Assembly (NCBI RefSeq): GCF_015644665.1 | Contig: NZ_JADOBQ010000001.1 | Location: 930,001 to 994,000 of the forward strand | Source: Roseobacter sp. MH60115 | GTDB taxonomy: Bacteria > Pseudomonadota > Alphaproteobacteria > Rhodobacterales > Rhodobacteraceae | Reading direction: 5' to 3' | DNA: 64,000 bases | In this document: positions 1 through 64,000 of the stretch, one piece after another | How positions within the stretch are numbered: position 1 is the first letter of the stretch | How the letters are laid out: each line of letters begins with the position of its first letter | Translations under genes and position numbers: made by a program | Notes under the pieces: generated by a model | Told to the model about the DNA's origin: nothing | The model's database searches: none | The model's input: only the letters and a program-made list of their open reading frames with translations

Positions 1-771
1 AGCACCATTAGGGAAATCGGCCCATTGCACCGATCCGATCACACGGAGGCCCGCAGCGTTCGCCCGTTTGGCGATGCGGCGGCTGCGTGCATCCGCACCA
101 GGCAAGTAGAGGCTGTCCGGTCTCTGCCCGGGTCCTGCGGAGAGCAATGTCTCCAAGGCGCGCTCCGGGTCCTCGGCGGGCAGGGGCGGCAGGGCGGTCA
201 GGTCACTTGCCTTCGCGGCCGTGGCCAGAGCAACAGTTGACCGCGCGCCAAACACGCCGGCGGGCGGTAGCAAGGTGATCGTTTTCGCGCCGCTCCGTGC
301 GGCATACTTGGCAGCGGCTTCTGCCGATTGCGCAGGGGTGACGCCGAATACCCAGGCACCCGCAGCCGCGAGCTGATTGTTGTTCGACAGCGTGATCACT
401 TGCGCCTTGGGCCCGGATTTCAGGACAGCCGTGGTGTGATCTGAAAAGAGCGGACCAACAATGACATCGGCGCCCGCAGTCTGCGCCTTTTGGGCGGCGG
501 CCACTGCGCCGTCGGGCGATGATCCCGTGTCGAAGACTGCCGCGCGTTGCAACAGTCCGCGCCGATCTTCGGCAAACCACACCGCTTTGGCCATGGTCTG
601 GCCGAGATCGGCCTTTGGCCCGGATAAGGGCACCAAAAGTGCTGTCTGGGCTGGACGCGCTGCGGGCACGGCCTCCGGTCGGGGCGCGGCACCGCATCCA
701 GCGAGGAGTGGCAGCAGCCCGACACCGGCGAGATGCGACAGGATCTTTCGTCTGGAACAGGCTGTGGGCAT
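1..771 (-). CDS. Periplasmic-binding-fold lipoprotein (LpoA/Peripla_BP_6-like), 3' end outside window
   Basis: The frame is open to the left edge, giving 257 codons and no stop. It starts at ATG 771 behind an AAGGAG SD. The N-terminus is a lipoprotein signal: Arg-Arg-Lys, a hydrophobic stretch, then a lipobox LLAGC with Cys at residue 26. From residue 43 it reads TALLVPLSGPKADLG and later GADVIVGPLFSD, typical of type 1 periplasmic-binding folds as in LpoA-type activators of penicillin-binding proteins and branched-chain amino-acid binding proteins. It begins 30 bp after gspF on the same strand, so it probably shares that transcript. Whether it serves the secretion system, peptidoglycan synthesis or ligand binding cannot be decided here. 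Confidence 0.75.
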   Translation of the reverse strand, partial: MPTACSRRKILSHLAGVGLLPLLAGCGAAPRPEAVPAARPAQTALLVPLSGPKADLGQTMAKAVWFAEDRRGLLQRAAVFDTGSSPDGAVAAAQKAQTAGADVIVGPLFSDHTTAVLKSGPKAQVITLSNNNQLAAAGAWVFGVTPAQSAEAAAKYAARSGAKTITLLPPAGVFGARSTVALATAAKASDLTALPPLPAEDPERALETLLSAGPGQRPDSLYLPGADARSRRIAKRANAAGLRVIGSVQWADFPNGA

Positions 772-801
772 GGTGGTCTCCTTCATTTCAAAACGGGCGG
801 A

Positions 802-1992
802 TCAGCCGACGAGGTTGTTGAGATTGACGATCGGCAGCAGGATCGCGAGCACAAGCAGCATGACGACCCCGCCCATCACCAGCAGCACAAGCGGTTCGAC
901 CAGACCGACGAGGGCCTTGATCGTGGCGTCGAGCCGCTGGCTGGTGTCCTTGGCATGCCGGGCCAGCGCGTCCGGCAGGGAGCCACCTGCTTCACCGCTT
1001 GCGACCATGGTGATCATCACCGGCGAAAAGACCCGGTGCCGTGCCATGGCCTGTGACAGGGCGGCCCCGTCCCGAACGGCTGTTGCGATCTCTTTGAGAG
1101 TGGCGCGGTATGTGAGGTTGCCGACAGTGCCGGCGGCCGCCGTGAGCGCATCGTCGAGCGCCACGCCGCTTTGCGTGAGGGTGGCGAGTGTGCCGGAGAA
1201 CTGGACCGCTGCCATCTGGCGCACGAGCGGCACCCGCAGGAGCGTCTGGTGCAGCCACTGGCGCGCGGTGTCTCGGCGCAACGCTCGCCAGGCCGCGCCC
1301 GTCACCACGGACAATAAGGCCAATATCCAAGGCCACCAGACCAATAGCCCGTCACTCAGCGCGATCAGCGCGCGGGTCAGACCGGGCAGCACGGCCCCCC
1401 GGCTTGCAAAGACGCGCACGATGTCCGGCACGACGAACACCAGCAGCGCGATCACCACCGCAACGGAGACAAGGGCGAGGATCGCCGGGTAGATCAGCGC
1501 GAGCTGCACACTGTTGCGATTGCGCGACCTCGTTTCAACATGCGCGGCCAGATGGGTCATCACCGCCGCCAGCCGCCCGGCGGTTTCACCCGCCCTGACC
1601 GAGGCGATGTAAAAGACGTCAAAGACCTGCGGGTGTTTGGCGAGGGCCGCCGCGAGGCTGTGTCCATCCAGGATGGTGGCGCGCATGTCCGTGGTCAGTA
1701 CCGCGAGCCGCGTGCCCGATTGCCGACCGACCGCCATCAGGGCGTCCTCGATCCGCACACCGCTGTCCAGGAGTGTCGCAAGCTGGCGCGTCAGCACCGC
1801 CAGCTCGGACGGCTTGAGGGGTGTCCGCGTCGGCAAGGAGAACGATATCGGGCGCCCCACTGCTTTCACGTCCAGCGGAAGGAGGCCCTGGGCGCGCAAT
1901 GATCTGATCGCGGCCTGCTGAGAGGTCGCGGTGATTTTGCCCTCTTGTCTCTGGCCACCGGCGGTTGTCGCCACAAATCGAAATCCGGGCAT
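802..1992 (-). CDS. gspF: Type II secretion inner-membrane protein GspF
   Basis: 396 residues, the usual GspF length. GspF is the polytopic membrane protein around which the GspE ATPase and the pseudopilus assemble. The N-terminus (MPGFRFVATTAGGQ, then SLRAQGLLPLDV) and the two T2SSF repeats, each with ARQLATLLDSGV or SGTLATLTQSGV, fit the family. Hydrophobic segments lie near residues 170-195, 215-235 and at the C-terminus (LVLLVMGGVVMLLVLAILLP). It starts 2 bp after the gspE stop, so translation is probably coupled. Order here is gspL-gspM-gspE-gspF, all on the minus strand. Confidence 0.95.
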   Translation of the reverse strand: MPGFRFVATTAGGQRQEGKITATSQQAAIRSLRAQGLLPLDVKAVGRPISFSLPTRTPLKPSELAVLTRQLATLLDSGVRIEDALMAVGRQSGTRLAVLTTDMRATILDGHSLAAALAKHPQVFDVFYIASVRAGETAGRLAAVMTHLAAHVETRSRNRNSVQLALIYPAILALVSVAVVIALLVFVVPDIVRVFASRGAVLPGLTRALIALSDGLLVWWPWILALLSVVTGAAWRALRRDTARQWLHQTLLRVPLVRQMAAVQFSGTLATLTQSGVALDDALTAAAGTVGNLTYRATLKEIATAVRDGAALSQAMARHRVFSPVMITMVASGEAGGSLPDALARHAKDTSQRLDATIKALVGLVEPLVLLVMGGVVMLLVLAILLPIVNLNNLVG

Positions 1993-1994
1993 GA

Positions 1995-3449
1995 TCAGCC
2001 CTCAGCCCCATGTGTGACGCGCAGCACCTCCTGCGGCGTGGTCAGGCCCGCCCGGACCTTCTCCAGCCCGTCCTCCAGAAGGGTCCGGGACTGTCGCGTG
2101 GCGATGGCCTGCAGATCGGCGTCCTGCAGCCCGCCGGTGATGGCGCCTTCCAGGGCAGCGGTGCCTTCGATCACCTCGTAGAGCGCCACCCGGCCGCGAT
2201 AACCCGTGTCACCACAGGCGCGACAGCCAGCACCCTTTTGGAAAACCTCATCCGCAGGCGCACCGAGAGAGGCCGCCGCGACCGTGCCAAAGGGGTGATC
2301 TGTCGCGCAATCCCGGCAGACCCGCCGCACCAGCCTCTGCGCGATGAGCCCCCGTAACATCGGTGCCAACAGGAACCGCTGCACGCCGAGGTCGACAAGA
2401 CGCCCGACGCTGCCGATGGCGGTGTTGGTGTGCAGGGTTGAGAGGACAAGATGGCCGGTCATGGCGCTTTCCACGGCGATGCGGGCGGTCTCGCCATCCC
2501 GGATTTCGCCGACCATGATCACATCCGGATCCTGCCGCAGGATCGCCCGCAATCCGCGCGCAAACGTGAGGTCGGTTGCTGTGTTGACCTGCATCTGGCC
2601 AATGCCGTCGAGTGCATATTCGATCGGATCCTCGATCGTCATGATGTTGCGCTGGCGATTGTTGAGCGCATGTAGGGCGGCGTAGAGGGTGGTGGTCTTG
2701 CCCGAGCCGGTGGGACCGGTCACCAGAATGATGCCGTCTGGGCGGGCGAGCATGCGCGTGAACGCCTTTTGCGCCGCGTGCCCCATACCAAGGCTGCTGA
2801 CACCAGTGCGCGTCTGCCCCCGGTCCAGCAGCCGCAGGACCACCCGCTCGCCATACTGCGCGGGCAGGGTGGAAATCCGCACGTCCAGCTCGTACTCGCC
2901 GACACGCAGCGATACACGCCCATCCTGCGGGACCCGCTTTTCAGAGATGTCGAGCTTGGCCATCACCTTGATCCGGCTGCAGAGCAGGGGCGCAATCGCG
3001 CGGGAGGGTTCCAGCACGTCGCGCAACACCCCGTCGATGCGGAACCGCACGACGAGACGTTTTTCTTCCACTTCGATATGCACGTCCGACGCGGTTTCGC
3101 GGATCGCTTCCAGCAGCAGCGCGTTGATCAGGCGCACAACCGGCGCGTCGTTGGTCTGATCGAGCAGGTCATCGACGGCCGCTGCGTCATCGGCGAGCTC
3201 GTTGAGATCAGGATCACCTGAGCCCGCCTCTGCGGCAGCGTCTTCTGCGCTATCGCGGTAGAGACGCTCGATGTGGTCGGCGAGGTCGTCCGATGTGACC
3301 CGGCGCAGCCTTAGCAAACCGGGTTGATGCCGCTGCGCTTCGACCACGGCGGCAATCGGAGTTTTTGCGGTCACGAGGCAGGTTTCACCATCGTCGAGCA
3401 CCACCAGCCCGTGGTCTCGCGCAAAGCTGTAGGACACCCGCGGGATCAT
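1995..3449 (-). CDS. gspE: Type II secretion ATPase GspE
   Basis: 484 residues. It is the cytoplasmic hexameric ATPase that powers pseudopilus assembly. Walker A GPTGSGKTT lies near residues 243-251, followed by the Asp box, Walker B/His box DPDVIMVGEIRDGET near 300, and the zinc motif CxxC...CxxC near residues 372 and 408 (CRDC and CRAC), diagnostic of GspE/PilB rather than PilT. The N-terminal GspL-interacting region (MIPRVSYSFARDHG) is short but present. Its ATG overlaps the gspM stop by 4 bp (ATGA), so the two are translationally coupled. Confidence 0.96.
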   Translation of the reverse strand: MIPRVSYSFARDHGLVVLDDGETCLVTAKTPIAAVVEAQRHQPGLLRLRRVTSDDLADHIERLYRDSAEDAAAEAGSGDPDLNELADDAAAVDDLLDQTNDAPVVRLINALLLEAIRETASDVHIEVEEKRLVVRFRIDGVLRDVLEPSRAIAPLLCSRIKVMAKLDISEKRVPQDGRVSLRVGEYELDVRISTLPAQYGERVVLRLLDRGQTRTGVSSLGMGHAAQKAFTRMLARPDGIILVTGPTGSGKTTTLYAALHALNNRQRNIMTIEDPIEYALDGIGQMQVNTATDLTFARGLRAILRQDPDVIMVGEIRDGETARIAVESAMTGHLVLSTLHTNTAIGSVGRLVDLGVQRFLLAPMLRGLIAQRLVRRVCRDCATDHPFGTVAAASLGAPADEVFQKGAGCRACGDTGYRGRVALYEVIEGTAALEGAITGGLQDADLQAIATRQSRTLLEDGLEKVRAGLTTPQEVLRVTHGAEG

Positions 3450-3883
3450 CGGCCCGGCTCCAGTACGATCCGCGCCGAAACCATGCCCGGCGCAGTGAGC
3501 CGACCCATCTCAAGTGACGCGACGCGCAGCCCGTCGTCGCTTGTCAGAACGGCCATCCAGCCGATCACCGCCTGAAAAGGGGTTTCGTCCAATGTTACGG
3601 CGATGGCGTCTTCGGACGGTTCAAGACGGCGGATCGATATGTTTGCCGCCTCTGCCCGCCGGGTGAGAACACTGGTCAGCGGTTGAGGGGCGGCACGCTC
3701 CGGCGTCAGCGCGGTCGTGGTCGCAAGCAGGCCTGTAATCGCATCGACCTTGCGGATCTGAGCGAGGCTCTCGGCCCTGTCATTCACGATGGGCAGAACC
3801 ATCAGCGTGGCCGCCATCCATACGCCCGTCGCGGCGCTGCAGGCTTGGAGCATGCGGCGCTCCCGGTTCGTCAGGCGGCGCAT
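3446..3883 (-). CDS. gspM: Type II secretion protein GspM-like
   Basis: 145 residues from the ATG at 3883, which overlaps the gspL stop (TGATG) and has AGGAG about 8 bases upstream; a GTG three bases earlier is possible. The layout is that of GspM: a basic N-terminus (RRLTNRERRML), one membrane segment (about residues 14-33) and a periplasmic ferredoxin-like domain ending in a beta strand (MVSARIVLEPGR). GspM sequences are poorly conserved, so the call leans on topology and its place between gspL and gspE. It would stabilise GspL and link the inner-membrane platform to GspC. Confidence 0.8.
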   Translation of the reverse strand: MRRLTNRERRMLQACSAATGVWMAATLMVLPIVNDRAESLAQIRKVDAITGLLATTTALTPERAAPQPLTSVLTRRAEAANISIRRLEPSEDAIAVTLDETPFQAVIGWMAVLTSDDGLRVASLEMGRLTAPGMVSARIVLEPGR

Positions 3884-5046
3884 CACGCACCGCTCCTGAT
3901 CTGCAGCAGCACCTCGGCTCCCGCTTCGGTGGTGTTGGCCGCGCCACTGGTGACGCGCAGGCCCGCATCGATGAGCGCGGTTTCAGCGGCCTGCAGCAGG
4001 CTGAAATCACTGCCCTGAAGGAGTAGGGTCATGACCCCGTCGCGGGCGCCATAGCGCAATTCGCGGAACGCAATCTGCGTGGCCTGGGCCTGCAGGGTCT
4101 GGGACACATTCGAAAGAAGGCTCATGAACGGATCCTGCTCTAATGGGGTGGTAGCGCTGGTTACGCGGGCTTCGATCAGGTGTAGCGGCTGGCTCACCGT
4201 GAGGCCGGGCAGGCGCGCGGTAAGCTGCGCGCCCGTGCGTGCGGTGTGTTCCTCGGCGATCCGGGACAAGGCCCGCGCGTCCGCCGTTAAAAGCGACATG
4301 TGACCAACTGCAGCCACCACCGCCGCAGCCAGTGCGCTGTTCAGGACGCGTCGCGGCATGCGTCTGCGGTGCCTGAACGCCCCATGGCGCAGGTTAATCT
4401 GCAGATCTTCGATGTCGACGGGTGGCACCGGGCCTGTGATCTCGCTGACCGGAAGGCCACCCGCGATCCGCCCCGAGAGCGATATGAGCCCGGGTTTGCC
4501 TGCCAGCGTCCAGAAGGCGTGCAGTTCTGCGCTGCGGCAGAGGAATCCTGTGCCGTCGGATGCGCGCACGTAAACGGCCCCGGCGTCTTCCCACAGGTGC
4601 CACATGGGGGTGTCGGACCGCGGGCGGGGCACCGCGAGCACGTCGGGCAGGGCGACGCCTGGCCTGTCTGCCCCCGCCAGCGCGGCGGCGAGCGCGGTAT
4701 CCTCACAAACGGCCACCAGATAGTGGTCGAGCCCAAGCTGTGGCCCCAGTGCCGGGTGGGGTGCGCCCGTGTTGAGCTGCCCCTCCAGCGCGTAGGTCAG
4801 CGCCTTGACCCGCTGCCGATGGGTTTTCAGAGGCAGTGGCACCGAGAGCAGCGTCACCTCGGCCGCTGGGAGGACAATGGGATCAGGCAGGTTCGCGGCG
4901 CGCGCCGCCTCTGTCAACCGTGCCGCGAGAGGCCTGCAGGCAGGCGGTGAAAACACCGGTTGCGGGCAGGTCGCTAGGGCATGAGCGTTGCGTTCGCTGG
5001 CCTCCGGGTGAGGCGAAAAGCAGCCGTCATCGAATTGTGTAAACAT
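3883..5046 (-). CDS. gspL: Type II secretion protein GspL-like
   Basis: 387 residues if translation starts at ATG 5046 (GGAA a few bases upstream). An in-frame GTG at 5079 would add 11 residues. The N-terminal half is an actin-like cytoplasmic domain of the GspL type (LPAAEVTLLSVPLPLKTHRQR, then ALEGQL). A membrane segment lies near residues 240-260 (ALAAAVVAAVGHMSLL), followed by a periplasmic ferredoxin-like domain (ELRYGARDGVMTLLLQG). GspL recruits GspE to the membrane and pairs with GspM. It is the first gene of the leftward operon and diverges from gspG across a short AT-rich region. Confidence 0.85.
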   Translation of the reverse strand: MFTQFDDGCFSPHPEASERNAHALATCPQPVFSPPACRPLAARLTEAARAANLPDPIVLPAAEVTLLSVPLPLKTHRQRVKALTYALEGQLNTGAPHPALGPQLGLDHYLVAVCEDTALAAALAGADRPGVALPDVLAVPRPRSDTPMWHLWEDAGAVYVRASDGTGFLCRSAELHAFWTLAGKPGLISLSGRIAGGLPVSEITGPVPPVDIEDLQINLRHGAFRHRRRMPRRVLNSALAAAVVAAVGHMSLLTADARALSRIAEEHTARTGAQLTARLPGLTVSQPLHLIEARVTSATTPLEQDPFMSLLSNVSQTLQAQATQIAFRELRYGARDGVMTLLLQGSDFSLLQAAETALIDAGLRVTSGAANTTEAGAEVLLQIRSGA

Positions 5047-5132
5047 ATGTTTTTCCACAATAAAATATCTTTTCAGCACGATTTTTTGTGCCTATGTACT
5101 CAGGATTACGAGACTCAGAAGGAAAAGGTTTC
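5047..5132. promoter_or_regulatory. Divergent promoter region of the two gsp operons
   Basis: An 86-bp AT-rich gap between the divergent gspL and gspG starts, in otherwise GC-rich DNA. It must hold or sit beside the promoters of both arms. A strong SD (AGAAGGAAAAGG, 5117-5128) serves gspG. I could not assign -35/-10 boxes confidently; the ECF sigma factor at the end of the rightward operon is a candidate regulator, by inference only. Confidence 0.45.
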
Positions 5133-5606
5133 ATGACCCAACATGCTTTGAAACACGCGCCCCGACGCCCAGACGCAGGCGTCACCCTGATCGAGATGAT
5201 GGTCGTTCTGGTGATGATTTCGGTTGTGGCCGCGATCATCGTGCCCAATGTCATTGGCCGCCCCGACGAGGCACGCGCCAGTGTTGCGCAGACCGATCTG
5301 CGATCCATCGCGAGCGCATTGGAACTCTACCGCCTCGATAACCGCAGCTATCCCACCACCGTTCAGGGCCTTGCAGCTTTGGTCGATCAGCCGGTTAGCC
5401 CGCCGGTGCCCCGCAATTGGGCACAGGGCGGCTACCTGACTGCCCTGCCGCAGGACCCCTGGGGCAACCCTTATGTGTACCAGTCCCCCGGCAGTACCGG
5501 TGCTTTCGACCTGGTATCGCTGGGCGCGGATGGCGTTCCGGGCGGTGACGGTGCAGCAACCGACATCCCGCTGGGCGGTCGGCAGGCAGGGCTTCAAGCG
5601 CAATGA
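5133..5606 (+). CDS. gspG: Type II secretion major pseudopilin GspG
   Basis: 157 residues. ATG 5133 was chosen over an upstream in-frame ATG (5088) because the SD AAGGAAAAGG ends five bases before it and the leader then has normal length. The prepilin site is Gly followed by VTLIEMMVVLVM, with the conserved Glu at +5 and a hydrophobic helix. The C-terminal half carries GspG hallmarks: LRSIASALELYRLDN, YPTTVQGLAALV, and the calcium-loop region DPWGNPYVYQSPG...LVSLGADG. It forms the pseudopilus shaft. The stop overlaps the gspH start (ATGA). Confidence 0.97.
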   Translation: MTQHALKHAPRRPDAGVTLIEMMVVLVMISVVAAIIVPNVIGRPDEARASVAQTDLRSIASALELYRLDNRSYPTTVQGLAALVDQPVSPPVPRNWAQGGYLTALPQDPWGNPYVYQSPGSTGAFDLVSLGADGVPGGDGAATDIPLGGRQAGLQAQ

Positions 5607-6079
5607 CACGCAGACCCGGTACCGCCGGTGTCACGCTGGTGGAGATGCTGGTCATGCTTGTTCTGATTGGCGTGCTATCAGGGGCGGTCGCCCTTGGCCT
5701 GTCGACCCGCCCGTCGGGCGATCAGGCGGAGCTGAGCGCGCTGAAACTGAGCGCTGATCTTGACCACGCGGTGCGGCATGCGCTCGACCATCAGATCGGC
5801 TTCGGTCTCAAGGCCGATCCGCAGGGCTATGCGTTTTTGGTGCCGTCAGGCGGCAATTGGCGACCTCATCCCGACCGCGCCCTGCAGGACGTGAAACTTT
5901 TCCCGCGCAGCCTGCGTATCTCGGTGCAGGACCACGATGGTGTGGTCTTTCGCGTGTCACGGACCCTCGTTCCCGAAGACAACAGGCCGTGGCGCGCAAC
6001 ATTGGGGCATGGGGCGTCCGCGCTTGACGTGATCTTTGACGGGGTCACGGCACGGATTGCCCCGGCAGGCGGAGGCTAG
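5603..6079 (+). CDS. gspH: Type II secretion minor pseudopilin GspH
   Basis: 158 residues. A short basic leader ends in a prepilin site (TAG then VTLVEMLVMLVLIGVL), followed by the GspH/FimT-type body with LKLSADLDHAVRHALDHQIGFGL and a glycine-rich end. GspH is a minor pseudopilin joining the initiating tip complex to the GspG shaft. It overlaps gspG by 4 bp and is followed 5 bp later by gspI. The size and position after gspG match the usual order. Confidence 0.88.
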   Translation: MTRRPGTAGVTLVEMLVMLVLIGVLSGAVALGLSTRPSGDQAELSALKLSADLDHAVRHALDHQIGFGLKADPQGYAFLVPSGGNWRPHPDRALQDVKLFPRSLRISVQDHDGVVFRVSRTLVPEDNRPWRATLGHGASALDVIFDGVTARIAPAGGG

Positions 6080-6084
6080 ACAGG

Positions 6085-6459
6085 ATGCACAGGGTTCAGG
6101 ACGCGGGTTTTACCCTCATCGAAGCGCTCGTGGCCCTGGGTGTCCTGTCGACCGCCGCTGTCTTCCTGCTGGCCGCCACTCAGTCTCATGTGACCCGTAT
6201 CGGGATGATCGCGGACCGAAAGGCCGCGCTCTGGGTCGCGGAGAACCGTCTTGTTGAACTGGAACTGGGCATTCCGGACCTGCCGTCCGATGTCGAAGCG
6301 CTTGGTCATCTGTGGCGCATCACCACGGAGCAGCAGGCCACCTCGGATCCCGACCTCGCCCGCGTGGACATCAGGGTCAGCCCGCAAGGCCCCCAGGAAA
6401 AGACAGCCAGCGCGTTACTGACGGGCTTCATCGAGAGCCGAAAAGCAGGTGGATCGTGA
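6085..6459 (+). CDS. gspI: Type II secretion minor pseudopilin GspI
   Basis: 124 residues. The leader is only eight residues (MHRVQDAG), then the class-defining FTLIEALVALGVLSTAA helix, and an AENRLVELELG segment typical of GspI. GspI nucleates the pseudopilus tip with GspJ and GspK in studied systems. Here the next gene is gspC; no gspJ or gspK follows. The stop overlaps a possible GTG of the next frame, so the genes are tightly packed. Confidence 0.88.
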   Translation: MHRVQDAGFTLIEALVALGVLSTAAVFLLAATQSHVTRIGMIADRKAALWVAENRLVELELGIPDLPSDVEALGHLWRITTEQQATSDPDLARVDIRVSPQGPQEKTASALLTGFIESRKAGGS

Positions 6460-6461
6460 GG

Positions 6462-7322
6462 ATGGATGTCTGGACAGTCGGGCAATGGGGGCTGCTGCTG
6501 TCGGCGGTCGCCTCGCTTGCCATTGCAGCACCGCCGGTCGTGCGCCACACACTGGGGATCGTGGTGCTTGAGCGCCCCGCCCTTACGCGCAAGGCGCCTG
6601 CGGACGAGGACCAGAAAGGCCTGGACCTGACCGCCATCCTGACGCTTGCGCCTTTTGGACGTGCCGTTTCCAGCGCGCCGGGGGCTGCCTTATCCTCTGC
6701 GGTGGGGAAACCGGATATGACCCTCAAAGGTGTCTTTTCTGCGCAGGACGGCAGCGGCTCATCCGCGCTGATCGCTGTATCGGGTGAGCAGGCATTCTAC
6801 GGCGTGGGGGACCCGATTTCCGCTGGCGTGCGCCTGCGCAATATTGCGGCCGATCACGTGGTTATCGCGTTGCCAGACAGCACCATAACACTGGCTTTCG
6901 ATCAGGCGACGGCAACCGACCTTTCGACACCTGCCGTCGAGACCAAAACCGGTGTGATCAATGATCGCCTGCGCCGCGCGGTCGGGGTCGCGGCTCGAAG
7001 CCCGCGCACGGATGCGCCGAAGACCACCGAGGACTACATCAGCTATTGGCGTCGCAAGATCCGCAAAAACCCGCAGGCCGTTCTGGAGACAATCGGCCTG
7101 GAGCCCGTCGAAGACGGATATAAAATCGCCCAGAAGCACAATCGCGGCGTGCGCCTTGCTGGTCTTCAGGCGGGTGACCTCGTGCGCAGCGTCAACGGAC
7201 GTGCCGTGGGCAAACCGGAGGAGGACCGCAGTGCCTATGACCAGATTGCCGCCGCCGGCCACGCCCGTCTTGAGGTGCAACGGGGCGACAGAATTCTCAC
7301 GTTTTCTTTTCCGCTGCGGTGA
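6462..7322 (+). CDS. gspC: Type II secretion protein GspC-like
   Basis: 286 residues from ATG 6462, which has GCAGGTGGA about 8 bases upstream; an overlapping GTG at 6456 is the alternative. The protein has one N-terminal membrane segment (about 6-28), a periplasmic HR domain (about residues 85-155: MTLKGVFSAQDGSGSSALIAV...VRLRNIAADHVVI), a linker, and a C-terminal PDZ-like domain (GVRLAGLQAGDLVRSVNGRA). GspC bridges the inner-membrane platform to the secretin GspD, which is encoded next; the frames overlap. Order gspI-gspC-gspD differs from the gspC-first order of enteric clusters. Confidence 0.9.
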   Translation: MDVWTVGQWGLLLSAVASLAIAAPPVVRHTLGIVVLERPALTRKAPADEDQKGLDLTAILTLAPFGRAVSSAPGAALSSAVGKPDMTLKGVFSAQDGSGSSALIAVSGEQAFYGVGDPISAGVRLRNIAADHVVIALPDSTITLAFDQATATDLSTPAVETKTGVINDRLRRAVGVAARSPRTDAPKTTEDYISYWRRKIRKNPQAVLETIGLEPVEDGYKIAQKHNRGVRLAGLQAGDLVRSVNGRAVGKPEEDRSAYDQIAAAGHARLEVQRGDRILTFSFPLR

Positions 7323-7330
7323 GGCTCATG

Positions 7331-9226
7331 ATGCGTTTCATATTGGTTCTGCTTGGCGCGCTGCTCATGGCGGGGCCCCTCGCCGCGCAGGAGGCGTCCG
7401 AGACCTTCGTGATCAACCTGCGCGATACGGATGTGACGGTTCTGGCCGAGCAGGTGGCCGACATCAGCGGGCGCACACTTGTCGTGCACCCGGACCTGCG
7501 CGGTGACATCACGGTGGTTTCTGCCGAACCGCTGGATGCCGAAGGCGCGTGGGAGCTCTTTCAGTCGATCCTGCGGGTGCGCGGCTTTCAGGCAGTGCAG
7601 AGCGGCGCGGTCTGGCAGGTACTGCCGCTGGAGGCCGCGCGTACGGCGGCGCGGGTCCGCGGAGCACAAAAACCCGGAAGCCAGGATTTCGTGACCCGGC
7701 TTGTCCCGCTTGACCGGGTCTCCGCTGCGGAAGCCGTGCGTGTACTGCGCCCGCTGGTCGCTGCCTCTGGCTCGATCGAGGCGCTGGAAGACCCCAATGC
7801 ATTGGTAATCACCGACACCTTTGAGAGCACCGCACGGATCATGCAGTTGGCAGCGGATCTGGACCGGGAAGACACGCGCCAATCCCGCGTGTTGCGCTTC
7901 AAACATACGCAGGCAACGGTGATCGGGGCTGCAATTGCCGAGGTGCTGGGCCCGGACCCGAACGGCGCACGGTTGTCTGTCGATCCGGGCTCGAACACGC
8001 TTGTCGTGCGTGGGACGGCCAAGGATCTCGAAGAAATCGAGGCGCTGGCACAGTCGATGGACTTGCCGCCAGAGCAAAACCCGCAGGTGGCGCTGAACAC
8101 TCAAGTGATCCGACTGAAGTTCGGGGAAGCCACGCAGGTGGCCGAACTGGTCCGCGCCACCTTGTCCGGATCGGCGGGGCTGACCAACCCGGTGGCCGAA
8201 AGCCTTGACGCGACCGGTCTGCAGAGCACTGCCGCAGAGGGTGACGCGCCCGAGATTTCCGTGCAGCCCTCGACCGAGCTGAATGCGGTTGTGGTGCGGG
8301 GCACAGCCGCGCAGGTGCGCGAGGTGGCAGCACTTGTCGCACAGCTCGATCAACGCCGCGCGCAGGTTCTGATTGAAGCGGCCATCGTGGAAGTGTCAGG
8401 CGACGTTGCTCAACGGCTGAGCGCCCAGCTGGGCTTTGGTGATCTCTCCCCGCCTGGTGGGCTGGCTGCCACTTCTTTCAGCAACGGCGGGGTTTCCCTT
8501 GGCGCCGTCCTCTCGGCCATCGGGGTGCCCAACGCCAGCCTGGCGCCGCCGGGTGGGACCTTCAGCATCGGCAACGACAGTTTCGGCTTGCTGTTGCAGG
8601 CGCTGAACCAGACGACCAAGGCCAATCTGTTGTCGACCCCCTCGCTCACGACCCTGGACAATCAGGCCGCCTCCATCGTTGTCGGTCAGAATGTGCCGTT
8701 CCGAACCGGGTCCTTCGCAACCGATGGCAACACGGTGCAGCCCTTCACCACCATCGAGCGGCGCGACGTTGGGATCACCATGAACGTATTGCCCCGTGTG
8801 AACGCCGGCGATGTGGTGCGTCTGGACATCAGCCAGGAGGTGTCATCGCTTGTAAATGCAAATCTGGAAGGTGCCGCTGACCTGATCACGAACCGCCGCT
8901 CCATTGAGACCAGCGTGTTGGCCGATGACGGTGCCACAATTGTTCTGGGCGGGCTGATCACGCGGGATGATCTCGAAAGCCTGCAGAAAGTGCCCGGGGC
9001 AGGGGACATCCCCGTGTTGGGCAACCTCTTTAAATCCCGCAGCACAACCAGCAATCGCCGCACGCTGTTTGTTTTTCTGAAACCCACCATCCTGCGATCA
9101 GCGCCGGACATCCGGAAGACGTATGATGCGCGGCTAAAGGCGCTCAGCCGGGCGCGCGCGGCGCAAAACCCGGATGGCGGCGACCGCCGCGTGCCTGTGC
9201 GCCTCGAAATTGGGGGACTGTATTGA
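7331..9226 (+). CDS. gspD: Type II secretion outer-membrane secretin GspD
   Basis: About 631 residues. Three nearby starts exist (GTG 7319, ATG 7328, ATG 7331). ATG 7331 has GGTGAGG at the best spacing and leaves a clean Sec signal peptide ending LAAQ. Domains in order: N0 (FVINLRDTDVTVLAEQVADI), N1-N3 repeats (VPLDRVSAAEAVRVLRPLV; FKHTQATVIGAAIAEVLG; IRLKFGEATQVAELV), then the secretin core with VGQNVPFRTG and the terminal signature VPGAGDIPVLGNLF. It forms the outer-membrane pore. No S-domain-like tail is evident. Its stop overlaps the sigma-factor start. Confidence 0.97.
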   Translation: MRFILVLLGALLMAGPLAAQEASETFVINLRDTDVTVLAEQVADISGRTLVVHPDLRGDITVVSAEPLDAEGAWELFQSILRVRGFQAVQSGAVWQVLPLEAARTAARVRGAQKPGSQDFVTRLVPLDRVSAAEAVRVLRPLVAASGSIEALEDPNALVITDTFESTARIMQLAADLDREDTRQSRVLRFKHTQATVIGAAIAEVLGPDPNGARLSVDPGSNTLVVRGTAKDLEEIEALAQSMDLPPEQNPQVALNTQVIRLKFGEATQVAELVRATLSGSAGLTNPVAESLDATGLQSTAAEGDAPEISVQPSTELNAVVVRGTAAQVREVAALVAQLDQRRAQVLIEAAIVEVSGDVAQRLSAQLGFGDLSPPGGLAATSFSNGGVSLGAVLSAIGVPNASLAPPGGTFSIGNDSFGLLLQALNQTTKANLLSTPSLTTLDNQAASIVVGQNVPFRTGSFATDGNTVQPFTTIERRDVGITMNVLPRVNAGDVVRLDISQEVSSLVNANLEGAADLITNRRSIETSVLADDGATIVLGGLITRDDLESLQKVPGAGDIPVLGNLFKSRSTTSNRRTLFVFLKPTILRSAPDIRKTYDARLKALSRARAAQNPDGGDRRVPVRLEIGGLY

Positions 9227-9825
9227 TGAGCAACCTGACAACGGCACGGGACGCGCCTGTGCCCAACCCTCCGATGGATGGCGAGGTAGACCTGTCCGAC
9301 TTGATTTGCCGGATCGCGTTGCAGGACCGGCGCGCATTTGACCGGTTGTATCTGGCCACATCGCGCAAGCTTTTTGGTGTGGCGCTGCGGATGCTGCGTG
9401 ACCCCACCGAGGCCGAGGACGCAATCCAGGAGGTCTACGTGCGGATCTGGCAAAAGGCGGGTCGGTTCCGCCCTGGCCGCGCCCACCCGATGTCGTGGTT
9501 GATCGCCATCGCCCGCAACCTGTGCATCGACCGGCTTCGGCAGCGCAAAGCACCCGCAGTGCCGATCACCGATGCAACCGATGTGGCAGACCCCGCACCG
9601 GGGCCCGAAGCGATGACCGCGCAGTCGATGCAACGCCGCCGACTCGACAGCTGTCTCGCCAAGCTGAGCGCCCGCAAGGCGGAGGCGGTCAAGTCGGCCT
9701 ACATAGAAGGCTATAGCTATCAAGATCTGGCGGACCGGTTCCAGATGCCGATCAACACGGTGCGCACATGGTTGCGCCGCAGCCTGCTCTCCCTGCGGGA
9801 TTGCCTGAAGGAGAACTCGTTGTGA
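9226..9825 (+). CDS. ECF sigma factor, SigK/RpoE-like
   Basis: 199 residues. ATG 9226 overlaps the gspD stop (TGATG) and follows a GGGGGA SD; a TTG three bases earlier is possible. Region 2: DRRAFDRLYLATSRKLFGVALRMLRDPTEAEDAIQEVYVRIW-type sequence (family residues about 30-70) with MSWLIAIARNLCIDRLRQ. Region 4: KAEAVKSAYIEGYSYQDLADRF then NTVRTWLRRSLLSLRDCL. The next gene encodes its RskA-type anti-sigma factor. Being at the end of a secretion operon through stop-start overlap, it probably reports on or controls the secretion genes or substrates; that link is inferred. Confidence 0.93.
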   Translation: MSNLTTARDAPVPNPPMDGEVDLSDLICRIALQDRRAFDRLYLATSRKLFGVALRMLRDPTEAEDAIQEVYVRIWQKAGRFRPGRAHPMSWLIAIARNLCIDRLRQRKAPAVPITDATDVADPAPGPEAMTAQSMQRRRLDSCLAKLSARKAEAVKSAYIEGYSYQDLADRFQMPINTVRTWLRRSLLSLRDCLKENSL

Positions 9826-10481
9826 CGGATCGTGACGATGATGATGTCCATGCCGCTGAATATGTCCTCGGGCTGATGCCACTGGCGGATCGCAGAGCGT
9901 TCGAAGCGCGTTTGCACAAGAGTGCAGCCTTGGCCACGCATGTTGAAGCCTGGGAGTCGCGGCTGGCGCCGTTCAATGCGGATTATGCGGACCGTACGCC
10001 ACCGCCTGCCGTGAAGGTCGCCATCGATGGACGGCTGTTCGCACAGACCGAGGCGCGTGTGCACTGGTGGTCGGCACTGCGCATCAGATGGGCCGCGGTC
10101 ACGGCGGTGCTGGCGGCGGTGGTGCTGGTGCTTGGTCTGCAAACCCTGCAGCCGCATCCCAAGCTCGTTGCTCAGCTGGAGCCGGTGGAGATGGGGTACC
10201 GCTTCGCGGCAACATTCAATCGCGATACCGGTGTGCTGACAGTCTCGACGCTCGAAGCGGTCGACATTCCCGACCGGGTGCTGGAGCTGTGGGCGATCGG
10301 CGAGGCTGGTGTACCGGTGTCGCTTGGACTGCTGACCGCATCGGATGAGGTTGCGATATCGACCGTCCTCCCATTGCAACCCGGCATGACGCTGGCCGTC
10401 AGTCTCGAGCCGCCGGGGGGATCGACAACAGGGGCGCCGACCGGTCCGGTCATGTCCGCCGGGGTGTTGAGCGATGTTTAG
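9822..10481 (+). CDS. RskA-type membrane anti-sigma factor
   Basis: 219 residues from GTG 9822, eight bases after AAGGAG and overlapping the sigma stop (GTGA). The cytoplasmic N-terminal part (HAAEYVLGLMPLADRRAFEARL) is the sigma-binding anti-sigma domain; an HxxxCxxC zinc motif is absent. One membrane segment follows (AAVTAVLAAVVLVLGL, about residues 93-110). The periplasmic RskA domain ends with LAVSLEPPGGSTTGAPTGPV, the family signature. It would hold the ECF factor inactive until proteolysis. Overlaps the next gene by 8 bp. Confidence 0.93.
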   Translation: MTDRDDDDVHAAEYVLGLMPLADRRAFEARLHKSAALATHVEAWESRLAPFNADYADRTPPPAVKVAIDGRLFAQTEARVHWWSALRIRWAAVTAVLAAVVLVLGLQTLQPHPKLVAQLEPVEMGYRFAATFNRDTGVLTVSTLEAVDIPDRVLELWAIGEAGVPVSLGLLTASDEVAISTVLPLQPGMTLAVSLEPPGGSTTGAPTGPVMSAGVLSDV

Positions 10482-11235
10482 CAGGCTGGTTCTCGCGTTG
10501 GTGATCCTGGCCCCGGCCAGCGTCGACGCGCATGAGTTCTGGTTACAGCCAAACGCCTTTGTGCTGGCGCCAGAGTCGTCGGTCTCCGTTACCGTGCGCA
10601 TCGGCGAAAACCTCGAAGGGCAGCCCTTTCCATTTGACCCGCGCGCGTACCGATCTGCGATGTGGTCGGGCCCTGCGCAGGCGGTCGAGTTGAGCGGCCT
10701 GCCATCCCGTGCAGAGTTCACCGGCTTGCCTGCCTATGGAGCAGGTCTTCACAGTTTGACAGTGTCTTCTTTCGAACAATCCCTCACCTACCGCGATCAG
10801 AACGATCTGCTGCATTTCCTGAAATCAGTTGGGCAGAAGGACCTGCTGATGTCTGCTGCCGGGCAAGGTCTCCCACGCAAGCAGATCAGAGAACGATACA
10901 TGCGATCTTCAAAAGTTATCGTTCACTTTGGTCCGGTGACAGGGGCAGATACCCGCGTGAGCAAGGGGCGGGAGTGGGTTGCCCTTGACGATGGATTTGT
11001 GCTGTTCGACCATGAGCGTGTCGCCGAAGAGCAGGAGGTGCAAATCTACTGCAAGACGCGGAATGACGACCACCCTGTCATTCGGCAAAACATAAGGACT
11101 CGGCGGGATGGGCGCATTTCTCCAGATCTGCCACCGAACGCGACGTGTTTGCTCAACGCGGTTTTCGTCGAATTGGCCGGTTCAGGCAGTGACCTGACCA
11201 GCGACTGGGTTTCGCTCCTTTTTCAAACCAGGTAG
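10474..11235 (+). CDS. DUF4198 periplasmic protein
   Basis: 253 residues. It starts at ATG 10474 within the last codons of the anti-sigma gene, so the two are cotranslated. A signal peptide (MFSRLVLALVILAPASVDA) precedes the start typical of DUF4198/NikM-like proteins, HEFWLQPNAFVLAPESSVSVTVRIGENL. A late segment has two cysteines (YCKT near 190 and TCLLN near 225). The family includes periplasmic parts of metal-uptake systems and proteins of unknown role. It is the last gene of the gspG-to-here transcription unit. Confidence 0.8.
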   Translation: MFSRLVLALVILAPASVDAHEFWLQPNAFVLAPESSVSVTVRIGENLEGQPFPFDPRAYRSAMWSGPAQAVELSGLPSRAEFTGLPAYGAGLHSLTVSSFEQSLTYRDQNDLLHFLKSVGQKDLLMSAAGQGLPRKQIRERYMRSSKVIVHFGPVTGADTRVSKGREWVALDDGFVLFDHERVAEEQEVQIYCKTRNDDHPVIRQNIRTRRDGRISPDLPPNATCLLNAVFVELAGSGSDLTSDWVSLLFQTR

Positions 11236-11324
11236 CCGAGCGCTGCGGGCCATATCCTTGAACTGATACGGTGTGGGGCTTTGCGGGCCTTCAACGAACG
11301 TCCGCAAAGCACGTCCCGCCAGCC

Positions 11325-12038
11325 TTAAGCTGCCATCTCTATCCGGACTTCGCCGTCATGTAGGAAACATCTCTTGTCAAAAAGCGACAGATCGACGGGG
11401 TTTGGCAATCGAATATCACGAATGCTTGGCATGCCGCTTAAGGATTGCTCAAAAGCGCGGTCAATCTGTGAGATCATGACAATAATCGCACCGCGCTCGC
11501 AGGAAAATCTCTTCAGCGCCCGGACTTGTTCATCAAGCGGAGGATTGCTGCGCTTTTGATCCAACAGCTGCAGGTAATCGACAACGACCAATGCGTCATC
11601 GGGCGCAGCACGGAGACGTTGAATGATATGCGACGCGCAGATGTCGTCCGAGGTATCAACGACAACAGGACGGTCAAAGCTCCAAGGATCGCATCCCAGC
11701 TTTTCAAACCGATCCCGGACCTCCGTTTCAGTGTAATCTAGGGTGAAGACATAGCCAGCGCGGTTGATTTTTTCCGCCAGTGCAGCCAGTTCCAGCCCCA
11801 GAAGGGTTTTGCCGTGACCGGGGCGCGCACCGATAAGCACCATATCACCTGGCCTCATATGTCTCATGATTTCCTTGGCAGGTGTCGCTTGGGCGTAGTT
11901 GGTCGCCAGATGGCTCCAGTCCTTGAAGCCTTCTTTTGTGGCAATCCTGTTCAGCGCTTCATGGAGCCGAATATCGGTGTCGCGGGCCAGCAGTTTTGCC
12001 TGACGCTTCAGTTTGTAGATTGGGGATGACAGTTGCAT
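11325..12038 (-). CDS. DnaB-like RecA-fold ATPase
   Basis: 237 residues from ATG 12038, six bases after AAAGGAGG; a preceding ATG at 12041 is too close to the SD. The C-terminal two thirds is a RecA/DnaB-type core: Walker A GARPGHGKT at 70-78, Walker B DALVVVDYLQLLDQ, then IIVMISQIDRAFE resembling the DnaB H3 strand. The short N-terminus (YKLKRQAKLLARDTDIRLHEALNRIA) replaces the primase-interaction domain of true DnaB. It is much shorter than replicative DnaB (about 470 residues), so I take it as a stand-alone helicase-like ATPase of unknown role. Confidence 0.8.
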   Translation of the reverse strand: MQLSSPIYKLKRQAKLLARDTDIRLHEALNRIATKEGFKDWSHLATNYAQATPAKEIMRHMRPGDMVLIGARPGHGKTLLGLELAALAEKINRAGYVFTLDYTETEVRDRFEKLGCDPWSFDRPVVVDTSDDICASHIIQRLRAAPDDALVVVDYLQLLDQKRSNPPLDEQVRALKRFSCERGAIIVMISQIDRAFEQSLSGMPSIRDIRLPNPVDLSLFDKRCFLHDGEVRIEMAA

Positions 12039-12493
12039 CATGAACCTCCTTTTACGAGCGGTCTCCGCACTCCCTCCTTATGCGCGTGCTCGAACAGGTG
12101 GGTTCGAATTCGTATCGCTCTGCATGTCGAATGCTGCCCCAGTGGAGGGGGGAGGCCCGAGCAAGGCCACGTGCGAATACTAGCCTGACCGTTTGAAACA
12201 CTCAATTGGGTTTCAGTTTTTTCCACACGTTAACGAAAGCCCAGGGTGGCTCGTAGAAGTCACCGGATGCCGCAGGGCATCGACCCGCCGGATCGTCGGT
12301 AACCAGTGCAAACCAGCCATCGTTCTCTTCTTAAGCGCCGCGCCCTCGGAGCGGGCAACCGTTAAAGGTCGCAGCAGTGCACCAGTACTGATGTCGATCA
12401 AGCGGGAACCAACGGTCTTTTGGACTTGGGATCCCTCTCTTGCCGCTGCGTTGATAAGTGACGATATTGCTCGATGAACCCGGGAGCGAAACA
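12039..12493. other. Intergenic stretch, no recognisable gene
   Basis: 455 bp between the DnaB-like gene and a small secreted protein. Frames on the minus strand run through it and into the downstream gene, but they have no SD and no recognisable family. A weak hairpin with a T run (TGAAAC/GTTTCA then TTTTTT, 12194-12221) is present. The SD for the next gene (GGAG, about 12483) is at its right end. Confidence 0.4.
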
Positions 12494-12880
12494 ATGCGTG
12501 TTGCACCACCTCTTGTATGGATACTCGTCGCCGCGTTACCGGGCGCAAGTGGTGCAGACATACGAGGGGCGACAGATCGTGCCAGATCGGGCGCATTCGA
12601 CACGATGGGTGCGGTCCGCTGCGCACAGGAAGTCGGGCAGTCGCTGGGGGATTGCAGTGCCGCGGTCGCCCGTGCCGATGGATCAGCGGCAGTTGTCGTG
12701 ACCTTCGCAAACGGTTTCGCACGGACATTGATGTTTTCGGATGGGGACTTCCTGCGCGGCAATGCGACCATGTCGGGTGTCGGCACCGACACGGACTGGC
12801 AGCTGTCGCGCGGCCTTTATCATGTCCGGGTGGATGACCAGCGCTTCGAAATTCCCGAGGCACTGGTCACCGGAGACTGA
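12494..12880 (+). CDS. Small secreted protein, unknown function
   Basis: 128 residues from ATG 12494, seven bases after GGAG; the frame opens 12 codons earlier but without a signal. A signal peptide (APPLVWILVAALPGASGA) is followed by a compact domain with two cysteines (VRCAQEVG and LGDCSAAVAR), possibly a disulfide, and the run TFANGFARTLMFSDGDF...TMSGVGTDTDW...VRVDDQRFEIPEAL. I recall similar unannotated proteins in Rhodobacterales but no function. A strong hairpin overlaps its stop codon. Confidence 0.7.
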   Translation: MRVAPPLVWILVAALPGASGADIRGATDRARSGAFDTMGAVRCAQEVGQSLGDCSAAVARADGSAAVVVTFANGFARTLMFSDGDFLRGNATMSGVGTDTDWQLSRGLYHVRVDDQRFEIPEALVTGD

Positions 12881-12905
12881 GCCGCGCGACATCGCCGCGC
12901 GGCTC
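12879..12905. terminator. Bidirectional hairpin terminator candidate
   Basis: A perfect 10-bp stem, GAGCCGCGCG (12879-12888) with CGCGCGGCTC (12896-12905), and a 7-base loop. It lies between the convergent small secreted gene and PQQ dehydrogenase gene. No long T run follows on either strand, so termination strength is uncertain. Confidence 0.55.
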
Positions 12906-12913
12906 TTGATCCA

Positions 12914-14206
12914 TCAGCCGCCGGGTGTCAGCTTGTAAATCGTGCCTTCGTCGATGGATGTGTAGAGGCTGCCATCGGGGCCCATCACCACCGAACGGAA
13001 GCGCCCTGACTCCATCGGGAGGGTCATCTCAGTCACGTCTTCCACGTCCGTGTTGTCGTCATTGAACTGGATGACGTCGATCCGCTGACCAATTGGTGTG
13101 CCACCAAAGCCGATGCCCATGATGCCGACAACCATCGCGCCGTCCCAGTCTCCCCAGGCGTCGCCTTTCAGGAAGGCGGCGGATGAGGTGCCTTGCGACC
13201 AGCCGTTGTTGTTCCAGATCGGCGCCATGGCGTCAGGATAGGTGTCGAAATCAGTCATCGGCATAAACGCCGCCCGCTCGTAGCGGTTCATCCCGTCTTC
13301 CTGATTGGGGCTGTAGCCACAGTAGCCGTCTGGGCAGTCACCGCGCCCTGCCATGTTCGGCCGCGGGTCCCAGCCCGCATTGCCCCCATTCTCAAGAATA
13401 GTGATTTCGTCGGAGTGCCAGGGTCCGTGTTCTGCCGTGATCGCCGCACCTGTCTCCGGGTGGAAGGCGATCCCTTGCACGTTGCGGTGTCCGTAGGTGT
13501 AGGTTCTGGTGTCGAAACCGTCCGGCGGGCTGTTGTCCGCAATCGCGTTCCCATCGGTGTCGATCCGCAGAACTTTCGAGCCCATCATCGTCGGGCTCTG
13601 CGGGACCTGGCCGTTGTGCGTATCACCGGTTGTCAGGAAAAGGTGACCGTTTGCATCAAACCGAACACGCCCGCCGTTGTGCGCGCCGGGACCGCCGAAG
13701 GGATGGTTCGATGCCGCCATCTTGTACGGCACGTCATCGACGATATCTGTCCGGTCGGAGACTTCGGTGAAGTCTTCGCTCAGGGTGAAACGCATCAGCC
13801 TGTTTGTGTGTGGGTCCGACATATTGGATGTCGAATACACGTAGATGCGGCGGTTGTCCGCGAAGTCCGGATCAAACGCGACACCCATCATACCCGCTTG
13901 ACCTTCGCAGAAGAGATCCGAGCCGTTTGACGCGTAACCCTCTGTTTCACCGACACCATAAAGCGCTTTGACCACGCCGTCCGGAAGCCGCACCGACAGA
14001 CCCGAGCATTTCTCGGTGAACAGCATCGTGCCATCCTCCAGAAACGCCATGTCCCACGGATTTTCCAAACCGTCGAGCACAATCTCATGCTGCAGATTGG
14101 TGGTGTTCATGCCACTTTGTGCAAGTGCTGATGATGACCAGATGGCCGTACCGGCCAGAAGCGCAGCAGCAACCGGCAGCGCAGAAAAAGACGTGACGTG
14201 ACCCAT
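12914..14206 (-). CDS. PQQ-dependent sugar (aldose) dehydrogenase, periplasmic
   Basis: 430 residues from ATG 14206 behind GGGAGGAAAAC; the frame extends 29 codons further without an SD. A signal peptide ends near SSALAQ. The soluble quinoprotein glucose/aldose dehydrogenase six-bladed propeller follows: GLENPWDMAFLEDGTMLFTEK, GAHNGGRVRFDANGHLFLTTGD, GHRNVQGIAFHPETGAAITAEHGP, and a C-terminal RSVVMGPDGSLYTSIDEG blade. It would oxidise sugars in the periplasm with PQQ. The cytochrome c gene just upstream is the likely electron acceptor, probably one transcript. The true sugar substrate is not readable from sequence. Confidence 0.88.
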   Translation of the reverse strand: MGHVTSFSALPVAAALLAGTAIWSSSALAQSGMNTTNLQHEIVLDGLENPWDMAFLEDGTMLFTEKCSGLSVRLPDGVVKALYGVGETEGYASNGSDLFCEGQAGMMGVAFDPDFADNRRIYVYSTSNMSDPHTNRLMRFTLSEDFTEVSDRTDIVDDVPYKMAASNHPFGGPGAHNGGRVRFDANGHLFLTTGDTHNGQVPQSPTMMGSKVLRIDTDGNAIADNSPPDGFDTRTYTYGHRNVQGIAFHPETGAAITAEHGPWHSDEITILENGGNAGWDPRPNMAGRGDCPDGYCGYSPNQEDGMNRYERAAFMPMTDFDTYPDAMAPIWNNNGWSQGTSSAAFLKGDAWGDWDGAMVVGIMGIGFGGTPIGQRIDVIQFNDDNTDVEDVTEMTLPMESGRFRSVVMGPDGSLYTSIDEGTIYKLTPGG

Positions 14207-14375
14207 GTTTTCCTCCCAATAGTCGAGTCCAAAGTCCGACCGGGAAGGCCTCACGGCGCATTCTCTATCCCGGCGGACCGAGACGTTAACCATAGGTGTC
14301 GGTCAATCGACCGGTCAACGCATTTTCTCGTTTTGATAGAATCCCCTGACACAGCAAGGGGTTAAACGAACCGCC

Positions 14376-14750
14376 TCAGTCGAAGGCCGTGGCGACGTAA
14401 ACCGAGATATTGGTGATATCCTCATCGGAGAGCTTTTTTGCATGGCTGATCATGAGAATAGAATTCGGACCGATCTTTTCCCCGGACCTGTAGATTTCGA
14501 GCTTCTCTGCAATGTACTCCGGCGACTTGTCCGAAAGCTTTGGGTAGCTTGCTGCGCCTTGCGCCTTGTTGCCGTGGCAGGCCCGGCAGGACTTGCGAAA
14601 GATTTTCTCTGCCGCTTCCAGATCGACTTCTTGTTCAAGTGCTGCTGTTCCGGTTTGTTCGGCAGCCGTGGCCTCCGTTGCGTGATTGTCTGCCCGCGCC
14701 GCAAAGCCGCATATGATCATCAACGCAGTGAGAACATAGAATTTCGACAT
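14376..14750 (-). CDS. Small class I cytochrome c
   Basis: 124 residues. A signal peptide ends ARA; an acidic linker leads to one heme site, CRACH at residues 55-59, with a probable Met ligand at 100 (NSILMISHAKKL) and a terminal helix EDITNISVYVATAF. This matches cytochrome c553/c5-type electron carriers exported to the periplasm. It lies 169 bp upstream of the PQQ dehydrogenase gene on the same strand, the expected partner arrangement. Confidence 0.92.
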   Translation of the reverse strand: MSKFYVLTALMIICGFAARADNHATEATAAEQTGTAALEQEVDLEAAEKIFRKSCRACHGNKAQGAASYPKLSDKSPEYIAEKLEIYRSGEKIGPNSILMISHAKKLSDEDITNISVYVATAFD

Positions 14751-15266
14751 CGGCAGGGTCTCCTTGCTCGGGCGATACCCTTCTTTCTAACCTGTCTTCA
14801 CGGCAAGTCCAGCGTCCGGCAATGATCAAGTATCAAGCGGCATCGAGTGCAATTCGCGGGGTGCCATTTGCGTCAAATGCCTGCCCGGCGATCTGCGGAC
14901 CCAAGCCATCGTCGGGGAAAATGAGTCAGGCCACCAAAAAGGTGCCATCCGAGAACATGACGGGTTGGGTCTGGAAGCCGGTCCCGCCGGAAACAGAAGT
15001 GAGGATGCTCAGGCGTGCTAGCGTGAGGAGCAGCGTAGTCATCATCGACATCCAATAAGGAAAAGCAATTATTGATCGATTTGATCAACAGCGTGGTCAT
15101 GATCATGGCTGGCAAACTCAATCTGCGGATCATGAACAAAGATATGATGATCGTGATGGTGGGTTTGATGTTTCGAGCCTATGAGTGACTGCATCTGGTA
15201 CCTTCACATTGCTGCAGTGCTTACCGCTTACAAGCAGAGTTTGTTTCATTTGCAACGGAGGATTAC
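14751..15266. other. Intergenic stretch, no supported gene
   Basis: 516 bp with lower GC than its surroundings. Short opposing frames (14822-15058 plus, 14873-15139 minus) lack SD sites and resemble no family. An uninterrupted hydrophobic frame of about 36 codons ends at 15184 (MIMAGKLNLRIMNKDMM...), possibly a decayed or very small membrane peptide. The last bases carry GGAGG, the SD of the next small gene. Confidence 0.35.
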
Positions 15267-15491
15267 ATGCAGGATGATACCCCTGAAACGTCGCCCGAAG
15301 AACCAGATACGAAGCCGCAATTTAAACCAGCCAAACAATTGGCATCAAAGCCTGAAAACGAAAACTCGACCTTCAGGCTGATACGTCGCGCAGTCGTTGT
15401 CGTTTCAGCAGCCACAATCAGTACAATCGTCGCAATCATTACGTTTATTGGTCTGTTCTTTAGTAATCTTCTGGATAGACCGCTGGGCTAA
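15267..15491 (+). CDS. Small single-pass membrane protein, unknown
   Basis: 74 residues. ATG 15267 has an excellent SD (ACGGAGGATTAC). The first 40 residues are polar, with Pro/Glu/Lys (DDTPETSPEEPDTK), then a basic turn (RLIRRAVVVVSAATIST) and a membrane helix to residue 68 (IVAIITFIGLFFSNLL), ending DRPLG. Topology is predicted N-in. The SD, codon pattern and clean topology support a real gene; no family is recognised. Confidence 0.6.
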   Translation: MQDDTPETSPEEPDTKPQFKPAKQLASKPENENSTFRLIRRAVVVVSAATISTIVAIITFIGLFFSNLLDRPLG

Positions 15492-15763
15492 GAAGTCGAT
15501 CCAAGAGAACGATGTTGGCAACATGCCTTCGTTCATGTCCTACGATCTGGCCAAGACCATCATGCAGTTCCGGTCCTTCATAACCGCCGCCTACAAGCCG
15601 CTCCCGTCGCCGTGGCGGCCGGGGCCAAGGGTTCGGACCAGATTTTTCGTCAGCTTTCCGCTAAGTGCAGCCATAAAAATACCACGATTTCTACCACGCA
15701 ATGAATAGAAACGGGTCTAATCGAAGAGAAATGAAAAGCAATAACGAAAGCAGATAAATCAAC
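15492..15763. other. Possible gene remnant beside tRNA-Ser
   Basis: No intact gene. Directly after the small membrane gene, one frame reads KSIQENDVGNMPSFMSYDLA then KTIMQFRSFITAAYKPL before losing sense. The SxDLAKTIMQFRSF pattern recalls internal segments of large phage virion proteins, but I cannot confirm it. The stretch lies just past the 3' end of tRNA-Ser, a common integration site, so it may be debris of an element. Confidence 0.3.
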
Positions 15764-15785
15764 AAAAACAGCCCCATAAGGGGTT
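15764..15785 (-). terminator. Intrinsic terminator of tRNA-Ser
   Basis: Read on the minus strand: AACCCC, loop TTAT, GGGGCT, then GTTTTTG. It lies 36 bases past the tRNA-Ser 3' end in the direction of transcription, so it fits as its Rho-independent terminator. The stem is short but GC-rich. Confidence 0.6.
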
Positions 15786-15820
15786 GAATGAGCACCAACT
15801 GAGTTGAATAAAATGGTGGG

Positions 15821-15910
15821 TGGCGGAGACGAAGGGATTCGAACCCTCGAGACCCTTCCGGGCCTACTCCCTTAGCAGGGGAGCGCCTTCGACCACTCGG
15901 CCACGTCTCC
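15821..15910 (-). tRNA. tRNA-Ser(GCU)
   Basis: 90 nt on the minus strand. The acceptor arm GGAGACG pairs with CGTCTCC, followed by G and an encoded CCA. The anticodon loop CTGCTAA gives GCU (DNA GCT), decoding AGC/AGU. A long variable arm (TAGGCCCGGAAGGGTCT) and the T loop GGTTCGAATCC confirm a class II serine tRNA. Confidence 0.97.
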
Positions 15911-16355
15911 GCCGACGGGTATAGCCGCGCAATCCATGGAGTTACAAGGTGAAATCGACGCGACGCCAAAGACGTGTTTTCGGAGACACGCCTAATGTCG
16001 CTGCCGCCGTCGGTAACCTGTTCGCTGCTTGCGCGCATGGCGTGAAACCGTGCTTGCCCAAATGAGGCGAGGTTCCTGCCAAACACAACCGCACGCTTGC
16101 CCGAGCGGCATGGTCGCCACCCGAATATGGACATATCCGGAAAAGCGTCTCAGGCGCCGCCAAAGAGCCCGCGTGGGCAGGTTGCAGGTGCTTGACCGGG
16201 TCGTCTTCACGGCGCTCACCAACTTCGAAAAGCCCATGAAATCGTTCTTGAAAAAGCTTTGCGGATTCTGCGCAAAGAACCGGTGATTGAATTCCAGCGT
16301 GCAAAAACGGGTAATCCATGTTACAATTCAACCATAATTTGAAAAAGAGCTTTTT
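15911..16355. other. Region upstream of the RiPP operon
   Basis: 445 bp with no gene I can support; minus-strand frames (for example 15942-16331) lack an SD and family features. The final 80 bases are AT-rich (AACGGGTAATCCATGTTACA then TTCAACCATAATTTG) and probably contain the promoter of the operon. AAAAAGAGC about 8 bases before ATG 16356 is its SD. Confidence 0.4.
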
Positions 16356-16622
16356 ATGTGCCGACTTAAGACATCGACCTCACTGGTCCTGTTGTTAGCT
16401 GCAATTCCATCTTTCTCTGCAGCACATTCCACTCCCACCGGGCTGGATGTTCCTCAAGCCACGCAACGTCTCCAAGACGACCGAAACCTGTTGCGGGTGC
16501 GGTTGGAGACGGCTGCGGCCAAGCTGCCGGATGCCTCCGATGATCTGTCAGTCGCGCAATGGAATAATTGGAGCAACTGGTCAAACCTTTGGAACAACTG
16601 GAACAACTGGGCAAACTGGTAA
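16356..16622 (+). CDS. RiPP precursor with C-terminal Trp-X-Asn repeats
   Basis: 88 residues. Residues 1-24 look like a Sec signal peptide (basic start, TSLVLLLAAIPSFSAA). A polar middle (DVPQATQRLQDDRNLLRVRLETAAAKLPDASDDL) serves as leader. The last 20 residues are six Trp-X-Asn triads: WNN, WSN, WSN, one Leu, WNN, WNN, WAN, and a terminal Trp (Trp at 69, 72, 75, 79, 82, 85, 88). Trp-X-Asn is the substrate pattern for radical SAM enzymes that bridge an aromatic side chain to the third residue (three-residue cyclophanes, 'triceptides'). The layout recalls GrrA-type precursors, but the core has no Gly. The maturase is encoded immediately downstream. Confidence 0.85.
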   Translation: MCRLKTSTSLVLLLAAIPSFSAAHSTPTGLDVPQATQRLQDDRNLLRVRLETAAAKLPDASDDLSVAQWNNWSNWSNLWNNWNNWANW

Positions 16623-17824
16623 AGTCGCGGCAAACGCCGTCACTTCTGGTTCTGCAGCCGACGTCGTACTGTAATCTCGATTGCAGTTATTGTTATCTGC
16701 AGCATCGCGATGACCGTGCGCGGATGTCGGATGAGACGTTGCGTGCGATTGCCCGAAACATCATTGCCCCCTGTCCACCGGACGAGCGGCCCCTGGTGGT
16801 GTGGCACGGCGGCGAGCCGATGACGCTGCCTGCGGCCTGGTACGCGCAGGCTTTTGCTCTGCTGGAAGAGGAGGGCGGTGGGCCACCGCTGCGCCATGCC
16901 TTTCAGACCAATGCGGTGGGGGTGAACGCCTCATGGATCGACCTGTGGCGCACGTGGAAGGTCAACATCGGTGTCAGTCTTGATGGCCCTGCGGACCTGC
17001 ACGACAGCCGCCGACGGACACGGCGCGGAAAAGGGAGCCATGCCCTCGCTATGCGGGGTGTGTCCCGACTGCAGGAGGCTGGCCTGCCGTTCCATGTCAT
17101 AACCGTACTCACGGCGCAGAGCCTGTCGCGCGCCGACGACATCTATGATTTCTTCACCGGGCAAGGCATTCGAAATGTCGCCTTCAACGTTGAAGAGGAA
17201 GAAGGGCAGGAGGGGGGCAGCAGCCTGCTTGCGACCTCTCAGGTGGCAGCGGGCTACACGTCCTTTCTGAAGCAGTTCCTGCACCGGTGTGCCGTGGACC
17301 CCGAGCCTTTCCATTGCCGCGAAATCGAGGGGGTCAAGGGGCTGCTCGCCGCGCCGCATGACCAACGGGCTGAGAATTGGCAGGTGGACCCGTTTCGGAT
17401 CGTGACGGTCGGTGTGCAGGGCGGGCTGTCGACCTTTTCGCCGGAACTCATTGGTGCCACGGCCCCGGACTATGATGACTTTGTCTTTGGAAACGTTCGA
17501 GACGGCGGCGTGCAGAGCATGCGGGACAGCGATGCCTTTCGACGGGCGAGCGACGATATCGCCAGGGGCGTTGCGGCCTGTGCCGCTGAATGCCGTTTTT
17601 TCGAGGTCTGCGGCGGTGGTGCCCCCGCCAACAAGTATTTCGAGCTGGGCCGGTTCGACGGCACCGAAACGCTGCACTGCAGGCTGACCCGTCAAATCAC
17701 GCTCGAAACCGTCCTTGATGCCCTTGACGCCGGGGTTTTTGACCATTCATCGCAAGAAGGATTTCTCCATGACCGATCAGGATCCGCCGACCAACGCGCA
17801 AGAACAGGATCTGGGCAGCGATAG
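16568..17824 (+). CDS. Radical SAM/SPASM RiPP maturase (GrrM/XyeB-like)
   Basis: 418 residues with TTG 16568, or 411 with TTG 16589; both starts lie inside the precursor gene in another frame. No ATG, GTG or TTG occurs between the precursor stop and the catalytic motif. The [4Fe-4S]/SAM motif is CxxxCxxC (C35, C39, C42 in CNLDCSYCY). The radical SAM core continues with VVWHGGEPMTL, NIGVSLDGPADLHD and an RGKGSHALAMRGV stretch. A C-terminal SPASM-like Cys cluster runs from about 338 (CAAECRFFEVCGGGAPANKY) to HC near 380. It would crosslink the Trp-X-Asn triads of the precursor. Its end overlaps the next gene by 56 bp. Confidence 0.92.
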   Translation: MEQLVKPLEQLEQLGKLVKSRQTPSLLVLQPTSYCNLDCSYCYLQHRDDRARMSDETLRAIARNIIAPCPPDERPLVVWHGGEPMTLPAAWYAQAFALLEEEGGGPPLRHAFQTNAVGVNASWIDLWRTWKVNIGVSLDGPADLHDSRRRTRRGKGSHALAMRGVSRLQEAGLPFHVITVLTAQSLSRADDIYDFFTGQGIRNVAFNVEEEEGQEGGSSLLATSQVAAGYTSFLKQFLHRCAVDPEPFHCREIEGVKGLLAAPHDQRAENWQVDPFRIVTVGVQGGLSTFSPELIGATAPDYDDFVFGNVRDGGVQSMRDSDAFRRASDDIARGVAACAAECRFFEVCGGGAPANKYFELGRFDGTETLHCRLTRQITLETVLDALDAGVFDHSSQEGFLHDRSGSADQRARTGSGQR

Positions 17825-20800
17825 CGTCGTCACTGGCGCTGGAGAAAAACCCAAGGAGCCGGAGGAGGCCCCAAAGCGCTCGGTCTTGTCCAGGCTCTAC
17901 GGCACGCTGGCGGGAGTTGTCCGGCCAACCCTGCCGGGTGTTATTCTGGTCTGCGTGATCGTCTTGATCATGGCGGTCTGGCAAGGGGAATGGACGCAAT
18001 GGCCCGACAAGATCCGCAAGATGGTCACGGCCGGTCGGGCCGCTGTCTCTGATCCTGTCTTGCCGGGGGTTCTGTCGATTGAGCCGCCACAGCTTTATAC
18101 CCGCGAACGTCTGGTCAACGACCGCTTCCGGCAGGCCAACTGGCTGGAAGAGCAGCTGGCGAAAACCAAGGAGGAACAGACCGTCACCCCGGTGTCGCGC
18201 GAGCAGCGCTCGCAGAGCCTGGTTGCGACGCTGATGGGGGCGACCCAGGAGCCGCAAGACCAGAACCAGACGACTGCCGCAGATCCCGTACCCGTCAGTG
18301 CGCTGCAGCAGTTGGGCGCGGTTGACAAGATGCGCCTGCGTCTGCGGACCGATCTGATGGATACGTTGCTGGATGACGGCCATGATCTTGAAGGCAACAC
18401 ACTCTACCGGCTGAACTTTGACGCGGTCGTCATGCCTCTGATCAACCGGCGCAGCTATCCAGGCACGGCGGTTTTCATCATCGAGGCCCGCGATCCCTAT
18501 GCCGAACTCGAAGAGAAATGTGTCGGCACGGAAGACGATGCCGTGTGCACCGACGAAAAGGCGATGATCGAGCAAAGGCGCATTGTCGATGACGTGGAGC
18601 TGCTGCGCGGGTGGCAGCGGGAAATCCAGCAGTTCCTGACAAAGGTGCTGGATGCCCGGATCGAGGCCTTCCGCCAGAACGGCCGCCTGCACAATCCCGT
18701 CGACCCGAAGGAAAACATTGCGCTGGACTGGTTCTTGCGGCGCGAGCTGATTTCAGCGTTCTTTGGCGCGGTTGTCTACGACCCGGAGGTGTTGTCGATA
18801 TGCCGCGAACGGCGTTTGGTGCCTGCAAAAATAACCAGTTCCAATCAGTTGGCGCCGGGTTGGGCGAGCGCCTGTCAGAACTGGATTGCCGAGACCATCG
18901 GTTTTGACTGGCGTACGGACAACCATGTGCCGACCGTGAATGCCTCTGACGCCTTGGCGCCGATGGTGCAGGCGGGTTTTCGCAAGGCGATCCGGCGCGC
19001 GCATTACATTAACACCGTGCTGGCCATTGAAGGGCAGATGTCCGTGCAAAAGCTGCAAAACAGCGCGCGGCCTGCACAGGCCAGCCAGCAGAACACAACC
19101 GGTGGCGACGGGTCGTCTGACGGCAGCATTCAGTGTGCCGCCGCGCAGCAAGGCGGCGCGCTCATCGATTGCCCGCAACAGGCTGTGCAAGAAGTGAAAT
19201 CGCCCCCCCCGATGGACGTGGGTTCCATGCCGCAGGACGAGGATTACAAGCAGGCGCTGGTGCGTCTGATCTCGGTCTGGCAGGGCATGGAGGAGTGGGG
19301 CCGCGAGGTGCAATTCGGTGCGATCATGCAGGCAGCCTTTGATCCTCAAACGCGCGAGACGGCGACGGTCCCGGCGAAAAGCCAGGTCGCTGTGCCTGTC
19401 AAATCCCGGCTGCTGGCGGCGCTTTCCAAGTTCGATGCTCATCTGCCGTCTGAAACAGATATCACCAGCCTGCGCAAAAGACTGCGGGAGGAGGGCACAC
19501 AGAATTTCGTGCTGGTCCGTGGCCAGGCGACAATCCATCCGCAGCTGCGCTCATCCGTCGAGCAATGCCCTGAACGCACCGACTATACCGCGCAATCGGT
19601 CGTGGGGGCCTACAAATGCCTCTTCATGCGCAGCGAAGCGGGCCGCGCCTCCAACGCGTTGATATCGCATTTCCTGCTGGCGCGCTTGCAAGAAGAACTG
19701 CCTGTCTACGACCGTGAAAGCCGGTCCATTCGGGATTTTCTGGACATTTCGCTGAAAGGATGCAGCACCACGGGATGCCGCATCCAGGTGTCGCAATACA
19801 AGGACCTGCCTGGCAATGAAATCTTTGGTGCCCGCGAGGCGGGGTTCCTGCCAGCCGTTTCGAGCCGTGCCAACAGAGCGCGCGGCGAGATTATCCCCGC
19901 CCGCGTCTATGATGTGATCGACGAGTTCAAGGTCGGCGGTGGTGCTGTCTGGGCCGGGGGCAACTGGAAACAGCGTCTGACGGCGAATTGCATTGCCAAG
20001 AACGTCAGGATGCACACGATCCGGCTGACGGATGCGAAACTGAAAACCGCTCTGCAGATCGTGGATCAGAACCTGTCGCCGGATCAGACATCAAAAGGGT
20101 GCGAAAAGCGCGCGCTTTCCTACGAAACCCGTGAACGGCTCGAAATGACCAAATACTGTCTCGACCTTGCGAGACGCCATGCCAATCATCACGAGGCGCG
20201 GACCGAGATTTACCTGTCGTGCATGCTGCGCGACTGGATCAACACGCAGCGCAGCGACGTGACGGTCTACGCCGTAAGCCCGCGCGCCGGGGACGGGGAC
20301 GATCTGGCGCACCGGATCGACGCGGCATCGGCTCAGATTGGTGCCGCTCTGCCTGCCAATGCGCCGCTGAGCGGTCAGATGAACCTCGCGGATGTCAGAA
20401 GCAAGGAGCAGGTCATCAGCAACCCGCGGGTGATCGGCTTCAGCCATTTGCCGGGGTCTGATCAGCAGGACCGTAACAGGGGCAAGAGCTCTACGGATCG
20501 GGCCACATTCGGATGGGCCATCCGGCCGCGACGGCTGAGCACAACGGGCGGGTATCAGTCCAGCCACCACCGTCTGTCTGCGGTGATCAGCCTGCCCAGT
20601 TGGTGGAAGCGGGTGGATTTCGATGTCCGGGCCTGCTGGGTGCAGCCCCCACATGTCAATTCGCCCGCGGTTGATTTCACCAAACTCTGTCGGGGCGATC
20701 CCGCTGCCGCGTCAGGTCAAACGGATGTGATCATGCCGTCGATGCGGCAATTCCGCCGTCACTTTGAAATCAAACTGCCACGGCGGGTCGAAGAGATCAC

Positions 20801-21293
20801 CGCGCGGTTCAATTTCGATTTCATCCGCGCGCCGTATTACTACCGGGAGTTCGATCAGTATGTTCAGCGCTATCCGCAAATTCTGTCGCTTGAGGCGGGC
20901 CGGCCGGGCAAGTTGGTCTTGCAGGGTGAGCGTCTGTGGCGCGGCACGGTTGTCACGGTCAACAACCAGAGCGCGGACAGCATTGTGGTCCTGCCGGACA
21001 TGAAAGGGGTGGTGGCCCATTTCAAATGCATTCATCCGCCCGACGGGATGTTTCACTTCAAGAAGTTCGACGAGAATTTGAAGATTGCCGACGCGGCGCG
21101 CGCTGCCGCGGCAAAGCAGGATGATGGGTCGGGAGGGCCACCGCCCTCCAATGCGCCCGGACGCGCGCCAAGCGTGCCGCTCTTTGTCTGGACCTCGGAA
21201 GGCGGGACAACGGACAAGCAGGTCGAAGTCCATCCCTTCGTGCAGCGCTGGACTGACGAGAGACCTTGCTGGCTGGACGCGCCGGAGCCTTAG
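17769..21293 (+). CDS. Large membrane-anchored periplasmic protein of the RiPP operon, unknown
   Basis: 1174 residues from ATG 17769, preceded by AAGAAGGATTTCTCC and lying inside the end of the maturase gene. A polar cytoplasmic N-terminus with basic residues (KRSVLSRLYG) leads to one membrane helix (about 54-71, PGVILVCVIVLIMAVW), so the remaining 1100 residues should be periplasmic. That part is Cys-rich (for example KCVGTEDDAVC, GCSTTGCR, CEKR...YC). It has a Gln/Gly-rich linker near 445-470 and a late beta-rich segment (GRPGKLVLQGERLWRGTVV). I recognise no enzyme, protease or transporter motif. Operon position suggests handling, sensing or display of the exported peptide; this is inference. 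Confidence 0.85.
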   Translation: MTDQDPPTNAQEQDLGSDSVVTGAGEKPKEPEEAPKRSVLSRLYGTLAGVVRPTLPGVILVCVIVLIMAVWQGEWTQWPDKIRKMVTAGRAAVSDPVLPGVLSIEPPQLYTRERLVNDRFRQANWLEEQLAKTKEEQTVTPVSREQRSQSLVATLMGATQEPQDQNQTTAADPVPVSALQQLGAVDKMRLRLRTDLMDTLLDDGHDLEGNTLYRLNFDAVVMPLINRRSYPGTAVFIIEARDPYAELEEKCVGTEDDAVCTDEKAMIEQRRIVDDVELLRGWQREIQQFLTKVLDARIEAFRQNGRLHNPVDPKENIALDWFLRRELISAFFGAVVYDPEVLSICRERRLVPAKITSSNQLAPGWASACQNWIAETIGFDWRTDNHVPTVNASDALAPMVQAGFRKAIRRAHYINTVLAIEGQMSVQKLQNSARPAQASQQNTTGGDGSSDGSIQCAAAQQGGALIDCPQQAVQEVKSPPPMDVGSMPQDEDYKQALVRLISVWQGMEEWGREVQFGAIMQAAFDPQTRETATVPAKSQVAVPVKSRLLAALSKFDAHLPSETDITSLRKRLREEGTQNFVLVRGQATIHPQLRSSVEQCPERTDYTAQSVVGAYKCLFMRSEAGRASNALISHFLLARLQEELPVYDRESRSIRDFLDISLKGCSTTGCRIQVSQYKDLPGNEIFGAREAGFLPAVSSRANRARGEIIPARVYDVIDEFKVGGGAVWAGGNWKQRLTANCIAKNVRMHTIRLTDAKLKTALQIVDQNLSPDQTSKGCEKRALSYETRERLEMTKYCLDLARRHANHHEARTEIYLSCMLRDWINTQRSDVTVYAVSPRAGDGDDLAHRIDAASAQIGAALPANAPLSGQMNLADVRSKEQVISNPRVIGFSHLPGSDQQDRNRGKSSTDRATFGWAIRPRRLSTTGGYQSSHHRLSAVISLPSWWKRVDFDVRACWVQPPHVNSPAVDFTKLCRGDPAAASGQTDVIMPSMRQFRRHFEIKLPRRVEEITARFNFDFIRAPYYYREFDQYVQRYPQILSLEAGRPGKLVLQGERLWRGTVVTVNNQSADSIVVLPDMKGVVAHFKCIHPPDGMFHFKKFDENLKIADAARAAAAKQDDGSGGPPPSNAPGRAPSVPLFVWTSEGGTTDKQVEVHPFVQRWTDERPCWLDAPEP

Positions 21294-21547
21294 GCGATTG
21301 GTTCCGGTAGACCGCGCTTGACCGGTTTGGCCTCGGCACCACGGGCATCAGGCTGGTTTCCGTCAGCATGCGGCGGTCGGGTAGGGATGGCGCCGATGAG
21401 CCCGCGCGTTAGGCGCCGGTCCGCCAATGCGCGCAGGACTTGGGACCGTTGCAGCCACATGTGATTGCCGTCCTACGGGCGACGCCCAAGACTAGCCGTG
21501 TCGCTGGCAGGCAACGGCCTTCGCAAGCGCTCAGGCACAGCGCTTTG

Positions 21548-22606
<1,059 letters not shown>

Positions 22607-22608
22607 CA

Positions 22609-23877
22609 TCAGGAGGCTCCTTTCGGTCGTGTCGGTGAGGCCCAGCACAGCCAGACGGCCGCGGTCCAGGTAAAGGTGCCGCCACCGGCCGCATCCCCGG
22701 TTATCGGGTCGAAGTATTCGGCAAAGCCGTGTTCCCTGATGAGGTCGGCGGTTGTTTTGCGCAGTGCCTCGGCCCGGTCGTTGAGCCCGCGTTCTTCAAG
22801 TCCGATCCCGATCAGCGCGTTCATGACCCCCCAGGTCGGCCCGCGCCAGTAGCGTTTGGCGTCAAACCGTTCGGAACTGGGATCATGACTGGGAACAGGA
22901 TACCTGCAGATCGAGGCGATGCGGTCGTATTGTGCCTCCATGCCGGGGTGATCCAGGCCGGCGTACCAGTTGAGGAACGACGCGTTCGACACACAGCCGG
23001 ACCATTCGCCCGAGCGCACATCGCGCGCGTCATAGCTCGCAAGCTCAGGGTTCCAGAGGGTTTCTGCCCCGACCTCCAGCACCTCGATGGCGGCCTCGAT
23101 GCCGCTGACATCCTCGCCAAGCGCCTGTCCCAGAACGGCCAGATCGCGCTGCGCCCGGAGCAGGGTGAAGGTCATCGTGGGATCGGCGACCCGGAACGGG
23201 TTCTGATCCAAAAGCGCGGCTTCGTCCCACTTCAGCCGCCGCCCCAGCTGCACCAGCCAGATGTACCTGTCGTAGTCGTATTTCGTGGGCCGCATCGCAG
23301 GATCGACGTGGGAAGTGTCCCGGCGCGTGTATTCACCAACCCCCGTCGGGTCGATCCCGGCCATCGCGCCATCCCAGTCAGGCGTGTTGTCGCGCCCGGC
23401 TTCCCAGGGATGCGTGATGCAGACCGCACCTTTGTCGAGACGCCAGTCCATGAACCACTGGTGCCACGCCACCATCCTTGGAAAAAGACGGGCCAAAGCC
23501 GGGCGGCTGCCTTCGGGGTCAATCTCGTAGATCCGGCGCGCAAAGCTGGCCGCCACCGGCGGCTGGCTGATCCCCGAGGAGGCCACCGGTCCGGTCCCGC
23601 CCCAGATGTCCGGGCCGGGGAAATAGCCCGGGTCCGGGCGGTGAAAGAGGATATGCGGCACCATGCCGTTGCGCCACTGACCGGAAAACAATGTCCCGAT
23701 TTCATCCCAGGCCCGTGCAACATCGAAGGTGGCAAACCCCCAGGCGGCGAAGGCACTGTCCCAGTTCCATTGGTAGGGGTAGAGACCGGCTGTGGGCACG
23801 GTGTAGCCGCCACGGTCATTGCCCCGCAGAATGGCGCGCGCCTGTTCATCCATATTCGGCGTTCTATGCGTATTCAT
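22609..23877 (-). CDS. GH63-like glycosidase (mannosyl-/glucosylglycerate hydrolase type)
   Basis: 422 residues, an (alpha/alpha)6-barrel type protein. Family-like segments are [71 protein letters not shown] and [18 protein letters not shown], as in GH63 mannosylglycerate/glucosylglycerate hydrolases and related GH63 enzymes. There is no signal peptide, so it acts in the cytoplasm on the imported sugar. It sits between the second permease (ATGA overlap) and the ATPase gene, which argues for degrading the transported solute. Other GH63 or GH15-like glucosidase activity cannot be excluded. Confidence 0.75.
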
Positions 23878-25082
23878 CCCTTTACGCTCCCTGCAGTTAG
23901 ACCTTTGGTCATGAATTTCTCCAATCCGAGGAACAGGACCATGACGGGCACGGTGGCGATGACGGCGCCGGCCATCAGATGTTCCCGGGGGATTTCCGAG
24001 CTGTTGAGCATGGCGACGCCGCGCGTCAGCGTGAATTTCGACGGATCATCCAGCAGCATGAAGGCCAGAAGGAATTCGTTCCAGGCGATCATGAAGACAT
24101 AGAGGCTGACGGAGGCGAGCGCGGGCAGGGCCAGGGGCAAGGTGATCTTCCAGATGACCTGCAACCGGTTCAGCCCGTCCATCAGCCCGGCTTCCTCCAC
24201 CTCCGGCGGCAGTCCGCGAAAGTAGCCCTGCAGCATGTAGAGCGCCACGGGGATCGTCGTGACCGGATAGATCATGACGATGCCGAGCACGGTATTGCGC
24301 AGCCCGGTGACTGAAAAGGCGATGTATATGGGCAGGGCCAGCACGATCATCGGCACCATGTAGATGAGCAGGATCGAGCGTGAGAAGGCCTTCTGGCCCC
24401 GGAACCGCAGCCGGGCCACCGCGTAGGCGCCCGGAATGGAGAAGGCGAGCGTGATGAAAACCGTAAGCACCGACACATAGAAGCTGGTCCACATGTAGGT
24501 GCCGAAGTTAAAGTCGCGGAAGAGTTCGTGATAACTGCGAAACAGCGCCCATCCCTTGTCGAGGTCCAGCGAGAAGTCGAGCGGGTTTTGCAAGAGGGCC
24601 GACTGCGATTTGAGCGAGGTCATGACCATCACGTAGAAAGGGATCAGCACGATCGCGGTGAAGAAGATGTAGCCAAAGCCGGTGAGGAACCGGATCCACG
24701 CCTCCTCCATCTCGTGCCGGGTCAGCGGTCCCATGGGCACATCCTCCATGATTGCGACCATGGACCAGCCGATCACCAACGCGAGGAGGACGGCGGCGAT
24801 GCTTTCGGATGTCGCCGTGCTCTCCATGACCATGGGGCCCAGGCCGATCAGGGTCAGCATGAAAACCGGTGCGGCGATCATTGCGATCCTGATCTTCCTG
24901 TCGTGCGCAAGTGCGGCGACCACACCCGATGCCGCCCCCACGATCAGCGAGATAATCAGCGCGGGGCGAAACGCATCGCCCGTCGCAAAGGAAAGCGTGA
25001 TCGAGACCGTCGTGGCGAGGATAAAGAGCCACAGCGCACCGATGAGCGGCCCGGTGACGTAGCCAAAACGCAGGACCCTCAT
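23874..25082 (-). CDS. Sugar ABC transporter permease (MalG-like) with extra N-terminal membrane segments
   Basis: 402 residues; MalG-like permeases are usually about 280-300. The C-terminal 280 residues are a standard CUT1 permease, with FFTAIVLIPFYVMVMTSLKS and the EAA loop EEAGLMDGLNRLQVIWKITLPLALP. The first 120 residues add about four hydrophobic segments (ALWLFILATTVSITLSF; LIISLIVGAASGVVAALA; IAMIAAPVFMLTLIGLG; AVLLALVIGWSMVAIM), not part of the usual fold. It overlaps the neighbouring permease gene and the glycosidase gene by 4 bp each. Confidence 0.92.
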   Translation of the reverse strand: MRVLRFGYVTGPLIGALWLFILATTVSITLSFATGDAFRPALIISLIVGAASGVVAALAHDRKIRIAMIAAPVFMLTLIGLGPMVMESTATSESIAAVLLALVIGWSMVAIMEDVPMGPLTRHEMEEAWIRFLTGFGYIFFTAIVLIPFYVMVMTSLKSQSALLQNPLDFSLDLDKGWALFRSYHELFRDFNFGTYMWTSFYVSVLTVFITLAFSIPGAYAVARLRFRGQKAFSRSILLIYMVPMIVLALPIYIAFSVTGLRNTVLGIVMIYPVTTIPVALYMLQGYFRGLPPEVEEAGLMDGLNRLQVIWKITLPLALPALASVSLYVFMIAWNEFLLAFMLLDDPSKFTLTRGVAMLNSSEIPREHLMAGAVIATVPVMVLFLGLEKFMTKGLTAGSVKG

Positions 25083-26320
25083 AGTCCTTCCTCCCGGCTG
25101 ATGAATCTGAAGAAGAAAAAGCTGAAGGCCAGCAGGCAGCCGAAGATTACGACGGCCACCGCTGCCCCTGCGCCGATGTTGGATATCGCAAAGGCCTGTT
25201 CGTAGACGTTCACCGTCAAGGTGCGTGTCCCGGCATTCCCGCCGGTCAGAAGGAAGATGTCGTCAAACTTGTTGAAGGTCCAGATGAAGCGCAGCAGGAA
25301 CAGAACCGACAGGATGCCAAGCAGCATCGGCAGGCTCAGGTACCAGAATTTCTGGAACGGCGACGCCCCGTCCATGTCGGCGGCCTCGTACATGTCGGTG
25401 TCGATGGACTGCATCCGCGCAAGGATGAAGAGGAAGCTCAGCGGGAAGTAGCGCCAGATCTCGAACACCGTCACCATGATCAGCGCAAGCGGGCGTTGGC
25501 CAAAGAAATTGATCGCCTCACTGGTCACACCCATTTGCAGCAAAAGCGCGTTTGCCGAGCCTGAAAAGGGGTCAAAGAGGTTCACCCAGGTGAAGGCCAC
25601 CGCAATGACCGGCGCCACATAGGGAAAGAGGTAAAGCCCGCGCAGAATGCCTTGCCCGCGAAAGCTCTTGTTCAGGAGCATCGCTGCAAAGAGGCCGAAG
25701 AGCAGCGCACCCACCGTGCCGAAAACGGTGTAGAAGATCGTGACCCACATCACGGTCCAGAATGCGTCGCCGTCAAAGACCCTGGCAAAGTTCTCGACTG
25801 TGAACTCCGCGTTCGTCAGGATGGACTCCGCCTCGCCGCGGACGATGGGTGTCGACCCTTCGGCGGCCTCTTCAGCCGCGTCTTCCTCTGCGCCGTCGGC
25901 CAGCATCACCGGCACGCGCAGCCGCTCGTTGTACCCCGGCTCCAGAGTGCCAAGATCACAGGCGAAGGCGCGGCCGTCCAGCGTGCACCCTGCGGGAAGA
26001 TCGCCCGTCACGATCAGGCTTTCAGGCCAGACATCGCGAATGGTAACCTCGGTGATTTCGGTGTCCTGACTGGAATTGCGCAGCCGGTATTCGATCCGCA
26101 TCTCGTCGCCCGATCCACGCAGGCTTTCGCGCAGCACAGGGGCCGGTGGGCGCAGGTCTGCAAGTCCGATGGGTTTGAAGCTGATCCAGAAGATGGCGAG
26201 CAGGGGCAGGACCACCACCAGCGAGACGATGGTAATGGTCGGCAAAAGCAGGGACCAGGCCAGGCGCGCCTCTCGCCTTTCCAGCGGGCCGCGACCGTTC
26301 GGGGGGATTGCAACGCGCAT
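25079..26320 (-). CDS. Sugar ABC transporter permease (MalF-like) with periplasmic DUF11-like insert
   Basis: 413 residues; the family is usually about 300. After the first membrane segment (LLLPTITIVSLVVVLPLLAIFW) there is a roughly 115-residue insert (about 55-165) with beta-rich DUF11-like sequence: EYRLRNSSQDTEITEVTIRD, VTGDLPAGCTLDGRAFACDL, GTLEPGYNERLRVPV, then an acidic linker. The permease resumes at FWTVMWVTIFYTVFGTVGAL, and the EAA loop reads YEAADMDGASPFQKFWYLSLPML. The insert faces the periplasm and may contact the binding protein or sugar. It follows the binding-protein gene by 79 bp. Confidence 0.93.
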   Translation of the reverse strand: MRVAIPPNGRGPLERREARLAWSLLLPTITIVSLVVVLPLLAIFWISFKPIGLADLRPPAPVLRESLRGSGDEMRIEYRLRNSSQDTEITEVTIRDVWPESLIVTGDLPAGCTLDGRAFACDLGTLEPGYNERLRVPVMLADGAEEDAAEEAAEGSTPIVRGEAESILTNAEFTVENFARVFDGDAFWTVMWVTIFYTVFGTVGALLFGLFAAMLLNKSFRGQGILRGLYLFPYVAPVIAVAFTWVNLFDPFSGSANALLLQMGVTSEAINFFGQRPLALIMVTVFEIWRYFPLSFLFILARMQSIDTDMYEAADMDGASPFQKFWYLSLPMLLGILSVLFLLRFIWTFNKFDDIFLLTGGNAGTRTLTVNVYEQAFAISNIGAGAAVAVVIFGCLLAFSFFFFRFISREEGL

Positions 26321-26399
26321 CGCGTCCTCCGGTCAGCAGGGTTTTGGGAATGATCTGCCCGCCCCGGCGCAAGCACCGGAACAGGCGTGGGGAAACCCC

Positions 26400-27752
26400 T
26401 TATTCGATCTCGGCGAGCTGTTCGTTCATGGCGGCCACGGCGGCGGCCGCGTCAATTTCGCCGTCAATGTACTGGCGCACCACGCGGTTGATGACCTGAC
26501 TGTTGATCATCTTGGAGGCGAGGCCCAATTGCCCCTCGGTCACACCCCAGCGCTTGGCGACGTCGAGACCACCGACAACCTCGTCAATCATGGCCTGGTC
26601 ATAGAGCTCGCCCAGAGGGGCCTTGCGATCCACGCCGACAGGCAGCTTGGCCCAGGCCTCCGAGAATTTCGCAGGCGCGTCCGCGGTCCCGCGGCGCACG
26701 GGGAATTTGCCCTCGGGCGCGATGGAAAGCGTTTGCGCATAGCCATCGTCCATCGAGAACTTCACGAACTCCATCGCCAGATCGGTGTCGGCATCGTTTG
26801 TGATCCCGAAGTAGCGCACATCACCCCAGGCCGCCCCGTCCGGGTTCGACGGGCCGGAAAAATTGGTCACGATGCCGGTCTTCGAGGCCAGCTCGGACGA
26901 CGTGGGATCATCGGTGATGGTGGGCGGGGCGCTGTCGCGCAGCCCCGCAAGCTCGTCAAGGATGAAGGGCGACCAGATGATCATCGCCGCCTGACCGGCG
27001 AAGTAAAGCTCGCGCGACTGCTGCCAGAAAAGCTCGCCCGGCGGGGAGGCTTCCGCGATTGCCTTATAGAATTCGAGGACTTCGGTGGTGGCTGCCAGAT
27101 CAAGTTCGGTGGCACCATCGGCATCGACGGGTGACACGCCATTCGCAAGGAACACATGCTCCAACACCTGCGACATGAAGTTCTCATCGACTTTGGTAGC
27201 GGCGACAAACCCGTACATCTCCGGCGGGTTGTGCAGGGCGTCGAGTGCCGCGATCACATTGGCAAAGGATGTGGGCGGTTCCAGACCCGCCTCTGCGAAC
27301 TTGTCCGCACGGTAGACAATCATCTGGGTCCAGCCGTCGACGGGAACGGAAGCAACACCGCCCTCCAGGGCCGCCATTGCAAGCGGGCCCGGGGCGAAGG
27401 TGCTCTCACCCAGTTCCTCAACCACTTCGGAGGCGGCTTCCGTGTCCAGGATGCCCGCCTCAGCCCAGGGCAGCGCGTATTGCAGCGGGTGGTAGATCAC
27501 GTCGGGCAGATCGCCCGCCGCAAAGGCCGCGGTGGCCCGTGTGCCCATGTCGGATTCCGAGACCGGGATCACCTCGACAGCGGTGCCTGTCGCCGCCTCG
27601 AACTGGGCCGCCATATCCTGCTGCTTGGCCAGACGTTCAGGCTGTTCCTCCGTTGTCCAGAACCGGATCGTGTCCGCGCTCAATGCGCCGACAGAGAGCG
27701 CGAGCGCCAGGGCTGCGGTGGTCAGCAGCTTGGTTTTGGTCTGAAATGTCAT
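26400..27752 (-). CDS. Sugar ABC transporter substrate-binding protein
   Basis: 450 residues from ATG 27752, which has GGGAGGAACC upstream; the frame opens five codons earlier. A signal peptide (LLTTAALALALSVGALSA) precedes DTIRFWTTEEQPERLAKQQDM, a cluster B (family 1) extracellular solute-binding fold. Further marks: AFAAGDLPDVIYHPLQYALPW, VPVDGWTQMIVYRADKFAEAG, GQAAMIIWSPFILDEL and VRYFGITNDADTDLAMEFVKF. The protein delivers a carbohydrate or glycoside to the two permeases. It lies 21 bp after the LacI regulator gene, so all six genes are probably one operon. Confidence 0.95.
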   Translation of the reverse strand: MTFQTKTKLLTTAALALALSVGALSADTIRFWTTEEQPERLAKQQDMAAQFEAATGTAVEVIPVSESDMGTRATAAFAAGDLPDVIYHPLQYALPWAEAGILDTEAASEVVEELGESTFAPGPLAMAALEGGVASVPVDGWTQMIVYRADKFAEAGLEPPTSFANVIAALDALHNPPEMYGFVAATKVDENFMSQVLEHVFLANGVSPVDADGATELDLAATTEVLEFYKAIAEASPPGELFWQQSRELYFAGQAAMIIWSPFILDELAGLRDSAPPTITDDPTSSELASKTGIVTNFSGPSNPDGAAWGDVRYFGITNDADTDLAMEFVKFSMDDGYAQTLSIAPEGKFPVRRGTADAPAKFSEAWAKLPVGVDRKAPLGELYDQAMIDEVVGGLDVAKRWGVTEGQLGLASKMINSQVINRVVRQYIDGEIDAAAAVAAMNEQLAEIE

Positions 27753-27773
27753 TTTGGTTCCTCCCATTGGACA

Positions 27774-28889
27774 TCAGATGTTTGTTTGCGTTTTGAGATG
27801 CCGCGCCAACGCGGCGGGTGTCAGACGGGGCGGGCGGTCAGACCCCCGCTCGATGAGGGTGGCCGGGGCCAGCTCGCGAAGCTCTTCCGGTGCTGCCCCG
27901 CGGATGCGTTTGATCAACAGGGTCGCAAGGCGTTCCCCAGCCTGACGGCTGTTCACCGCAAATGTGGTCAGACCGGGATCGGCATAGGCGCCCTCCGGCA
28001 CGCCGTCATAGGCAATTACCGAGACATCCGCGCCGATCCGTAGGCTCAGCGCCTGCGCCGCCCGGTAGGCCCCGAGGGCGGCGCGGTCCACGGCGAAGGT
28101 GATGGCCGTGGGGGGCTCAGGCAAGGCCAGCAGCGCCCGCGTGGCCATGTCCCCAGCCTGCCGTGTCAGTGCGGGCGGGCCAATAAGAGCCGGATCAAAG
28201 GCAATGCCTGCCGCCTCCAACCCTTCGCGGTACCCGCCGATCCGCAGCCTGGAATATGTGTATTCTTCACCACCTGGGACATGGGCAATCCGGGTGTGCC
28301 CGAAACTGGCGAGCCGGGTGGTTGCGGCCCGCATCGCGTCCTCGCCTTTGATATCATACCACGCACAGCCCGTGGGGTCAGCCGTCCGGCCAAACATGAT
28401 GAAAGGCACGTTCTGAGCGCGCAGTATCTCGACCCGTTTGTCGCGCAGCAGCGTGCGCGGCAGGATGAAACCATCGGCTTTGTGCTCGTCCACCAGACGC
28501 GACAAGGTTTCCCGAACGCCCTTTTCGCTCTCGGCGGTGGCGATGGTGATGGTCCAGTTCTCGTCACTGGCGGCCTGGGTCACACCGGCAATGAAATTGG
28601 CCAGAAACGGGCGCGCGCTGTCTTCGTCATCGATCTGCAGGACGAGACCCAAGGAGCGCACCCGACCGGTGCGAATGGCTTGCGCATGGCTGAGTGGACG
28701 ATAGCCGAGCCGCTCGGCCGCGCGGCTGATGCGCAGCCGGGTTGCCTCGGCGATATCCGGATATCCGTTCAGGGCACGGCTGACGGTGCTTTTCGTCACG
28801 CCAAGGTGTGCCGCAACGTCCGCGATCGTCACGCGGGTCCGTCCCCCCATCGGTCTTGTTGCCCCAACGGCTACATCGCCCGTCCGCAC
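27774..28889 (-). CDS. LacI-family transcriptional regulator of the sugar operon
   Basis: 371 residues. GTG 28889 has AAGGAGG seven bases upstream, which decides the start over an internal ATG (28850). The N-terminal helix-turn-helix and hinge read VTIADVAAHLGVTKSTVSRALNGYPDIAEATR...AERLGYRP. A periplasmic-binding-like ligand domain follows (SLGLVLQIDDEDSARPFLANFIAGV; SVIAYDGVPEGAYADPGLTTFAV). It is first in the operon; a perfect palindrome of LacI type lies 34 bp upstream of its start, so it probably controls itself and the transport genes. Confidence 0.95.
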   Translation of the reverse strand: MRTGDVAVGATRPMGGRTRVTIADVAAHLGVTKSTVSRALNGYPDIAEATRLRISRAAERLGYRPLSHAQAIRTGRVRSLGLVLQIDDEDSARPFLANFIAGVTQAASDENWTITIATAESEKGVRETLSRLVDEHKADGFILPRTLLRDKRVEILRAQNVPFIMFGRTADPTGCAWYDIKGEDAMRAATTRLASFGHTRIAHVPGGEEYTYSRLRIGGYREGLEAAGIAFDPALIGPPALTRQAGDMATRALLALPEPPTAITFAVDRAALGAYRAAQALSLRIGADVSVIAYDGVPEGAYADPGLTTFAVNSRQAGERLATLLIKRIRGAAPEELRELAPATLIERGSDRPPRLTPAALARHLKTQTNI

Positions 28890-28922
28890 AATCTGTCCTC
28901 CTTGATCTCTCTACGCAAACCT

Positions 28923-28938
28923 CCGAAACCGGTTTCGG
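28923..28938. promoter_or_regulatory. LacI-type operator palindrome
   Basis: CCGAAACCGGTTTCGG is a perfect 16-bp palindrome with the central CG and the AAACCGGTTT core common to LacI/GalR operators. It lies 34 bp upstream of the GTG start of the LacI gene. No second copy was found before the binding-protein gene, which fits a single operon controlled from here. Confidence 0.8.
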
Positions 28939-29394
28939 CAAGGCTTTTCGTCAAAAAATGCCTAAAGTGACGGGGAAACACCTTGTTCTGTTGGAGATCG
29001 GGTCGTCCCAAAAAGGAACGAACGCGAGTGTACCGGGAGGGCAAACGTCACCAAGAGCGTCCGCCCGCAGTAAGCAGATCAAGAGACGATTCGCAGAGGA
29101 ACCAACCAGCGACGAGACAGGCCAAACGCCAGTCAGAGTAGGCTGACTCAGAGCAATCCATTCGAGTGCCCGGACGATGCTAGAGAGACATGGAAAACGA
29201 AATTAAGCAGCCTGACGGAGTTGCAGGCGTGAAGCGTGTTTTGGCCACGATTTCCGGCCTTGGGCGTATCCTACGATGTGCGTTCCCGGATCCGCATTGT
29301 TGCGAAGGGCTTGGCGCGAGGTGTCGGGTCTTTCGGAGCTACAGGCTCCTTTTGAACTTCACCTTCTCCATGTTGTAGAGATGTTGCAGAAACC
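28939..29394. other. Intergenic stretch, no supported gene
   Basis: 456 bp between the LacI operator and the tRNA-Asn terminator. Short plus-strand frames (from ATG 28959, and 29190-29378) have no clear SD and no family resemblance. The leftmost bases should contain the promoter of the LacI-led operon. Nothing else is recognised. Confidence 0.4.
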
Positions 29395-29416
29395 AAAAAG
29401 CCGCCCTAGGGGCGGC
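29395..29416 (-). terminator. Intrinsic terminator of tRNA-Asn
   Basis: On the minus strand, GCCGCCC, a three-base loop, GGGCGGC, then TTTTT. It lies about 30 bases past the tRNA-Asn 3' end in its direction of transcription. Confidence 0.8.
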
Positions 29417-29447
29417 CTGCTACTCTCTTGTGTTCCTGAAGAGATTT

Positions 29448-29522
29448 TGGCTCCGGCGGTAGGGATCGAACCTACGACCAATTGATTAACAGTCAACTGC
29501 TCTACCGCTGAGCTACGCCGGA
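29448..29522 (-). tRNA. tRNA-Asn(GUU)
   Basis: 75 nt on the minus strand. TCCGGCG pairs with CGCCGGA, followed by G and an encoded CCA. The D arm is GCTCAGCGGTAGAGC; the anticodon loop CTGTTAA gives GUU; the T arm is CGTAGGTTCGATCCCTACC. All four stems close. Confidence 0.97.
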
Positions 29523-29603
29523 ACGGTTCGGGCGATATAGCAGCGGCTCTTTGCGCCGTCCAGAGTATTTTGCAGGATTTTCCGAATTTCGAACCTCGGA
29601 GCG

Positions 29604-30515
29604 TCAGGTCAGGTAGAAGCGTGTGTCCGCGCGCAAGGGCGCCTTGGGTGCGACCTTGTTTTTACCAATGAGATCAATCAGATGGGCCAGCACATTCCGG
29701 GAGGCAGCAGACATCAACCCGGCGGGCGTATCCCCGTATATGATGCGTGCCAGAGAGAGCGCATCCGCTGGTCCGGCCTCCAGGGCTTCGAGGATCGCCT
29801 TTTCGCGCGTCATGCGGTGCGCGATGAGCCAGTCGAGCCGTGCACGGGGGGCGTCCACCGGATCACCATGGCCGGGGTAAAACCGCCGCCATTCGGTCTT
29901 TTGCAGACGCCGACAGGAGGCCATGAAATCGGTCAGATCGCCGTCGGGTGGCGACACAAGCGAACTGGCCCAACCCATCACATGATCCGCAGTGAAACAG
30001 ATGTCTCCCCACGCGAGACAGATGTGATTGCCGATATGCCCCGGTGTATGCAGGGCGCGCAACTGCCAGTCCGGTCCCCGCAGCAGCGCGCCATCTTCCA
30101 GTTCGTGATCGGGTGAAAACGCGGCGTCAATGCCCTCGCCTCCACCCATAAGACCGTCCGCTGCGAGCCGTTGCATTACCGCAGACCGACCTTTTTCCGC
30201 CGGTCCAAATCCGTAAATCGGCGCACCGCATTCCTTCTGAAGGGCAGCCGCGAGGGGAGAGTGATCGAGATGCGCGTGGCTCACGACGATGTGGGTGATC
30301 CGCTGGCCGGGTGTGAGCGCACTGAGGAGTGCTGCCAGGTGATCCTCATCCAGCGGCCCCGGGTCGATCACCGCAATCTCCGTGGTGCCCAGTAGATAGC
30401 TGTTGGTGCCGCGAAAGGTCATCGGCGAGGGGTTCGGGGCCACGACCCGCCGCACCCCGGGTTCCAACATGTCAACCGGTCCGGCGGGGGGATCAGGGTC
30501 ATCGCGCTCAGGCAT
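29604..30515 (-). CDS. MBL-fold metallohydrolase (LACTB2-like)
   Basis: 303 residues. The metal motif HxHxDH is SHAHLDHS (H80, H82, D84, H85), after GTNSYLLGTTEIAVIDPGP. Further ligands are expected in LHTPGHIGNHICL and GDICFTADHVMGW, with the late His in FYPGHGDPV. A C-terminal winged helix-like part (SLARIIYGDTPAGLMSAASRNVLAHLIDL) is typical of the LACTB2/RNase-like group. It is cytoplasmic with no signal peptide. The exact substrate is unknown. It diverges from the histidine kinase gene across 48 bp. Confidence 0.9.
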   Translation of the reverse strand: MPERDDPDPPAGPVDMLEPGVRRVVAPNPSPMTFRGTNSYLLGTTEIAVIDPGPLDEDHLAALLSALTPGQRITHIVVSHAHLDHSPLAAALQKECGAPIYGFGPAEKGRSAVMQRLAADGLMGGGEGIDAAFSPDHELEDGALLRGPDWQLRALHTPGHIGNHICLAWGDICFTADHVMGWASSLVSPPDGDLTDFMASCRRLQKTEWRRFYPGHGDPVDAPRARLDWLIAHRMTREKAILEALEAGPADALSLARIIYGDTPAGLMSAASRNVLAHLIDLIGKNKVAPKAPLRADTRFYLT

Positions 30516-30563
30516 CTTCTTTCACTCTTTCTAATGGGCAGAGGCACCTTTAGGGTCTAGCCC

Positions 30564-31889
30564 ATGTCGTTTCTCTGGCTCAAATACTATATGCCGCGCA
30601 GCCTTTACGCGCGGGCAGTTCTGATCCTGCTTTTGCCGGTGGTGTTCCTGCAACTGGTGGTCACCGTGCTCTTTCTGACGCGCCACTTCGAGGATGTCAC
30701 GCAACAGATGACGACTGCGGTCGCACGCGAGCTGCGATTGGTCCTGGACGTGGTTGACACCGCGCCGGACCGGGGATCGATCAGCAGCCACGTGGTCGAT
30801 GAGGCGTCGCAGTTGGCGATTACGGTGGACGCCGTCGATCCTGTAGAGGTGCCTGCCACGCATCTGCGCGACGTCTCCGATTTTTCCGGCCGTGTGATCG
30901 TGTCGATGTTGCCCGACGTTGTGACCCAGGTCAGTCAGATCGACCTCACCGAAAACCGCCGCGTTCACGTCTATGCCGACACCCGCCACGGCCCGGTCAG
31001 GATCAGTTTCGACCGGCGGCGCGTCTCGGCCTCCAACCCGCACCAGCTCTTCGTGAACATGGTGTTTTTCGGTGGCCTGGTGACGGTCATCGCCATTCTC
31101 TACCTGCGCAACCAACTGCGTCCGATCAAAAGGCTGGCGCGGGCGGCAGAGGCTTTCGGGCGCGGGCGGCACGAACCCTATACCCCCTCGGGCGCATCGG
31201 AAGTTCGCTCAGCGGGCAATGCGTTTCTCGACATGCGCAGCCGGATCGAACGCCAGATCGAACAGCGCACCCTGATGCTGTCAGGTGTCAGCCACGATCT
31301 GCGCACGCCGCTGACCCGCATGCGGTTGAGCCTGTCCATGCTGGAGGATGACGAGCGTGCGGCGCTGGAGCGGGATGTCGATGACATGCAGGAGATGCTC
31401 GACGCTTTTCTGAATTTCGTAAAAGGGGCAGGGGAAGGCGAGCCGGAACCTGTTGATCCACATGAACTGGTTGCGACCGTCGTGGAAAATGCCCGCCGGG
31501 CAGGGCGCAACGTAATTCTGATGCCGCCGGAGGGGGAGGGTGAGGGCACTGTGCAACTGAACCTGCTGGCGATGCGCCGTGCGCTCGACAATCTGATCTC
31601 GAACGCGGTGCGCTACGGCGCGATGGCAGAGGTTTCGGTGCTGTTGACGGAGAAGACCCTGCGCATTCGGGTGGAGGACGACGGCCCTGGTATCCCGGAA
31701 AACCGCCGGGCAGAGGCAACGCGCCCTTTCACCCGGCTCGACAGTTCCCGCAATCAGGACAAGGGCGGCGGCGTTGGCCTTGGCCTTGCCATTGCGACGG
31801 ACATCGCCCGTGCGCATGGCGGCGTGCTGCGGCTGAGCTCGTCGGTGCGTCTGGGCGGGCTCCGCGCCGATATCGTGATCGCACGCTGA
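30564..31889 (+). CDS. EnvZ-type sensor histidine kinase, no regulator adjacent
   Basis: 441 residues. Membrane helix 1 (RAVLILLLPVVFLQLVVTVLF, about 16-38), a periplasmic sensor to about residue 165, helix 2 (MVFFGGLVTVIAILYL), then HAMP (RPIKRLARAAEAFGRGR). The H box is SGVSHDLRTPLTRMRL with His 244; then the N box (DNLISNAVRYG), the D/F region (VEDDGPGIPENRR) and a G box (GGGVGLGLAIATDIARAHGG). This is the EnvZ/OmpR class. The neighbours are an MBL gene and a surface protein; its response regulator must be encoded elsewhere. Confidence 0.92.
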   Translation: MSFLWLKYYMPRSLYARAVLILLLPVVFLQLVVTVLFLTRHFEDVTQQMTTAVARELRLVLDVVDTAPDRGSISSHVVDEASQLAITVDAVDPVEVPATHLRDVSDFSGRVIVSMLPDVVTQVSQIDLTENRRVHVYADTRHGPVRISFDRRRVSASNPHQLFVNMVFFGGLVTVIAILYLRNQLRPIKRLARAAEAFGRGRHEPYTPSGASEVRSAGNAFLDMRSRIERQIEQRTLMLSGVSHDLRTPLTRMRLSLSMLEDDERAALERDVDDMQEMLDAFLNFVKGAGEGEPEPVDPHELVATVVENARRAGRNVILMPPEGEGEGTVQLNLLAMRRALDNLISNAVRYGAMAEVSVLLTEKTLRIRVEDDGPGIPENRRAEATRPFTRLDSSRNQDKGGGVGLGLAIATDIARAHGGVLRLSSSVRLGGLRADIVIAR

Positions 31890-31904
31890 GCGCGTCGACA
31901 GGCT

Positions 31905-32723
31905 CTAGCGTTTTGCGCGCCGCAGCGTGACCAGCCCGGCCACGGCACTGAGCAGCATCCAAAGACCAAGCGGCAGGGGAACAGGCGTCGGCACCACCGG
32001 GTCCGGATCGCCGGGATCACGGCCATTGTCAGGTCTGTCGTCCGGACCGCCGTCAGGATCGTCGTCCGGATCACCTCCGAAGAGCGTCGTGGTTGTTTCC
32101 GGCCCCCCGGAGGGAGGCGGATCGAAAGGCCCAGGCGTTCTATCAGGTTCGCCGCCACTGCCACCACCGCCGCCGCTGCCGCCGCTGCCACCACCGCCGC
32201 CACCAATTTGTGGCTCGGAAAGGAGGGGTATCGACGCTACGGCAATCGGCGCATTGCGGACCAACTGATCTTGTACCACACGCGCGCCCAGGATCTGCGC
32301 CCAGAATTCGGCGCTGGAGATCGGTTCCTCTGCCACGGCGTCGTCAAAACTGACCACTTCCTTGCGGCAGGCATCAGCATAGCGGGAAAAGTAGCGATCC
32401 CATTCGGATTGTTGTGCCGGACGTCCGATTAACTCGGCCAACTTGAAGGGTGTCAATGCCTGACTGCAGGGCTCAGGCAGACAGGTGCGGGGCAACCGCA
32501 TGCCCTTGCCAGTAGCAAAGAAAGCAAGATCAATATCATCCTCGGCGATACAATCGCCGCCAAGCACGTCGTTCCTGATCAGATCTGCCAGCAGGAATTC
32601 CCCAAGCGGCTCTTCGTCCACTGACGGAAGGTCGCGCACCGTGCTTGCCGTCGCGCCGGAGGCGAAAGCTGCTGCACAATAGACTGCAGCCGCTGTAAAC
32701 AAGTTTACTCGCACAGAAAACAC
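31905..32723 (-). CDS. Exported protein with VPLPA-CTERM-like anchor
   Basis: 272 residues from GTG 32723 (GAGGGG eight bases upstream); a TTG at 32762 opens the frame but has no SD. A signal peptide (NLFTAAAVYCAAAFASGATA) is followed by a domain with four cysteines (GGDCIAEDD, RTCLPEPCSQAL, DACRKEV). A Gly/Ser run (about 175-195) and an Asp/Pro/Gly-rich linker follow. The C-terminus is VPTPVPLPLGLWMLLSAVAG then LVTLRRAKR: a Pro motif, a membrane helix and a basic tail, as in the VPLPA-CTERM exosortase-type sorting signal known from Rhodobacterales. The function of the globular part is unknown. Confidence 0.8.
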   Translation of the reverse strand: MFSVRVNLFTAAAVYCAAAFASGATASTVRDLPSVDEEPLGEFLLADLIRNDVLGGDCIAEDDIDLAFFATGKGMRLPRTCLPEPCSQALTPFKLAELIGRPAQQSEWDRYFSRYADACRKEVVSFDDAVAEEPISSAEFWAQILGARVVQDQLVRNAPIAVASIPLLSEPQIGGGGGGSGGSGGGGGSGGEPDRTPGPFDPPPSGGPETTTTLFGGDPDDDPDGGPDDRPDNGRDPGDPDPVVPTPVPLPLGLWMLLSAVAGLVTLRRAKR

Positions 32724-33125
32724 GGGCACTGCCCCTCGGTTACCAAAACAAATCGTCAACACACACGCGCCAACCCAACATGGGTCAGAACAATAGAATT
32801 TTTAGCATAAATTTTAGGAAATGTGTCAATTTTGTGGGCGCTTGGTAAACAAATAAAAGTGATTTAAATTGGGGGGATAGCGGATTTCTCGCCTTGGTTG
32901 AGGGTCAAACAACGTCGCCTCTGCCATAAATCTGCCTGATTCGTTCAGCGGAACAATCCCAGGCGGATGACACGCGGATTTCCATGAATTTTGTGCCGCT
33001 ACACGCCGGGAAACTGGTTGCCAAAAACCATAAGATTTGCGCGATCTGACTGCTCACACCTGCACCTTAGGCTTGGGCAATTCTGCACTGGTACAGCCAC
33101 CCCCTCTGGTCGCGCGCAGTTTGAT
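32724..33125. other. AT-rich upstream region of the CTERM protein
   Basis: 402 bp without a supported gene, noticeably AT-rich (for example TTTTTAGCATAAATTTTAGG and AATAAAAGTGATTTAAATTG). Frames crossing it on the plus strand are mirror frames of the HxlR gene. It probably carries the promoter of the CTERM-anchored protein; I could not assign its elements. Confidence 0.4.
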
Positions 33126-33479
33126 CTACCGCTGCCCGGCCACCCACCAGTTGTGCATTTCTCGGAACATACTGGTCAGCGCCATCGCCCGATCCGTGGC
33201 CGTGTATTCCACGCGCGGCGGTACCTCTGGATAGACCTTCCGCGAGACCAGACCATCGGCTTCCAGCGCCCGCAGCTGGTTCGTCAGCATCGTCTGTGTC
33301 ACGCCGTCGATCATGCGTTTGAGCTCACTAAAACGCTTCGTGCCGCGGAAAATCAAAATCTGCAGAATGATCAGTTTCCACTTGCCACCGATCAGTTTTG
33401 CAATGTCCGGCATCGGACAAAGATCATCGTTATCAATGGGTTCCATATCGCTCTTCGTCTCTGGATCATCCCGTGGCAT
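33126..33479 (-). CDS. HxlR-family transcriptional regulator
   Basis: 117 residues from ATG 33479, with AGAGGA six bases upstream. The winged helix-turn-helix of the HxlR family is clear: LIGGKWKLIILQILIFRGTKRFSELKRM-type core, then IDGVTQTMLTNQLRALEADGLVSRKVYPEVPPRVEYTAT-type wing, in segments. The N-terminal CPMPDIAKL includes the single Cys often used for redox sensing in this family (residue about 21). It is divergent from a GST-like gene; an inverted repeat between them is a likely operator. Confidence 0.92.
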   Translation of the reverse strand: MPRDDPETKSDMEPIDNDDLCPMPDIAKLIGGKWKLIILQILIFRGTKRFSELKRMIDGVTQTMLTNQLRALEADGLVSRKVYPEVPPRVEYTATDRAMALTSMFREMHNWWVAGQR

Positions 33480-33497
33480 CGGAAATCCTCTCCTCAT

Positions 33498-33517
33498 TAG
33501 TATGGTTTTAGATACTA
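33498..33517. promoter_or_regulatory. Inverted repeat, candidate HxlR operator
   Basis: TAGTAT (33498-33503), an 8-bp spacer, then ATACTA (33512-33517). It lies in the 113-bp gap between the divergent HxlR and GST genes. HxlR regulators such as YodB bind TACT/AGTA-type inverted repeats, so this is a plausible site; the assignment is inferred. Confidence 0.55.
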
Positions 33518-33592
33518 TACCCGAAAAAACTGCCTACTTGCAAAGGCATACCGGGTTCGTATCTTCCAATCACGTTTGGTCAGGAGGATGAC

Positions 33593-34291
33593 ATGCAACT
33601 GAGGCTGCTTCAAATCAGCGGTGCGCCGCCAAGTTGGCGGGTGCGTCTGGGGCTCGCTTTCAAGGGGCTCGCAGCCGATATTCGCACCCTGAGTGCGTCG
33701 GATCGCGAAAATGAAGCCGATGACATCCGAAAGCTGAATCCGCGCGTTACGCTGCCCATTCTTGTCGCGGATGGCCTGTCGCTGCATGGCTCGCTCGCGA
33801 TCCTTGCCTGGTTGGAACGCCGCCATCCGGATGTTCCCCTCTTCGGGTCGACACCCGACGCGGCCGCCGAGATCTGGCAGCTGGTCATGAGCTGCTACGA
33901 CGACTTCCGAGCGGCAAACCATAAGCTGTTGAGCGTGGCATTTGCGTCGCGCGGAGAGCTGCCGCAAGCGGGCACGACCGACGCGCAGATGCTGGAGGCC
34001 GGTGCCGCGCTGGCTCATGTGGAATGCCGGGCTCTGGAGGCACGGCTGTCGGATGGTCGCCCCTACCTGTGTGGCGATCTGCCCTCTGCGGCGGACGCGC
34101 TGGTCTACCCCGAAACGCGCCTGATCGAGCGGGCCGTTGAGACCAAGGCCGCCCTGATGCGATCCGTCGGGTTCGGCGATATGCACGGCCTTTATCCATT
34201 GGTGTTCGCCTGGATGACACGCCTGAACGCCACGCCAGAGGTGGCGCGGACGCTCCCTGAACACTGGACGGAAAAATCCGCCACAGATTGA
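33593..34291 (+). CDS. Glutathione S-transferase-like protein
   Basis: 232 residues, ATG 33593 behind AGGAGG. The N-terminal thioredoxin-like domain reads LLQISGAPPSWRVRLGLAFKGL...LNPRVTLPILVADGLSLHGSLAILAWLERRHPD, with the cis-Pro (TLPIL) and the glutathione-binding S (GS in LHGSLAIL). A helical C-terminal domain follows (FASRGELPQAGTTDAQML; GDLPSAADALVYP). Similar to the zeta/MaiA-like GSTs. It is divergent from the HxlR regulator and precedes a DUF899 gene, so detoxification under HxlR control is likely. Confidence 0.88.
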   Translation: MQLRLLQISGAPPSWRVRLGLAFKGLAADIRTLSASDRENEADDIRKLNPRVTLPILVADGLSLHGSLAILAWLERRHPDVPLFGSTPDAAAEIWQLVMSCYDDFRAANHKLLSVAFASRGELPQAGTTDAQMLEAGAALAHVECRALEARLSDGRPYLCGDLPSAADALVYPETRLIERAVETKAALMRSVGFGDMHGLYPLVFAWMTRLNATPEVARTLPEHWTEKSATD

Positions 34292-34311
34292 CAACGGAAA
34301 GGATACTGAAG

Positions 34312-35019
34312 ATGACACCCCACAAAACTGCATCCCGCGCAGATTGGTTGACCGCCCGCAAGGCCCTGCTTGCCCGCGAAAAGGAACACACGCGGCTCAA
34401 GGACGACATCGCCAAGGCCCGGCAGGCGCTGCCTTGGGTGAAGGTCGAGGACAGCTACATCTTCGAGACCTCCACCGGTCAAAAATCGCTGTCCGATCTC
34501 TTTGGCGGCCGATCCCAACTGATCACCTATCACTTCATGTTCGGCCCCGACTGGGAAAACCCGTGCAAGAGCTGTTCGTTCTGGGCCGATAGCTACGCGG
34601 GGCTTACGCCGCATCTGGCCGCACAGGATATCGCCTTTGTGGCGGTGTCATCCGCACCCATCGCGCGTTTGCTGCCGTTCAAGGCGCGGATGGGGTGGGA
34701 CTTCGAGTGGGTGTCGTCGCGTGGCACGGCCTTCAATGTCGACTATGATGTCGGGTTTGGGCCGGATCGTCCGGACGACAGGCACAACAGCTACAATTTC
34801 GGAACCATGCAAAACCCGCATCTGGACGAGATGCACGGCACGTCCGTTTTCGCAAAGGATGATGACGGCGCGGTGTACCACACATACTCAATGTACGGTC
34901 GCGGGTTGGATGCGACCAATGCGGCCTACGCCTATATGGATCTGACCCCCAACGGCCGGCGTTCCGAGCCGCCCGAGGGCAATCCCATGGCCTGGCTGGA
35001 ATACCGCGATTCCTATTGA
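34312..35019 (+). CDS. DUF899 thioredoxin-like protein
   Basis: 235 residues from ATG 34312, nine bases after AAAGGA; the frame opens at 34288 inside the GST gene. Family marks: WLTARKALLAREKEHTRLKD, LPWVKVEDSYIFET, LFGGRSQLITYHFMFGPDW, and the CKSCSFWAD motif that replaces the CxxC of thioredoxins (Cys near residues 88 and 91), then FVAVSSAPIARL and SSRGTAFNVDYDVGF. DUF899 proteins are related to thioredoxin/AhpC folds with unclear substrate. It lies 20 bp after the GST-like gene and is probably co-transcribed. Confidence 0.9.
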   Translation: MTPHKTASRADWLTARKALLAREKEHTRLKDDIAKARQALPWVKVEDSYIFETSTGQKSLSDLFGGRSQLITYHFMFGPDWENPCKSCSFWADSYAGLTPHLAAQDIAFVAVSSAPIARLLPFKARMGWDFEWVSSRGTAFNVDYDVGFGPDRPDDRHNSYNFGTMQNPHLDEMHGTSVFAKDDDGAVYHTYSMYGRGLDATNAAYAYMDLTPNGRRSEPPEGNPMAWLEYRDSY

Positions 35020-35030
35020 GCCGGTTACGC

Positions 35031-35060
35031 GCCCCGGGGAGGTATAGTCCTCCCCGGGGC
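35031..35060 (+). terminator. Perfect 12-bp hairpin after DUF899 gene
   Basis: GCCCCGGGGAGG (35031-35042), loop TATAGT, CCTCCCCGGGGC (35049-35060). It begins 11 bases after the DUF899 stop. Only a few T residues follow (GTGTTCTGTG), so it may end the GST-DUF899 transcript or simply protect its 3' end. Confidence 0.6.
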
Positions 35061-35267
35061 GTGTTCTGTGCGGCGAAAGCCCTGCCGCGACCGCGCGTGA
35101 AATCGCGGCGGCCCATGCGCGCAAACTGGCAAGATACCATCACGAAGCCGTGGGCGCGCTTTCCTCTCCGCCGGGGCTCTGGTAGATTTCGCTCAAAGAC
35201 GGGCCGCATGAGGTCCGGCCACGTGCAGTATGACCCAACCATTCCAGATCAGTCAGGAGAAATCCGA

Positions 35268-35756
35268 ATGACAAGAATGCCGCTCACCCGTCGAAATCTC
35301 ATTGTTGCAGGCACCTCCGCCCTGGCGACCGGCGTCTCCGGGCTGCGCCTTCCCGCTGTCGCAAAATCCATTGAACCCACGCAATCCATGCGCGGCGGGT
35401 CCAACAATTATCGACCGGGCGCGCCTATCGTAGACAGGATCGGCGGCGGGGGCTTCTGGATGACCGGCACGGTGCGCCGTGCCGGTGACGGCGCACCGCT
35501 GGAAGGCCAGCGTATCCAGATCTGGGCGCATACGACCGAAGGACACGAGCGGGACCCGCAAAGCCACGGGGCCACGCTGACCAACGCCAAGGGCGAGTTC
35601 CGACTGGAGATGCCGCAGATCGTCCCGGCCTTTGGCCAGCCGCATGGCCATCTGGCCTATGACAGCGGCGATTTTGAAACCGTCTTCCTGCGTCCGGTGA
35701 TGTCCAGCGCCTCGGACACCCGCCTCGAAGCGCATTTTGTCCTGACCACGGCCTGA
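35268..35756 (+). CDS. Intradiol ring-cleavage dioxygenase-like protein, Tat-exported
   Basis: 162 residues from ATG 35268 behind AGGAGAAATCCG; the longer frame from 35016 is non-coding upstream. A twin-arginine signal (TRRNLIVAGTSALATGVSGL) ends near AVAKS. The body matches the beta-sandwich of protocatechuate-type dioxygenases: GTVRRAGDGAPLEGQRIQIW, ATLTNAKGEFRLEMPQIV, QPHGHLAYDSGDFETVFLRP. It is shorter than true dioxygenases (about 200-240 residues), and an iron site of two Tyr and two His is not fully evident, so it may be non-catalytic. Confidence 0.72.
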   Translation: MTRMPLTRRNLIVAGTSALATGVSGLRLPAVAKSIEPTQSMRGGSNNYRPGAPIVDRIGGGGFWMTGTVRRAGDGAPLEGQRIQIWAHTTEGHERDPQSHGATLTNAKGEFRLEMPQIVPAFGQPHGHLAYDSGDFETVFLRPVMSSASDTRLEAHFVLTTA

Positions 35757-35761
35757 GCCGG

Positions 35762-36457
35762 TTGGCGGTCCGGTCTGCCAGACGGGTTCGCGCGGTTCTG
35801 GTGTGGAGCGCCGTCGCCGCCGCCATCCTCGTGCCGCTTGCTGCCGCCTCGGCAAGCCCGTTGCTGGCATGGCGTGAACCGATCTATGTCGTGGCCGGGT
35901 TTGCGGGGATCATCGGCATGGTGCTGATGTTGATCCAGCCCCTGCTGATTGCCGGATATTTGCCCGGGGTTTCCGGGACGCTTGGGCGGCGGGTACATCG
36001 CTGGATCGGTGGATGTCTGGCCCTCGCCGTGGTCATCCACGTTGCCGGGCTCTGGATCACCAGCCCGCCGGACGTGGTCGACGCCCTTCTGTTCACCTCG
36101 CCAACCCCGTTTTCCGCCTGGGGCGTGATCGCCATGTGGGCTGTCCTGGCCACCACGCTGCTGGCGCTCTTGCGCAAACGGTTGCGCCTGGGACCGCGTA
36201 TCTGGCGCCGTATCCATCTGAGCTTTGTGGTGGTTATCGTGACCGGCACCGTCGTGCATGCCGTGCTGATCGAAGGAACCATGGAAGAGGTCACCAAGCT
36301 GGTGCTCTGTGCGCTGGTTCTGGCGGCGGCCCTTCGCGTGGTGACCCGCTTCGGTCGGCTGGCCCTCAGATCGACCCCGCGCGAACGTCAATCGACCGCT
36401 GCGAAAGGGCGCTCCGGGGTGGAAAAAAGCGGTGATGGTAGGCCCGGCAGGACTTGA
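35762..36457 (+). CDS. Ferric reductase-like transmembrane protein
   Basis: 231 residues if TTG 35762 is used (no clear SD; a GTG at 35801 is the alternative). About six membrane helices carry conserved His: LLIAGYLPGVSG...RRVHRWIGGCLALAVVIHVAGLW, and RRIHLSFVVVIVTGTVVHAVL. This is the heme-binding ferric reductase/YedZ-like domain (Ferric_reduct), lacking FAD/NAD domains. It follows the dioxygenase-like gene by 5 bp. Its basic C-terminal tail runs into the opposite-strand tRNA gene by 22 bases, so the exact end of the protein is unusual. Confidence 0.82.
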   Translation: MAVRSARRVRAVLVWSAVAAAILVPLAAASASPLLAWREPIYVVAGFAGIIGMVLMLIQPLLIAGYLPGVSGTLGRRVHRWIGGCLALAVVIHVAGLWITSPPDVVDALLFTSPTPFSAWGVIAMWAVLATTLLALLRKRLRLGPRIWRRIHLSFVVVIVTGTVVHAVLIEGTMEEVTKLVLCALVLAAALRVVTRFGRLALRSTPRERQSTAAKGRSGVEKSGDGRPGRT

Positions 36458-36512
36458 ACCCGCAACCAAAGCGTTATGAGCGCTCTGCTCTAACCAATTG
36501 AGCTACAGGCCC
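36436..36512 (-). tRNA. tRNA with CAU anticodon, probably tRNA-Ile2 (lysidine type)
   Basis: 77 nt on the minus strand with encoded CCA. The acceptor GGGCCTG pairs with CGGGCCT (two G-U pairs). The D arm is GCTCAATTGGTTAGAGC and the anticodon loop CTCATAA gives CAU. The anticodon stem and variable region (CGCTTTGGTTG) resemble bacterial tRNA-Ile2, in which C34 is changed to lysidine, more than elongator Met. A T run (TTTTTT) starts a few bases beyond the 3' end. Identity could also be Met. Confidence 0.85.
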
Positions 36513-36643
36513 ACCATACCTGCGTGGGTAAGCCGCGCCGTTGGCCGCGTCAAGAGGCCGAAGAGCGCGCTCCAGACATTGCATGCGCGCGGTGAATGCT
36601 CTAACCCCCGATGCATCAAATCAGCGGCGCAAGGGACCCTGTC

Positions 36644-37690
36644 ATGACACTGCCAAAAAACGGGATCACCTATGCGGACGCGGGTGTGGATATTGACGCG
36701 GGCAACGCTCTGGTGGATCGCATCAAACCGGCGGCAAAGCGGACGAACCGCCCCGGTGTGATGGCAGGTCTGGGCGGGTTTGGCGCGCTTTTCGACCTCA
36801 AGGGGGCGGGGTATCAGGACCCGATCCTAGTGGCGGCCACCGATGGGGTCGGGACCAAGCTGCGCATTGCCATCGACACCGGCCATGTGGACGGCGTGGG
36901 TGTCGATCTGGTGGCGATGTGTGTGAACGATCTGGTCTGCCAGGGTGCGGAGCCCTTGTTTTTCCTCGACTATTTCGCAACCGGCGCGCTCGACACCGAT
37001 CAGGCGGCGCGCATCATCGAAGGTATTGCGCTTGGGTGTGAACGCGCCGGATGTGCCCTGATCGGCGGCGAGACCGCCGAGATGCCAGGCATGTATCCCG
37101 CCGGTGATTTCGATCTGGCAGGGTTTTCTGTCGGTGCGATGGAGCGTGGACAGGACCTGCCGACGGGGGTTGCCTCCGGCGATGTGCTGCTGGGGCTCTC
37201 GTCGGACGGTGTGCATTCCAACGGCTATAGTCTGGTGCGCAAGCTGGTCGAACTGTCCGGGCTGTCGTGGGAAGACGCCTGCCCCTGGGCGGATAGCTCA
37301 CTGGGGGCGGAACTGCTGACCCCGACGCGGCTTTACGTGCGGCCTGCGCTGGCGGCCATCCGGGCAGGGGGCGTGCATGCGCTGGCGCATATCACCGGCG
37401 GCGGGCTGACCGAGAACCTGCCACGGGTTCTGCCCGAGGATCTGAGCGCGCAGATTGATCTGGACAGCTGGACCCTGCCACCGGTTTTTGACTGGATGGC
37501 ACGCACCGGCGGCATGGCCGAAGCGGAAATGTTGAAGACCTTCAATTGCGGGCTGGGCATGATCCTCGTGGTGGCACCCGACCGGGCAGACGCCTTGACG
37601 GCCTTGTTGACCGAGCAGGGCGAGGAGGTGACGCGCATCGGCACGGTGACCGACACCGCAGGTGTGCAATATCAAGGCACGCTGCTTTGA
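36644..37690 (+). CDS. purM: Phosphoribosylformylglycinamidine cyclo-ligase (PurM)
   Basis: 348 residues from ATG 36644 (AAGGGA seven bases upstream); an ATG at 36611 has no SD. PurM makes AIR from FGAM with ATP, step 5 of purine synthesis. Family segments: [86 protein letters not shown] and [16 protein letters not shown]. Length is normal for the family. The stop overlaps the purN start. Confidence 0.97.
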
Positions 37691-38280
37691 CCAAGAGGGT
37701 CGCGATTTTCATCTCAGGCAGCGGTTCCAACATGGTCAAGCTGCTCGACAGTATGCATGGGGATCACCCGGCGCGGCCCTGTGTTGTCTTGTCGAATGAT
37801 CCGTCTGCGAAGGGGCTGGAGCGGGCCGAGGCGCGGGGCGTGCCCACCGAGGTGGTGCGTCACCAGCCGTTCAAGGGCGACCGCGACGCCTTTGAACATG
37901 CCATCACCGGTGCGCTCGCCCATCACGCGCCCGATATCATCTGTCTGGCCGGGTTCATGCGCAAGCTGACGGCGGGTTTTGTTGACCCCTGGCGCGGGCA
38001 CATGTTGAACATCCACCCCTCGCTGCTGCCGAAGTACAAGGGGCTCCACACCCATGCCCGTGCGCTCGAGGCCGGAGACAGCCTGCACGGATGCACGGTG
38101 CATGAGGTGACCCCGGCGCTGGATGACGGCCCGATCCTGGGGCAGGCGGAGGTGCCGGTGCAGCCCGGTGATACGGTGGAGACATTGTCTGCCCGGGTGC
38201 TGGTGCAGGAACACCGGCTATACCCTGCGGTTCTGGAGCGTTTTGCCCGTGGCGATAAACGTCCGATCCTGTTGCGCTAG
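37687..38280 (+). CDS. purN: Phosphoribosylglycinamide formyltransferase (PurN)
   Basis: 197 residues from TTG 37687, overlapping the purM TGA (TTGA); no ATG/GTG gives the usual MTKRVAI start, so a TTG start with coupling is likely. PurN converts GAR to FGAR with 10-formyl-THF. The fold marks are [10 protein letters not shown] near the start, [29 protein letters not shown], the catalytic [16 protein letters not shown] segment and [22 protein letters not shown] with the Asp. It follows purM directly, a common alphaproteobacterial pair. Confidence 0.96.
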
Positions 38281-38377
38281 GTGTCCGGACATGCGGTTCT
38301 GGTCAAAGCCCCGTGCCTCGTGTAACAGATTGGTGACTGGGTATTATTGACGATCATAAAGAAAAAGAAACGCCCGA

Positions 38378-39538
38378 ATGAAAACACTCACCACGACTGC
38401 GGAACTGGCGGCCTTTTGCACAGAGGCGGCCGGCCATGACTATGTGACCGTCGATACCGAGTTTCTGCGCGAACGCACCTATTATTCAAAGCTCTGCCTG
38501 ATCCAGCTGGCCATGCCCGGCAAGGATGACAGCACGGCGGTGCTGGTCGATCCGCTGGCCGAGGGGTTGTCGTTGGAGCCGCTCTACGCGCTCTTTCGGG
38601 ATACCTCCGTGGTCAAGGTGTTCCACGCCGCCCGGCAGGATTTGGAAATCTTCTACGTCGATGCGCAGGTCTTTCCGGAGCCGCTCTTTGATACGCAGGT
38701 GGCGGCCATGGTCTGCGGTTTTGGCGAGCAGGTGGGGTATGAAACGCTGGTGCGGCGGATTGCGAAAAAGCCGCTCGACAAGACATCGCGGTTCACCGAC
38801 TGGTCTCGCCGCCCGCTGACGGCGGCACAAAAGACCTATGCATTGGCGGATGTGACCCATCTGCGCGAGATTTACGAATTTCTTGCCGCCAAGCTAGAGG
38901 AAACCGGACGCAGCCGCTGGGTGCATGAAGAGCTGAAGGTGCTGACCAGCCCGGACACCTATATCGTGACGCCGGAAGAGGCCTGGCGGCGGGTGAAAAC
39001 ACGGACCAATTCGCCCAAATTCCTCGCCGTGGTGCGGGAGTTGGCGGCTTTCCGTGAACGTCACGCGCAAGAGCGCAACATTCCCCGCAACCGCGTCTAC
39101 AAAGACGATGCGCTGGTGGAACTGGCGTCAAACAAGCCCAAGAACGCCGAAGAACTGGGCCGTGCCCGGTTGCTGCTGCGCGAAGCGCGGCGCGGTGATA
39201 TCGCCGAAGGCATCCTCAAGGCGGTGGCTGACGGCGTGAATTGCCCGCCTGACAAGATGCCTCAGCCGGACCGGTCGCGGGACAAGCTGCAGGTTAACCC
39301 GGCGCTGGCCGATCTGTTGCGCGTGCTGCTCAAGGCCAAGACAGAGAGCGCGGGCGTTGCCGCCAAACTGATCGCCCCGGCGTCGGATCTGGACGCGATT
39401 GCCGCCGGTCTGCGGGATGTGGCGGCCCTGCAAGGTTGGCGCAAGGAGGTTTTCGGGGCGGATGCCCTGCGCCTCTGTGAGGGCAGGATCGCGCTCTCGG
39501 CAGATGGCTCTGATGTGCGGATCGTCGCGCTCGACTGA
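38378..39538 (+). CDS. rnd: Ribonuclease D
   Basis: 386 residues. RNase D trims tRNA 3' ends. The DEDDy exonuclease motifs are VDTEFLRERTYY (Asp, Glu), VKVFHAARQDLEIF (Asp) and YALADVTHLREIY (Tyr, Asp). An HRDC domain follows (FLAVVRELAAFRERHAQERNIPRNRVYKDD-type segment near residues 215-245), with a second helical part. Length is normal. It is 97 bp downstream of purN. Confidence 0.96.
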   Translation: MKTLTTTAELAAFCTEAAGHDYVTVDTEFLRERTYYSKLCLIQLAMPGKDDSTAVLVDPLAEGLSLEPLYALFRDTSVVKVFHAARQDLEIFYVDAQVFPEPLFDTQVAAMVCGFGEQVGYETLVRRIAKKPLDKTSRFTDWSRRPLTAAQKTYALADVTHLREIYEFLAAKLEETGRSRWVHEELKVLTSPDTYIVTPEEAWRRVKTRTNSPKFLAVVRELAAFRERHAQERNIPRNRVYKDDALVELASNKPKNAEELGRARLLLREARRGDIAEGILKAVADGVNCPPDKMPQPDRSRDKLQVNPALADLLRVLLKAKTESAGVAAKLIAPASDLDAIAAGLRDVAALQGWRKEVFGADALRLCEGRIALSADGSDVRIVALD

Positions 39539-39543
39539 GCGGA

Positions 39544-40056
39544 TTATCTGCGTGATTGCAGGGCGTTGCGCGCGGCTTCCACCCGGATCGTGCGGGCACC
39601 CGAGAGCGTTTGATTGGTCACCTTGCGCGCAACGGTCACCTCGCGCGTTGCAGGCGCACCCTGCACCGTGCCGCCCCGGCGCAGACCCTGCAGGCTGTAG
39701 GTGAGCACGCCGTCGACGGCCTCGTCGTCTTCATTGCCCGGTATCAGCCGCACATCATACACGCCCTGAACAGCAGCAACGCCCGTTGCCCGGATGATCG
39801 CGCCACCGGGGACGCGTTCAATGGTCAGATCGCTGACCGTATCAATGGGTTGGCCGGCATAGGGTCTTTCTCTATTCGAAGAAAAGAGGCCCTGACGTGT
39901 GGGGATCAGCGGGTTGGTGGCCTCGGTCGAGGCTGCAACCGGCGCGGGCTCGCCGCGTCCGAACCAGTTGAACGGGTTGACCCGGCTGTCACGGATGCCG
40001 CCGCAGGCGGCAAGGATCAGGGTCGAGACCAGAAGGACGGAAACTGTCTTGCGCAT
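39544..40056 (-). CDS. Predicted outer-membrane/periplasmic lipoprotein, unknown
   Basis: 170 residues from ATG 40056 (GGCAGG just upstream); the frame opens at 40071. A lipoprotein signal (MRKTVSVLLVSTLILAACGG) has the lipobox Cys at residue 18. Then RVNPFNWFGRGEPAPV, a short linker, and a beta-rich domain (VSDLTIERVPGGAIIRATGV; AATVxVT-like VAAVQGVYDVRLIP; TREVTVARKVTNQTL). I recall similar lipoproteins in Rhodobacterales without known role. It is convergent with rnd (5 bp gap). Confidence 0.75.
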   Translation of the reverse strand: MRKTVSVLLVSTLILAACGGIRDSRVNPFNWFGRGEPAPVAASTEATNPLIPTRQGLFSSNRERPYAGQPIDTVSDLTIERVPGGAIIRATGVAAVQGVYDVRLIPGNEDDEAVDGVLTYSLQGLRRGGTVQGAPATREVTVARKVTNQTLSGARTIRVEAARNALQSRR

Positions 40057-40180
40057 GGGGCCTGCCATCAAATTCTTGTTCTCTCCCGATTATCTCATCT
40101 GATGCGTGTTGAAAAGCGTCAAGGCGGCTGGACCTTTGGCAATGCGCGCCTTACCTCAGGAACGACAAGTGAGGACGGTG

Positions 40181-40591
40181 ATGGCACAGGCTGAATTTGA
40201 AGAACTGGTCGAAGATTTCGAGTTCCTGGACGATTGGGAAGATCGCTACCGGCTGGTGATCGAGGAGGGCAAGGGGATGGCGTCCCTGGAGGCGGCGCTG
40301 AAGGTCCCTGCGACCAAGGTGGAGGGTTGCGCCAGCCAGGTCTGGCTGCATGCGGTCACGGAGGGCGGTGTGCTGCATTTCGATGGGGAGAGCGACGCGA
40401 TGATCGTGAACGGCTTGATTGCCGTTTTGCGCAAGCTCTACAACGGGCTGCCGCTGGACGCGGTCATGCGCGTGGATGCACGTCAGGAAATGGAGCGTCT
40501 GGGGTTGAACGATCACCTGTCTGCCCAGAGATCGAATGGCTTGCGCGCGATGATCGAGCGCATTCGCAGCGTGGCCGCTGCCGCCGCCTAA
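40181..40591 (+). CDS. sufE: SufE-family cysteine desulfuration protein
   Basis: 136 residues from ATG 40181 (GAGGACGGTG). The catalytic Cys is C50 in the SufE motif VEGCASQVWL, preceded by FEFLDDWEDRYRLVIEEGK and followed by SDAMIVNGLIAVLRKLYNG and the C-terminal LNDHLSAQRSNGLRAMIERI. SufE accepts sulfane sulfur from SufS and passes it to the SufBCD scaffold. No suf cluster is adjacent; this stand-alone SufE is typical in alphaproteobacteria. Confidence 0.95.
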   Translation: MAQAEFEELVEDFEFLDDWEDRYRLVIEEGKGMASLEAALKVPATKVEGCASQVWLHAVTEGGVLHFDGESDAMIVNGLIAVLRKLYNGLPLDAVMRVDARQEMERLGLNDHLSAQRSNGLRAMIERIRSVAAAAA

Positions 40592-40760
40592 GCGCGCGGG
40601 CTGTCGGATGTTGCACCGGACGCGCCTTTGGTGGATCAGCTAGAAGGATGTGCCTTCGGCAAGTTGCCAAATGGGCTCGCCTTCGGCTTTTTGCTTAGTT
40701 GGCGCACTTTTGGTGCGACACTATGTTTTTCAAATTCCATCCGGAATTTGGTGACGGCCG

Positions 40761-41393
40761 TCAGAGATCGGCGAGACTTGTTTCCAACTCGCCGTATCCT
40801 GTGAACCGACGCTCGAAGGTCAGCCCAAGTCTCTCGGCACAAGCGCGGGCCTTTTCCGTCAGGGCCGGATCGTCGGTCTGAGCCTGATAGACCAGCTTCT
40901 CGTAATTGCCGAAATACATGTCGCGCAGTTCCGGGTGACGGTCGAGCCCCATGGGTTTGATGACAAAGGCATCGAACTGGCGCACGAGAAAATCGGTCAG
41001 GTAAAAGGTGGTGATTTCGGTTTCGCTCTGCTTCGCAAAACGATCATTGCCTTCGAAGAACGCGTAACAATGGGGCCCTGCGATCATCTCCACCCCCAGT
41101 TCCGCGCAAGCTGCCTGCAGCACCCCACCGGTGCCGCAATCGGCATAGACCACGAAGATCGTGTCATAATCATCGGCGTGTTTTGCCACAGTGTCGCGGA
41201 CGGCCTTGGTGATCTTATCAGGGTAGAGGTGGTACTTGGCGGGCAGGCAGGTGAGATCCAGGTGGGTCCAGCCATTCGCCGCCTTCAGATCCAGGATCTC
41301 GCGGGCCAGCGCGCCGCAGGCGATGAGCAGCACCTTGCCTTGCCCACCTGGGGCAAGGCCCTGTTCAGTCAGGATCTCGTCACGAAGCTGCAT
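40761..41393 (-). CDS. DUF1638 protein, methionine-synthase associated
   Basis: 210 residues from ATG 41393; an upstream frame to 41486 lies inside the YbjQ gene. Family marks: GKVLLIACGALAREIL, HLDLTCLPAKYHLYPDKI, TIFVVYADCGTGGVLQAAC, IAGPHCYAFFEGNDRF and TTFYLTDFLVRQFDAFVIKP. Several conserved Cys suggest metal or corrinoid-related chemistry. From memory, genetic screens in a Phaeobacter link DUF1638 to methionine synthesis by a split MetH. Here it lies 570 bp from the corrinoid module, which agrees. It overlaps the YbjQ gene by 14 bp. Confidence 0.85.
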   Translation of the reverse strand: MQLRDEILTEQGLAPGGQGKVLLIACGALAREILDLKAANGWTHLDLTCLPAKYHLYPDKITKAVRDTVAKHADDYDTIFVVYADCGTGGVLQAACAELGVEMIAGPHCYAFFEGNDRFAKQSETEITTFYLTDFLVRQFDAFVIKPMGLDRHPELRDMYFGNYEKLVYQAQTDDPALTEKARACAERLGLTFERRFTGYGELETSLADL

Positions 41394-41703
41394 CGAGCCG
41401 CACCGCCGTGCCGTAGGCCACAATCTCTGACGCACCGCCCATGATTTGCGAGGTCTCAAAGCGCATGTCGAGCACCGCATCTGCACCGAGTTCTTGAGCG
41501 TTGGCGATCATCCGGTCAAGCGCTTGTTCGCGGGCACCTGCCATCAGCGACGAGTACCCGGTGACCTCGCCGCCCACGAGACTCTTCAGACCAGCGACGA
41601 TGTCGGTGCCGATATGCTTGGCGCGTACCGTCGAGCCGCGCACGAGGCCTAGCGTTTCTGTTGTGGGGCGCCCGGCGATTTGGGATGCTGTGACCACCAA
41701 CAT
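41380..41703 (-). CDS. YbjQ/UPF0145 family protein
   Basis: 107 residues; E. coli YbjQ is of the same length. Family marks: VTASQIAGRPTTETLGLVRGSTVRA at the N-terminus (in segments), LVGGEVTGYSSLMAGAREQALDRM and GADAVLDMRFETSQIM then EIVAYGTAVRL. Members form pentamers; the function is unknown. It sits between DUF1638 and a small membrane protein on the same strand. Whether it takes part in methionine synthesis is not known. Confidence 0.92.
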   Translation of the reverse strand: MLVVTASQIAGRPTTETLGLVRGSTVRAKHIGTDIVAGLKSLVGGEVTGYSSLMAGAREQALDRMIANAQELGADAVLDMRFETSQIMGGASEIVAYGTAVRLDAAS

Positions 41704-41704
41704 C

Positions 41705-41920
41705 TTAGTGCTTCATCCCATCGTAATGGTCTTCTTCTGCGTTGCCGAGCCGTTCGGACAGCACCCGGTAAAACACGTAGCCCGCAAGCGCCGCAGGGAT
41801 CAGGGCGAGACCACCGGCAGGCACTTGAAAAGCGGTCAGCAGAAGGGCCGCCAACCAAAGGGTGATGCCAAACGCGGCAAGCACGCAGACACAGATGAGA
41901 ACCAACTTGTCGAGCGACAT
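41705..41920 (-). CDS. Small two-helix membrane protein
   Basis: 71 residues from ATG 41920 (AAGGACAGG upstream); the annotated longer frame reads through the corrinoid gene. Two membrane segments: KLVLICVCVLAAFGITLWLAA (5-25) and FQVPAGGLALIPAALAGYVFY (32-52). The C-terminal tail is RVLSERLGNAEEDHYDGMKH. No family is recognised. It is one of four same-strand genes from the corrinoid protein to DUF1638. Confidence 0.75.
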   Translation of the reverse strand: MSLDKLVLICVCVLAAFGITLWLAALLLTAFQVPAGGLALIPAALAGYVFYRVLSERLGNAEEDHYDGMKH

Positions 41921-41963
41921 ATGACCTGTCCTTCCGATTGCGTGGCGCCCGCCTCGCGCAGGA

Positions 41964-42662
41964 TCAGGCGCTCTTTTGGTTGTGCTTGCGCCCCACCCAT
42001 TCCTTGGCGGTTTCCACCGCGACGGCGGCATCGCGGCAGTAGGCGTCGGCACCGATGGCCTTGCCGAACTCTTCATTCAATGGCGCACCACCCACCAACA
42101 CAATATAGTCATCGCGGATGCCCTGTTCCACCATCGTGTCGATCACGACCTTCATGTAGGGCATCGTGGTGGTCAGCAATGCGGACATGCCCAGAATATC
42201 CGGGCCTTCCTTTTCCATGGCTTCCAGATAGGCTTCCACGGCGTTGTTGATCCCCAGATCGACCACCTCGAACCCGGCGCCTTCCATCATCATGCCGACG
42301 AGGTTCTTGCCGATGTCGTGGATGTCGCCCTTAACCGTGCCGATGACCATCTTGCCCACGCGGGGGGCGCCGGTTTCGGCCAGCAGGGGTTTGAGGATGG
42401 CCATGCCGCCCTTCATCGCGTTCGCCGCCAGCAGCACTTCGGGCACGAAGAGGATACCGTCGCGGAAATCATGGCCCACGATGGTCATGCCGCCGACCAG
42501 CGCCTTGGTCAGGATATCATAGGGCTGCCATCCGCGTTCCAGCAGGATGTTCACGGCTTCTTCAATCTCTTCCTTGAGACCGTCGTAGAGGTCGTCGAAC
42601 ATCTGTTGGACGAGCTCTTCGTCGTCCAGTTCCGCGAGGATGATTTCGTCTTCGTCCGACAT
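41964..42662 (-). CDS. Corrinoid (B12)-binding protein, methionine synthase module
   Basis: 232 residues from ATG 42662 behind AGGAAGTGCC; a GTG six bases earlier opens the frame. The N-terminal helical cap (MTIVGHDFRDGILFVPEVLLAANAMKGG) precedes the B12 domain with GTVKGDIHDIGKN, whose H115 is the lower cobalt ligand, then VVDLGINNAVEAYLE and GMSALLTTTMPYMK. This is the MtbC/MetH cobalamin-binding module without methyltransferase parts. It is followed by the DUF1638, YbjQ and small membrane protein genes. A separate homocysteine methyltransferase lies at 47881-48912, so it probably forms part of a split methionine synthase. Confidence 0.93.
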   Translation of the reverse strand: MSDEDEIILAELDDEELVQQMFDDLYDGLKEEIEEAVNILLERGWQPYDILTKALVGGMTIVGHDFRDGILFVPEVLLAANAMKGGMAILKPLLAETGAPRVGKMVIGTVKGDIHDIGKNLVGMMMEGAGFEVVDLGINNAVEAYLEAMEKEGPDILGMSALLTTTMPYMKVVIDTMVEQGIRDDYIVLVGGAPLNEEFGKAIGADAYCRDAAVAVETAKEWVGRKHNQKSA

Positions 42663-42874
42663 TGGCACTTCCTAATGCGTCGCAAGAGCTGCGGTTATGA
42701 TCTTTCGCCTTTTGTGACAGATCGGTTTACACCGACTGTCCAGATTACGACACGCAGGTAACGGTGTGCGACTCTGTGACGCGAAATTTACCGCGCAAAC
42801 AGAGCCCTGCACAAGCGTCCTGATGCCGGACGCGTCCGAATTCTTTTCATAAAGATATAGTGGTTAAGCGCGGG

Positions 42875-45800
42875 TTACTCCGCCGCGTGCACCAGGTTGA
42901 GCGCTGGTTGCGGGTCGGCGTCGCGCATTTTCTTGCGGTCTCGCCGCGCATAGAGCAGCGCGAACATAGGCGGCGTGAAATAGAACGACACCACGGTGGA
43001 GAGCAGCACGCCGCCCGCGACGGACATCGCGAAAGGTGGCCAGAAGCCACCGCCTGCGAGGATCAGCGGCAGGAAACCCCCGAAGGTGGTGATCGTCGTG
43101 CTGATGATATGGCGGCTGGAGCCCATGAGGACCCTGACCATGGCATCCACATCGCCCGCACGCGCGCCGGGATCGTCCCGCAGCCCGGTCATGATGATGA
43201 TGGCCGCGTTGATCGACACGCCGATGGACCCGATGACCCCGATGATCGCGTTGATGCCAAAGGGGTATTGGAACACGGCCAGTGCCAGGATGCTGAGCCC
43301 GGCAGAGAGGACGCTGACCACCAGGGCGATGGCCGAGAGGCGGAAGGAGTTGAAGGTCATCACGATGGCGGCGATGGAGAGGGTCACGATCAGCCCCAGT
43401 GAGGCCAGCAGGTTGCCCATGGTTTCGGCCCGTGCATCGCTGTCACCGCCGATCTCCAGCCGGTATCCGGCGGGCAGGGTAAAGCCTTCGGCCTCCAGCG
43501 CCGCCTGCACCTGCACCAGCGCTTCTTCGGGCAGAACATCGCGCAGGATGAAGGCCTGGATGGTATTCACCCGTTCCGCGTTGCGGCGGGTGATGATCGG
43601 TTCGCTCGGGGTCAGCGCAATGTCAGCGATGGCAGAGAGCGGCACGCCCGGAAAGCTGCCGTTTTGCGACAGGGTGGCGGCGTTCGGCGGCAGGATTGTC
43701 ATATCGGCAATCGCCGTCAGGTCGCCGCGTGTGGCATCGCCAAAGCGGACGCGCACGGGCAGTTCTTCGGGGCCTTCGAGCAGGGAGCCGCCCGCGACCC
43801 CTTCCAGACCTGCCTCAAGCTGCCGGGATACATTGGCAAGCTCCAGACCCAGCTGGCGGGCCTTGGCCTCGTCCACATCGATGCTGACCTCCGGCGCACC
43901 GGTGGTCACGGTGCCCCGGGCAAGGGTGACCATATCCACATCCGCCACGATCCGCCGCATCTCGGCGCCGATTTCGCGCAAACGGTCCAGATCAGGGCCG
44001 ACGATCCGCAATTCAACGGGGGCATCCACGGGTGGGCCCTGAACCAGCCCACGCACCAGCACCTGTGCTTCGGGCGCGGTCCTGTCGATACTACGTTCCA
44101 GCCGGGCGATCAGGGCCTCAGTCGCCTCGGGCGAGGTGGTGGTCACAAGGGCTTCGGCAAAGCGTGCGGCGTTATCGCGCCCGCCAGCCATGTTGTAGTA
44201 GAAGGCGGGGGCGGATTTCCCGATGACCCAGGAGACCTGCCGGGTTTCGGGCGCGTCCCGCAGCAGGGCATCAAGGCGATCCACCACCTGCTCGGTCTGG
44301 CCGATGGCGGCACCGGGGCGCAGGTCCACTTCGATGTGGAATTGATCGCGGTCCACGCCGGGGAAGAACTGTGCCGTCAGCAGCGGCATGGACATGAAGC
44401 CCAGCACCGGCAGCACGAGGGCAAAAGCGACGGAGCGAACGGGGTTGCGCACCGCCCACCGCAGGGTTGCGGCAAAGGTATTGGAGAGCGCGGGGATTTT
44501 CAGGCCGGAGGACAGCAGGCTGCCTTTTTCGGCAGCGGGCATGGCCCATCCGGCAATGGCGGGGGTGAGGGTCACCGCGACGACGAAGGACCACAGCAGC
44601 ATGGTGACAACGGCAATGGCGATGGAGCCGACAAAGTCTCCGGCGGGGCCGGGCAGCAGGATCATCGGGGTGAAGGACAGCGCCGTTGTGACGGTCGAGG
44701 CAAAGAGCGGCGCAAAAAGACGGCGCACCGCGCCGCGCACGGCATCGATGCGTTTCATACCTTTGGCAATGCGCTGGCCCACCTCATCGGTCATCACAAT
44801 GCCCGCGTCCACCAGCAGACCCAGCGCCACGATCAACCCGGTGACCGACATCTGGTGAATGGCCAGACCGATCACGTTCATCGTGGCCAGCGTGGCCAGC
44901 GACACCAGCGGCAGGATCAGCGCCACGATCAGCGCGGCGCGCACGCCCATGGTGATCAGCAGCACGCCCACCACCAGCGCGACCCCGATGGCCATATTAC
45001 CGCCCACCTCGGCAAGACGGTCGGCTGTATAGCGGCTCTGATCAAAGATCAGTTCGGCGGTGATGCTGTCGGGCACGTCTTGCTGGAAGGCCTCCAAAGC
45101 GCTGACAACCCGCGCCATCCAGACGTCGACCTGCAACCCGTCTTCGAGCTTGGCGGCGACCAGAACGGCGGGCGCGCCATTGTGCAGCGCCTGTTCGGCC
45201 AGCGGCAGGCGGGGGCCCCGGCTGATCTCCGCGATATCGGCCACGCGCGTCACCTGACCACCCGGGCCTTCGCGCACAATCATCTCGCGCACCCGGTCAA
45301 GCGCGGTAATGTCGCCCTCGATGTCGATGATCAGCTCGTTGTCGAGGCTGCGCAGGCGGCCCGCCTGGCCCTTGCTGTCGGCCCGTGTGATCGCGGCGGA
45401 CACATCGTCGGCGCTTAGTCCGAGGGCCGCGGATTTCACCGGATCGAGGGTGACCAGCACTTCTTCTTCCGGGGCGCCGAAGGTTTCGACCTGTTTCGTG
45501 CCGGAGGTGCTGCGCAGCGCATCGGCCAAGGTCTCCGCATAGCGGCCCATGATGGTCAGGGGCACATCTGCGTGGTCGGCGGAGAGGGCGATGATGGCCC
45601 CATATGTGCCCGCACCGTCTGAGGAAAACTCCGGGGTTAGAACGCCTTGCGGGAACTCGGCTTCGGCATCGCCGAGCGCATCCCGGATTTCCGACCACAC
45701 CTGTTCGATCTGGTCATCCGCCAGCGTGTCCAGCAGATCGACCTGCACAATGGAGATGCCGGTGGCGGAGGTGGAGTTGATCTCGTCCACCTCCGGGATT

Positions 45801-46012
45801 TCGCGCAGCTCATCCTCGATTTCCGCAGTGACGAGGGTTTCGACACGGGCCGGATCCGCGCCGGGGTAGGCGGTGGTGATCGTGGCAAAGAGGTTGGTGA
45901 TGGTCGGGTCTTCCTGCCGCCCGATCGCCAGCAGCGCCGACAGACCGGCCGCGATGATCACCAGAAGGGCGAGGGCGACAACACGGGGTTCGCGAAAGGT
46001 GAGCGTTTCCAT
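42875..46012 (-). CDS. RND efflux transporter permease (HAE-like)
   Basis: 1045 residues, 12 predicted helices, two large periplasmic loops. The usual starts are present: REPRVVALALLVIIAAG, TTAYPGADPARVETLVT, EEEVLVTLDPVKSAALG. In helix 4 the motif is GLLVDAGIVMTDEV, where AcrB has two adjacent Asp; only one remains. In helix 10 (IGSIGVSINAAIIIMTGL) the Lys of AcrB is an Asn. The coupling ion or mechanism may thus differ. The gene follows its adaptor by a stop-start overlap and is divergent from the TetR gene. Confidence 0.93.
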   Translation of the reverse strand: METLTFREPRVVALALLVIIAAGLSALLAIGRQEDPTITNLFATITTAYPGADPARVETLVTAEIEDELREIPEVDEINSTSATGISIVQVDLLDTLADDQIEQVWSEIRDALGDAEAEFPQGVLTPEFSSDGAGTYGAIIALSADHADVPLTIMGRYAETLADALRSTSGTKQVETFGAPEEEVLVTLDPVKSAALGLSADDVSAAITRADSKGQAGRLRSLDNELIIDIEGDITALDRVREMIVREGPGGQVTRVADIAEISRGPRLPLAEQALHNGAPAVLVAAKLEDGLQVDVWMARVVSALEAFQQDVPDSITAELIFDQSRYTADRLAEVGGNMAIGVALVVGVLLITMGVRAALIVALILPLVSLATLATMNVIGLAIHQMSVTGLIVALGLLVDAGIVMTDEVGQRIAKGMKRIDAVRGAVRRLFAPLFASTVTTALSFTPMILLPGPAGDFVGSIAIAVVTMLLWSFVVAVTLTPAIAGWAMPAAEKGSLLSSGLKIPALSNTFAATLRWAVRNPVRSVAFALVLPVLGFMSMPLLTAQFFPGVDRDQFHIEVDLRPGAAIGQTEQVVDRLDALLRDAPETRQVSWVIGKSAPAFYYNMAGGRDNAARFAEALVTTTSPEATEALIARLERSIDRTAPEAQVLVRGLVQGPPVDAPVELRIVGPDLDRLREIGAEMRRIVADVDMVTLARGTVTTGAPEVSIDVDEAKARQLGLELANVSRQLEAGLEGVAGGSLLEGPEELPVRVRFGDATRGDLTAIADMTILPPNAATLSQNGSFPGVPLSAIADIALTPSEPIITRRNAERVNTIQAFILRDVLPEEALVQVQAALEAEGFTLPAGYRLEIGGDSDARAETMGNLLASLGLIVTLSIAAIVMTFNSFRLSAIALVVSVLSAGLSILALAVFQYPFGINAIIGVIGSIGVSINAAIIIMTGLRDDPGARAGDVDAMVRVLMGSSRHIISTTITTFGGFLPLILAGGGFWPPFAMSVAGGVLLSTVVSFYFTPPMFALLYARRDRKKMRDADPQPALNLVHAAE

Positions 46013-47175
46013 CAGCCTGCCTCGCCGGCGATCTGGACGGTTTGGCCTTTGACCACGCGGTGCGGGCCATCGGTGACAAAGGCTGTGCCATCCTCGAAGG
46101 TGCCGCGCACATAGGCCCGCGCGCCATCAGAGAAGAGCACTTCAACCGCTTCGCTGCCGACCTGCGTCGTGCCGTCGGTCTTTGGCAGCGTCAACAGCCG
46201 CCAGAGGCCGCGCGGCGCATCCTGCAGCGCCGAGAGCGGCACCCAGGCGCCACGTTCGGCAACCTGCTGACGCAGCACCAGGGTGCCGGTGTCGCGCAGG
46301 GGGGGCAGATCGTCACCGGTGAAGTTCAGCAATACCGTGCGGGTGCGCGTGGCGCTGTCGAGTTCGGGCAGCACGGAATCGAGCGCCAGCGGGTATTTCT
46401 GCCCGTCAAAAAGGGCCTCGAATGCTGTGGCCTGCGACAGGGCCCCGACGATATCCGGGGTCAGACCCACGCGGAATTGTTGTCCGCCGGTTTCGACCAG
46501 CGACAGGATCGCCTGACCGGCCCCCACCGCGCCGCCGGTATCGACCATGCGTGCGGCAATGGTCGCCTCGAACGGCGCGCGCAGCTCGGATTTTTCCAGC
46601 TGCAGGGTCACGGAGACAAGACTTGCGTCAATTTCGGCGATGCGGGCCTCAAGCTCCGCCAGTTGCAGCGCCACATTGTCCACCGCCTGGGCGGAGGCAA
46701 AACCGCGTTCGCGCAGTTCCGTTTGACGGTTCGTGGTGCGCCGGGCCAGTTCGGCCTGTGCCTCCAGCGCGCGCCGGGCGGCCCGGAGCCGGGTTTGTTC
46801 CGCCTCAACCAGCCGCGTGTCCAGACGGGCAACCACGGTGCCGGGCGATACCCTGTCGCCCTCATCCACGGCCAGCAGGGCAACGGTGCCGCCCTGTTCA
46901 AAGGCCATGGTGGTGCGTTGGCCTGCCTCGATCTGACCGGGGAAATGGCGCGCGACACTGTAGCCGTCTTCCAGCTTCAGACGCGCCGTCTGCACCTGCA
47001 TGGGCGCTGTTGCCTCGGGCGGTGTGACAGCGGATGCACGATCCGCCAGCATGCCCTGGCCCAGCACCATGAGGCCAATTGCGAGGCCGATCAGCAAAAG
47101 CGTGAAGACGAGGGTGATCCCGTGACGTAGAATGCGGCGCCAGACAGGTTTTTGCGATACGGTGGTCACGGTCAT
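46012..47175 (-). CDS. RND periplasmic adaptor (membrane fusion protein)
   Basis: 387 residues, ATG 47175 with GAGGA six bases upstream. An N-terminal membrane anchor (ILRHGITLVFTLLLIGLAIGL, about 13-35) is followed by the lipoyl/hairpin/beta-barrel order: FPGQIEAGQRTTMAFEQGG, EGDRVSPGTVVARLDTRLVEAE, a helical hairpin (ARRALEAQAELARRTTNRQ), LRAPFEATIAARMVDTGGAV and the barrel (TRTRTVLLNFTGDDLPPL). It joins the RND permease encoded next to an outer-membrane channel not found in this window. A TetR gene lies divergently upstream. Confidence 0.94.
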   Translation of the reverse strand: MTVTTVSQKPVWRRILRHGITLVFTLLLIGLAIGLMVLGQGMLADRASAVTPPEATAPMQVQTARLKLEDGYSVARHFPGQIEAGQRTTMAFEQGGTVALLAVDEGDRVSPGTVVARLDTRLVEAEQTRLRAARRALEAQAELARRTTNRQTELRERGFASAQAVDNVALQLAELEARIAEIDASLVSVTLQLEKSELRAPFEATIAARMVDTGGAVGAGQAILSLVETGGQQFRVGLTPDIVGALSQATAFEALFDGQKYPLALDSVLPELDSATRTRTVLLNFTGDDLPPLRDTGTLVLRQQVAERGAWVPLSALQDAPRGLWRLLTLPKTDGTTQVGSEAVEVLFSDGARAYVRGTFEDGTAFVTDGPHRVVKGQTVQIAGEAG

Positions 47176-47195
47176 GCGATGTCCTCACTTGCGAA

Positions 47196-47210
47196 GTAAG
47201 TATCGCTTAC
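47196..47210. promoter_or_regulatory. Inverted repeat, candidate TetR operator
   Basis: GTAAG, five bases, CTTAC, in the 79-bp gap between the divergent adaptor and TetR genes. The site lies about 20 bp from the adaptor start. This is the usual place for a TetR-type repressor to block efflux gene transcription and its own; the assignment is inferred from position and symmetry. Confidence 0.6.
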
Positions 47211-47254
47211 ATATGTTATAGGCTCTAACTTTATCAAGCGCAAAGGAGCGTTTT

Positions 47255-47884
47255 TTGTCAGATTCTCACGACACACTGCCGGATCAGCGCACGACATATC
47301 ACCACGGCGACCTGCGCGAGCAGTTGCTGGCCGTGGTGCGCGATCTGGTGGAAGTGCATGGTCCGGAAGGATTTTCTGTCGCCGAGGCCGCGCGGCGGGC
47401 CGGGGTCAGCACCGCGGCCCCCTACAAGCATTTCAAGGATCGGACCGATCTGCTCAATGCGCTGGTTTCCGACGCGATGGACCGGCTGGCGGTGCAGATG
47501 GCCCGGGGACGGGACCAATATGCGGTCGGAACCTACGAGGCGGTTGCGGGAATCGGTCAGGCCTATATCGACTTTGCCAAGGCGGAACCGGGGATCTTCC
47601 GGCTGATGTTCAGCCTGACCGAAGGGCATGAGGACGACGATTGTATTCAGCGCAAGGGGCAGGACTGCCGCGAGATCGTGGAAACAGCCTGTGGTGCGTG
47701 CCTGGGAGAGGGCGCCTCGGAACAGGCAGCGGTGCTGTCAGCCTATATTCTGTGGACCAGCGTGCATGGTCACGCGTTCCTCAGCATCGACAAGAAGAAC
47801 ATCGATGAAGCACAGAGCCTGGACGACTGGGATTTCCTGATGGCTGTTACAAGCGCGGTGCTGGACGCCTCGGCGCGCCCCTAA
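47255..47884 (+). CDS. TetR/AcrR-family regulator of the efflux genes
   Basis: 209 residues from TTG 47255, seven bases after AAAGGAG; no other start fits the N-terminus. The DNA-binding domain reads HHGDLREQLLAVVRDLVEVH...FSVAEAARRAGVSTAAPYKHFKDRTDLLNAL. The C-terminal ligand domain is of the WHG (TetR_C_13-like) type: AKAEPGIFRLMFSL and LSAYILWTSVHGHAFL. It also has four Cys in an acidic region (DDCIQRKGQDCREI; ACGACLG). It is divergent from the RND genes and convergent with bmt by 4 bp overlap. Confidence 0.93.
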   Translation: MSDSHDTLPDQRTTYHHGDLREQLLAVVRDLVEVHGPEGFSVAEAARRAGVSTAAPYKHFKDRTDLLNALVSDAMDRLAVQMARGRDQYAVGTYEAVAGIGQAYIDFAKAEPGIFRLMFSLTEGHEDDDCIQRKGQDCREIVETACGACLGEGASEQAAVLSAYILWTSVHGHAFLSIDKKNIDEAQSLDDWDFLMAVTSAVLDASARP

Positions 47885-48912
47885 CTGGCGGAGCTTGCGG
47901 CGCGGCGGCGGCGAGACGTGCGGCGCGCCGGGGCTTCATCGTCACCGGTGCCATCGCTTTGCGAGGAAAAAGCCCCCAGACGATCAACGATCTCTTCGAG
48001 TGCTGGCGGGTGATCCATCGTGCGGGTGTCGAGCGCCTCGCGCATGTGGCGCAGGTGGTCCGGCATGGTGCCGCAGCATCCGCCGATGATGCTGGCCCCG
48101 CAGGCCCGCGCCATCACTGCGTAATCGGCCATCAGCTCTGGCGTGCCATCGTAGTGGATATGTCCGTCAACGTATTTCGGAATACCGGCGTTCCCCTTGG
48201 CGATCACGGGACGTTCGGGACCTTGAGCGGCAAACCCGAGAATGGTGCGCAAAAGATCGGAGGCCCCGGTGCCGCAATTGGCGCCAAAGGCCAGTGGTGC
48301 GTGATCGCCCAGATCATCCACCATTTTCACCATATCCGCGCTGGTCAGGCCCATCATGGTGCGCCCGGCCGTGTCAAAACTCATGGTACCGGCCCAGTCG
48401 AGCCCGGCGAGGGCAAAGCCTTCGGCCGCGGCGCGGTATTCTTCCGGCGCGCTGATCGTTTCCAGCCAGCCGATATCGGCACCGCCGGACTTCAGCCCGT
48501 CTGCGGCCTCATGAAACATCTCGACGGCCAGCGCGTGGCTGAGCGTGCCCACAGGCTCCATGATTTCGCCGGTGGGCCCCACGGAGCCTGCGACAATCAC
48601 CGTGCGGCCTGCAGTGTCAGCCACCTCACGCCCGATTTCGGCGGAGACGCGGGCCAGCTCATGTGTGCGTTTTTCAGCGCCATGCAGTTTTAGACGGGAG
48701 GCATTGGCGCCAAAAGAATTGGTCAGGAAAAGATCGCTGCCCGCATCGACCGCGCCTTTGTAGAGCGTCCTGATCTTTTGTGGCTCATCCGTGTTCCAAA
48801 GCTCCGGCGCGTCGCCGGACATTAGGCCCATGTTGAAGAGATTGGTGCCCGTGGCGCCATCGGCCAGCAGGGTGCCTTTTTCGTGCAGCAGTTTCATCAT
48901 GGGATTGGTCAT
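47881..48912 (-). CDS. bmt: Homocysteine S-methyltransferase (methionine synthase/Bmt module)
   Basis: 343 residues. The zinc site is GANCGTG (C213) and GGCCG (C279, C280). The N-terminus LLADGATGTNLFNMGLMSGD and the NSFGANASRL segment belong to the BHMT/MetH N-terminal fold. There is no B12 or pterin domain. In Rhodobacterales such a protein is one part of a split methionine synthase working with a separate corrinoid protein (here at 41964-42662) and a pterin-binding part not in this window; a betaine methyltransferase role is also possible. The C-terminal 20 residues are Arg/Ser-rich. Upstream at 49022-49050 there is a 9-bp hairpin. Confidence 0.9.
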   Translation of the reverse strand: MTNPMMKLLHEKGTLLADGATGTNLFNMGLMSGDAPELWNTDEPQKIRTLYKGAVDAGSDLFLTNSFGANASRLKLHGAEKRTHELARVSAEIGREVADTAGRTVIVAGSVGPTGEIMEPVGTLSHALAVEMFHEAADGLKSGGADIGWLETISAPEEYRAAAEGFALAGLDWAGTMSFDTAGRTMMGLTSADMVKMVDDLGDHAPLAFGANCGTGASDLLRTILGFAAQGPERPVIAKGNAGIPKYVDGHIHYDGTPELMADYAVMARACGASIIGGCCGTMPDHLRHMREALDTRTMDHPPALEEIVDRLGAFSSQSDGTGDDEAPARRTSRRRRAASSAS

Positions 48913-49021
48913 GGCGCGCCTCGCGGATAGTCAGAGGCCTGCTGTGTCATGAACGCCATCTCAAGGCAAACTCATATTATTCATCTTGGTTATGAGGCTG
49001 CTAAGATGTCCGGGGTGGTTC

Positions 49022-49050
49022 CCTGACCGGGTGCTATGCCACCGGTCAGG
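49022..49050. other. Hairpin between DUF1476 and bmt genes
   Basis: CCTGACCGG (49022-49030) pairs perfectly with CCGGTCAGG (49042-49050). It lies between the DUF1476 gene end and the bmt start, both on the minus strand. No T run follows in the minus direction. It may end the DUF1476 transcript or act in the bmt leader; I see no known riboswitch consensus. Confidence 0.45.
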
Positions 49051-49071
49051 AATAAGGTGTTGAATTAAAAC

Positions 49072-49386
49072 TCAGATTTCCTGCATCAGCTGGGCTTTTG
49101 CCTCAGCCATCAGCTCGATCATTTTGGTACGGATCGTGGTTTCATCCGCCTTCGAGCCGAGATCGCCGGACACTTTGCGATAGACGTCTTCGTCACCGGC
49201 CTCTTCGAAATCGGATTTCACAACTTCCTTGGCGTATTCAGCGGCCTCGTCCCCGGATTTGCCCAGCAGCTCCGCCGCCCAGAGACCCAGCAGTTTGTTG
49301 CGCCTGGCTTCCGCCTTGAACTGCATTTCCGCGTCATGGGCATATTTGTTTTCAAAGGCATTTTCGCGCTCGTCGAATGTTGTCAT
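49072..49386 (-). CDS. DUF1476 protein, F1-ATPase inhibitor zeta subunit
   Basis: 104 residues from ATG 49386 behind AGGAGACCGG; the frame is open 22 codons further without an SD. The alphaproteobacterial zeta signature is present: FDERENAFENKYAHDAEMQF, KAEARRNKLLGLWAAELLG and the C-terminal TTIRTKMIELMAEAKAQL. Zeta binds F1-ATP synthase and blocks ATP hydrolysis in Paracoccus. It has no ATPase genes nearby, as is usual. Divergent from purC. Confidence 0.95.
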   Translation of the reverse strand: MTTFDERENAFENKYAHDAEMQFKAEARRNKLLGLWAAELLGKSGDEAAEYAKEVVKSDFEEAGDEDVYRKVSGDLGSKADETTIRTKMIELMAEAKAQLMQEI

Positions 49387-49541
49387 GGGCCGGTCTCCTG
49401 ATGAACGGGTTGGTGTTACGACAGATATGCGGGCTTGGCGCGCTTTGCGCAAGGGACGCTGGCTTGCAGCAACGCGGGGCTTCCACTAAGAGGGGCGCAA
49501 CGAGGTCGTGATTGTCGCGGCCCGCGGGGGAAAGGACGCCC

Positions 49542-50303
49542 ATGGCCCGGCGCAAGAAAATCTACGAAGGCAAAGCAAAAATTCTGTATGAAGGCCCGGA
49601 GCCCGGCACCATTGTGCAGTACTTCAAGGATGACGCCACCGCGTTCAATGCAGAGAAGAAAGCAGTGATCGAAGGCAAGGGCGTGCTCAACAACCGCCTG
49701 TCGGAGTTCTTCATGACTGGTTTGGGCCAGATCGGCGTGCCCAATCATTTCATCAAGCGGCTCAATATGCGCGAGCAGCTGGTGCGCAGTGTCGAGATCG
49801 TGCCGTTGGAAATCATCGTGCGCAACTATGCGGCAGGCACCATGTCGAAACGGCTGGGCATTGACGAAGGCACGCAGCTGCCGCGGCCGATTGTCGAATA
49901 TTGCTACAAGGACGATTCCCTGGGCGATCCGCTGGTGACCGAGGAGCATATCGCGGCCTTTGGCTGGGCCAGTCAGCAGGACATGGACGATATCCTGAGC
50001 CTGGCGCTGCGGGTGAATGATTTCCTGTCGGGGGTGATGATGGCCGTCGGCATTCGTCTGGTGGATTTCAAGATCGAGGTCGGTCGGGTTTTTGACGGTG
50101 ATTTCCAACGTCTGATCGTGGCGGATGAGATCAGCCCGGACAGTTGCCGTTTGTGGGACATCGAAACCGGTCAGAAGCTGGACAAGGATGTTTTCCGCCG
50201 GGATCTGGGCGATCTCAAGGATGCCTACACGGAAGTGGCGCGGCGGCTTGGGGTCATGCCGAAGAACGCGCAACCGATCACGAAGCCGACCCTAATCAAT
50301 TAG
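49542..50303 (+). CDS. purC: SAICAR synthetase (PurC)
   Basis: 253 residues from ATG 49542 (AAAGGACGCCC). The start [20 protein letters not shown], then [52 protein letters not shown] and [13 protein letters not shown] are all PurC marks. It ligates aspartate to CAIR. It leads the purC-purS-purQ group, the last two subunits of the FGAM synthase complex. Confidence 0.97.
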
Positions 50304-50344
50304 GCGTTGGATCTGCATATTTGAAGAACAATGAAGGGCAGACT

Positions 50345-50575
50345 ATGAAAGCGACCGTGCATATCATGCTGAAGAACGGCGTGCTGGACCCGCAGGGCGA
50401 GGCGGTGCGTCATGCGCTCGGGGCGTTGGGCTTTGATGGGGTTCAAGGGGTGCGCCAGGGCAAGGTGATCGAGCTTGATCTGGCGGATGGGGCAACGGAA
50501 GCGGATGTCACCGCGATGTGTGAAAAGCTGCTCGCCAATACGGTGATCGAATCCTATTCGGTGGAGATGGGCTGA
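50345..50575 (+). CDS. purS: FGAM synthase small subunit (PurS)
   Basis: 76 residues from ATG 50345, which follows a GGGCAGACT region; a longer overlapping frame begins in purC. Typical PurS sequence: [42 protein letters not shown] and [18 protein letters not shown]. PurS joins PurQ and PurL in the Bacillus-type complex that makes FGAM. Its stop overlaps the purQ start (TGATG). PurL is not in the window. Confidence 0.96.
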
Positions 50576-51243
50576 TGCATGCGGCGGTGATTGTCTTTCC
50601 GGGATCGAACTGTGACCGCGATCTGGCCGTGGCTTTCGAGGCGGCGGGCGCCAAGGTCAGCATGGTCTGGCATAAGGACAGCAGCCTGCCGCAGGGCGTT
50701 GATATCGTCGGTATTCCGGGTGGGTTTTCCTTTGGGGATTACCTGCGTTGTGGCGCTATTGCGGCCAATTCGCCGATTTGCCGGTCGGTGGCGGCCCATG
50801 CCGAGCGCGGAGGCTATGTGTTGGGCGTGTGCAACGGGTTCCAGGTCTTGACTGAGACTGGGTTGCTGCCGGGGGTTCTGTTGCGCAACGCGGGGTTGAA
50901 ATACATCTGCCAAGCCGTTGGGTTGAAAGTGGAAACGTCGCAGTCCGTTTATACGGAAGGCTACAATGCGGGCGATGTCATCGATATCCCGATCGCGCAT
51001 CATGATGGCAACTACTTTGCCGATGACGAGACAATTGCGCGGTTGCAGGGCGAGGACCGCGTTGCCTTTTCCTATACCAGCAACCCGAATGGCGCGCGGG
51101 CCGATATCGCGGGTATTCTGTCGGACAACCGGCGGGTGCTGGGCATGATGCCGCATCCGGAACGGGCCGCGGACGCAGGGCATGGCGGCACCGATGGGCA
51201 GGCGCTCTTCCGCGCATTGGCCGGAGCGCTTGTCAAAGCGTGA
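50575..51243 (+). CDS. purQ: FGAM synthase glutaminase subunit (PurQ)
   Basis: 222 residues. The class I glutamine amidotransferase marks are [33 protein letters not shown], the catalytic Cys C86 in [17 protein letters not shown] and the His-Glu pair in GMMPHPERA near the end. It supplies ammonia to PurL through PurS. The start overlaps the purS stop by one base. Confidence 0.97.
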
Positions 51244-51280
51244 CTTGAGCCGGTGTTGCGCTTTCGCGTAGTCTCGCTGC

Positions 51281-53041
51281 ATGGAAACTGCCACCGATCC
51301 TGATCCCCAGACCCGCGCCATCAACTGGCGTGTGCGCGTGGCGTTGGCCGTGTTGCTGCTGCTGGCAGTGGCCGTGGTGTCGGTCACCAACAAGCTGCTG
51401 ACGGATCGCTTTACAGAAAGCACGCGGAACCGTGCGGAGTTGCGGCTGGCGCTTTACAGCGGGAACCTGCTGTCGGAGTTGCGGCAGAACGCGATTGTGC
51501 CGCAGTTGCTGGCGCGGGATGCGGAACTGATCGGGGCGTTGAATTCCGCGGATTACACCGCATCGACCCGCCGGTTGATTTCTTTTGTGGAAGAGATCGG
51601 GGCGGCCTCGCTGATGCTGCTCGACATCGACGGGCGCACGGTGGCGGCCACGGATCGCAACAGGTTGGGATCGAGCCACCGCCCGGAGGCCTATTTTGTC
51701 GATGCGATCCGGGCGAGTGCTACGATTTTCACGGTCGCGGAGCGGGAAACCGGTGGCTACGGGTTTTTCTATTCACGTCGGGTGCAATCGGGGTCTGATG
51801 TTCTGGGCGTGATCGTGGTGGAGGTGGATCTGCAGAAATTCGGGCGCGCCTGGGCCGGGATTTCGGATGCGGTGATTGTCACCGACAGCACTGGCACGAT
51901 CATCTTGACCACGGAGCCGCGGTGGCAGGGGCGCACCGAGGAAGAGGCGCTGGTGCGCCAGACGCCGGCGAATGCCATTCAGCGCGCCATTCAGGCGACC
52001 GCGGATTGGACCCAACTGCCCCCCGATGCCTATCTGCAGGGGGAGGCGGTGATGCGGCTGGAGACGCGCATTCCCTTCCGGGGATGGCGCATGGCGAGCT
52101 TTACCACCTATGCGAGCGTGCGCGAAAGGGTGAACGGGGTGTTGGCCCTGGAAATCATGGGATTTGCGATTCTTCTCGCGCTCAGCTTCTATGCGCTGAG
52201 CCGTCGGACCGCGCTGCGCATGGCGTTGTTTCAGCGGGAATCTGCCGAGTTGCGGACGCTGAACGTGGCGCTGCAGCGGGAAATTGCCGAGCGAAAACGG
52301 GTGCAGGAAACGCTGGCTGTGGCCGAGCAGACGCTGGAACAATCCAGTAAACTCGCGGCCTTGGGTGAGATGTCCGCCGCCGTGAGCCACGAGCTCAACC
52401 AGCCTTTGGCGGCAATGAAAACCTACCTCGCCGGGGCGCGGTTGCTGCTGCGCCGCAACCGGCAGGAAGAGGCGCTGTCCTCCTTCGGGCGCATCGACGA
52501 TCTGATCGAACGGATGGGCGGTATTACCCGCCAGCTGAAGTCCTATGCCCGCAAGGGGCAGGAGGCGTTTTCCCCAGTGGACATGGGCGATGCGCTGGCC
52601 TCGGCCCTTTCGATGATGGAGCCGCAGCTGCGCCAGCGGCACGTTCAGATTTCGCGCATCGTCCCCGACACGCCCGTGCGGGTGATGGGGGATCGGTTGC
52701 GCATCGAGCAGGTGATGGTGAACCTGCTGCGCAATGCCATCGATGCCACCAAGTCCGAACAGAACCCAAAGGTGGATATTCTGTTGTCGGCCGGTGAGAC
52801 GGCGACCTTGACGGTGCGCGACAACGGACCGGGCATCGAAGACCTCGATCAGCTGTTTGAGCCGTTTTACACCACCAAGCAGGCTGGCGACGGGGTTGGG
52901 CTGGGCCTTGCCATCTCGTCTGGTATCGTTAACGACCTAGGTGGAAGGTTAACGGCGCGCAACGGGCAGGCCGGAGGCGCGGTATTTGAAATGCAGCTGC
53001 CAATATTGGGCAGCGACCACAGCACACAAGCGGCGGAGTAA
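51281..53041 (+). CDS. dctB: DctB-like C4-dicarboxylate sensor histidine kinase
   Basis: 586 residues. Two membrane helices (about 20-42 and 285-305) flank a periplasmic double-PAS/Cache sensor (LLDIDGRTVAATDRNRLGSS; DAVIVTDSTGTIILTTEP). A coiled-coil linker (LNVALQREIAERKRVQETLA) leads to the H box AAVSHELNQPLAAMKTYL with H370, the N box LLRNAIDAT, and the G boxes DNGPGIED and VGLGLAISSGIVNDLGG. This is DctB domain order and length. It is followed after 3 bp by a response regulator gene. No transporter gene for dicarboxylates is next to it. Confidence 0.92.
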   Translation: METATDPDPQTRAINWRVRVALAVLLLLAVAVVSVTNKLLTDRFTESTRNRAELRLALYSGNLLSELRQNAIVPQLLARDAELIGALNSADYTASTRRLISFVEEIGAASLMLLDIDGRTVAATDRNRLGSSHRPEAYFVDAIRASATIFTVAERETGGYGFFYSRRVQSGSDVLGVIVVEVDLQKFGRAWAGISDAVIVTDSTGTIILTTEPRWQGRTEEEALVRQTPANAIQRAIQATADWTQLPPDAYLQGEAVMRLETRIPFRGWRMASFTTYASVRERVNGVLALEIMGFAILLALSFYALSRRTALRMALFQRESAELRTLNVALQREIAERKRVQETLAVAEQTLEQSSKLAALGEMSAAVSHELNQPLAAMKTYLAGARLLLRRNRQEEALSSFGRIDDLIERMGGITRQLKSYARKGQEAFSPVDMGDALASALSMMEPQLRQRHVQISRIVPDTPVRVMGDRLRIEQVMVNLLRNAIDATKSEQNPKVDILLSAGETATLTVRDNGPGIEDLDQLFEPFYTTKQAGDGVGLGLAISSGIVNDLGGRLTARNGQAGGAVFEMQLPILGSDHSTQAAE

Positions 53042-53044
53042 GCC

Positions 53045-54379
53045 ATGACACAAGCTATGAAAATTGCAATTGTGGACGATGAACAGGATATGCGGCAGTC
53101 GATCAGCCAATGGCTGGCCCTGTCGGGATATGACACGGAAACCTTTGGCAGTGCCGAGGATGCGCTCAAGGTGCTGGGGCCGGACTACCCGGGGATCGTG
53201 ATTTCGGACATCAAGATGCCGGGCATGGACGGCATGCAGTTTCTCAAAAAGCTGATGGGCAATGACTCTGCGCTGCCAGTGATCATGATTACGGGGCACG
53301 GTGATGTGCCGATGGCGGTGGAAGCGATGCGCGTGGGCGCGTTTGATTTTCTCGAAAAGCCGTTCAACCCCGACCGCATGAACGAGCTGGCCAAGAAGGC
53401 CACTGGCGCGCGGCGTCTGGTGATGGACAATCGGGCGCTGCGGCGTGAGTTGTCGGATGGCGGCCAGCTGATGAAAAAGCTCATCGGGCAGAGCCCGGTC
53501 ATGGAGCGCCTGCGTGAGGATATTCTCGATCTCGGTCAGGCCGATGGCCATGTGCTGATCGACGGCGAAACCGGGACTGGCAAGACGCTGGTGGCCCATG
53601 CGCTGCATGCGGTCGGCAGCCGCGCGGGCAAGAAGTTCGTGCTGGTCAGCTGCGGCGCTTATGAGGAAGAGGCGTTGAGCAAACGGCTCTTTGGCCCGAT
53701 GACCCCCGAGGACGCGCAATTGCCCGCGATCGAAGAGGCCCGCGGCGGCACGCTGGTGCTGGAAGATATCGAAGCGCTGACCGAAACCCTGCAGGCGAGG
53801 CTGTTGAGCGTGATAAACGAGCAGGGGGCCCCGGCGGAAACGCGGATTGTGGCCATCTCGAACCTGCAAGAGGCCGGGCGCACCTCCGAGGATGCGCTGC
53901 GGGCCGATCTCTTCTACCGTCTGGCCGCGCTGCGCATCACCGTGCCACCGCTGCGCCAGCGCGGCGAGGACATCCTGACGCTGTTTACGCGTCTGTCCGA
54001 GCAATTCTCGGATGAATACGGTTGTGACGCGCCGCAGGTCTCCGCGCAGGAAGCGGCGCAATTGCTGCAGGCGCCATGGCCGGGCAACGTGCGGCAGTTG
54101 ATCAACGTGGCCGAACGCGCCGTGCTGCAGTCGCGCCGGGGTTCCGGCACCATCGCCTCGCTGCTGATGAACGATCACGAGGACATGCAGCCGGTGATGA
54201 CCACCGAAGGCAAGCCCTTGAAAGAATACGTCGAAGCCTTTGAGCGCATGCTGATCGACAACACAATGCGTCGCCATCGCGGGTCCATTGCCAGCGTCAT
54301 GGAAGAGCTTTGCCTGCCGCGCCGCACGTTAAACGAGAAAATGGCAAAGTACGGCCTGCAGCGCTCCGACTACCTGTAA
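53045..54379 (+). CDS. dctD: DctD-like response regulator lacking the GAFTGA loop
   Basis: 444 residues, ATG 53045 behind GGAGTAAGCC. The receiver domain has the phospho-acceptor D55 (ISDIKMPG). The AAA+ domain keeps Walker A GETGTGKT (about 176-183), a Walker B-like GGTLVLEDIE and an Arg finger region (ADLFYRLA), but where NtrC-family proteins read LFG...GAFTGA...GGTL it reads LFGPMTPEDAQLPAIEEARG, without GAFTGA. A Fis-type HTH ends it (GSIASVMEELCLPRRTLNEKM). The GAFTGA loop contacts sigma-54, so this regulator probably does not work through it. It is paired with DctB upstream. Confidence 0.93.
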   Translation: MTQAMKIAIVDDEQDMRQSISQWLALSGYDTETFGSAEDALKVLGPDYPGIVISDIKMPGMDGMQFLKKLMGNDSALPVIMITGHGDVPMAVEAMRVGAFDFLEKPFNPDRMNELAKKATGARRLVMDNRALRRELSDGGQLMKKLIGQSPVMERLREDILDLGQADGHVLIDGETGTGKTLVAHALHAVGSRAGKKFVLVSCGAYEEEALSKRLFGPMTPEDAQLPAIEEARGGTLVLEDIEALTETLQARLLSVINEQGAPAETRIVAISNLQEAGRTSEDALRADLFYRLAALRITVPPLRQRGEDILTLFTRLSEQFSDEYGCDAPQVSAQEAAQLLQAPWPGNVRQLINVAERAVLQSRRGSGTIASLLMNDHEDMQPVMTTEGKPLKEYVEAFERMLIDNTMRRHRGSIASVMEELCLPRRTLNEKMAKYGLQRSDYL

Positions 54380-54858
54380 GGGCGCAGAATTCCGCTGATC
54401 ACGCGAAAAATCGCGTAGAATCTGCAGGCTAGGCGGGTTTTGCGGTCTGGCCTGCAGATTGCCCATTGTGTTTTATCACACAGTCGCATTATCTAGAGAG
54501 ACGAAGGTGCATTGCGATATCGCGTGCAACCTCCGGATGAGTTTCGCTGCGATGGGTGCCTGTGTGGGACGTATCACACCGCCGTCGCAGACCGATTGGG
54601 CCGGAAACGGCCAACGAACCGCTGACGTGAACGGGGCCAGAGCGCCCTAAGGCACGCAGTATATAATGGATACGAGGCCGCCCTGGCGTGCCCGTGTCGG
54701 AGAAGAAACGCGATGACGCGCGCCGATGCACTGAGCAGAACCGCCTTGGCCCCACCGGGTCAGGCCCTGCACGCGTCCCTGATCGCCCTGACAAGACACA
54801 TCCCATATCTCGCTGATCCGCCTGGACTGGCGCGGTCATGGCTGTGCAATTTGGAAAT
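54380..54858 (+). promoter_or_regulatory. Long leader region upstream of rne
   Basis: 479 bp with no gene I can support; small frames inside lack SD sites. It begins with two perfect hairpins: ACGCGA/TCGCGT (54401-54416) and an 11-bp stem AATCTGCAGGC/GCCTGCAGATT (54419-54460), which may end the dctBD transcript. The rest would be promoter and 5' untranslated region of rne. RNase E genes in other bacteria are autoregulated through a long leader, so control here is plausible but unproven. Confidence 0.5.
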
Positions 54859-57564
54859 ATGGCTAAGAAAATGCTTATCGATGCCACCCACGCGGAGGAA
54901 ACCCGCGTCGTGGTGGTGGACGGAAACAAGGTCGAGGAGTTCGACTTTGAATCCGAAAACAAGCGCCAGCTCGCTGGCAACATCTATCTCGCAAAAGTAA
55001 CCCGGGTCGAGCCGTCGCTGCAGGCGGCCTTTGTGGACTATGGCGGCAATCGCCATGGGTTCCTCGCGTTCTCGGAAATTCACCCCGACTACTATCAGAT
55101 CCCGGTCGCGGACCGTCAGGCGCTGATGGAAGAAGAACGCGCCTATGCCGAAGCGCAGAAGGCCAAGGAAGACGAGGACGAAAAGCCCAAGCGCCGGTCG
55201 CGCAGTCGTAGCCGATCCAAGGCGAAGGCGGCGGAGGCCGCGAGCGATGATGCAACCGCGTCCAAGGACGTCGAATCCGGTCAGATCGACGGGATGGAGA
55301 CTATCGACCTCGACGACGAGGAAGGTACCTCGCCGATGGAGCGGGTGGCGGAAACGCCTGTCGAAGAGCCCGAGGATACGCCGGATGACGCCCCCGAGGC
55401 GGAAAACGCCGATGTGTCCGCGCAGGCCGCGACCGATGGCGACGATGCGGCGGAAACCGCTGACGACAGCGATGAGGACGAGGAGGATGCGCCCAAGCGG
55501 AAATCCGACGCCTCGGCCAAGGATGACAGCATCGAGTCCGTGGCCGATGACGATGACCAGGAAGATATCCGGCCTGCGCGCAAACCCCGCCCGCGGCGCT
55601 ACAAAATCCAGGAAGTCATCAAAGTGCGTCAGATCCTGCTGGTGCAGGTCGTCAAGGAAGAGCGCGGCAACAAGGGGGCGGCGCTGACCACCTATCTGTC
55701 GCTGGCCGGTCGGTACTGTGTGCTGATGCCCAACACCGCGCGCGGGGGCGGGATTTCCCGCAAGATCACCAATGCCGCCGACCGCAAGAAGCTCAAGGAA
55801 ATCGCCAATGAGATCGAGGTGCCGGAAGGCGCCGGGCTCATCGTGCGCACCGCCGGGGCGAAACGCACCAAGGCGGAGATCAAACGCGACTATGAGTACC
55901 TGCAGCGCCTGTGGGAGCAAATCCGCGAGCTGACGCTGAAATCCATCGCGCCTGCCAAGATCTACGAAGAGGGCGACCTGATCAAACGCTCGATCCGCGA
56001 CCTTTACAACCGCGAGATCGACGAGGTGTTTGTCGAGGGTGAGCGCGGGTATCGCATCGCCAAGGACTTCATGAAAATGATCATGCCGTCCCACGCGAAG
56101 AACGTGAAACTCTACACCGAGAGCCTGCCGCTCTTTGCGCGCTATCAGGTGGAAAGCTATCTGGCGGGGATGTTCAACCCGACCGTGCAGTTGCCCTCCG
56201 GCGGCTACATCGTGATCGGCGTGACCGAGGCGCTGGTGGCGATCGACGTGAACTCTGGCCGGGCGACCAAGGAAGGCTCCATTGAGCAGACCGCGACCAA
56301 GACCAATCTGGAGGCCGCTGACGAAGTGGCACGCCAGCTGCGTCTGCGCGACCTTGCCGGTCTGATCGTCATCGACTTCATCGACATGGACGAGCGCAAG
56401 AACAACGCCGCCGTCGAAAAGCGCATGAAGGAAAAGCTGAAGACAGACCGCGCCCGCATTCAGGTGGGGCGTATCTCGGGCTTTGGCCTGATGGAAATGT
56501 CACGCCAGCGTCTGCGCCCGGGCATGATTGAGGCCACCACGCAGCCCTGTCAGGCCTGCCACGGCACCGGGCTGATCCGGTCCGATGACAATCTGGCGCT
56601 GTCGATCCTGCGGCAGATCGAGGAAGAGGGCACGCGCAAGCGCTCCCGCGAGGTGCTGGTGCGTGCGCCCGTGGGCATTGCCAACTTCCTGATGAACCAG
56701 AAACGCGAACACATCGCCCAGATCGAAGGGCGTTATGGTCTGTCTGTCCGGATCGAAGGCGACCCGGCGCTGGTCAGCCCCGATTTCAGCCTTGAGAAGT
56801 TCAAGACCGCGACCCGCATCGTCACGGCATCTGCCGCGCATGTGGTGTCCGTGGACACGTCGATCATGGATCAGGTGGATGCGGATGAGGACGAGGATAT
56901 GGTAACCGAGGAGGCTCTGGCACCCCAGGGCGTCGAAGCGACCCGGAGCGACGAGGGAGACGGTGAAGGCAAGCCCAAACGTCGTCGCCGTCGTCGGCGG
57001 CGCAGCCGGAACAAGTCAAACGGCGGTGAAAACGGGCAGACCGGTGAGGCCAACGAGGCATCAGCGCCACAGGATGGTGAAACGCCTGTGAAAAACGGCG
57101 CTGACACGGCCGTAGAGACCGTTGAAGCACCTGCGGAAGCTGAGGAAGCAACCCCGGAAGCAGCGGCGGAGAAACCCAAGCCCAAGCGGCGCTCGCGGAC
57201 ATCCAAGGCAAAAGCCGAGGCCGAAGCCGCAGCAACCGAGGATGCGACGATCAGCGAAGAGGTTGCGGAACCGGCGGCGGCGGAAGAGGCAAAACCAGCC
57301 GAGAAGCCCAAGCGTAAGCGCGCAAGCCGCGCCAAGAAGCCCAAAGCTGAGGAAGCGGTTGCAGAACCTGTTGAGGAGGCGGCGGCGGCTGAGACGCCTG
57401 AACCGACCCCCGCACCCGAGCCTGTTGCGCCGGAACCGGTAGCTGCAACGCCAGAACCGGAAGCTGCACCTGAACCGGAACCTGCTGCGGCTGCCCCCGA
57501 GCCCGTCGAGGAACCGGCACCGGCCAAGCCGAAACGCAAGGGATGGTGGTCGCTGGGCGGCTGA
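54859..57564 (+). CDS. rne: Ribonuclease E
   Basis: 901 residues from ATG 54859, chosen because family members begin MAKKMLIDATHAEETRVVVV; an ATG at 54838 is in frame. The S1 domain (NIYLAKVTRVEPSLQAAFVDYGGN) is interrupted by a long acidic insert (about residues 100-240), then RNase H-like and 5'-sensor parts, the catalytic DNase I-like domain (GGYIVIGVTEALVAIDVNSGR; VIDFIDMD) and the zinc link CQACHGTG. The last 220 residues are Ala/Pro/Glu and Lys/Arg-rich, the degradosome scaffold region. It starts mRNA decay and matures rRNA and tRNA. A strong terminator follows. Confidence 0.97.
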   Translation: MAKKMLIDATHAEETRVVVVDGNKVEEFDFESENKRQLAGNIYLAKVTRVEPSLQAAFVDYGGNRHGFLAFSEIHPDYYQIPVADRQALMEEERAYAEAQKAKEDEDEKPKRRSRSRSRSKAKAAEAASDDATASKDVESGQIDGMETIDLDDEEGTSPMERVAETPVEEPEDTPDDAPEAENADVSAQAATDGDDAAETADDSDEDEEDAPKRKSDASAKDDSIESVADDDDQEDIRPARKPRPRRYKIQEVIKVRQILLVQVVKEERGNKGAALTTYLSLAGRYCVLMPNTARGGGISRKITNAADRKKLKEIANEIEVPEGAGLIVRTAGAKRTKAEIKRDYEYLQRLWEQIRELTLKSIAPAKIYEEGDLIKRSIRDLYNREIDEVFVEGERGYRIAKDFMKMIMPSHAKNVKLYTESLPLFARYQVESYLAGMFNPTVQLPSGGYIVIGVTEALVAIDVNSGRATKEGSIEQTATKTNLEAADEVARQLRLRDLAGLIVIDFIDMDERKNNAAVEKRMKEKLKTDRARIQVGRISGFGLMEMSRQRLRPGMIEATTQPCQACHGTGLIRSDDNLALSILRQIEEEGTRKRSREVLVRAPVGIANFLMNQKREHIAQIEGRYGLSVRIEGDPALVSPDFSLEKFKTATRIVTASAAHVVSVDTSIMDQVDADEDEDMVTEEALAPQGVEATRSDEGDGEGKPKRRRRRRRRSRNKSNGGENGQTGEANEASAPQDGETPVKNGADTAVETVEAPAEAEEATPEAAAEKPKPKRRSRTSKAKAEAEAAATEDATISEEVAEPAAAEEAKPAEKPKRKRASRAKKPKAEEAVAEPVEEAAAAETPEPTPAPEPVAPEPVAATPEPEAAPEPEPAAAAPEPVEEPAPAKPKRKGWWSLGG

Positions 57565-57583
57565 GGCTCCTGCAGACAAGATC

Positions 57584-57614
57584 AAAGGCGCGTCTTCGGG
57601 CGCGCCTTTCTTTT
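57584..57614 (+). terminator. Intrinsic terminator of rne
   Basis: AAAGGCGCG (57584-57592), loop TCTTCGGG, CGCGCCTTT (57601-57609), then C and TTTT. It lies 20 bases past the rne stop and also just before the convergent TusA-like gene's end. The stem is perfect with a T run. Confidence 0.9.
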
Positions 57615-57619
57615 ATCCA

Positions 57620-57850
57620 TCAGCCTTTGCGGATGACGTAGACCTGCACCGCGTCCTCGCTGATGGCCGAGACCAGCTCGTGCCCCGCCTCGGCGCAGAA
57701 ATGCGGCACATCCACCACGGCGGCCGGGTCATCCGCCCGCATGGTCAATGTCTCGCCGGGGGACAGCGTCTGCAGCCGTTTTCGCGCCTTGAGCACGGGC
57801 AAGGGGCACAGCAGCCCGGTTGCGTCCAGATCATTCTTGAGGTCACTCAT
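57620..57850 (-). CDS. TusA-family sulfurtransferase-like protein
   Basis: 76 residues from ATG 57850; an in-frame start at 57886 lacks support. The family hallmark CPLPVLKARKRLQTL has the active Cys at residue 15, and DDPAAVVDVPHFCAEAGHEL follows. TusA-like proteins carry sulfane sulfur for tRNA thiolation and molybdenum cofactor, or have redox roles. It is convergent with rne and divergent from ccdA. Confidence 0.92.
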   Translation of the reverse strand: MSDLKNDLDATGLLCPLPVLKARKRLQTLSPGETLTMRADDPAAVVDVPHFCAEAGHELVSAISEDAVQVYVIRKG

Positions 57851-57942
57851 AACCCCCAGATAAGCGTGATGTTTCAGTCTGTCCACAAGGTTGTGACCGC
57901 TGCCTGCGTGACCTCTTAACGCTTATCGATTAGGGGTGAGAC

Positions 57943-58695
57943 ATGTTTGGAATCGAAATCATCGACGCAGGCCTGCTCCCGGCCATGATTGTCGCCCTTT
58001 TTGCGGGCGTCATCAGCTTTCTGAGCCCCTGCGTGCTGCCCATCGTGCCGCCCTACCTGGCCTATATGAGCGGCGTTTCCATCAATGAAATGTCAGGCGA
58101 GGCCGCTGCGCGCCGCCGTGCAGTGATTGCCGCACTGTTCTTTGTGCTGGGGCTCAGCACCGTATTCCTCATCCTTGGGTTCACAGCCTCGGCTTTCGGG
58201 GCGTTTTTCCTGCAAAACCAGGTGCTTTTTGCGCAGGTTTCCGGCCTCGTGGTGATTGTCTTTGGCCTGCATTTCGTGGGCCTTTTCCGCATTCCCTTCC
58301 TCGATCAGGAAGCGCGCCTGGATGCCGGGGATCAGGGCGGGTCGAGCTTTGGCGCCTATGTGCTGGGCCTCGCCTTTGCCTTTGGCTGGACCCCCTGCAT
58401 CGGCCCGCAGCTAGGCGCAATCCTGTCGTTGGCGGCGTCCGAGGCCTCGGTCAGCCGCGGCACCTTACTGCTGGGAATTTACGCGGCTGGTCTGGGGATT
58501 CCCTTCCTGCTGGCGGCAATGTTCATGACCCGCGCCGTGGGTGTGATGAACAAGCTCAAACGCCATATGAAAACCATCGAACGCGCGATGGGCGGACTGC
58601 TGATTGTTGTCGGGCTGGCCATGGTGACCGGGGCGTTCACCACCTTCTCCTACTGGCTGCTGGAGCAATTCCCGGCCTTGGCATTGCTGGGCTGA
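57943..58695 (+). CDS. ccdA: Cytochrome c biogenesis protein CcdA
   Basis: 250 residues, six predicted membrane helices. Its two redox Cys lie in SFLSPCVLPIVPPYL (C30) and FGWTPCIGPQLGAIL (C152), the DsbD/CcdA pattern. CcdA passes electrons from cytoplasmic thioredoxin to periplasmic thiol-disulfide proteins for heme attachment. It would serve the cytochrome c of this and other loci. The start follows GGGGTGAGAC. Confidence 0.96.
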   Translation: MFGIEIIDAGLLPAMIVALFAGVISFLSPCVLPIVPPYLAYMSGVSINEMSGEAAARRRAVIAALFFVLGLSTVFLILGFTASAFGAFFLQNQVLFAQVSGLVVIVFGLHFVGLFRIPFLDQEARLDAGDQGGSSFGAYVLGLAFAFGWTPCIGPQLGAILSLAASEASVSRGTLLLGIYAAGLGIPFLLAAMFMTRAVGVMNKLKRHMKTIERAMGGLLIVVGLAMVTGAFTTFSYWLLEQFPALALLG

Positions 58696-58751
58696 TCCCC
58701 TTAGACTGCGTATCACCCCTGCGATGCTGCCGGGATGCATAAGGTCTGGTC

Positions 58752-60014
58752 ATGGGCAGCACGTCTGACACACGCGTATACCGCCGCAAGGTCTTCTACA
58801 TTCCCGGCTATGATCCGTTCCCACCCCGCCGGTACCGCGAGCTTTACCGCACCGAAGGAGCGGCGCAGGCGGCAATCACCGGCTACAGCCTGGCCATGGG
58901 GGCCGGTCTGGAAGGCGACCGCTTTGGCTGGCAGGTCGAGACAGAGATAGAGGGACGGCGCACCCAGGCCGAGATCGAGGTGCTGGTCTGGTCCGACATC
59001 GTGCGGGACAGTCGCGCGCAATCCATTCCGGCAACCTATCTGTCCCTGCTGCTGACGGCCTGGATCTACATTTCTACCGGGGCGCTCTGGCGGTTGATGC
59101 GCCTGCGCAAGGGACCGGTCATCGCGGCCCTCTACCCGGTTGCGATGCTGGTGGCGCAATTGGTGACCGCCGTGCTGCTGGGCTGGCTGGTCTGGCGTGG
59201 TGCGGATGGCTTGCTGCGGTTTATCCTGCCGGCGTCACTCGTTGGACCTGCAGGCGACGCCTTTCTAACCGCCGTCGCAGTGGGTTTGGGCGCGCTATCC
59301 GCCCTCTACCTCCTGCTCTGGTTCAGGGATTCGGACGGCAAATTCTTTGCCTATTACCTGATGCATGATTTTGCCCATAGCGCCGCGCTGCGAGGCGCGT
59401 ACCCCGCCACCATTCTCCCGCGGCTCACGCAGTTTGGCGATGTCATTTCCGCCGCTTTGCGCAGCGATGTGGATGAGGTGCTGGTGGTTGGTCACTCCTC
59501 CGGGGCACATCTGGCGGTGACTGTGCTGGCTGAGCTGTTGCGAAAGGGGCAGGTGACAACGGCGGGGCCAGTCTTGGGTTTCCTGTCATTGGGGCATGTG
59601 GTTCCGATGCTGTCATTCCTGCCGGACGCGCAGGCTCTGCGCCGCGATCTGCGCGACCTCTCGACGCGGGACGATCTCACGTGGGTCGACGTCACCGCGC
59701 CCGGCGATGGCTGCTCCTTTGCGCTCTGCGACCCGGTGTCGGTCTCCGGCCAGAAAACCGACCAAAAACGCTGGCCACTGGTGTTTTCCGCCGCCTTCAC
59801 CCAGAGCCTGTCCCCCGCGCTCTGGCGCGCCCTGCGCTGGCGGTTTTTTCGACTGCATTTCCAGTATCTCTGCGCCTTTGACCGCCCCAAGGACTACGAC
59901 TACTTCCAGATCACCGCTGGACCGCTGTCACTGGGCGACCGCTACGCAGGCCGCCCAGCCTCGGCCTCGCGGATCGATCACACCGTCAGCCCATTCACCT
60001 CTGTCGGTCCATGA
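58752..60014 (+). CDS. Membrane-embedded alpha/beta-hydrolase-like protein
   Basis: 420 residues, ATG 58752 (AAGGTCTGGTC). The N-terminal part (RKVFYIPGYDPFPPRRYREL) reads like the first strand of an alpha/beta hydrolase with YIPGYDP. Three membrane helices (about 95-115, 122-148, 172-192) are inserted, then the hydrolase resumes with the nucleophile elbow VVGHSSGAHLAV (Ser about 247), an aspartate region (TWVDVTAPGDGCSFA) and a C-terminal His region (RIDHTVSPF). It overlaps a cytochrome P450 gene by 4 bp. A membrane lipase/esterase working with the P450 is possible; the substrate is unknown. Confidence 0.7.
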   Translation: MGSTSDTRVYRRKVFYIPGYDPFPPRRYRELYRTEGAAQAAITGYSLAMGAGLEGDRFGWQVETEIEGRRTQAEIEVLVWSDIVRDSRAQSIPATYLSLLLTAWIYISTGALWRLMRLRKGPVIAALYPVAMLVAQLVTAVLLGWLVWRGADGLLRFILPASLVGPAGDAFLTAVAVGLGALSALYLLLWFRDSDGKFFAYYLMHDFAHSAALRGAYPATILPRLTQFGDVISAALRSDVDEVLVVGHSSGAHLAVTVLAELLRKGQVTTAGPVLGFLSLGHVVPMLSFLPDAQALRRDLRDLSTRDDLTWVDVTAPGDGCSFALCDPVSVSGQKTDQKRWPLVFSAAFTQSLSPALWRALRWRFFRLHFQYLCAFDRPKDYDYFQITAGPLSLGDRYAGRPASASRIDHTVSPFTSVGP

Positions 60015-61363
60015 TGCAGCCGCCGAAACCTCAGAGCCGCGCGGATAAGGTCAGCCTGTGGCAGTACATGCGGCTCTTTCGGCGCGATATCCTCTCGGCG
60101 CAGCCGGAGCGTCTCTACCGCGCGTGGATGGCCGAGTTTCGCACGCTGTTTTTCCGCAGCTATATGGTGAATGACACCGACCTGATCAAAGCGGTGCTGA
60201 AGGAGCGCCCCAAGGATTTCCCGAAATCGGACCGTGTCGGGTCCGGGCTGCGGCCCTTGCTTGGCAATTCGGTGTTCCTGACCAATGGCGCGGTCTGGGA
60301 GCGGCAGCGGCGCATTATCGATCCGGCCTTCGAGGGCGGGCGCCTGCGCGATACCTTCCCGTCCATTCGCGATGCGGCGCGGGCGGCGACGGAGCGGTTC
60401 ACCGCGCTGGCAGGTCAGGACATCGATATCGAGCCGGAGACCAGCCACGCGGCCGCAGATGTGATCTTTCGCACGCTCTTTTCCATTCCCATCGACCACA
60501 AGGTCGCACGCGAAGTTTTCGAGGCGTTCCACCGCTATCAGCGCAGCCAGCCCATTCTGAACCTCGCGGCCTTTTTGCCCATTCCCGCCTGGATGCCGCG
60601 CGGATACCGTAAACCCACCAGGCAAAGCGCGCGCCACATTCGCCGCTTGATCCATACGCTGACGGACGCGCGACAGAGAGAGATCGACGCAGGCACCGCC
60701 CCCCAGGATCTGGCCACCAAGATCATGACCACACCCGACCCGGAAACCGGCGCGCGGTTCGATGTAGATGAAATGGTGGATCAGGTCGCGATCTTCTTTC
60801 TGGCGGGCCATGAAACCAGTGCCTCGGCGCTGGCCTGGGCCCTCTACCTGCTCGCGTTTTTCCCTGACTGGCAGGACCGGGTTGCGGAAGAAGCGCGCAC
60901 CGCCGATCTGGATGATTTCAGCCAGATGTCGAAGCTGAAGATCACCCGCGATGTCTTTCGCGAAACCCTGCGGCTCTATCCGCCGGTGCCAATGATGGTG
61001 CGTGAAACCACGCAGCCGGAGGTCTTTCGCAAGCGCGCGGTCAATCCGGGCGCCCAGGTGGTGATCAGCCAATGGCACCTGCATCGGCAGAACCGCCTGT
61101 GGGACGCACCCGATGATTTTGACCCGGCCCGCTGGGAGACAGAGAACGGCCGCAGCTGCGCGCGGGATGCCTATTTGCCCTTCAGCGCGGGCACACGGGT
61201 CTGCCCCGGGGCAGGGTTCGCGATGATCGAAGGGGTGATGATGCTGGCGTCACTGCTGCGCGATTTGAGAGTTGAATTGACCGATGACGCGCCCCCGGTG
61301 CCTGTGGCACATCTGACCGTCCGATCCCGCGACGGCATCAGGTTGCGCATTGTCAGGCGCTAA
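60011..61363 (+). CDS. Cytochrome P450
   Basis: 450 residues. The I-helix has FLAGHETSASAL (about 264-275), the K-helix ExxR is FRETLRLYPP, the PERF-like segment is FDPARWETENG, and the heme-thiolate loop is FSAGTRVCPGAGFAM with Cys 398. No membrane anchor or fused reductase is seen, so it needs separate ferredoxin partners not in this window. Substrate is unknown. Its ATG overlaps the stop of the membrane hydrolase gene, suggesting the two work on the same substrate class. Confidence 0.95.
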   Translation: MMQPPKPQSRADKVSLWQYMRLFRRDILSAQPERLYRAWMAEFRTLFFRSYMVNDTDLIKAVLKERPKDFPKSDRVGSGLRPLLGNSVFLTNGAVWERQRRIIDPAFEGGRLRDTFPSIRDAARAATERFTALAGQDIDIEPETSHAAADVIFRTLFSIPIDHKVAREVFEAFHRYQRSQPILNLAAFLPIPAWMPRGYRKPTRQSARHIRRLIHTLTDARQREIDAGTAPQDLATKIMTTPDPETGARFDVDEMVDQVAIFFLAGHETSASALAWALYLLAFFPDWQDRVAEEARTADLDDFSQMSKLKITRDVFRETLRLYPPVPMMVRETTQPEVFRKRAVNPGAQVVISQWHLHRQNRLWDAPDDFDPARWETENGRSCARDAYLPFSAGTRVCPGAGFAMIEGVMMLASLLRDLRVELTDDAPPVPVAHLTVRSRDGIRLRIVRR

Positions 61364-61432
61364 CATGTACCATCCCGCGCCGGTCTGTTCTATGGAGGGG
61401 CCAAGGGGCGGAATCAGAAGGAAAAACCGATC

Positions 61433-62323
61433 ATGTCAGACCAAAACGTGATGCGCACGCAGATGAAATCCGGCGCGGGCTTTATCGCAGCCCTCGATCA
61501 GTCCGGGGGGTCCACGCCCAAGGCGCTGAGCCTTTACGGTGTTGAACCTGCGGACTACTCCGGGGATGAGGAGATGTTCCGTGCGATGCACGACATGCGG
61601 GCCCGGATCATCCTGGCCGATGACTTCACCAGTCAGAAGGTGATCGGCGCGATCCTGTTCGAACGCACGATGCATGACGCGATCAACGACACGCCCGTGG
61701 CCGAATTGCTCTGGCGCGACCGGGGTGTTGTGCCGTTTCTCAAGATCGATAAGGGGTTGGAAGAGCAGGCCGACGGCGTGCAGCTGCTCAAACCCATGCC
61801 CGGTCTGGAAGAGACCCTGAAGGTCGCAAAGTCCAAGGGGATTTTCGGCACCAAGGAACGCTCGGTCATCCATGAAGCGAACGAGAAGGGCATCGCCGAG
61901 AATGTGGCGCAGCAATTCGAGGTGGCGCGCACCGTTATCGCCGCCGGTCTGGTGCCGATCCTGGAGCCTGAGGTGAACATTCACTCCGAGACCAAGGGGG
62001 AGGCCGAGGTTCTGCTGGAGGCCGAGATCGCCAAGCACCTCGACACGCTCGACGAAGGCGTGGATGTCATGCTGAAACTGACGCTGCCGGACGAACCCTG
62101 GCGCTATGACAAGCTGGCCGCCCATCCGCGGGTGCTGCGCGTGGTGGCGCTGTCGGGCGGCTATTCGACCGATGAGGCTTGCCAACGTCTGACGCAATGC
62201 ACAAGCATGATTGCCAGCTTTAGCCGGGCGCTGACCGAAGGGCTGAACGTGAAGATGTCCGATGCCGAATTCAACGCGGCGCTCGGCAGCAACATCGACA
62301 AGATCTATCGGGCGTCCATCTGA
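61433..62323 (+). CDS. Class I fructose-bisphosphate aldolase
   Basis: 296 residues, ATG 61433 behind AGAAGGAAA. Family marks: GFIAALDQSGGSTPKALSLYG, ADDFTSQKVIGAILFERTM, GVVPFLKIDKGLEEQADGVQ, EPEVNIHSETKGEAEVLLEAE and the Schiff-base region VDVMLKLTLPDEPW, then ALSGGYSTDEACQRL. It cleaves fructose 1,6-bisphosphate by Schiff base. Length is normal for the bacterial class I type. It stands alone between P450 and the RHH gene. Confidence 0.95.
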   Translation: MSDQNVMRTQMKSGAGFIAALDQSGGSTPKALSLYGVEPADYSGDEEMFRAMHDMRARIILADDFTSQKVIGAILFERTMHDAINDTPVAELLWRDRGVVPFLKIDKGLEEQADGVQLLKPMPGLEETLKVAKSKGIFGTKERSVIHEANEKGIAENVAQQFEVARTVIAAGLVPILEPEVNIHSETKGEAEVLLEAEIAKHLDTLDEGVDVMLKLTLPDEPWRYDKLAAHPRVLRVVALSGGYSTDEACQRLTQCTSMIASFSRALTEGLNVKMSDAEFNAALGSNIDKIYRASI

Positions 62324-62383
62324 CCGGATCGCTCAGCGGGTCGATCTGGTGACCGTGCAGGGAATCGCCCTGACCCCCTTGGG

Positions 62384-62626
62384 TCAGGGCTTGGTCTGCG
62401 CCTCTGCGGCACGGTCTTGCAAATCGCGCAACACGAAAACACGGATCGCGGAGGCCAGCCCCATATCGGCCCCGCGATCTACATCAATGTCGGCCACCAA
62501 GGCATTGATTGGCTGCGATTTCCGCTCTGCGATTGCGCGCAGAGCCCGCCAGAATTCCTCTTCCAGAGAAATCGATGTGCGGTGTCCTTTCAGGGTCACC
62601 GAATGCTTGACGGGCCGCCCGCTCAT
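62384..62626 (-). CDS. Ribbon-helix-helix domain protein
   Basis: 80 residues. The DNA-binding RHH pattern is [33 protein letters not shown], in the first 33 residues, with a beta strand (TSISL) then two helices, as in the RHH_4 family. The C-terminal half is short (DMGLASAIRVFVLRDLQDRA). It overlaps the DUF4169 gene start-stop by 4 bp. Target genes are unknown. Confidence 0.9.
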   Translation of the reverse strand: MSGRPVKHSVTLKGHRTSISLEEEFWRALRAIAERKSQPINALVADIDVDRGADMGLASAIRVFVLRDLQDRAAEAQTKP

Positions 62627-62799
62627 GTCTCGCGCTTGTGGGCTTCCAGATTGCGGGCGATCTTTTCGGCCTTGGCCTTGAGCAGGTCTTTCTGCGCCTT
62701 GGTCTGACCGAAATTGACCGCGTTTTCATCCGCACGGGCCTTGCGGGAGGCCCGGTTGCGCTCTTTGCGCACCTTGTTGAGGTTCACAGGGGTGCTCAT
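62623..62799 (-). CDS. DUF4169 protein
   Basis: 58 residues, read directly from the sequence because it is very short. It runs [20 protein letters not shown], then [17 protein letters not shown] and a basic helical tail ([18 protein letters not shown]). This is DUF4169, a small basic protein commonly encoded next to fumC and an RHH gene in Rhodobacterales. Its ATG overlaps the fumC stop and its stop overlaps the RHH start (both ATGA), so the three are translated from one message. Confidence 0.93.
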
Positions 62800-64000
62800 T
62801 TCGGGCCAATCATGTTTTCCGGACGCACCACGCGCTCGAAGGTTTCCGCATCCACAAAGCCCAGGGCAATCGCCTCTTCCTTGAGGGTGGTGCCGTTCTT
62901 ATGCGCGGTCTTGGCGACCTTGGTGGCGTTGTCATAGCCGATCTCCGGCGCCAGCGCGGTCACCAGCATCAGGCTTTCGCGCATGAGTTTCTCGATCCGG
63001 TCGGCGTCCGCCTTGAGACCCACCACCAGGTTGTCGGTGAAGGCGGAGGCCGCATCGCCCAGCAACTGCATGGATTGCAGCACGTTATAAGCCATCATCG
63101 GCTTGTAGACGTTCAGCTCAAAGTGACCCTGAGAGCCGGCAAAACCAACGGCGGCGTCGTTGCCAAAGACATGGGCGCAGACCTGTGTGAGCGCCTCGCA
63201 TTGAGTGGGGTTGACCTTGCCCGGCATGATGGAAGATCCCGGCTCGTTTTCCGGCAGGACCAACTCGCCCAAGCCACAGCGGGGGCCGGAGCCCAGCAGG
63301 CGAATGTCATTGGCGATCTTGAAGAGGGAGGCCGCCACGGTCTTCAGCGCGCCAGAGATTTCCACCATCGCGTCATGCGCCGCCAGCGCTTCGAATTTAT
63401 TCGGCGCGGTCACGAAGGGCAGGCCGGTGATCTCGGCCATGTTCTTGGCAACGGTGACATCCCAGCCCTTGGTGGTGTTCAGCCCGGTGCCGACGGCAGT
63501 GCCGCCCTGCGCCAGCTCATAAATGCGACCCAGCGCGTCTTTCACCCGCTGAATGCCCATGGCAACCTGATGGGTATAGCCGGAAAACTCCTGGCTCAAC
63601 GTCAGTGGTGTGGCGTCCTGCGTATGGGTGCGCCCGATCTTGATGATGCCATCGAATTCCTCGACCTTGGCCTGCAAGGCTCCGTGCAGCTTTTCCAGCC
63701 CCGGCAGCAGCACGTCCCGCGCGGTCATCGCGGTGGAGATATGCATCGCCGTTGGGAAGGTATCGTTGGAGGACTGCCCCATGTTGCAGTGATCATTAGG
63801 GTGCACAGGGTCCTTGGAGCCGATCTCGCCCCCCAGAATTTCGATGGCGCGGTTGGCGATCACCTCATTGGCGTTCATGTTCGACTGCGTGCCCGAGCCT
63901 GTCTGCCAGACCACCAGCGGGAAATTGTCGTCGAAATTGCCCGCGACCACTTCGCCTGCGGCCTGAACAATCGCGTTGCCGCGTTCTGCATCCAGCTTGC
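62796..64000 (-). CDS. fumC: Class II fumarase FumC, 5' end outside window
   Basis: The frame is open at the right edge: 401 codons visible with the stop at 62796. Full FumC is about 460 residues, so some 60 are missing. Fumarase converts fumarate to malate. Family signatures are [36 protein letters not shown], the [17 protein letters not shown] signature and [17 protein letters not shown]. The overlap with DUF4169 is ATGA. Confidence 0.97.

Follow-up and report, generated by a model that had tools for sequence, protein, structure and literature searches.

A probable triceptide operon with a large, conserved, membrane-anchored partner protein in Roseobacter sp. MH60115

The window analysed here, a stretch of 64,000 nucleotides from Roseobacter sp. 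MH60115, carries at positions 16356-21293 three plus-strand genes, each of which overlaps the next. The gene of an 88-residue precursor (16356..16622, +) shares 55 nt with that of a radical SAM/SPASM maturase of the GrrM/OscB family (16568..17824, +), which in turn shares 56 nt with the gene of a large, membrane-anchored and probably extracytoplasmic partner protein (17769..21293, +). These coordinates and frames bear out the three overlapping genes described in the initial annotation, and the large protein, counted from its ATG, indeed has 1174 residues. Comparison with a near relative, L031, gave low dN/dS values for the precursor (0.051/0.312), the maturase (0.061/0.597) and the large protein (0.095/0.771), overlapping stretches being included in these figures. 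Comparison with L032 was similar, with dN well below dS for all three genes. The conserved set contains neither an exporter nor a peptidase gene.

A promoter scan returned one site against 1.2 expected, and terminator-like sites numbered 11 against 6.0 expected. Matches between the flanks and G266, the sole genome of the same genus among those compared, are scattered over several contigs. A tRNA-Ser gene (15821-15910) stands just upstream of the three genes, as it does in L031 and L032. A tRNA-Asn gene (29448-29522) follows about 8 kb downstream, against only about 1 kb in those two loci, and sugar-ABC-transporter-like genes occupy the interval in the window.

The C-terminal end of the precursor reads AQWNNWSNWSNLWNNWNNWANW, that is, six Trp-X-Asn triads followed by a final Trp, and the translation is thus as first annotated. 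The core, a predicted substrate for up to six cyclophanes, extends from AQW to ANW (16554..16619, +), beginning at residue 67 of the 88, with a leader before it. The N-terminus resembles a signal peptide, being hydrophobic at about residues 10-20 and having SAA at 21-23. When the last 24 residues were shuffled, six WxN were reached in 305 of 100,000 trials, so that the number of triads is partly explained by a core rich in W and N. Conservation of the core is stronger evidence than this statistic. At 21 of 21 distinct loci, namely the window, L023, L025 and 18 loci (including L041) from the large-protein scan described below, a precursor whose core starts with [A/S]QW and continues with aromatic-X-Asn (or Ser) repeats is encoded upstream of the maturase. 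Both the precursor frame, judged by the low dN/dS against L031 and L032, and the aromatic-X-Asn precursor type are therefore conserved among those relatives of the maturase that have the large protein; loss of either had been named beforehand as evidence against the annotation.

Within the family, most cores consist mainly of WxN, with runs of Phe-Pro-Asn in L041 and L047; that of L034 is degenerate, mostly W-x-S with one WxN. The remark that the core has no Gly is right for the window and wrong for the family, Gly being present in 12 of the 19 precursor cores checked; Cys occurs in none of the 19. By a simple script, 17 of 19 precursors have an N-terminus that resembles a signal peptide and carries an AxA-like site. 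For the remaining two, L040 and L047, the script took a late start, and the longer frames contain a hydrophobic stretch. Of the 19 precursors scanned, all but L047 have a loose R[L/I/M/V] element ahead of the core, and it may, on our own reading, be what the maturase reads. The window precursor matched no Pfam or NCBIfam model at E up to 10, nor, at the same limit, the GrrA/OscA1 model TIGR04260, against which the GrrA of L075 scores 53.6 (cut-off 31).

The maturase gene comprises 418 codons and begins with a TTG that falls within the core coding region. The maturase frame of L031 and L032 offers an ATG that lies 63 nt upstream of the precursor's end; the corresponding ATG of the window (16559-16570) is followed by an in-frame stop, and the window maturase must therefore start at TTG. 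Its translation contains CNLDCSYC, in agreement with the intact CxxxCxxC claimed for it, and the radical SAM motif was found by the tree script in all 29 maturases used. The protein scores 376.8 bits against TIGR04261 (GrrM/OscB; cut-off 310), covering positions 1-362 of the 363 of the model, and also matches PF04055. AmcB (NF041718), likewise a family of triceptide maturases, comes second with 311.3 bits; this lies below the cut-off of 425, and AmcB identity was accordingly rejected. PADLOC gave only weak matches to the maturase, viperin models first. According to a review (PMC11002830), OscB links Trp through C7 with the beta carbon of an Asn or Asp at i+2, and Phe through C4 with that of an Asn at the same spacing. 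Given TIGR04261 membership and this chemistry, Trp-X-Asn rings are an expected product and their chemistry is already known. The family score, above the curated cut-off, and the OscB precedent thus support the earlier assignment to the cyclophane (triceptide) maturases.

The large protein is harder to place. Motifs PQLYTRERLVN, LDDxHD and a WTSEG-type motif are conserved in it; across a 42-row alignment (L048 and L054 left out), TRERL, LDDxHD and WTSEG-type motifs are kept, the last ones being nearly, but not fully, invariant. No Pfam or NCBIfam family matches above its curated cut-off. Weak matches do occur: the window protein itself matches NF009527 with E 0.077 (12 of 461 bits), one of the 42 members matches the TSP_NTD protease model (E 0.019), and two of the 42 match the TIG model PF01833 (best E 0.025), the window protein not being among the PF01833 matches listed. 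By sequence, the best match in the PDB has E 0.65 (ribosomal proteins), a protein search against plasmids and phages found no match, and PADLOC returned nothing.

AlphaFold2 modelled the window protein with pLDDT 69.7 and pTM 0.69, 293 of its 1174 residues being under pLDDT 50, and the short homolog L051 with pLDDT 75.4 and pTM 0.74. The models begin with N-terminal helices and continue with helices and beta-sandwiches. We read the N-terminal helices as including a membrane anchor, and the protein is then probably extracytoplasmic. Two distant members, L070 and L071, look lipoprotein-anchored by eye, and L073 perhaps does too. Among the best 50 rows of each Foldseek search, Ig-like domains prevail, several of them from bacterial adhesins, and Ig/Rel-type folds are included; these similarities are weak, the best TMq among the rows listed being 0.13, and no row listed for the window model has E under 0.001. 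Two multi-domain glycosidases also figure among the rows listed, 7nit and, with the window model, 1qho; together with the weak protease- and hydrolase-type matches, they leave room for an enzyme role of the large protein.

Of 394 genomes from the same family, seven have the large protein and seven the maturase; in five the two genes lie side by side. In G330 and G126 the maturase goes with unlike precursors and the large protein is missing, and in G106 and G078 the large protein is present and the maturase missing. At wider rank, the maturase family was found in 5 of 385 genomes (class) and 2 of 398 (phylum), the window's own genome included. A scan of a species-genome collection with the large-protein alignment yielded 43 loci, a set that relied on two peptide patterns and so misses members without those patterns; four loci found otherwise (L024, L026, L029 and L030) duplicate L064, L062, L046 and L049 and were counted once. 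The maturase is adjacent in 18 of the 43 and not in the other 25, several of which lie on short contigs. In L042, L043 and L047, a gap of 533-688 bases lies between the maturase and the open frame of the large protein. The third gene, whose conservation among relatives had been proposed as a check, thus accompanies the maturase at 21 distinct loci. The maturase aside, neighbour families of at least 90 residues recur in at most 7 of the 43 loci; judged by eye, those that recur resemble ordinary sensor kinases, transporters and repeat proteins, and their distances vary. Transposase-like frames occur near GrrM-type genes in L025 and L077 (by eye) and in L079 (annotated IS630), hinting at mobility of these genes.

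The loci without a maturase have another small neighbour. By a strict pattern, 16 of the 25 maturase-less loci encode a small protein with a four-Cys motif at its end, no more than 300 bases from the open frame of the large gene, and none of the 18 maturase loci does; elsewhere in the 760,480 bases of the 43 loci the pattern did not occur. A looser pattern adds L053 and L054, bringing the count to 18 of 25, and gives chance-like matches in the triceptide loci L025, L031, L036 and L042, at least 1.3 kb away and none ending near the C-terminus. Neither pattern found the Cys peptide in the maturase-less loci L039, L048, L049, L061, L070, L071 and L073; the contig of L049 stops 310 bases past the large gene, and a profile search does recover a Cys peptide there. 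Many of the four-Cys peptides begin with a signal-like stretch. Their genes lie mostly downstream of the large gene or convergent with it, not in the slot of the triceptide precursor. An AQ-like dipeptide stands ahead of the Trp cores and ahead of many of the four-Cys motifs alike; this may be chance or a shared recognition site.

The alternation was also followed genome-wide, in the genomes of 10 of the 25 maturase-less loci and 11 of the 21 triceptide loci, at most 150 candidates being scored per genome. A Cys-peptide model had one match in each of the 10 genomes of the first kind, which it has by construction, having been built from peptides of maturase-less loci, and none in the 11 triceptide genomes. 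Among the 394 family genomes (11 candidates scored in each), at least three match this model. Two of them, G078 and G106, are the genomes in which a short large protein occurs and the maturase is missing; the third, G258, matches weakly, and no large protein was found within 12 kb of its Cys-peptide relative.

Two further observations concern the maturase-less loci. In L045, L051, L060, L061, L066 and L067, another small four-Cys peptide, likewise secreted-like, stops at or close to the point where the short-type large gene begins, an arrangement suggestive of translational coupling. The pattern used is loose and matches 53 times across the 43 loci; a seventh match upstream of a large gene, in L052, looks like chance and was set aside. 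L053 and L054, binned as Treponema denticola and Chthoniobacter, are short contigs with equal match figures and nearly the same Cys peptide, and their assignments are probably binning errors.

The two partner types were also compared on trees, with exact placements unsure on account of many long branches. On the large-protein tree (41 rows, the fragment L069 dropped), the labels of the two partner types need 5 changes against a mean of 17.7 when shuffled. The types are thus largely separate, and the triceptide rows L042, L043 and L047 group on the Cys side of the midpoint-rooted drawing. On the maturase tree (29 rows), presence of the large protein needs 3 changes against a shuffled mean of 7.2, and maturases with and without it do not form two clean clades.

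The closest known systems are the GrrM/OscB triceptides. They share with the window a maturase family matched above cut-off and a Trp/Phe-X-Asn motif, which OscB cross-links; the window differs in a precursor unmatched by TIGR04260 and in a core without Gly. Trp-X-Asn triads beside a GrrM gene are no novelty in themselves. They are present in the GrrA of L075 and on a conjugative plasmid of Phaeobacter piscinae (NZ_CP010716.1; L078, 5091-7293), where a WxN-rich precursor lies directly before grrM, as in the window. There, unlike in the window, the neighbour of grrM is a secreted-like protein of 220 residues; the large protein is not annotated in the 13 kb viewed, the gene table of the plasmid being incomplete. 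Matches to grrM also occur in three P. inhibens plasmids. The other GrrM genes viewed likewise have neighbours unlike the conserved large anchored partner. In L028 (4485-5207, minus strand) an SBP_bac_3 solute-binding protein, which we take to be GrrP, adjoins a GrrM-family gene and the large protein is absent. The initial annotation knew of no described system with this combination of genes. The maturase chemistry and Trp-X-Asn beside GrrM are both known kinds. What is new here is the third gene, of a membrane-anchored, probably extracytoplasmic family of large proteins with predicted Ig-like folds and no curated domain. A literature search did not find the combination, the partner protein or the alternation described, and a mention in the primary triceptide papers is possible.

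From these data it can be proposed, as a probable though not assured reading, that the three genes form an operon for a Sec-exported triceptide with a dedicated, anchored envelope partner, and that a four-Cys peptide may fill the role of the triceptide elsewhere. The GrrM/OscB-type enzyme would recognise the leader in the cytosol and link every Trp, or Phe in the case of some relatives, with the Asn at i+2, giving up to six consecutive rings. The precursor would then leave by the general Sec pathway by means of its own signal peptide, which would explain a set that has no exporter or peptidase gene. A precedent for Sec export of a RiPP precursor is offered by the bufferins, for which the authors of PMC12452194 call a signal peptide highly unusual among bacterial RiPP precursors. 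As described there, bufferins have a signal peptide in place of the usual leader, to which the signal-like N-terminus of the window precursor may correspond, and share with the window an enzyme gene right after the precursor gene; they differ in being Cys peptides, modified by MNIO enzymes and copper-sequestering, whereas the window has a radical SAM enzyme and a Trp-Asn core without Cys. Outside the inner membrane, the rigid peptide would work with the large anchored protein and most likely bind it. In the sister branch a secreted-like four-Cys peptide, presumably stapled by disulphides, holds a place nearby. The occurrence of two peptide types beside one protein family suggests that stapled peptides of two kinds can take the same role. 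The large protein would then serve such a small rigid peptide, whose cross-link chemistry can differ, as receptor, scaffold or display partner. It should be noted that adjacency of the peptide and large-protein genes is no proof of binding. A more specific form of the proposal is put forward tentatively, as possible rather than probable: the large protein would be a receptor or display platform dependent on an exported peptide that is small and rigid, and two unrelated cross-link chemistries would have come to meet this need in evolution, four-Cys peptides in one branch and radical-SAM Trp/Phe-Asn cyclophanes in the other.

Other explanations have to be weighed against the operon with a dedicated envelope partner. 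The peptide might be an ordinary diffusible triceptide, for instance an antimicrobial, with the large protein serving as an immunity or export-assisting factor. The gene overlaps, which suggest co-expression, would suit it, and two radical-SAM cyclophane RiPPs, darobactin (PMC9055067) and dynobactin (PMC11002830), are antibiotics. We consider it unlikely, given that beyond the maturase no neighbour family of at least 90 residues is found in more than 7 of the 43 loci, and that in 25 of the 43 the large protein has no adjacent maturase and would be needless for immunity to a triceptide.

The pairing of the large protein with two unrelated, small, exported-like peptides could also be expected of a processing protease or a foldase that cuts or shapes the exported Cys or Trp-Asn peptides, and the conserved set holds no other candidate for such a function. 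The weak matches to TSP_NTD (1 of 42 members) and NF009527 point the same way; none of them comes near a curated cut-off, however, PADLOC gives nothing for the large protein, and the Foldseek rows listed are mainly Ig-like, which makes this role distinctly improbable. Slightly less credible again is that the maturase performs a chemistry other than ring formation on these cores, or that the set is a remnant without a product. Confinement of the window maturase to a TTG start, unlike the usable ATG of its near relatives, would fit a remnant, but low dN/dS across all three genes and a full-length match to a family for which Trp-Asn and Phe-Asn chemistry has been shown speak against both possibilities.

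To our knowledge, the roles of most triceptides are unknown, and a conserved, anchored partner gives a handle on the possible function of GrrM-type peptides. The precursors, with their signal-like N-termini, raise the question of how a radical SAM enzyme can complete its modifications before the peptide is exported. The alternation of partners poses another question, which can be tested: whether a single protein family binds two peptides whose staples are unrelated. If the receptor or display platform proposed above proves true, the triceptide would be a built-in part of an envelope complex rather than a diffusible natural product.
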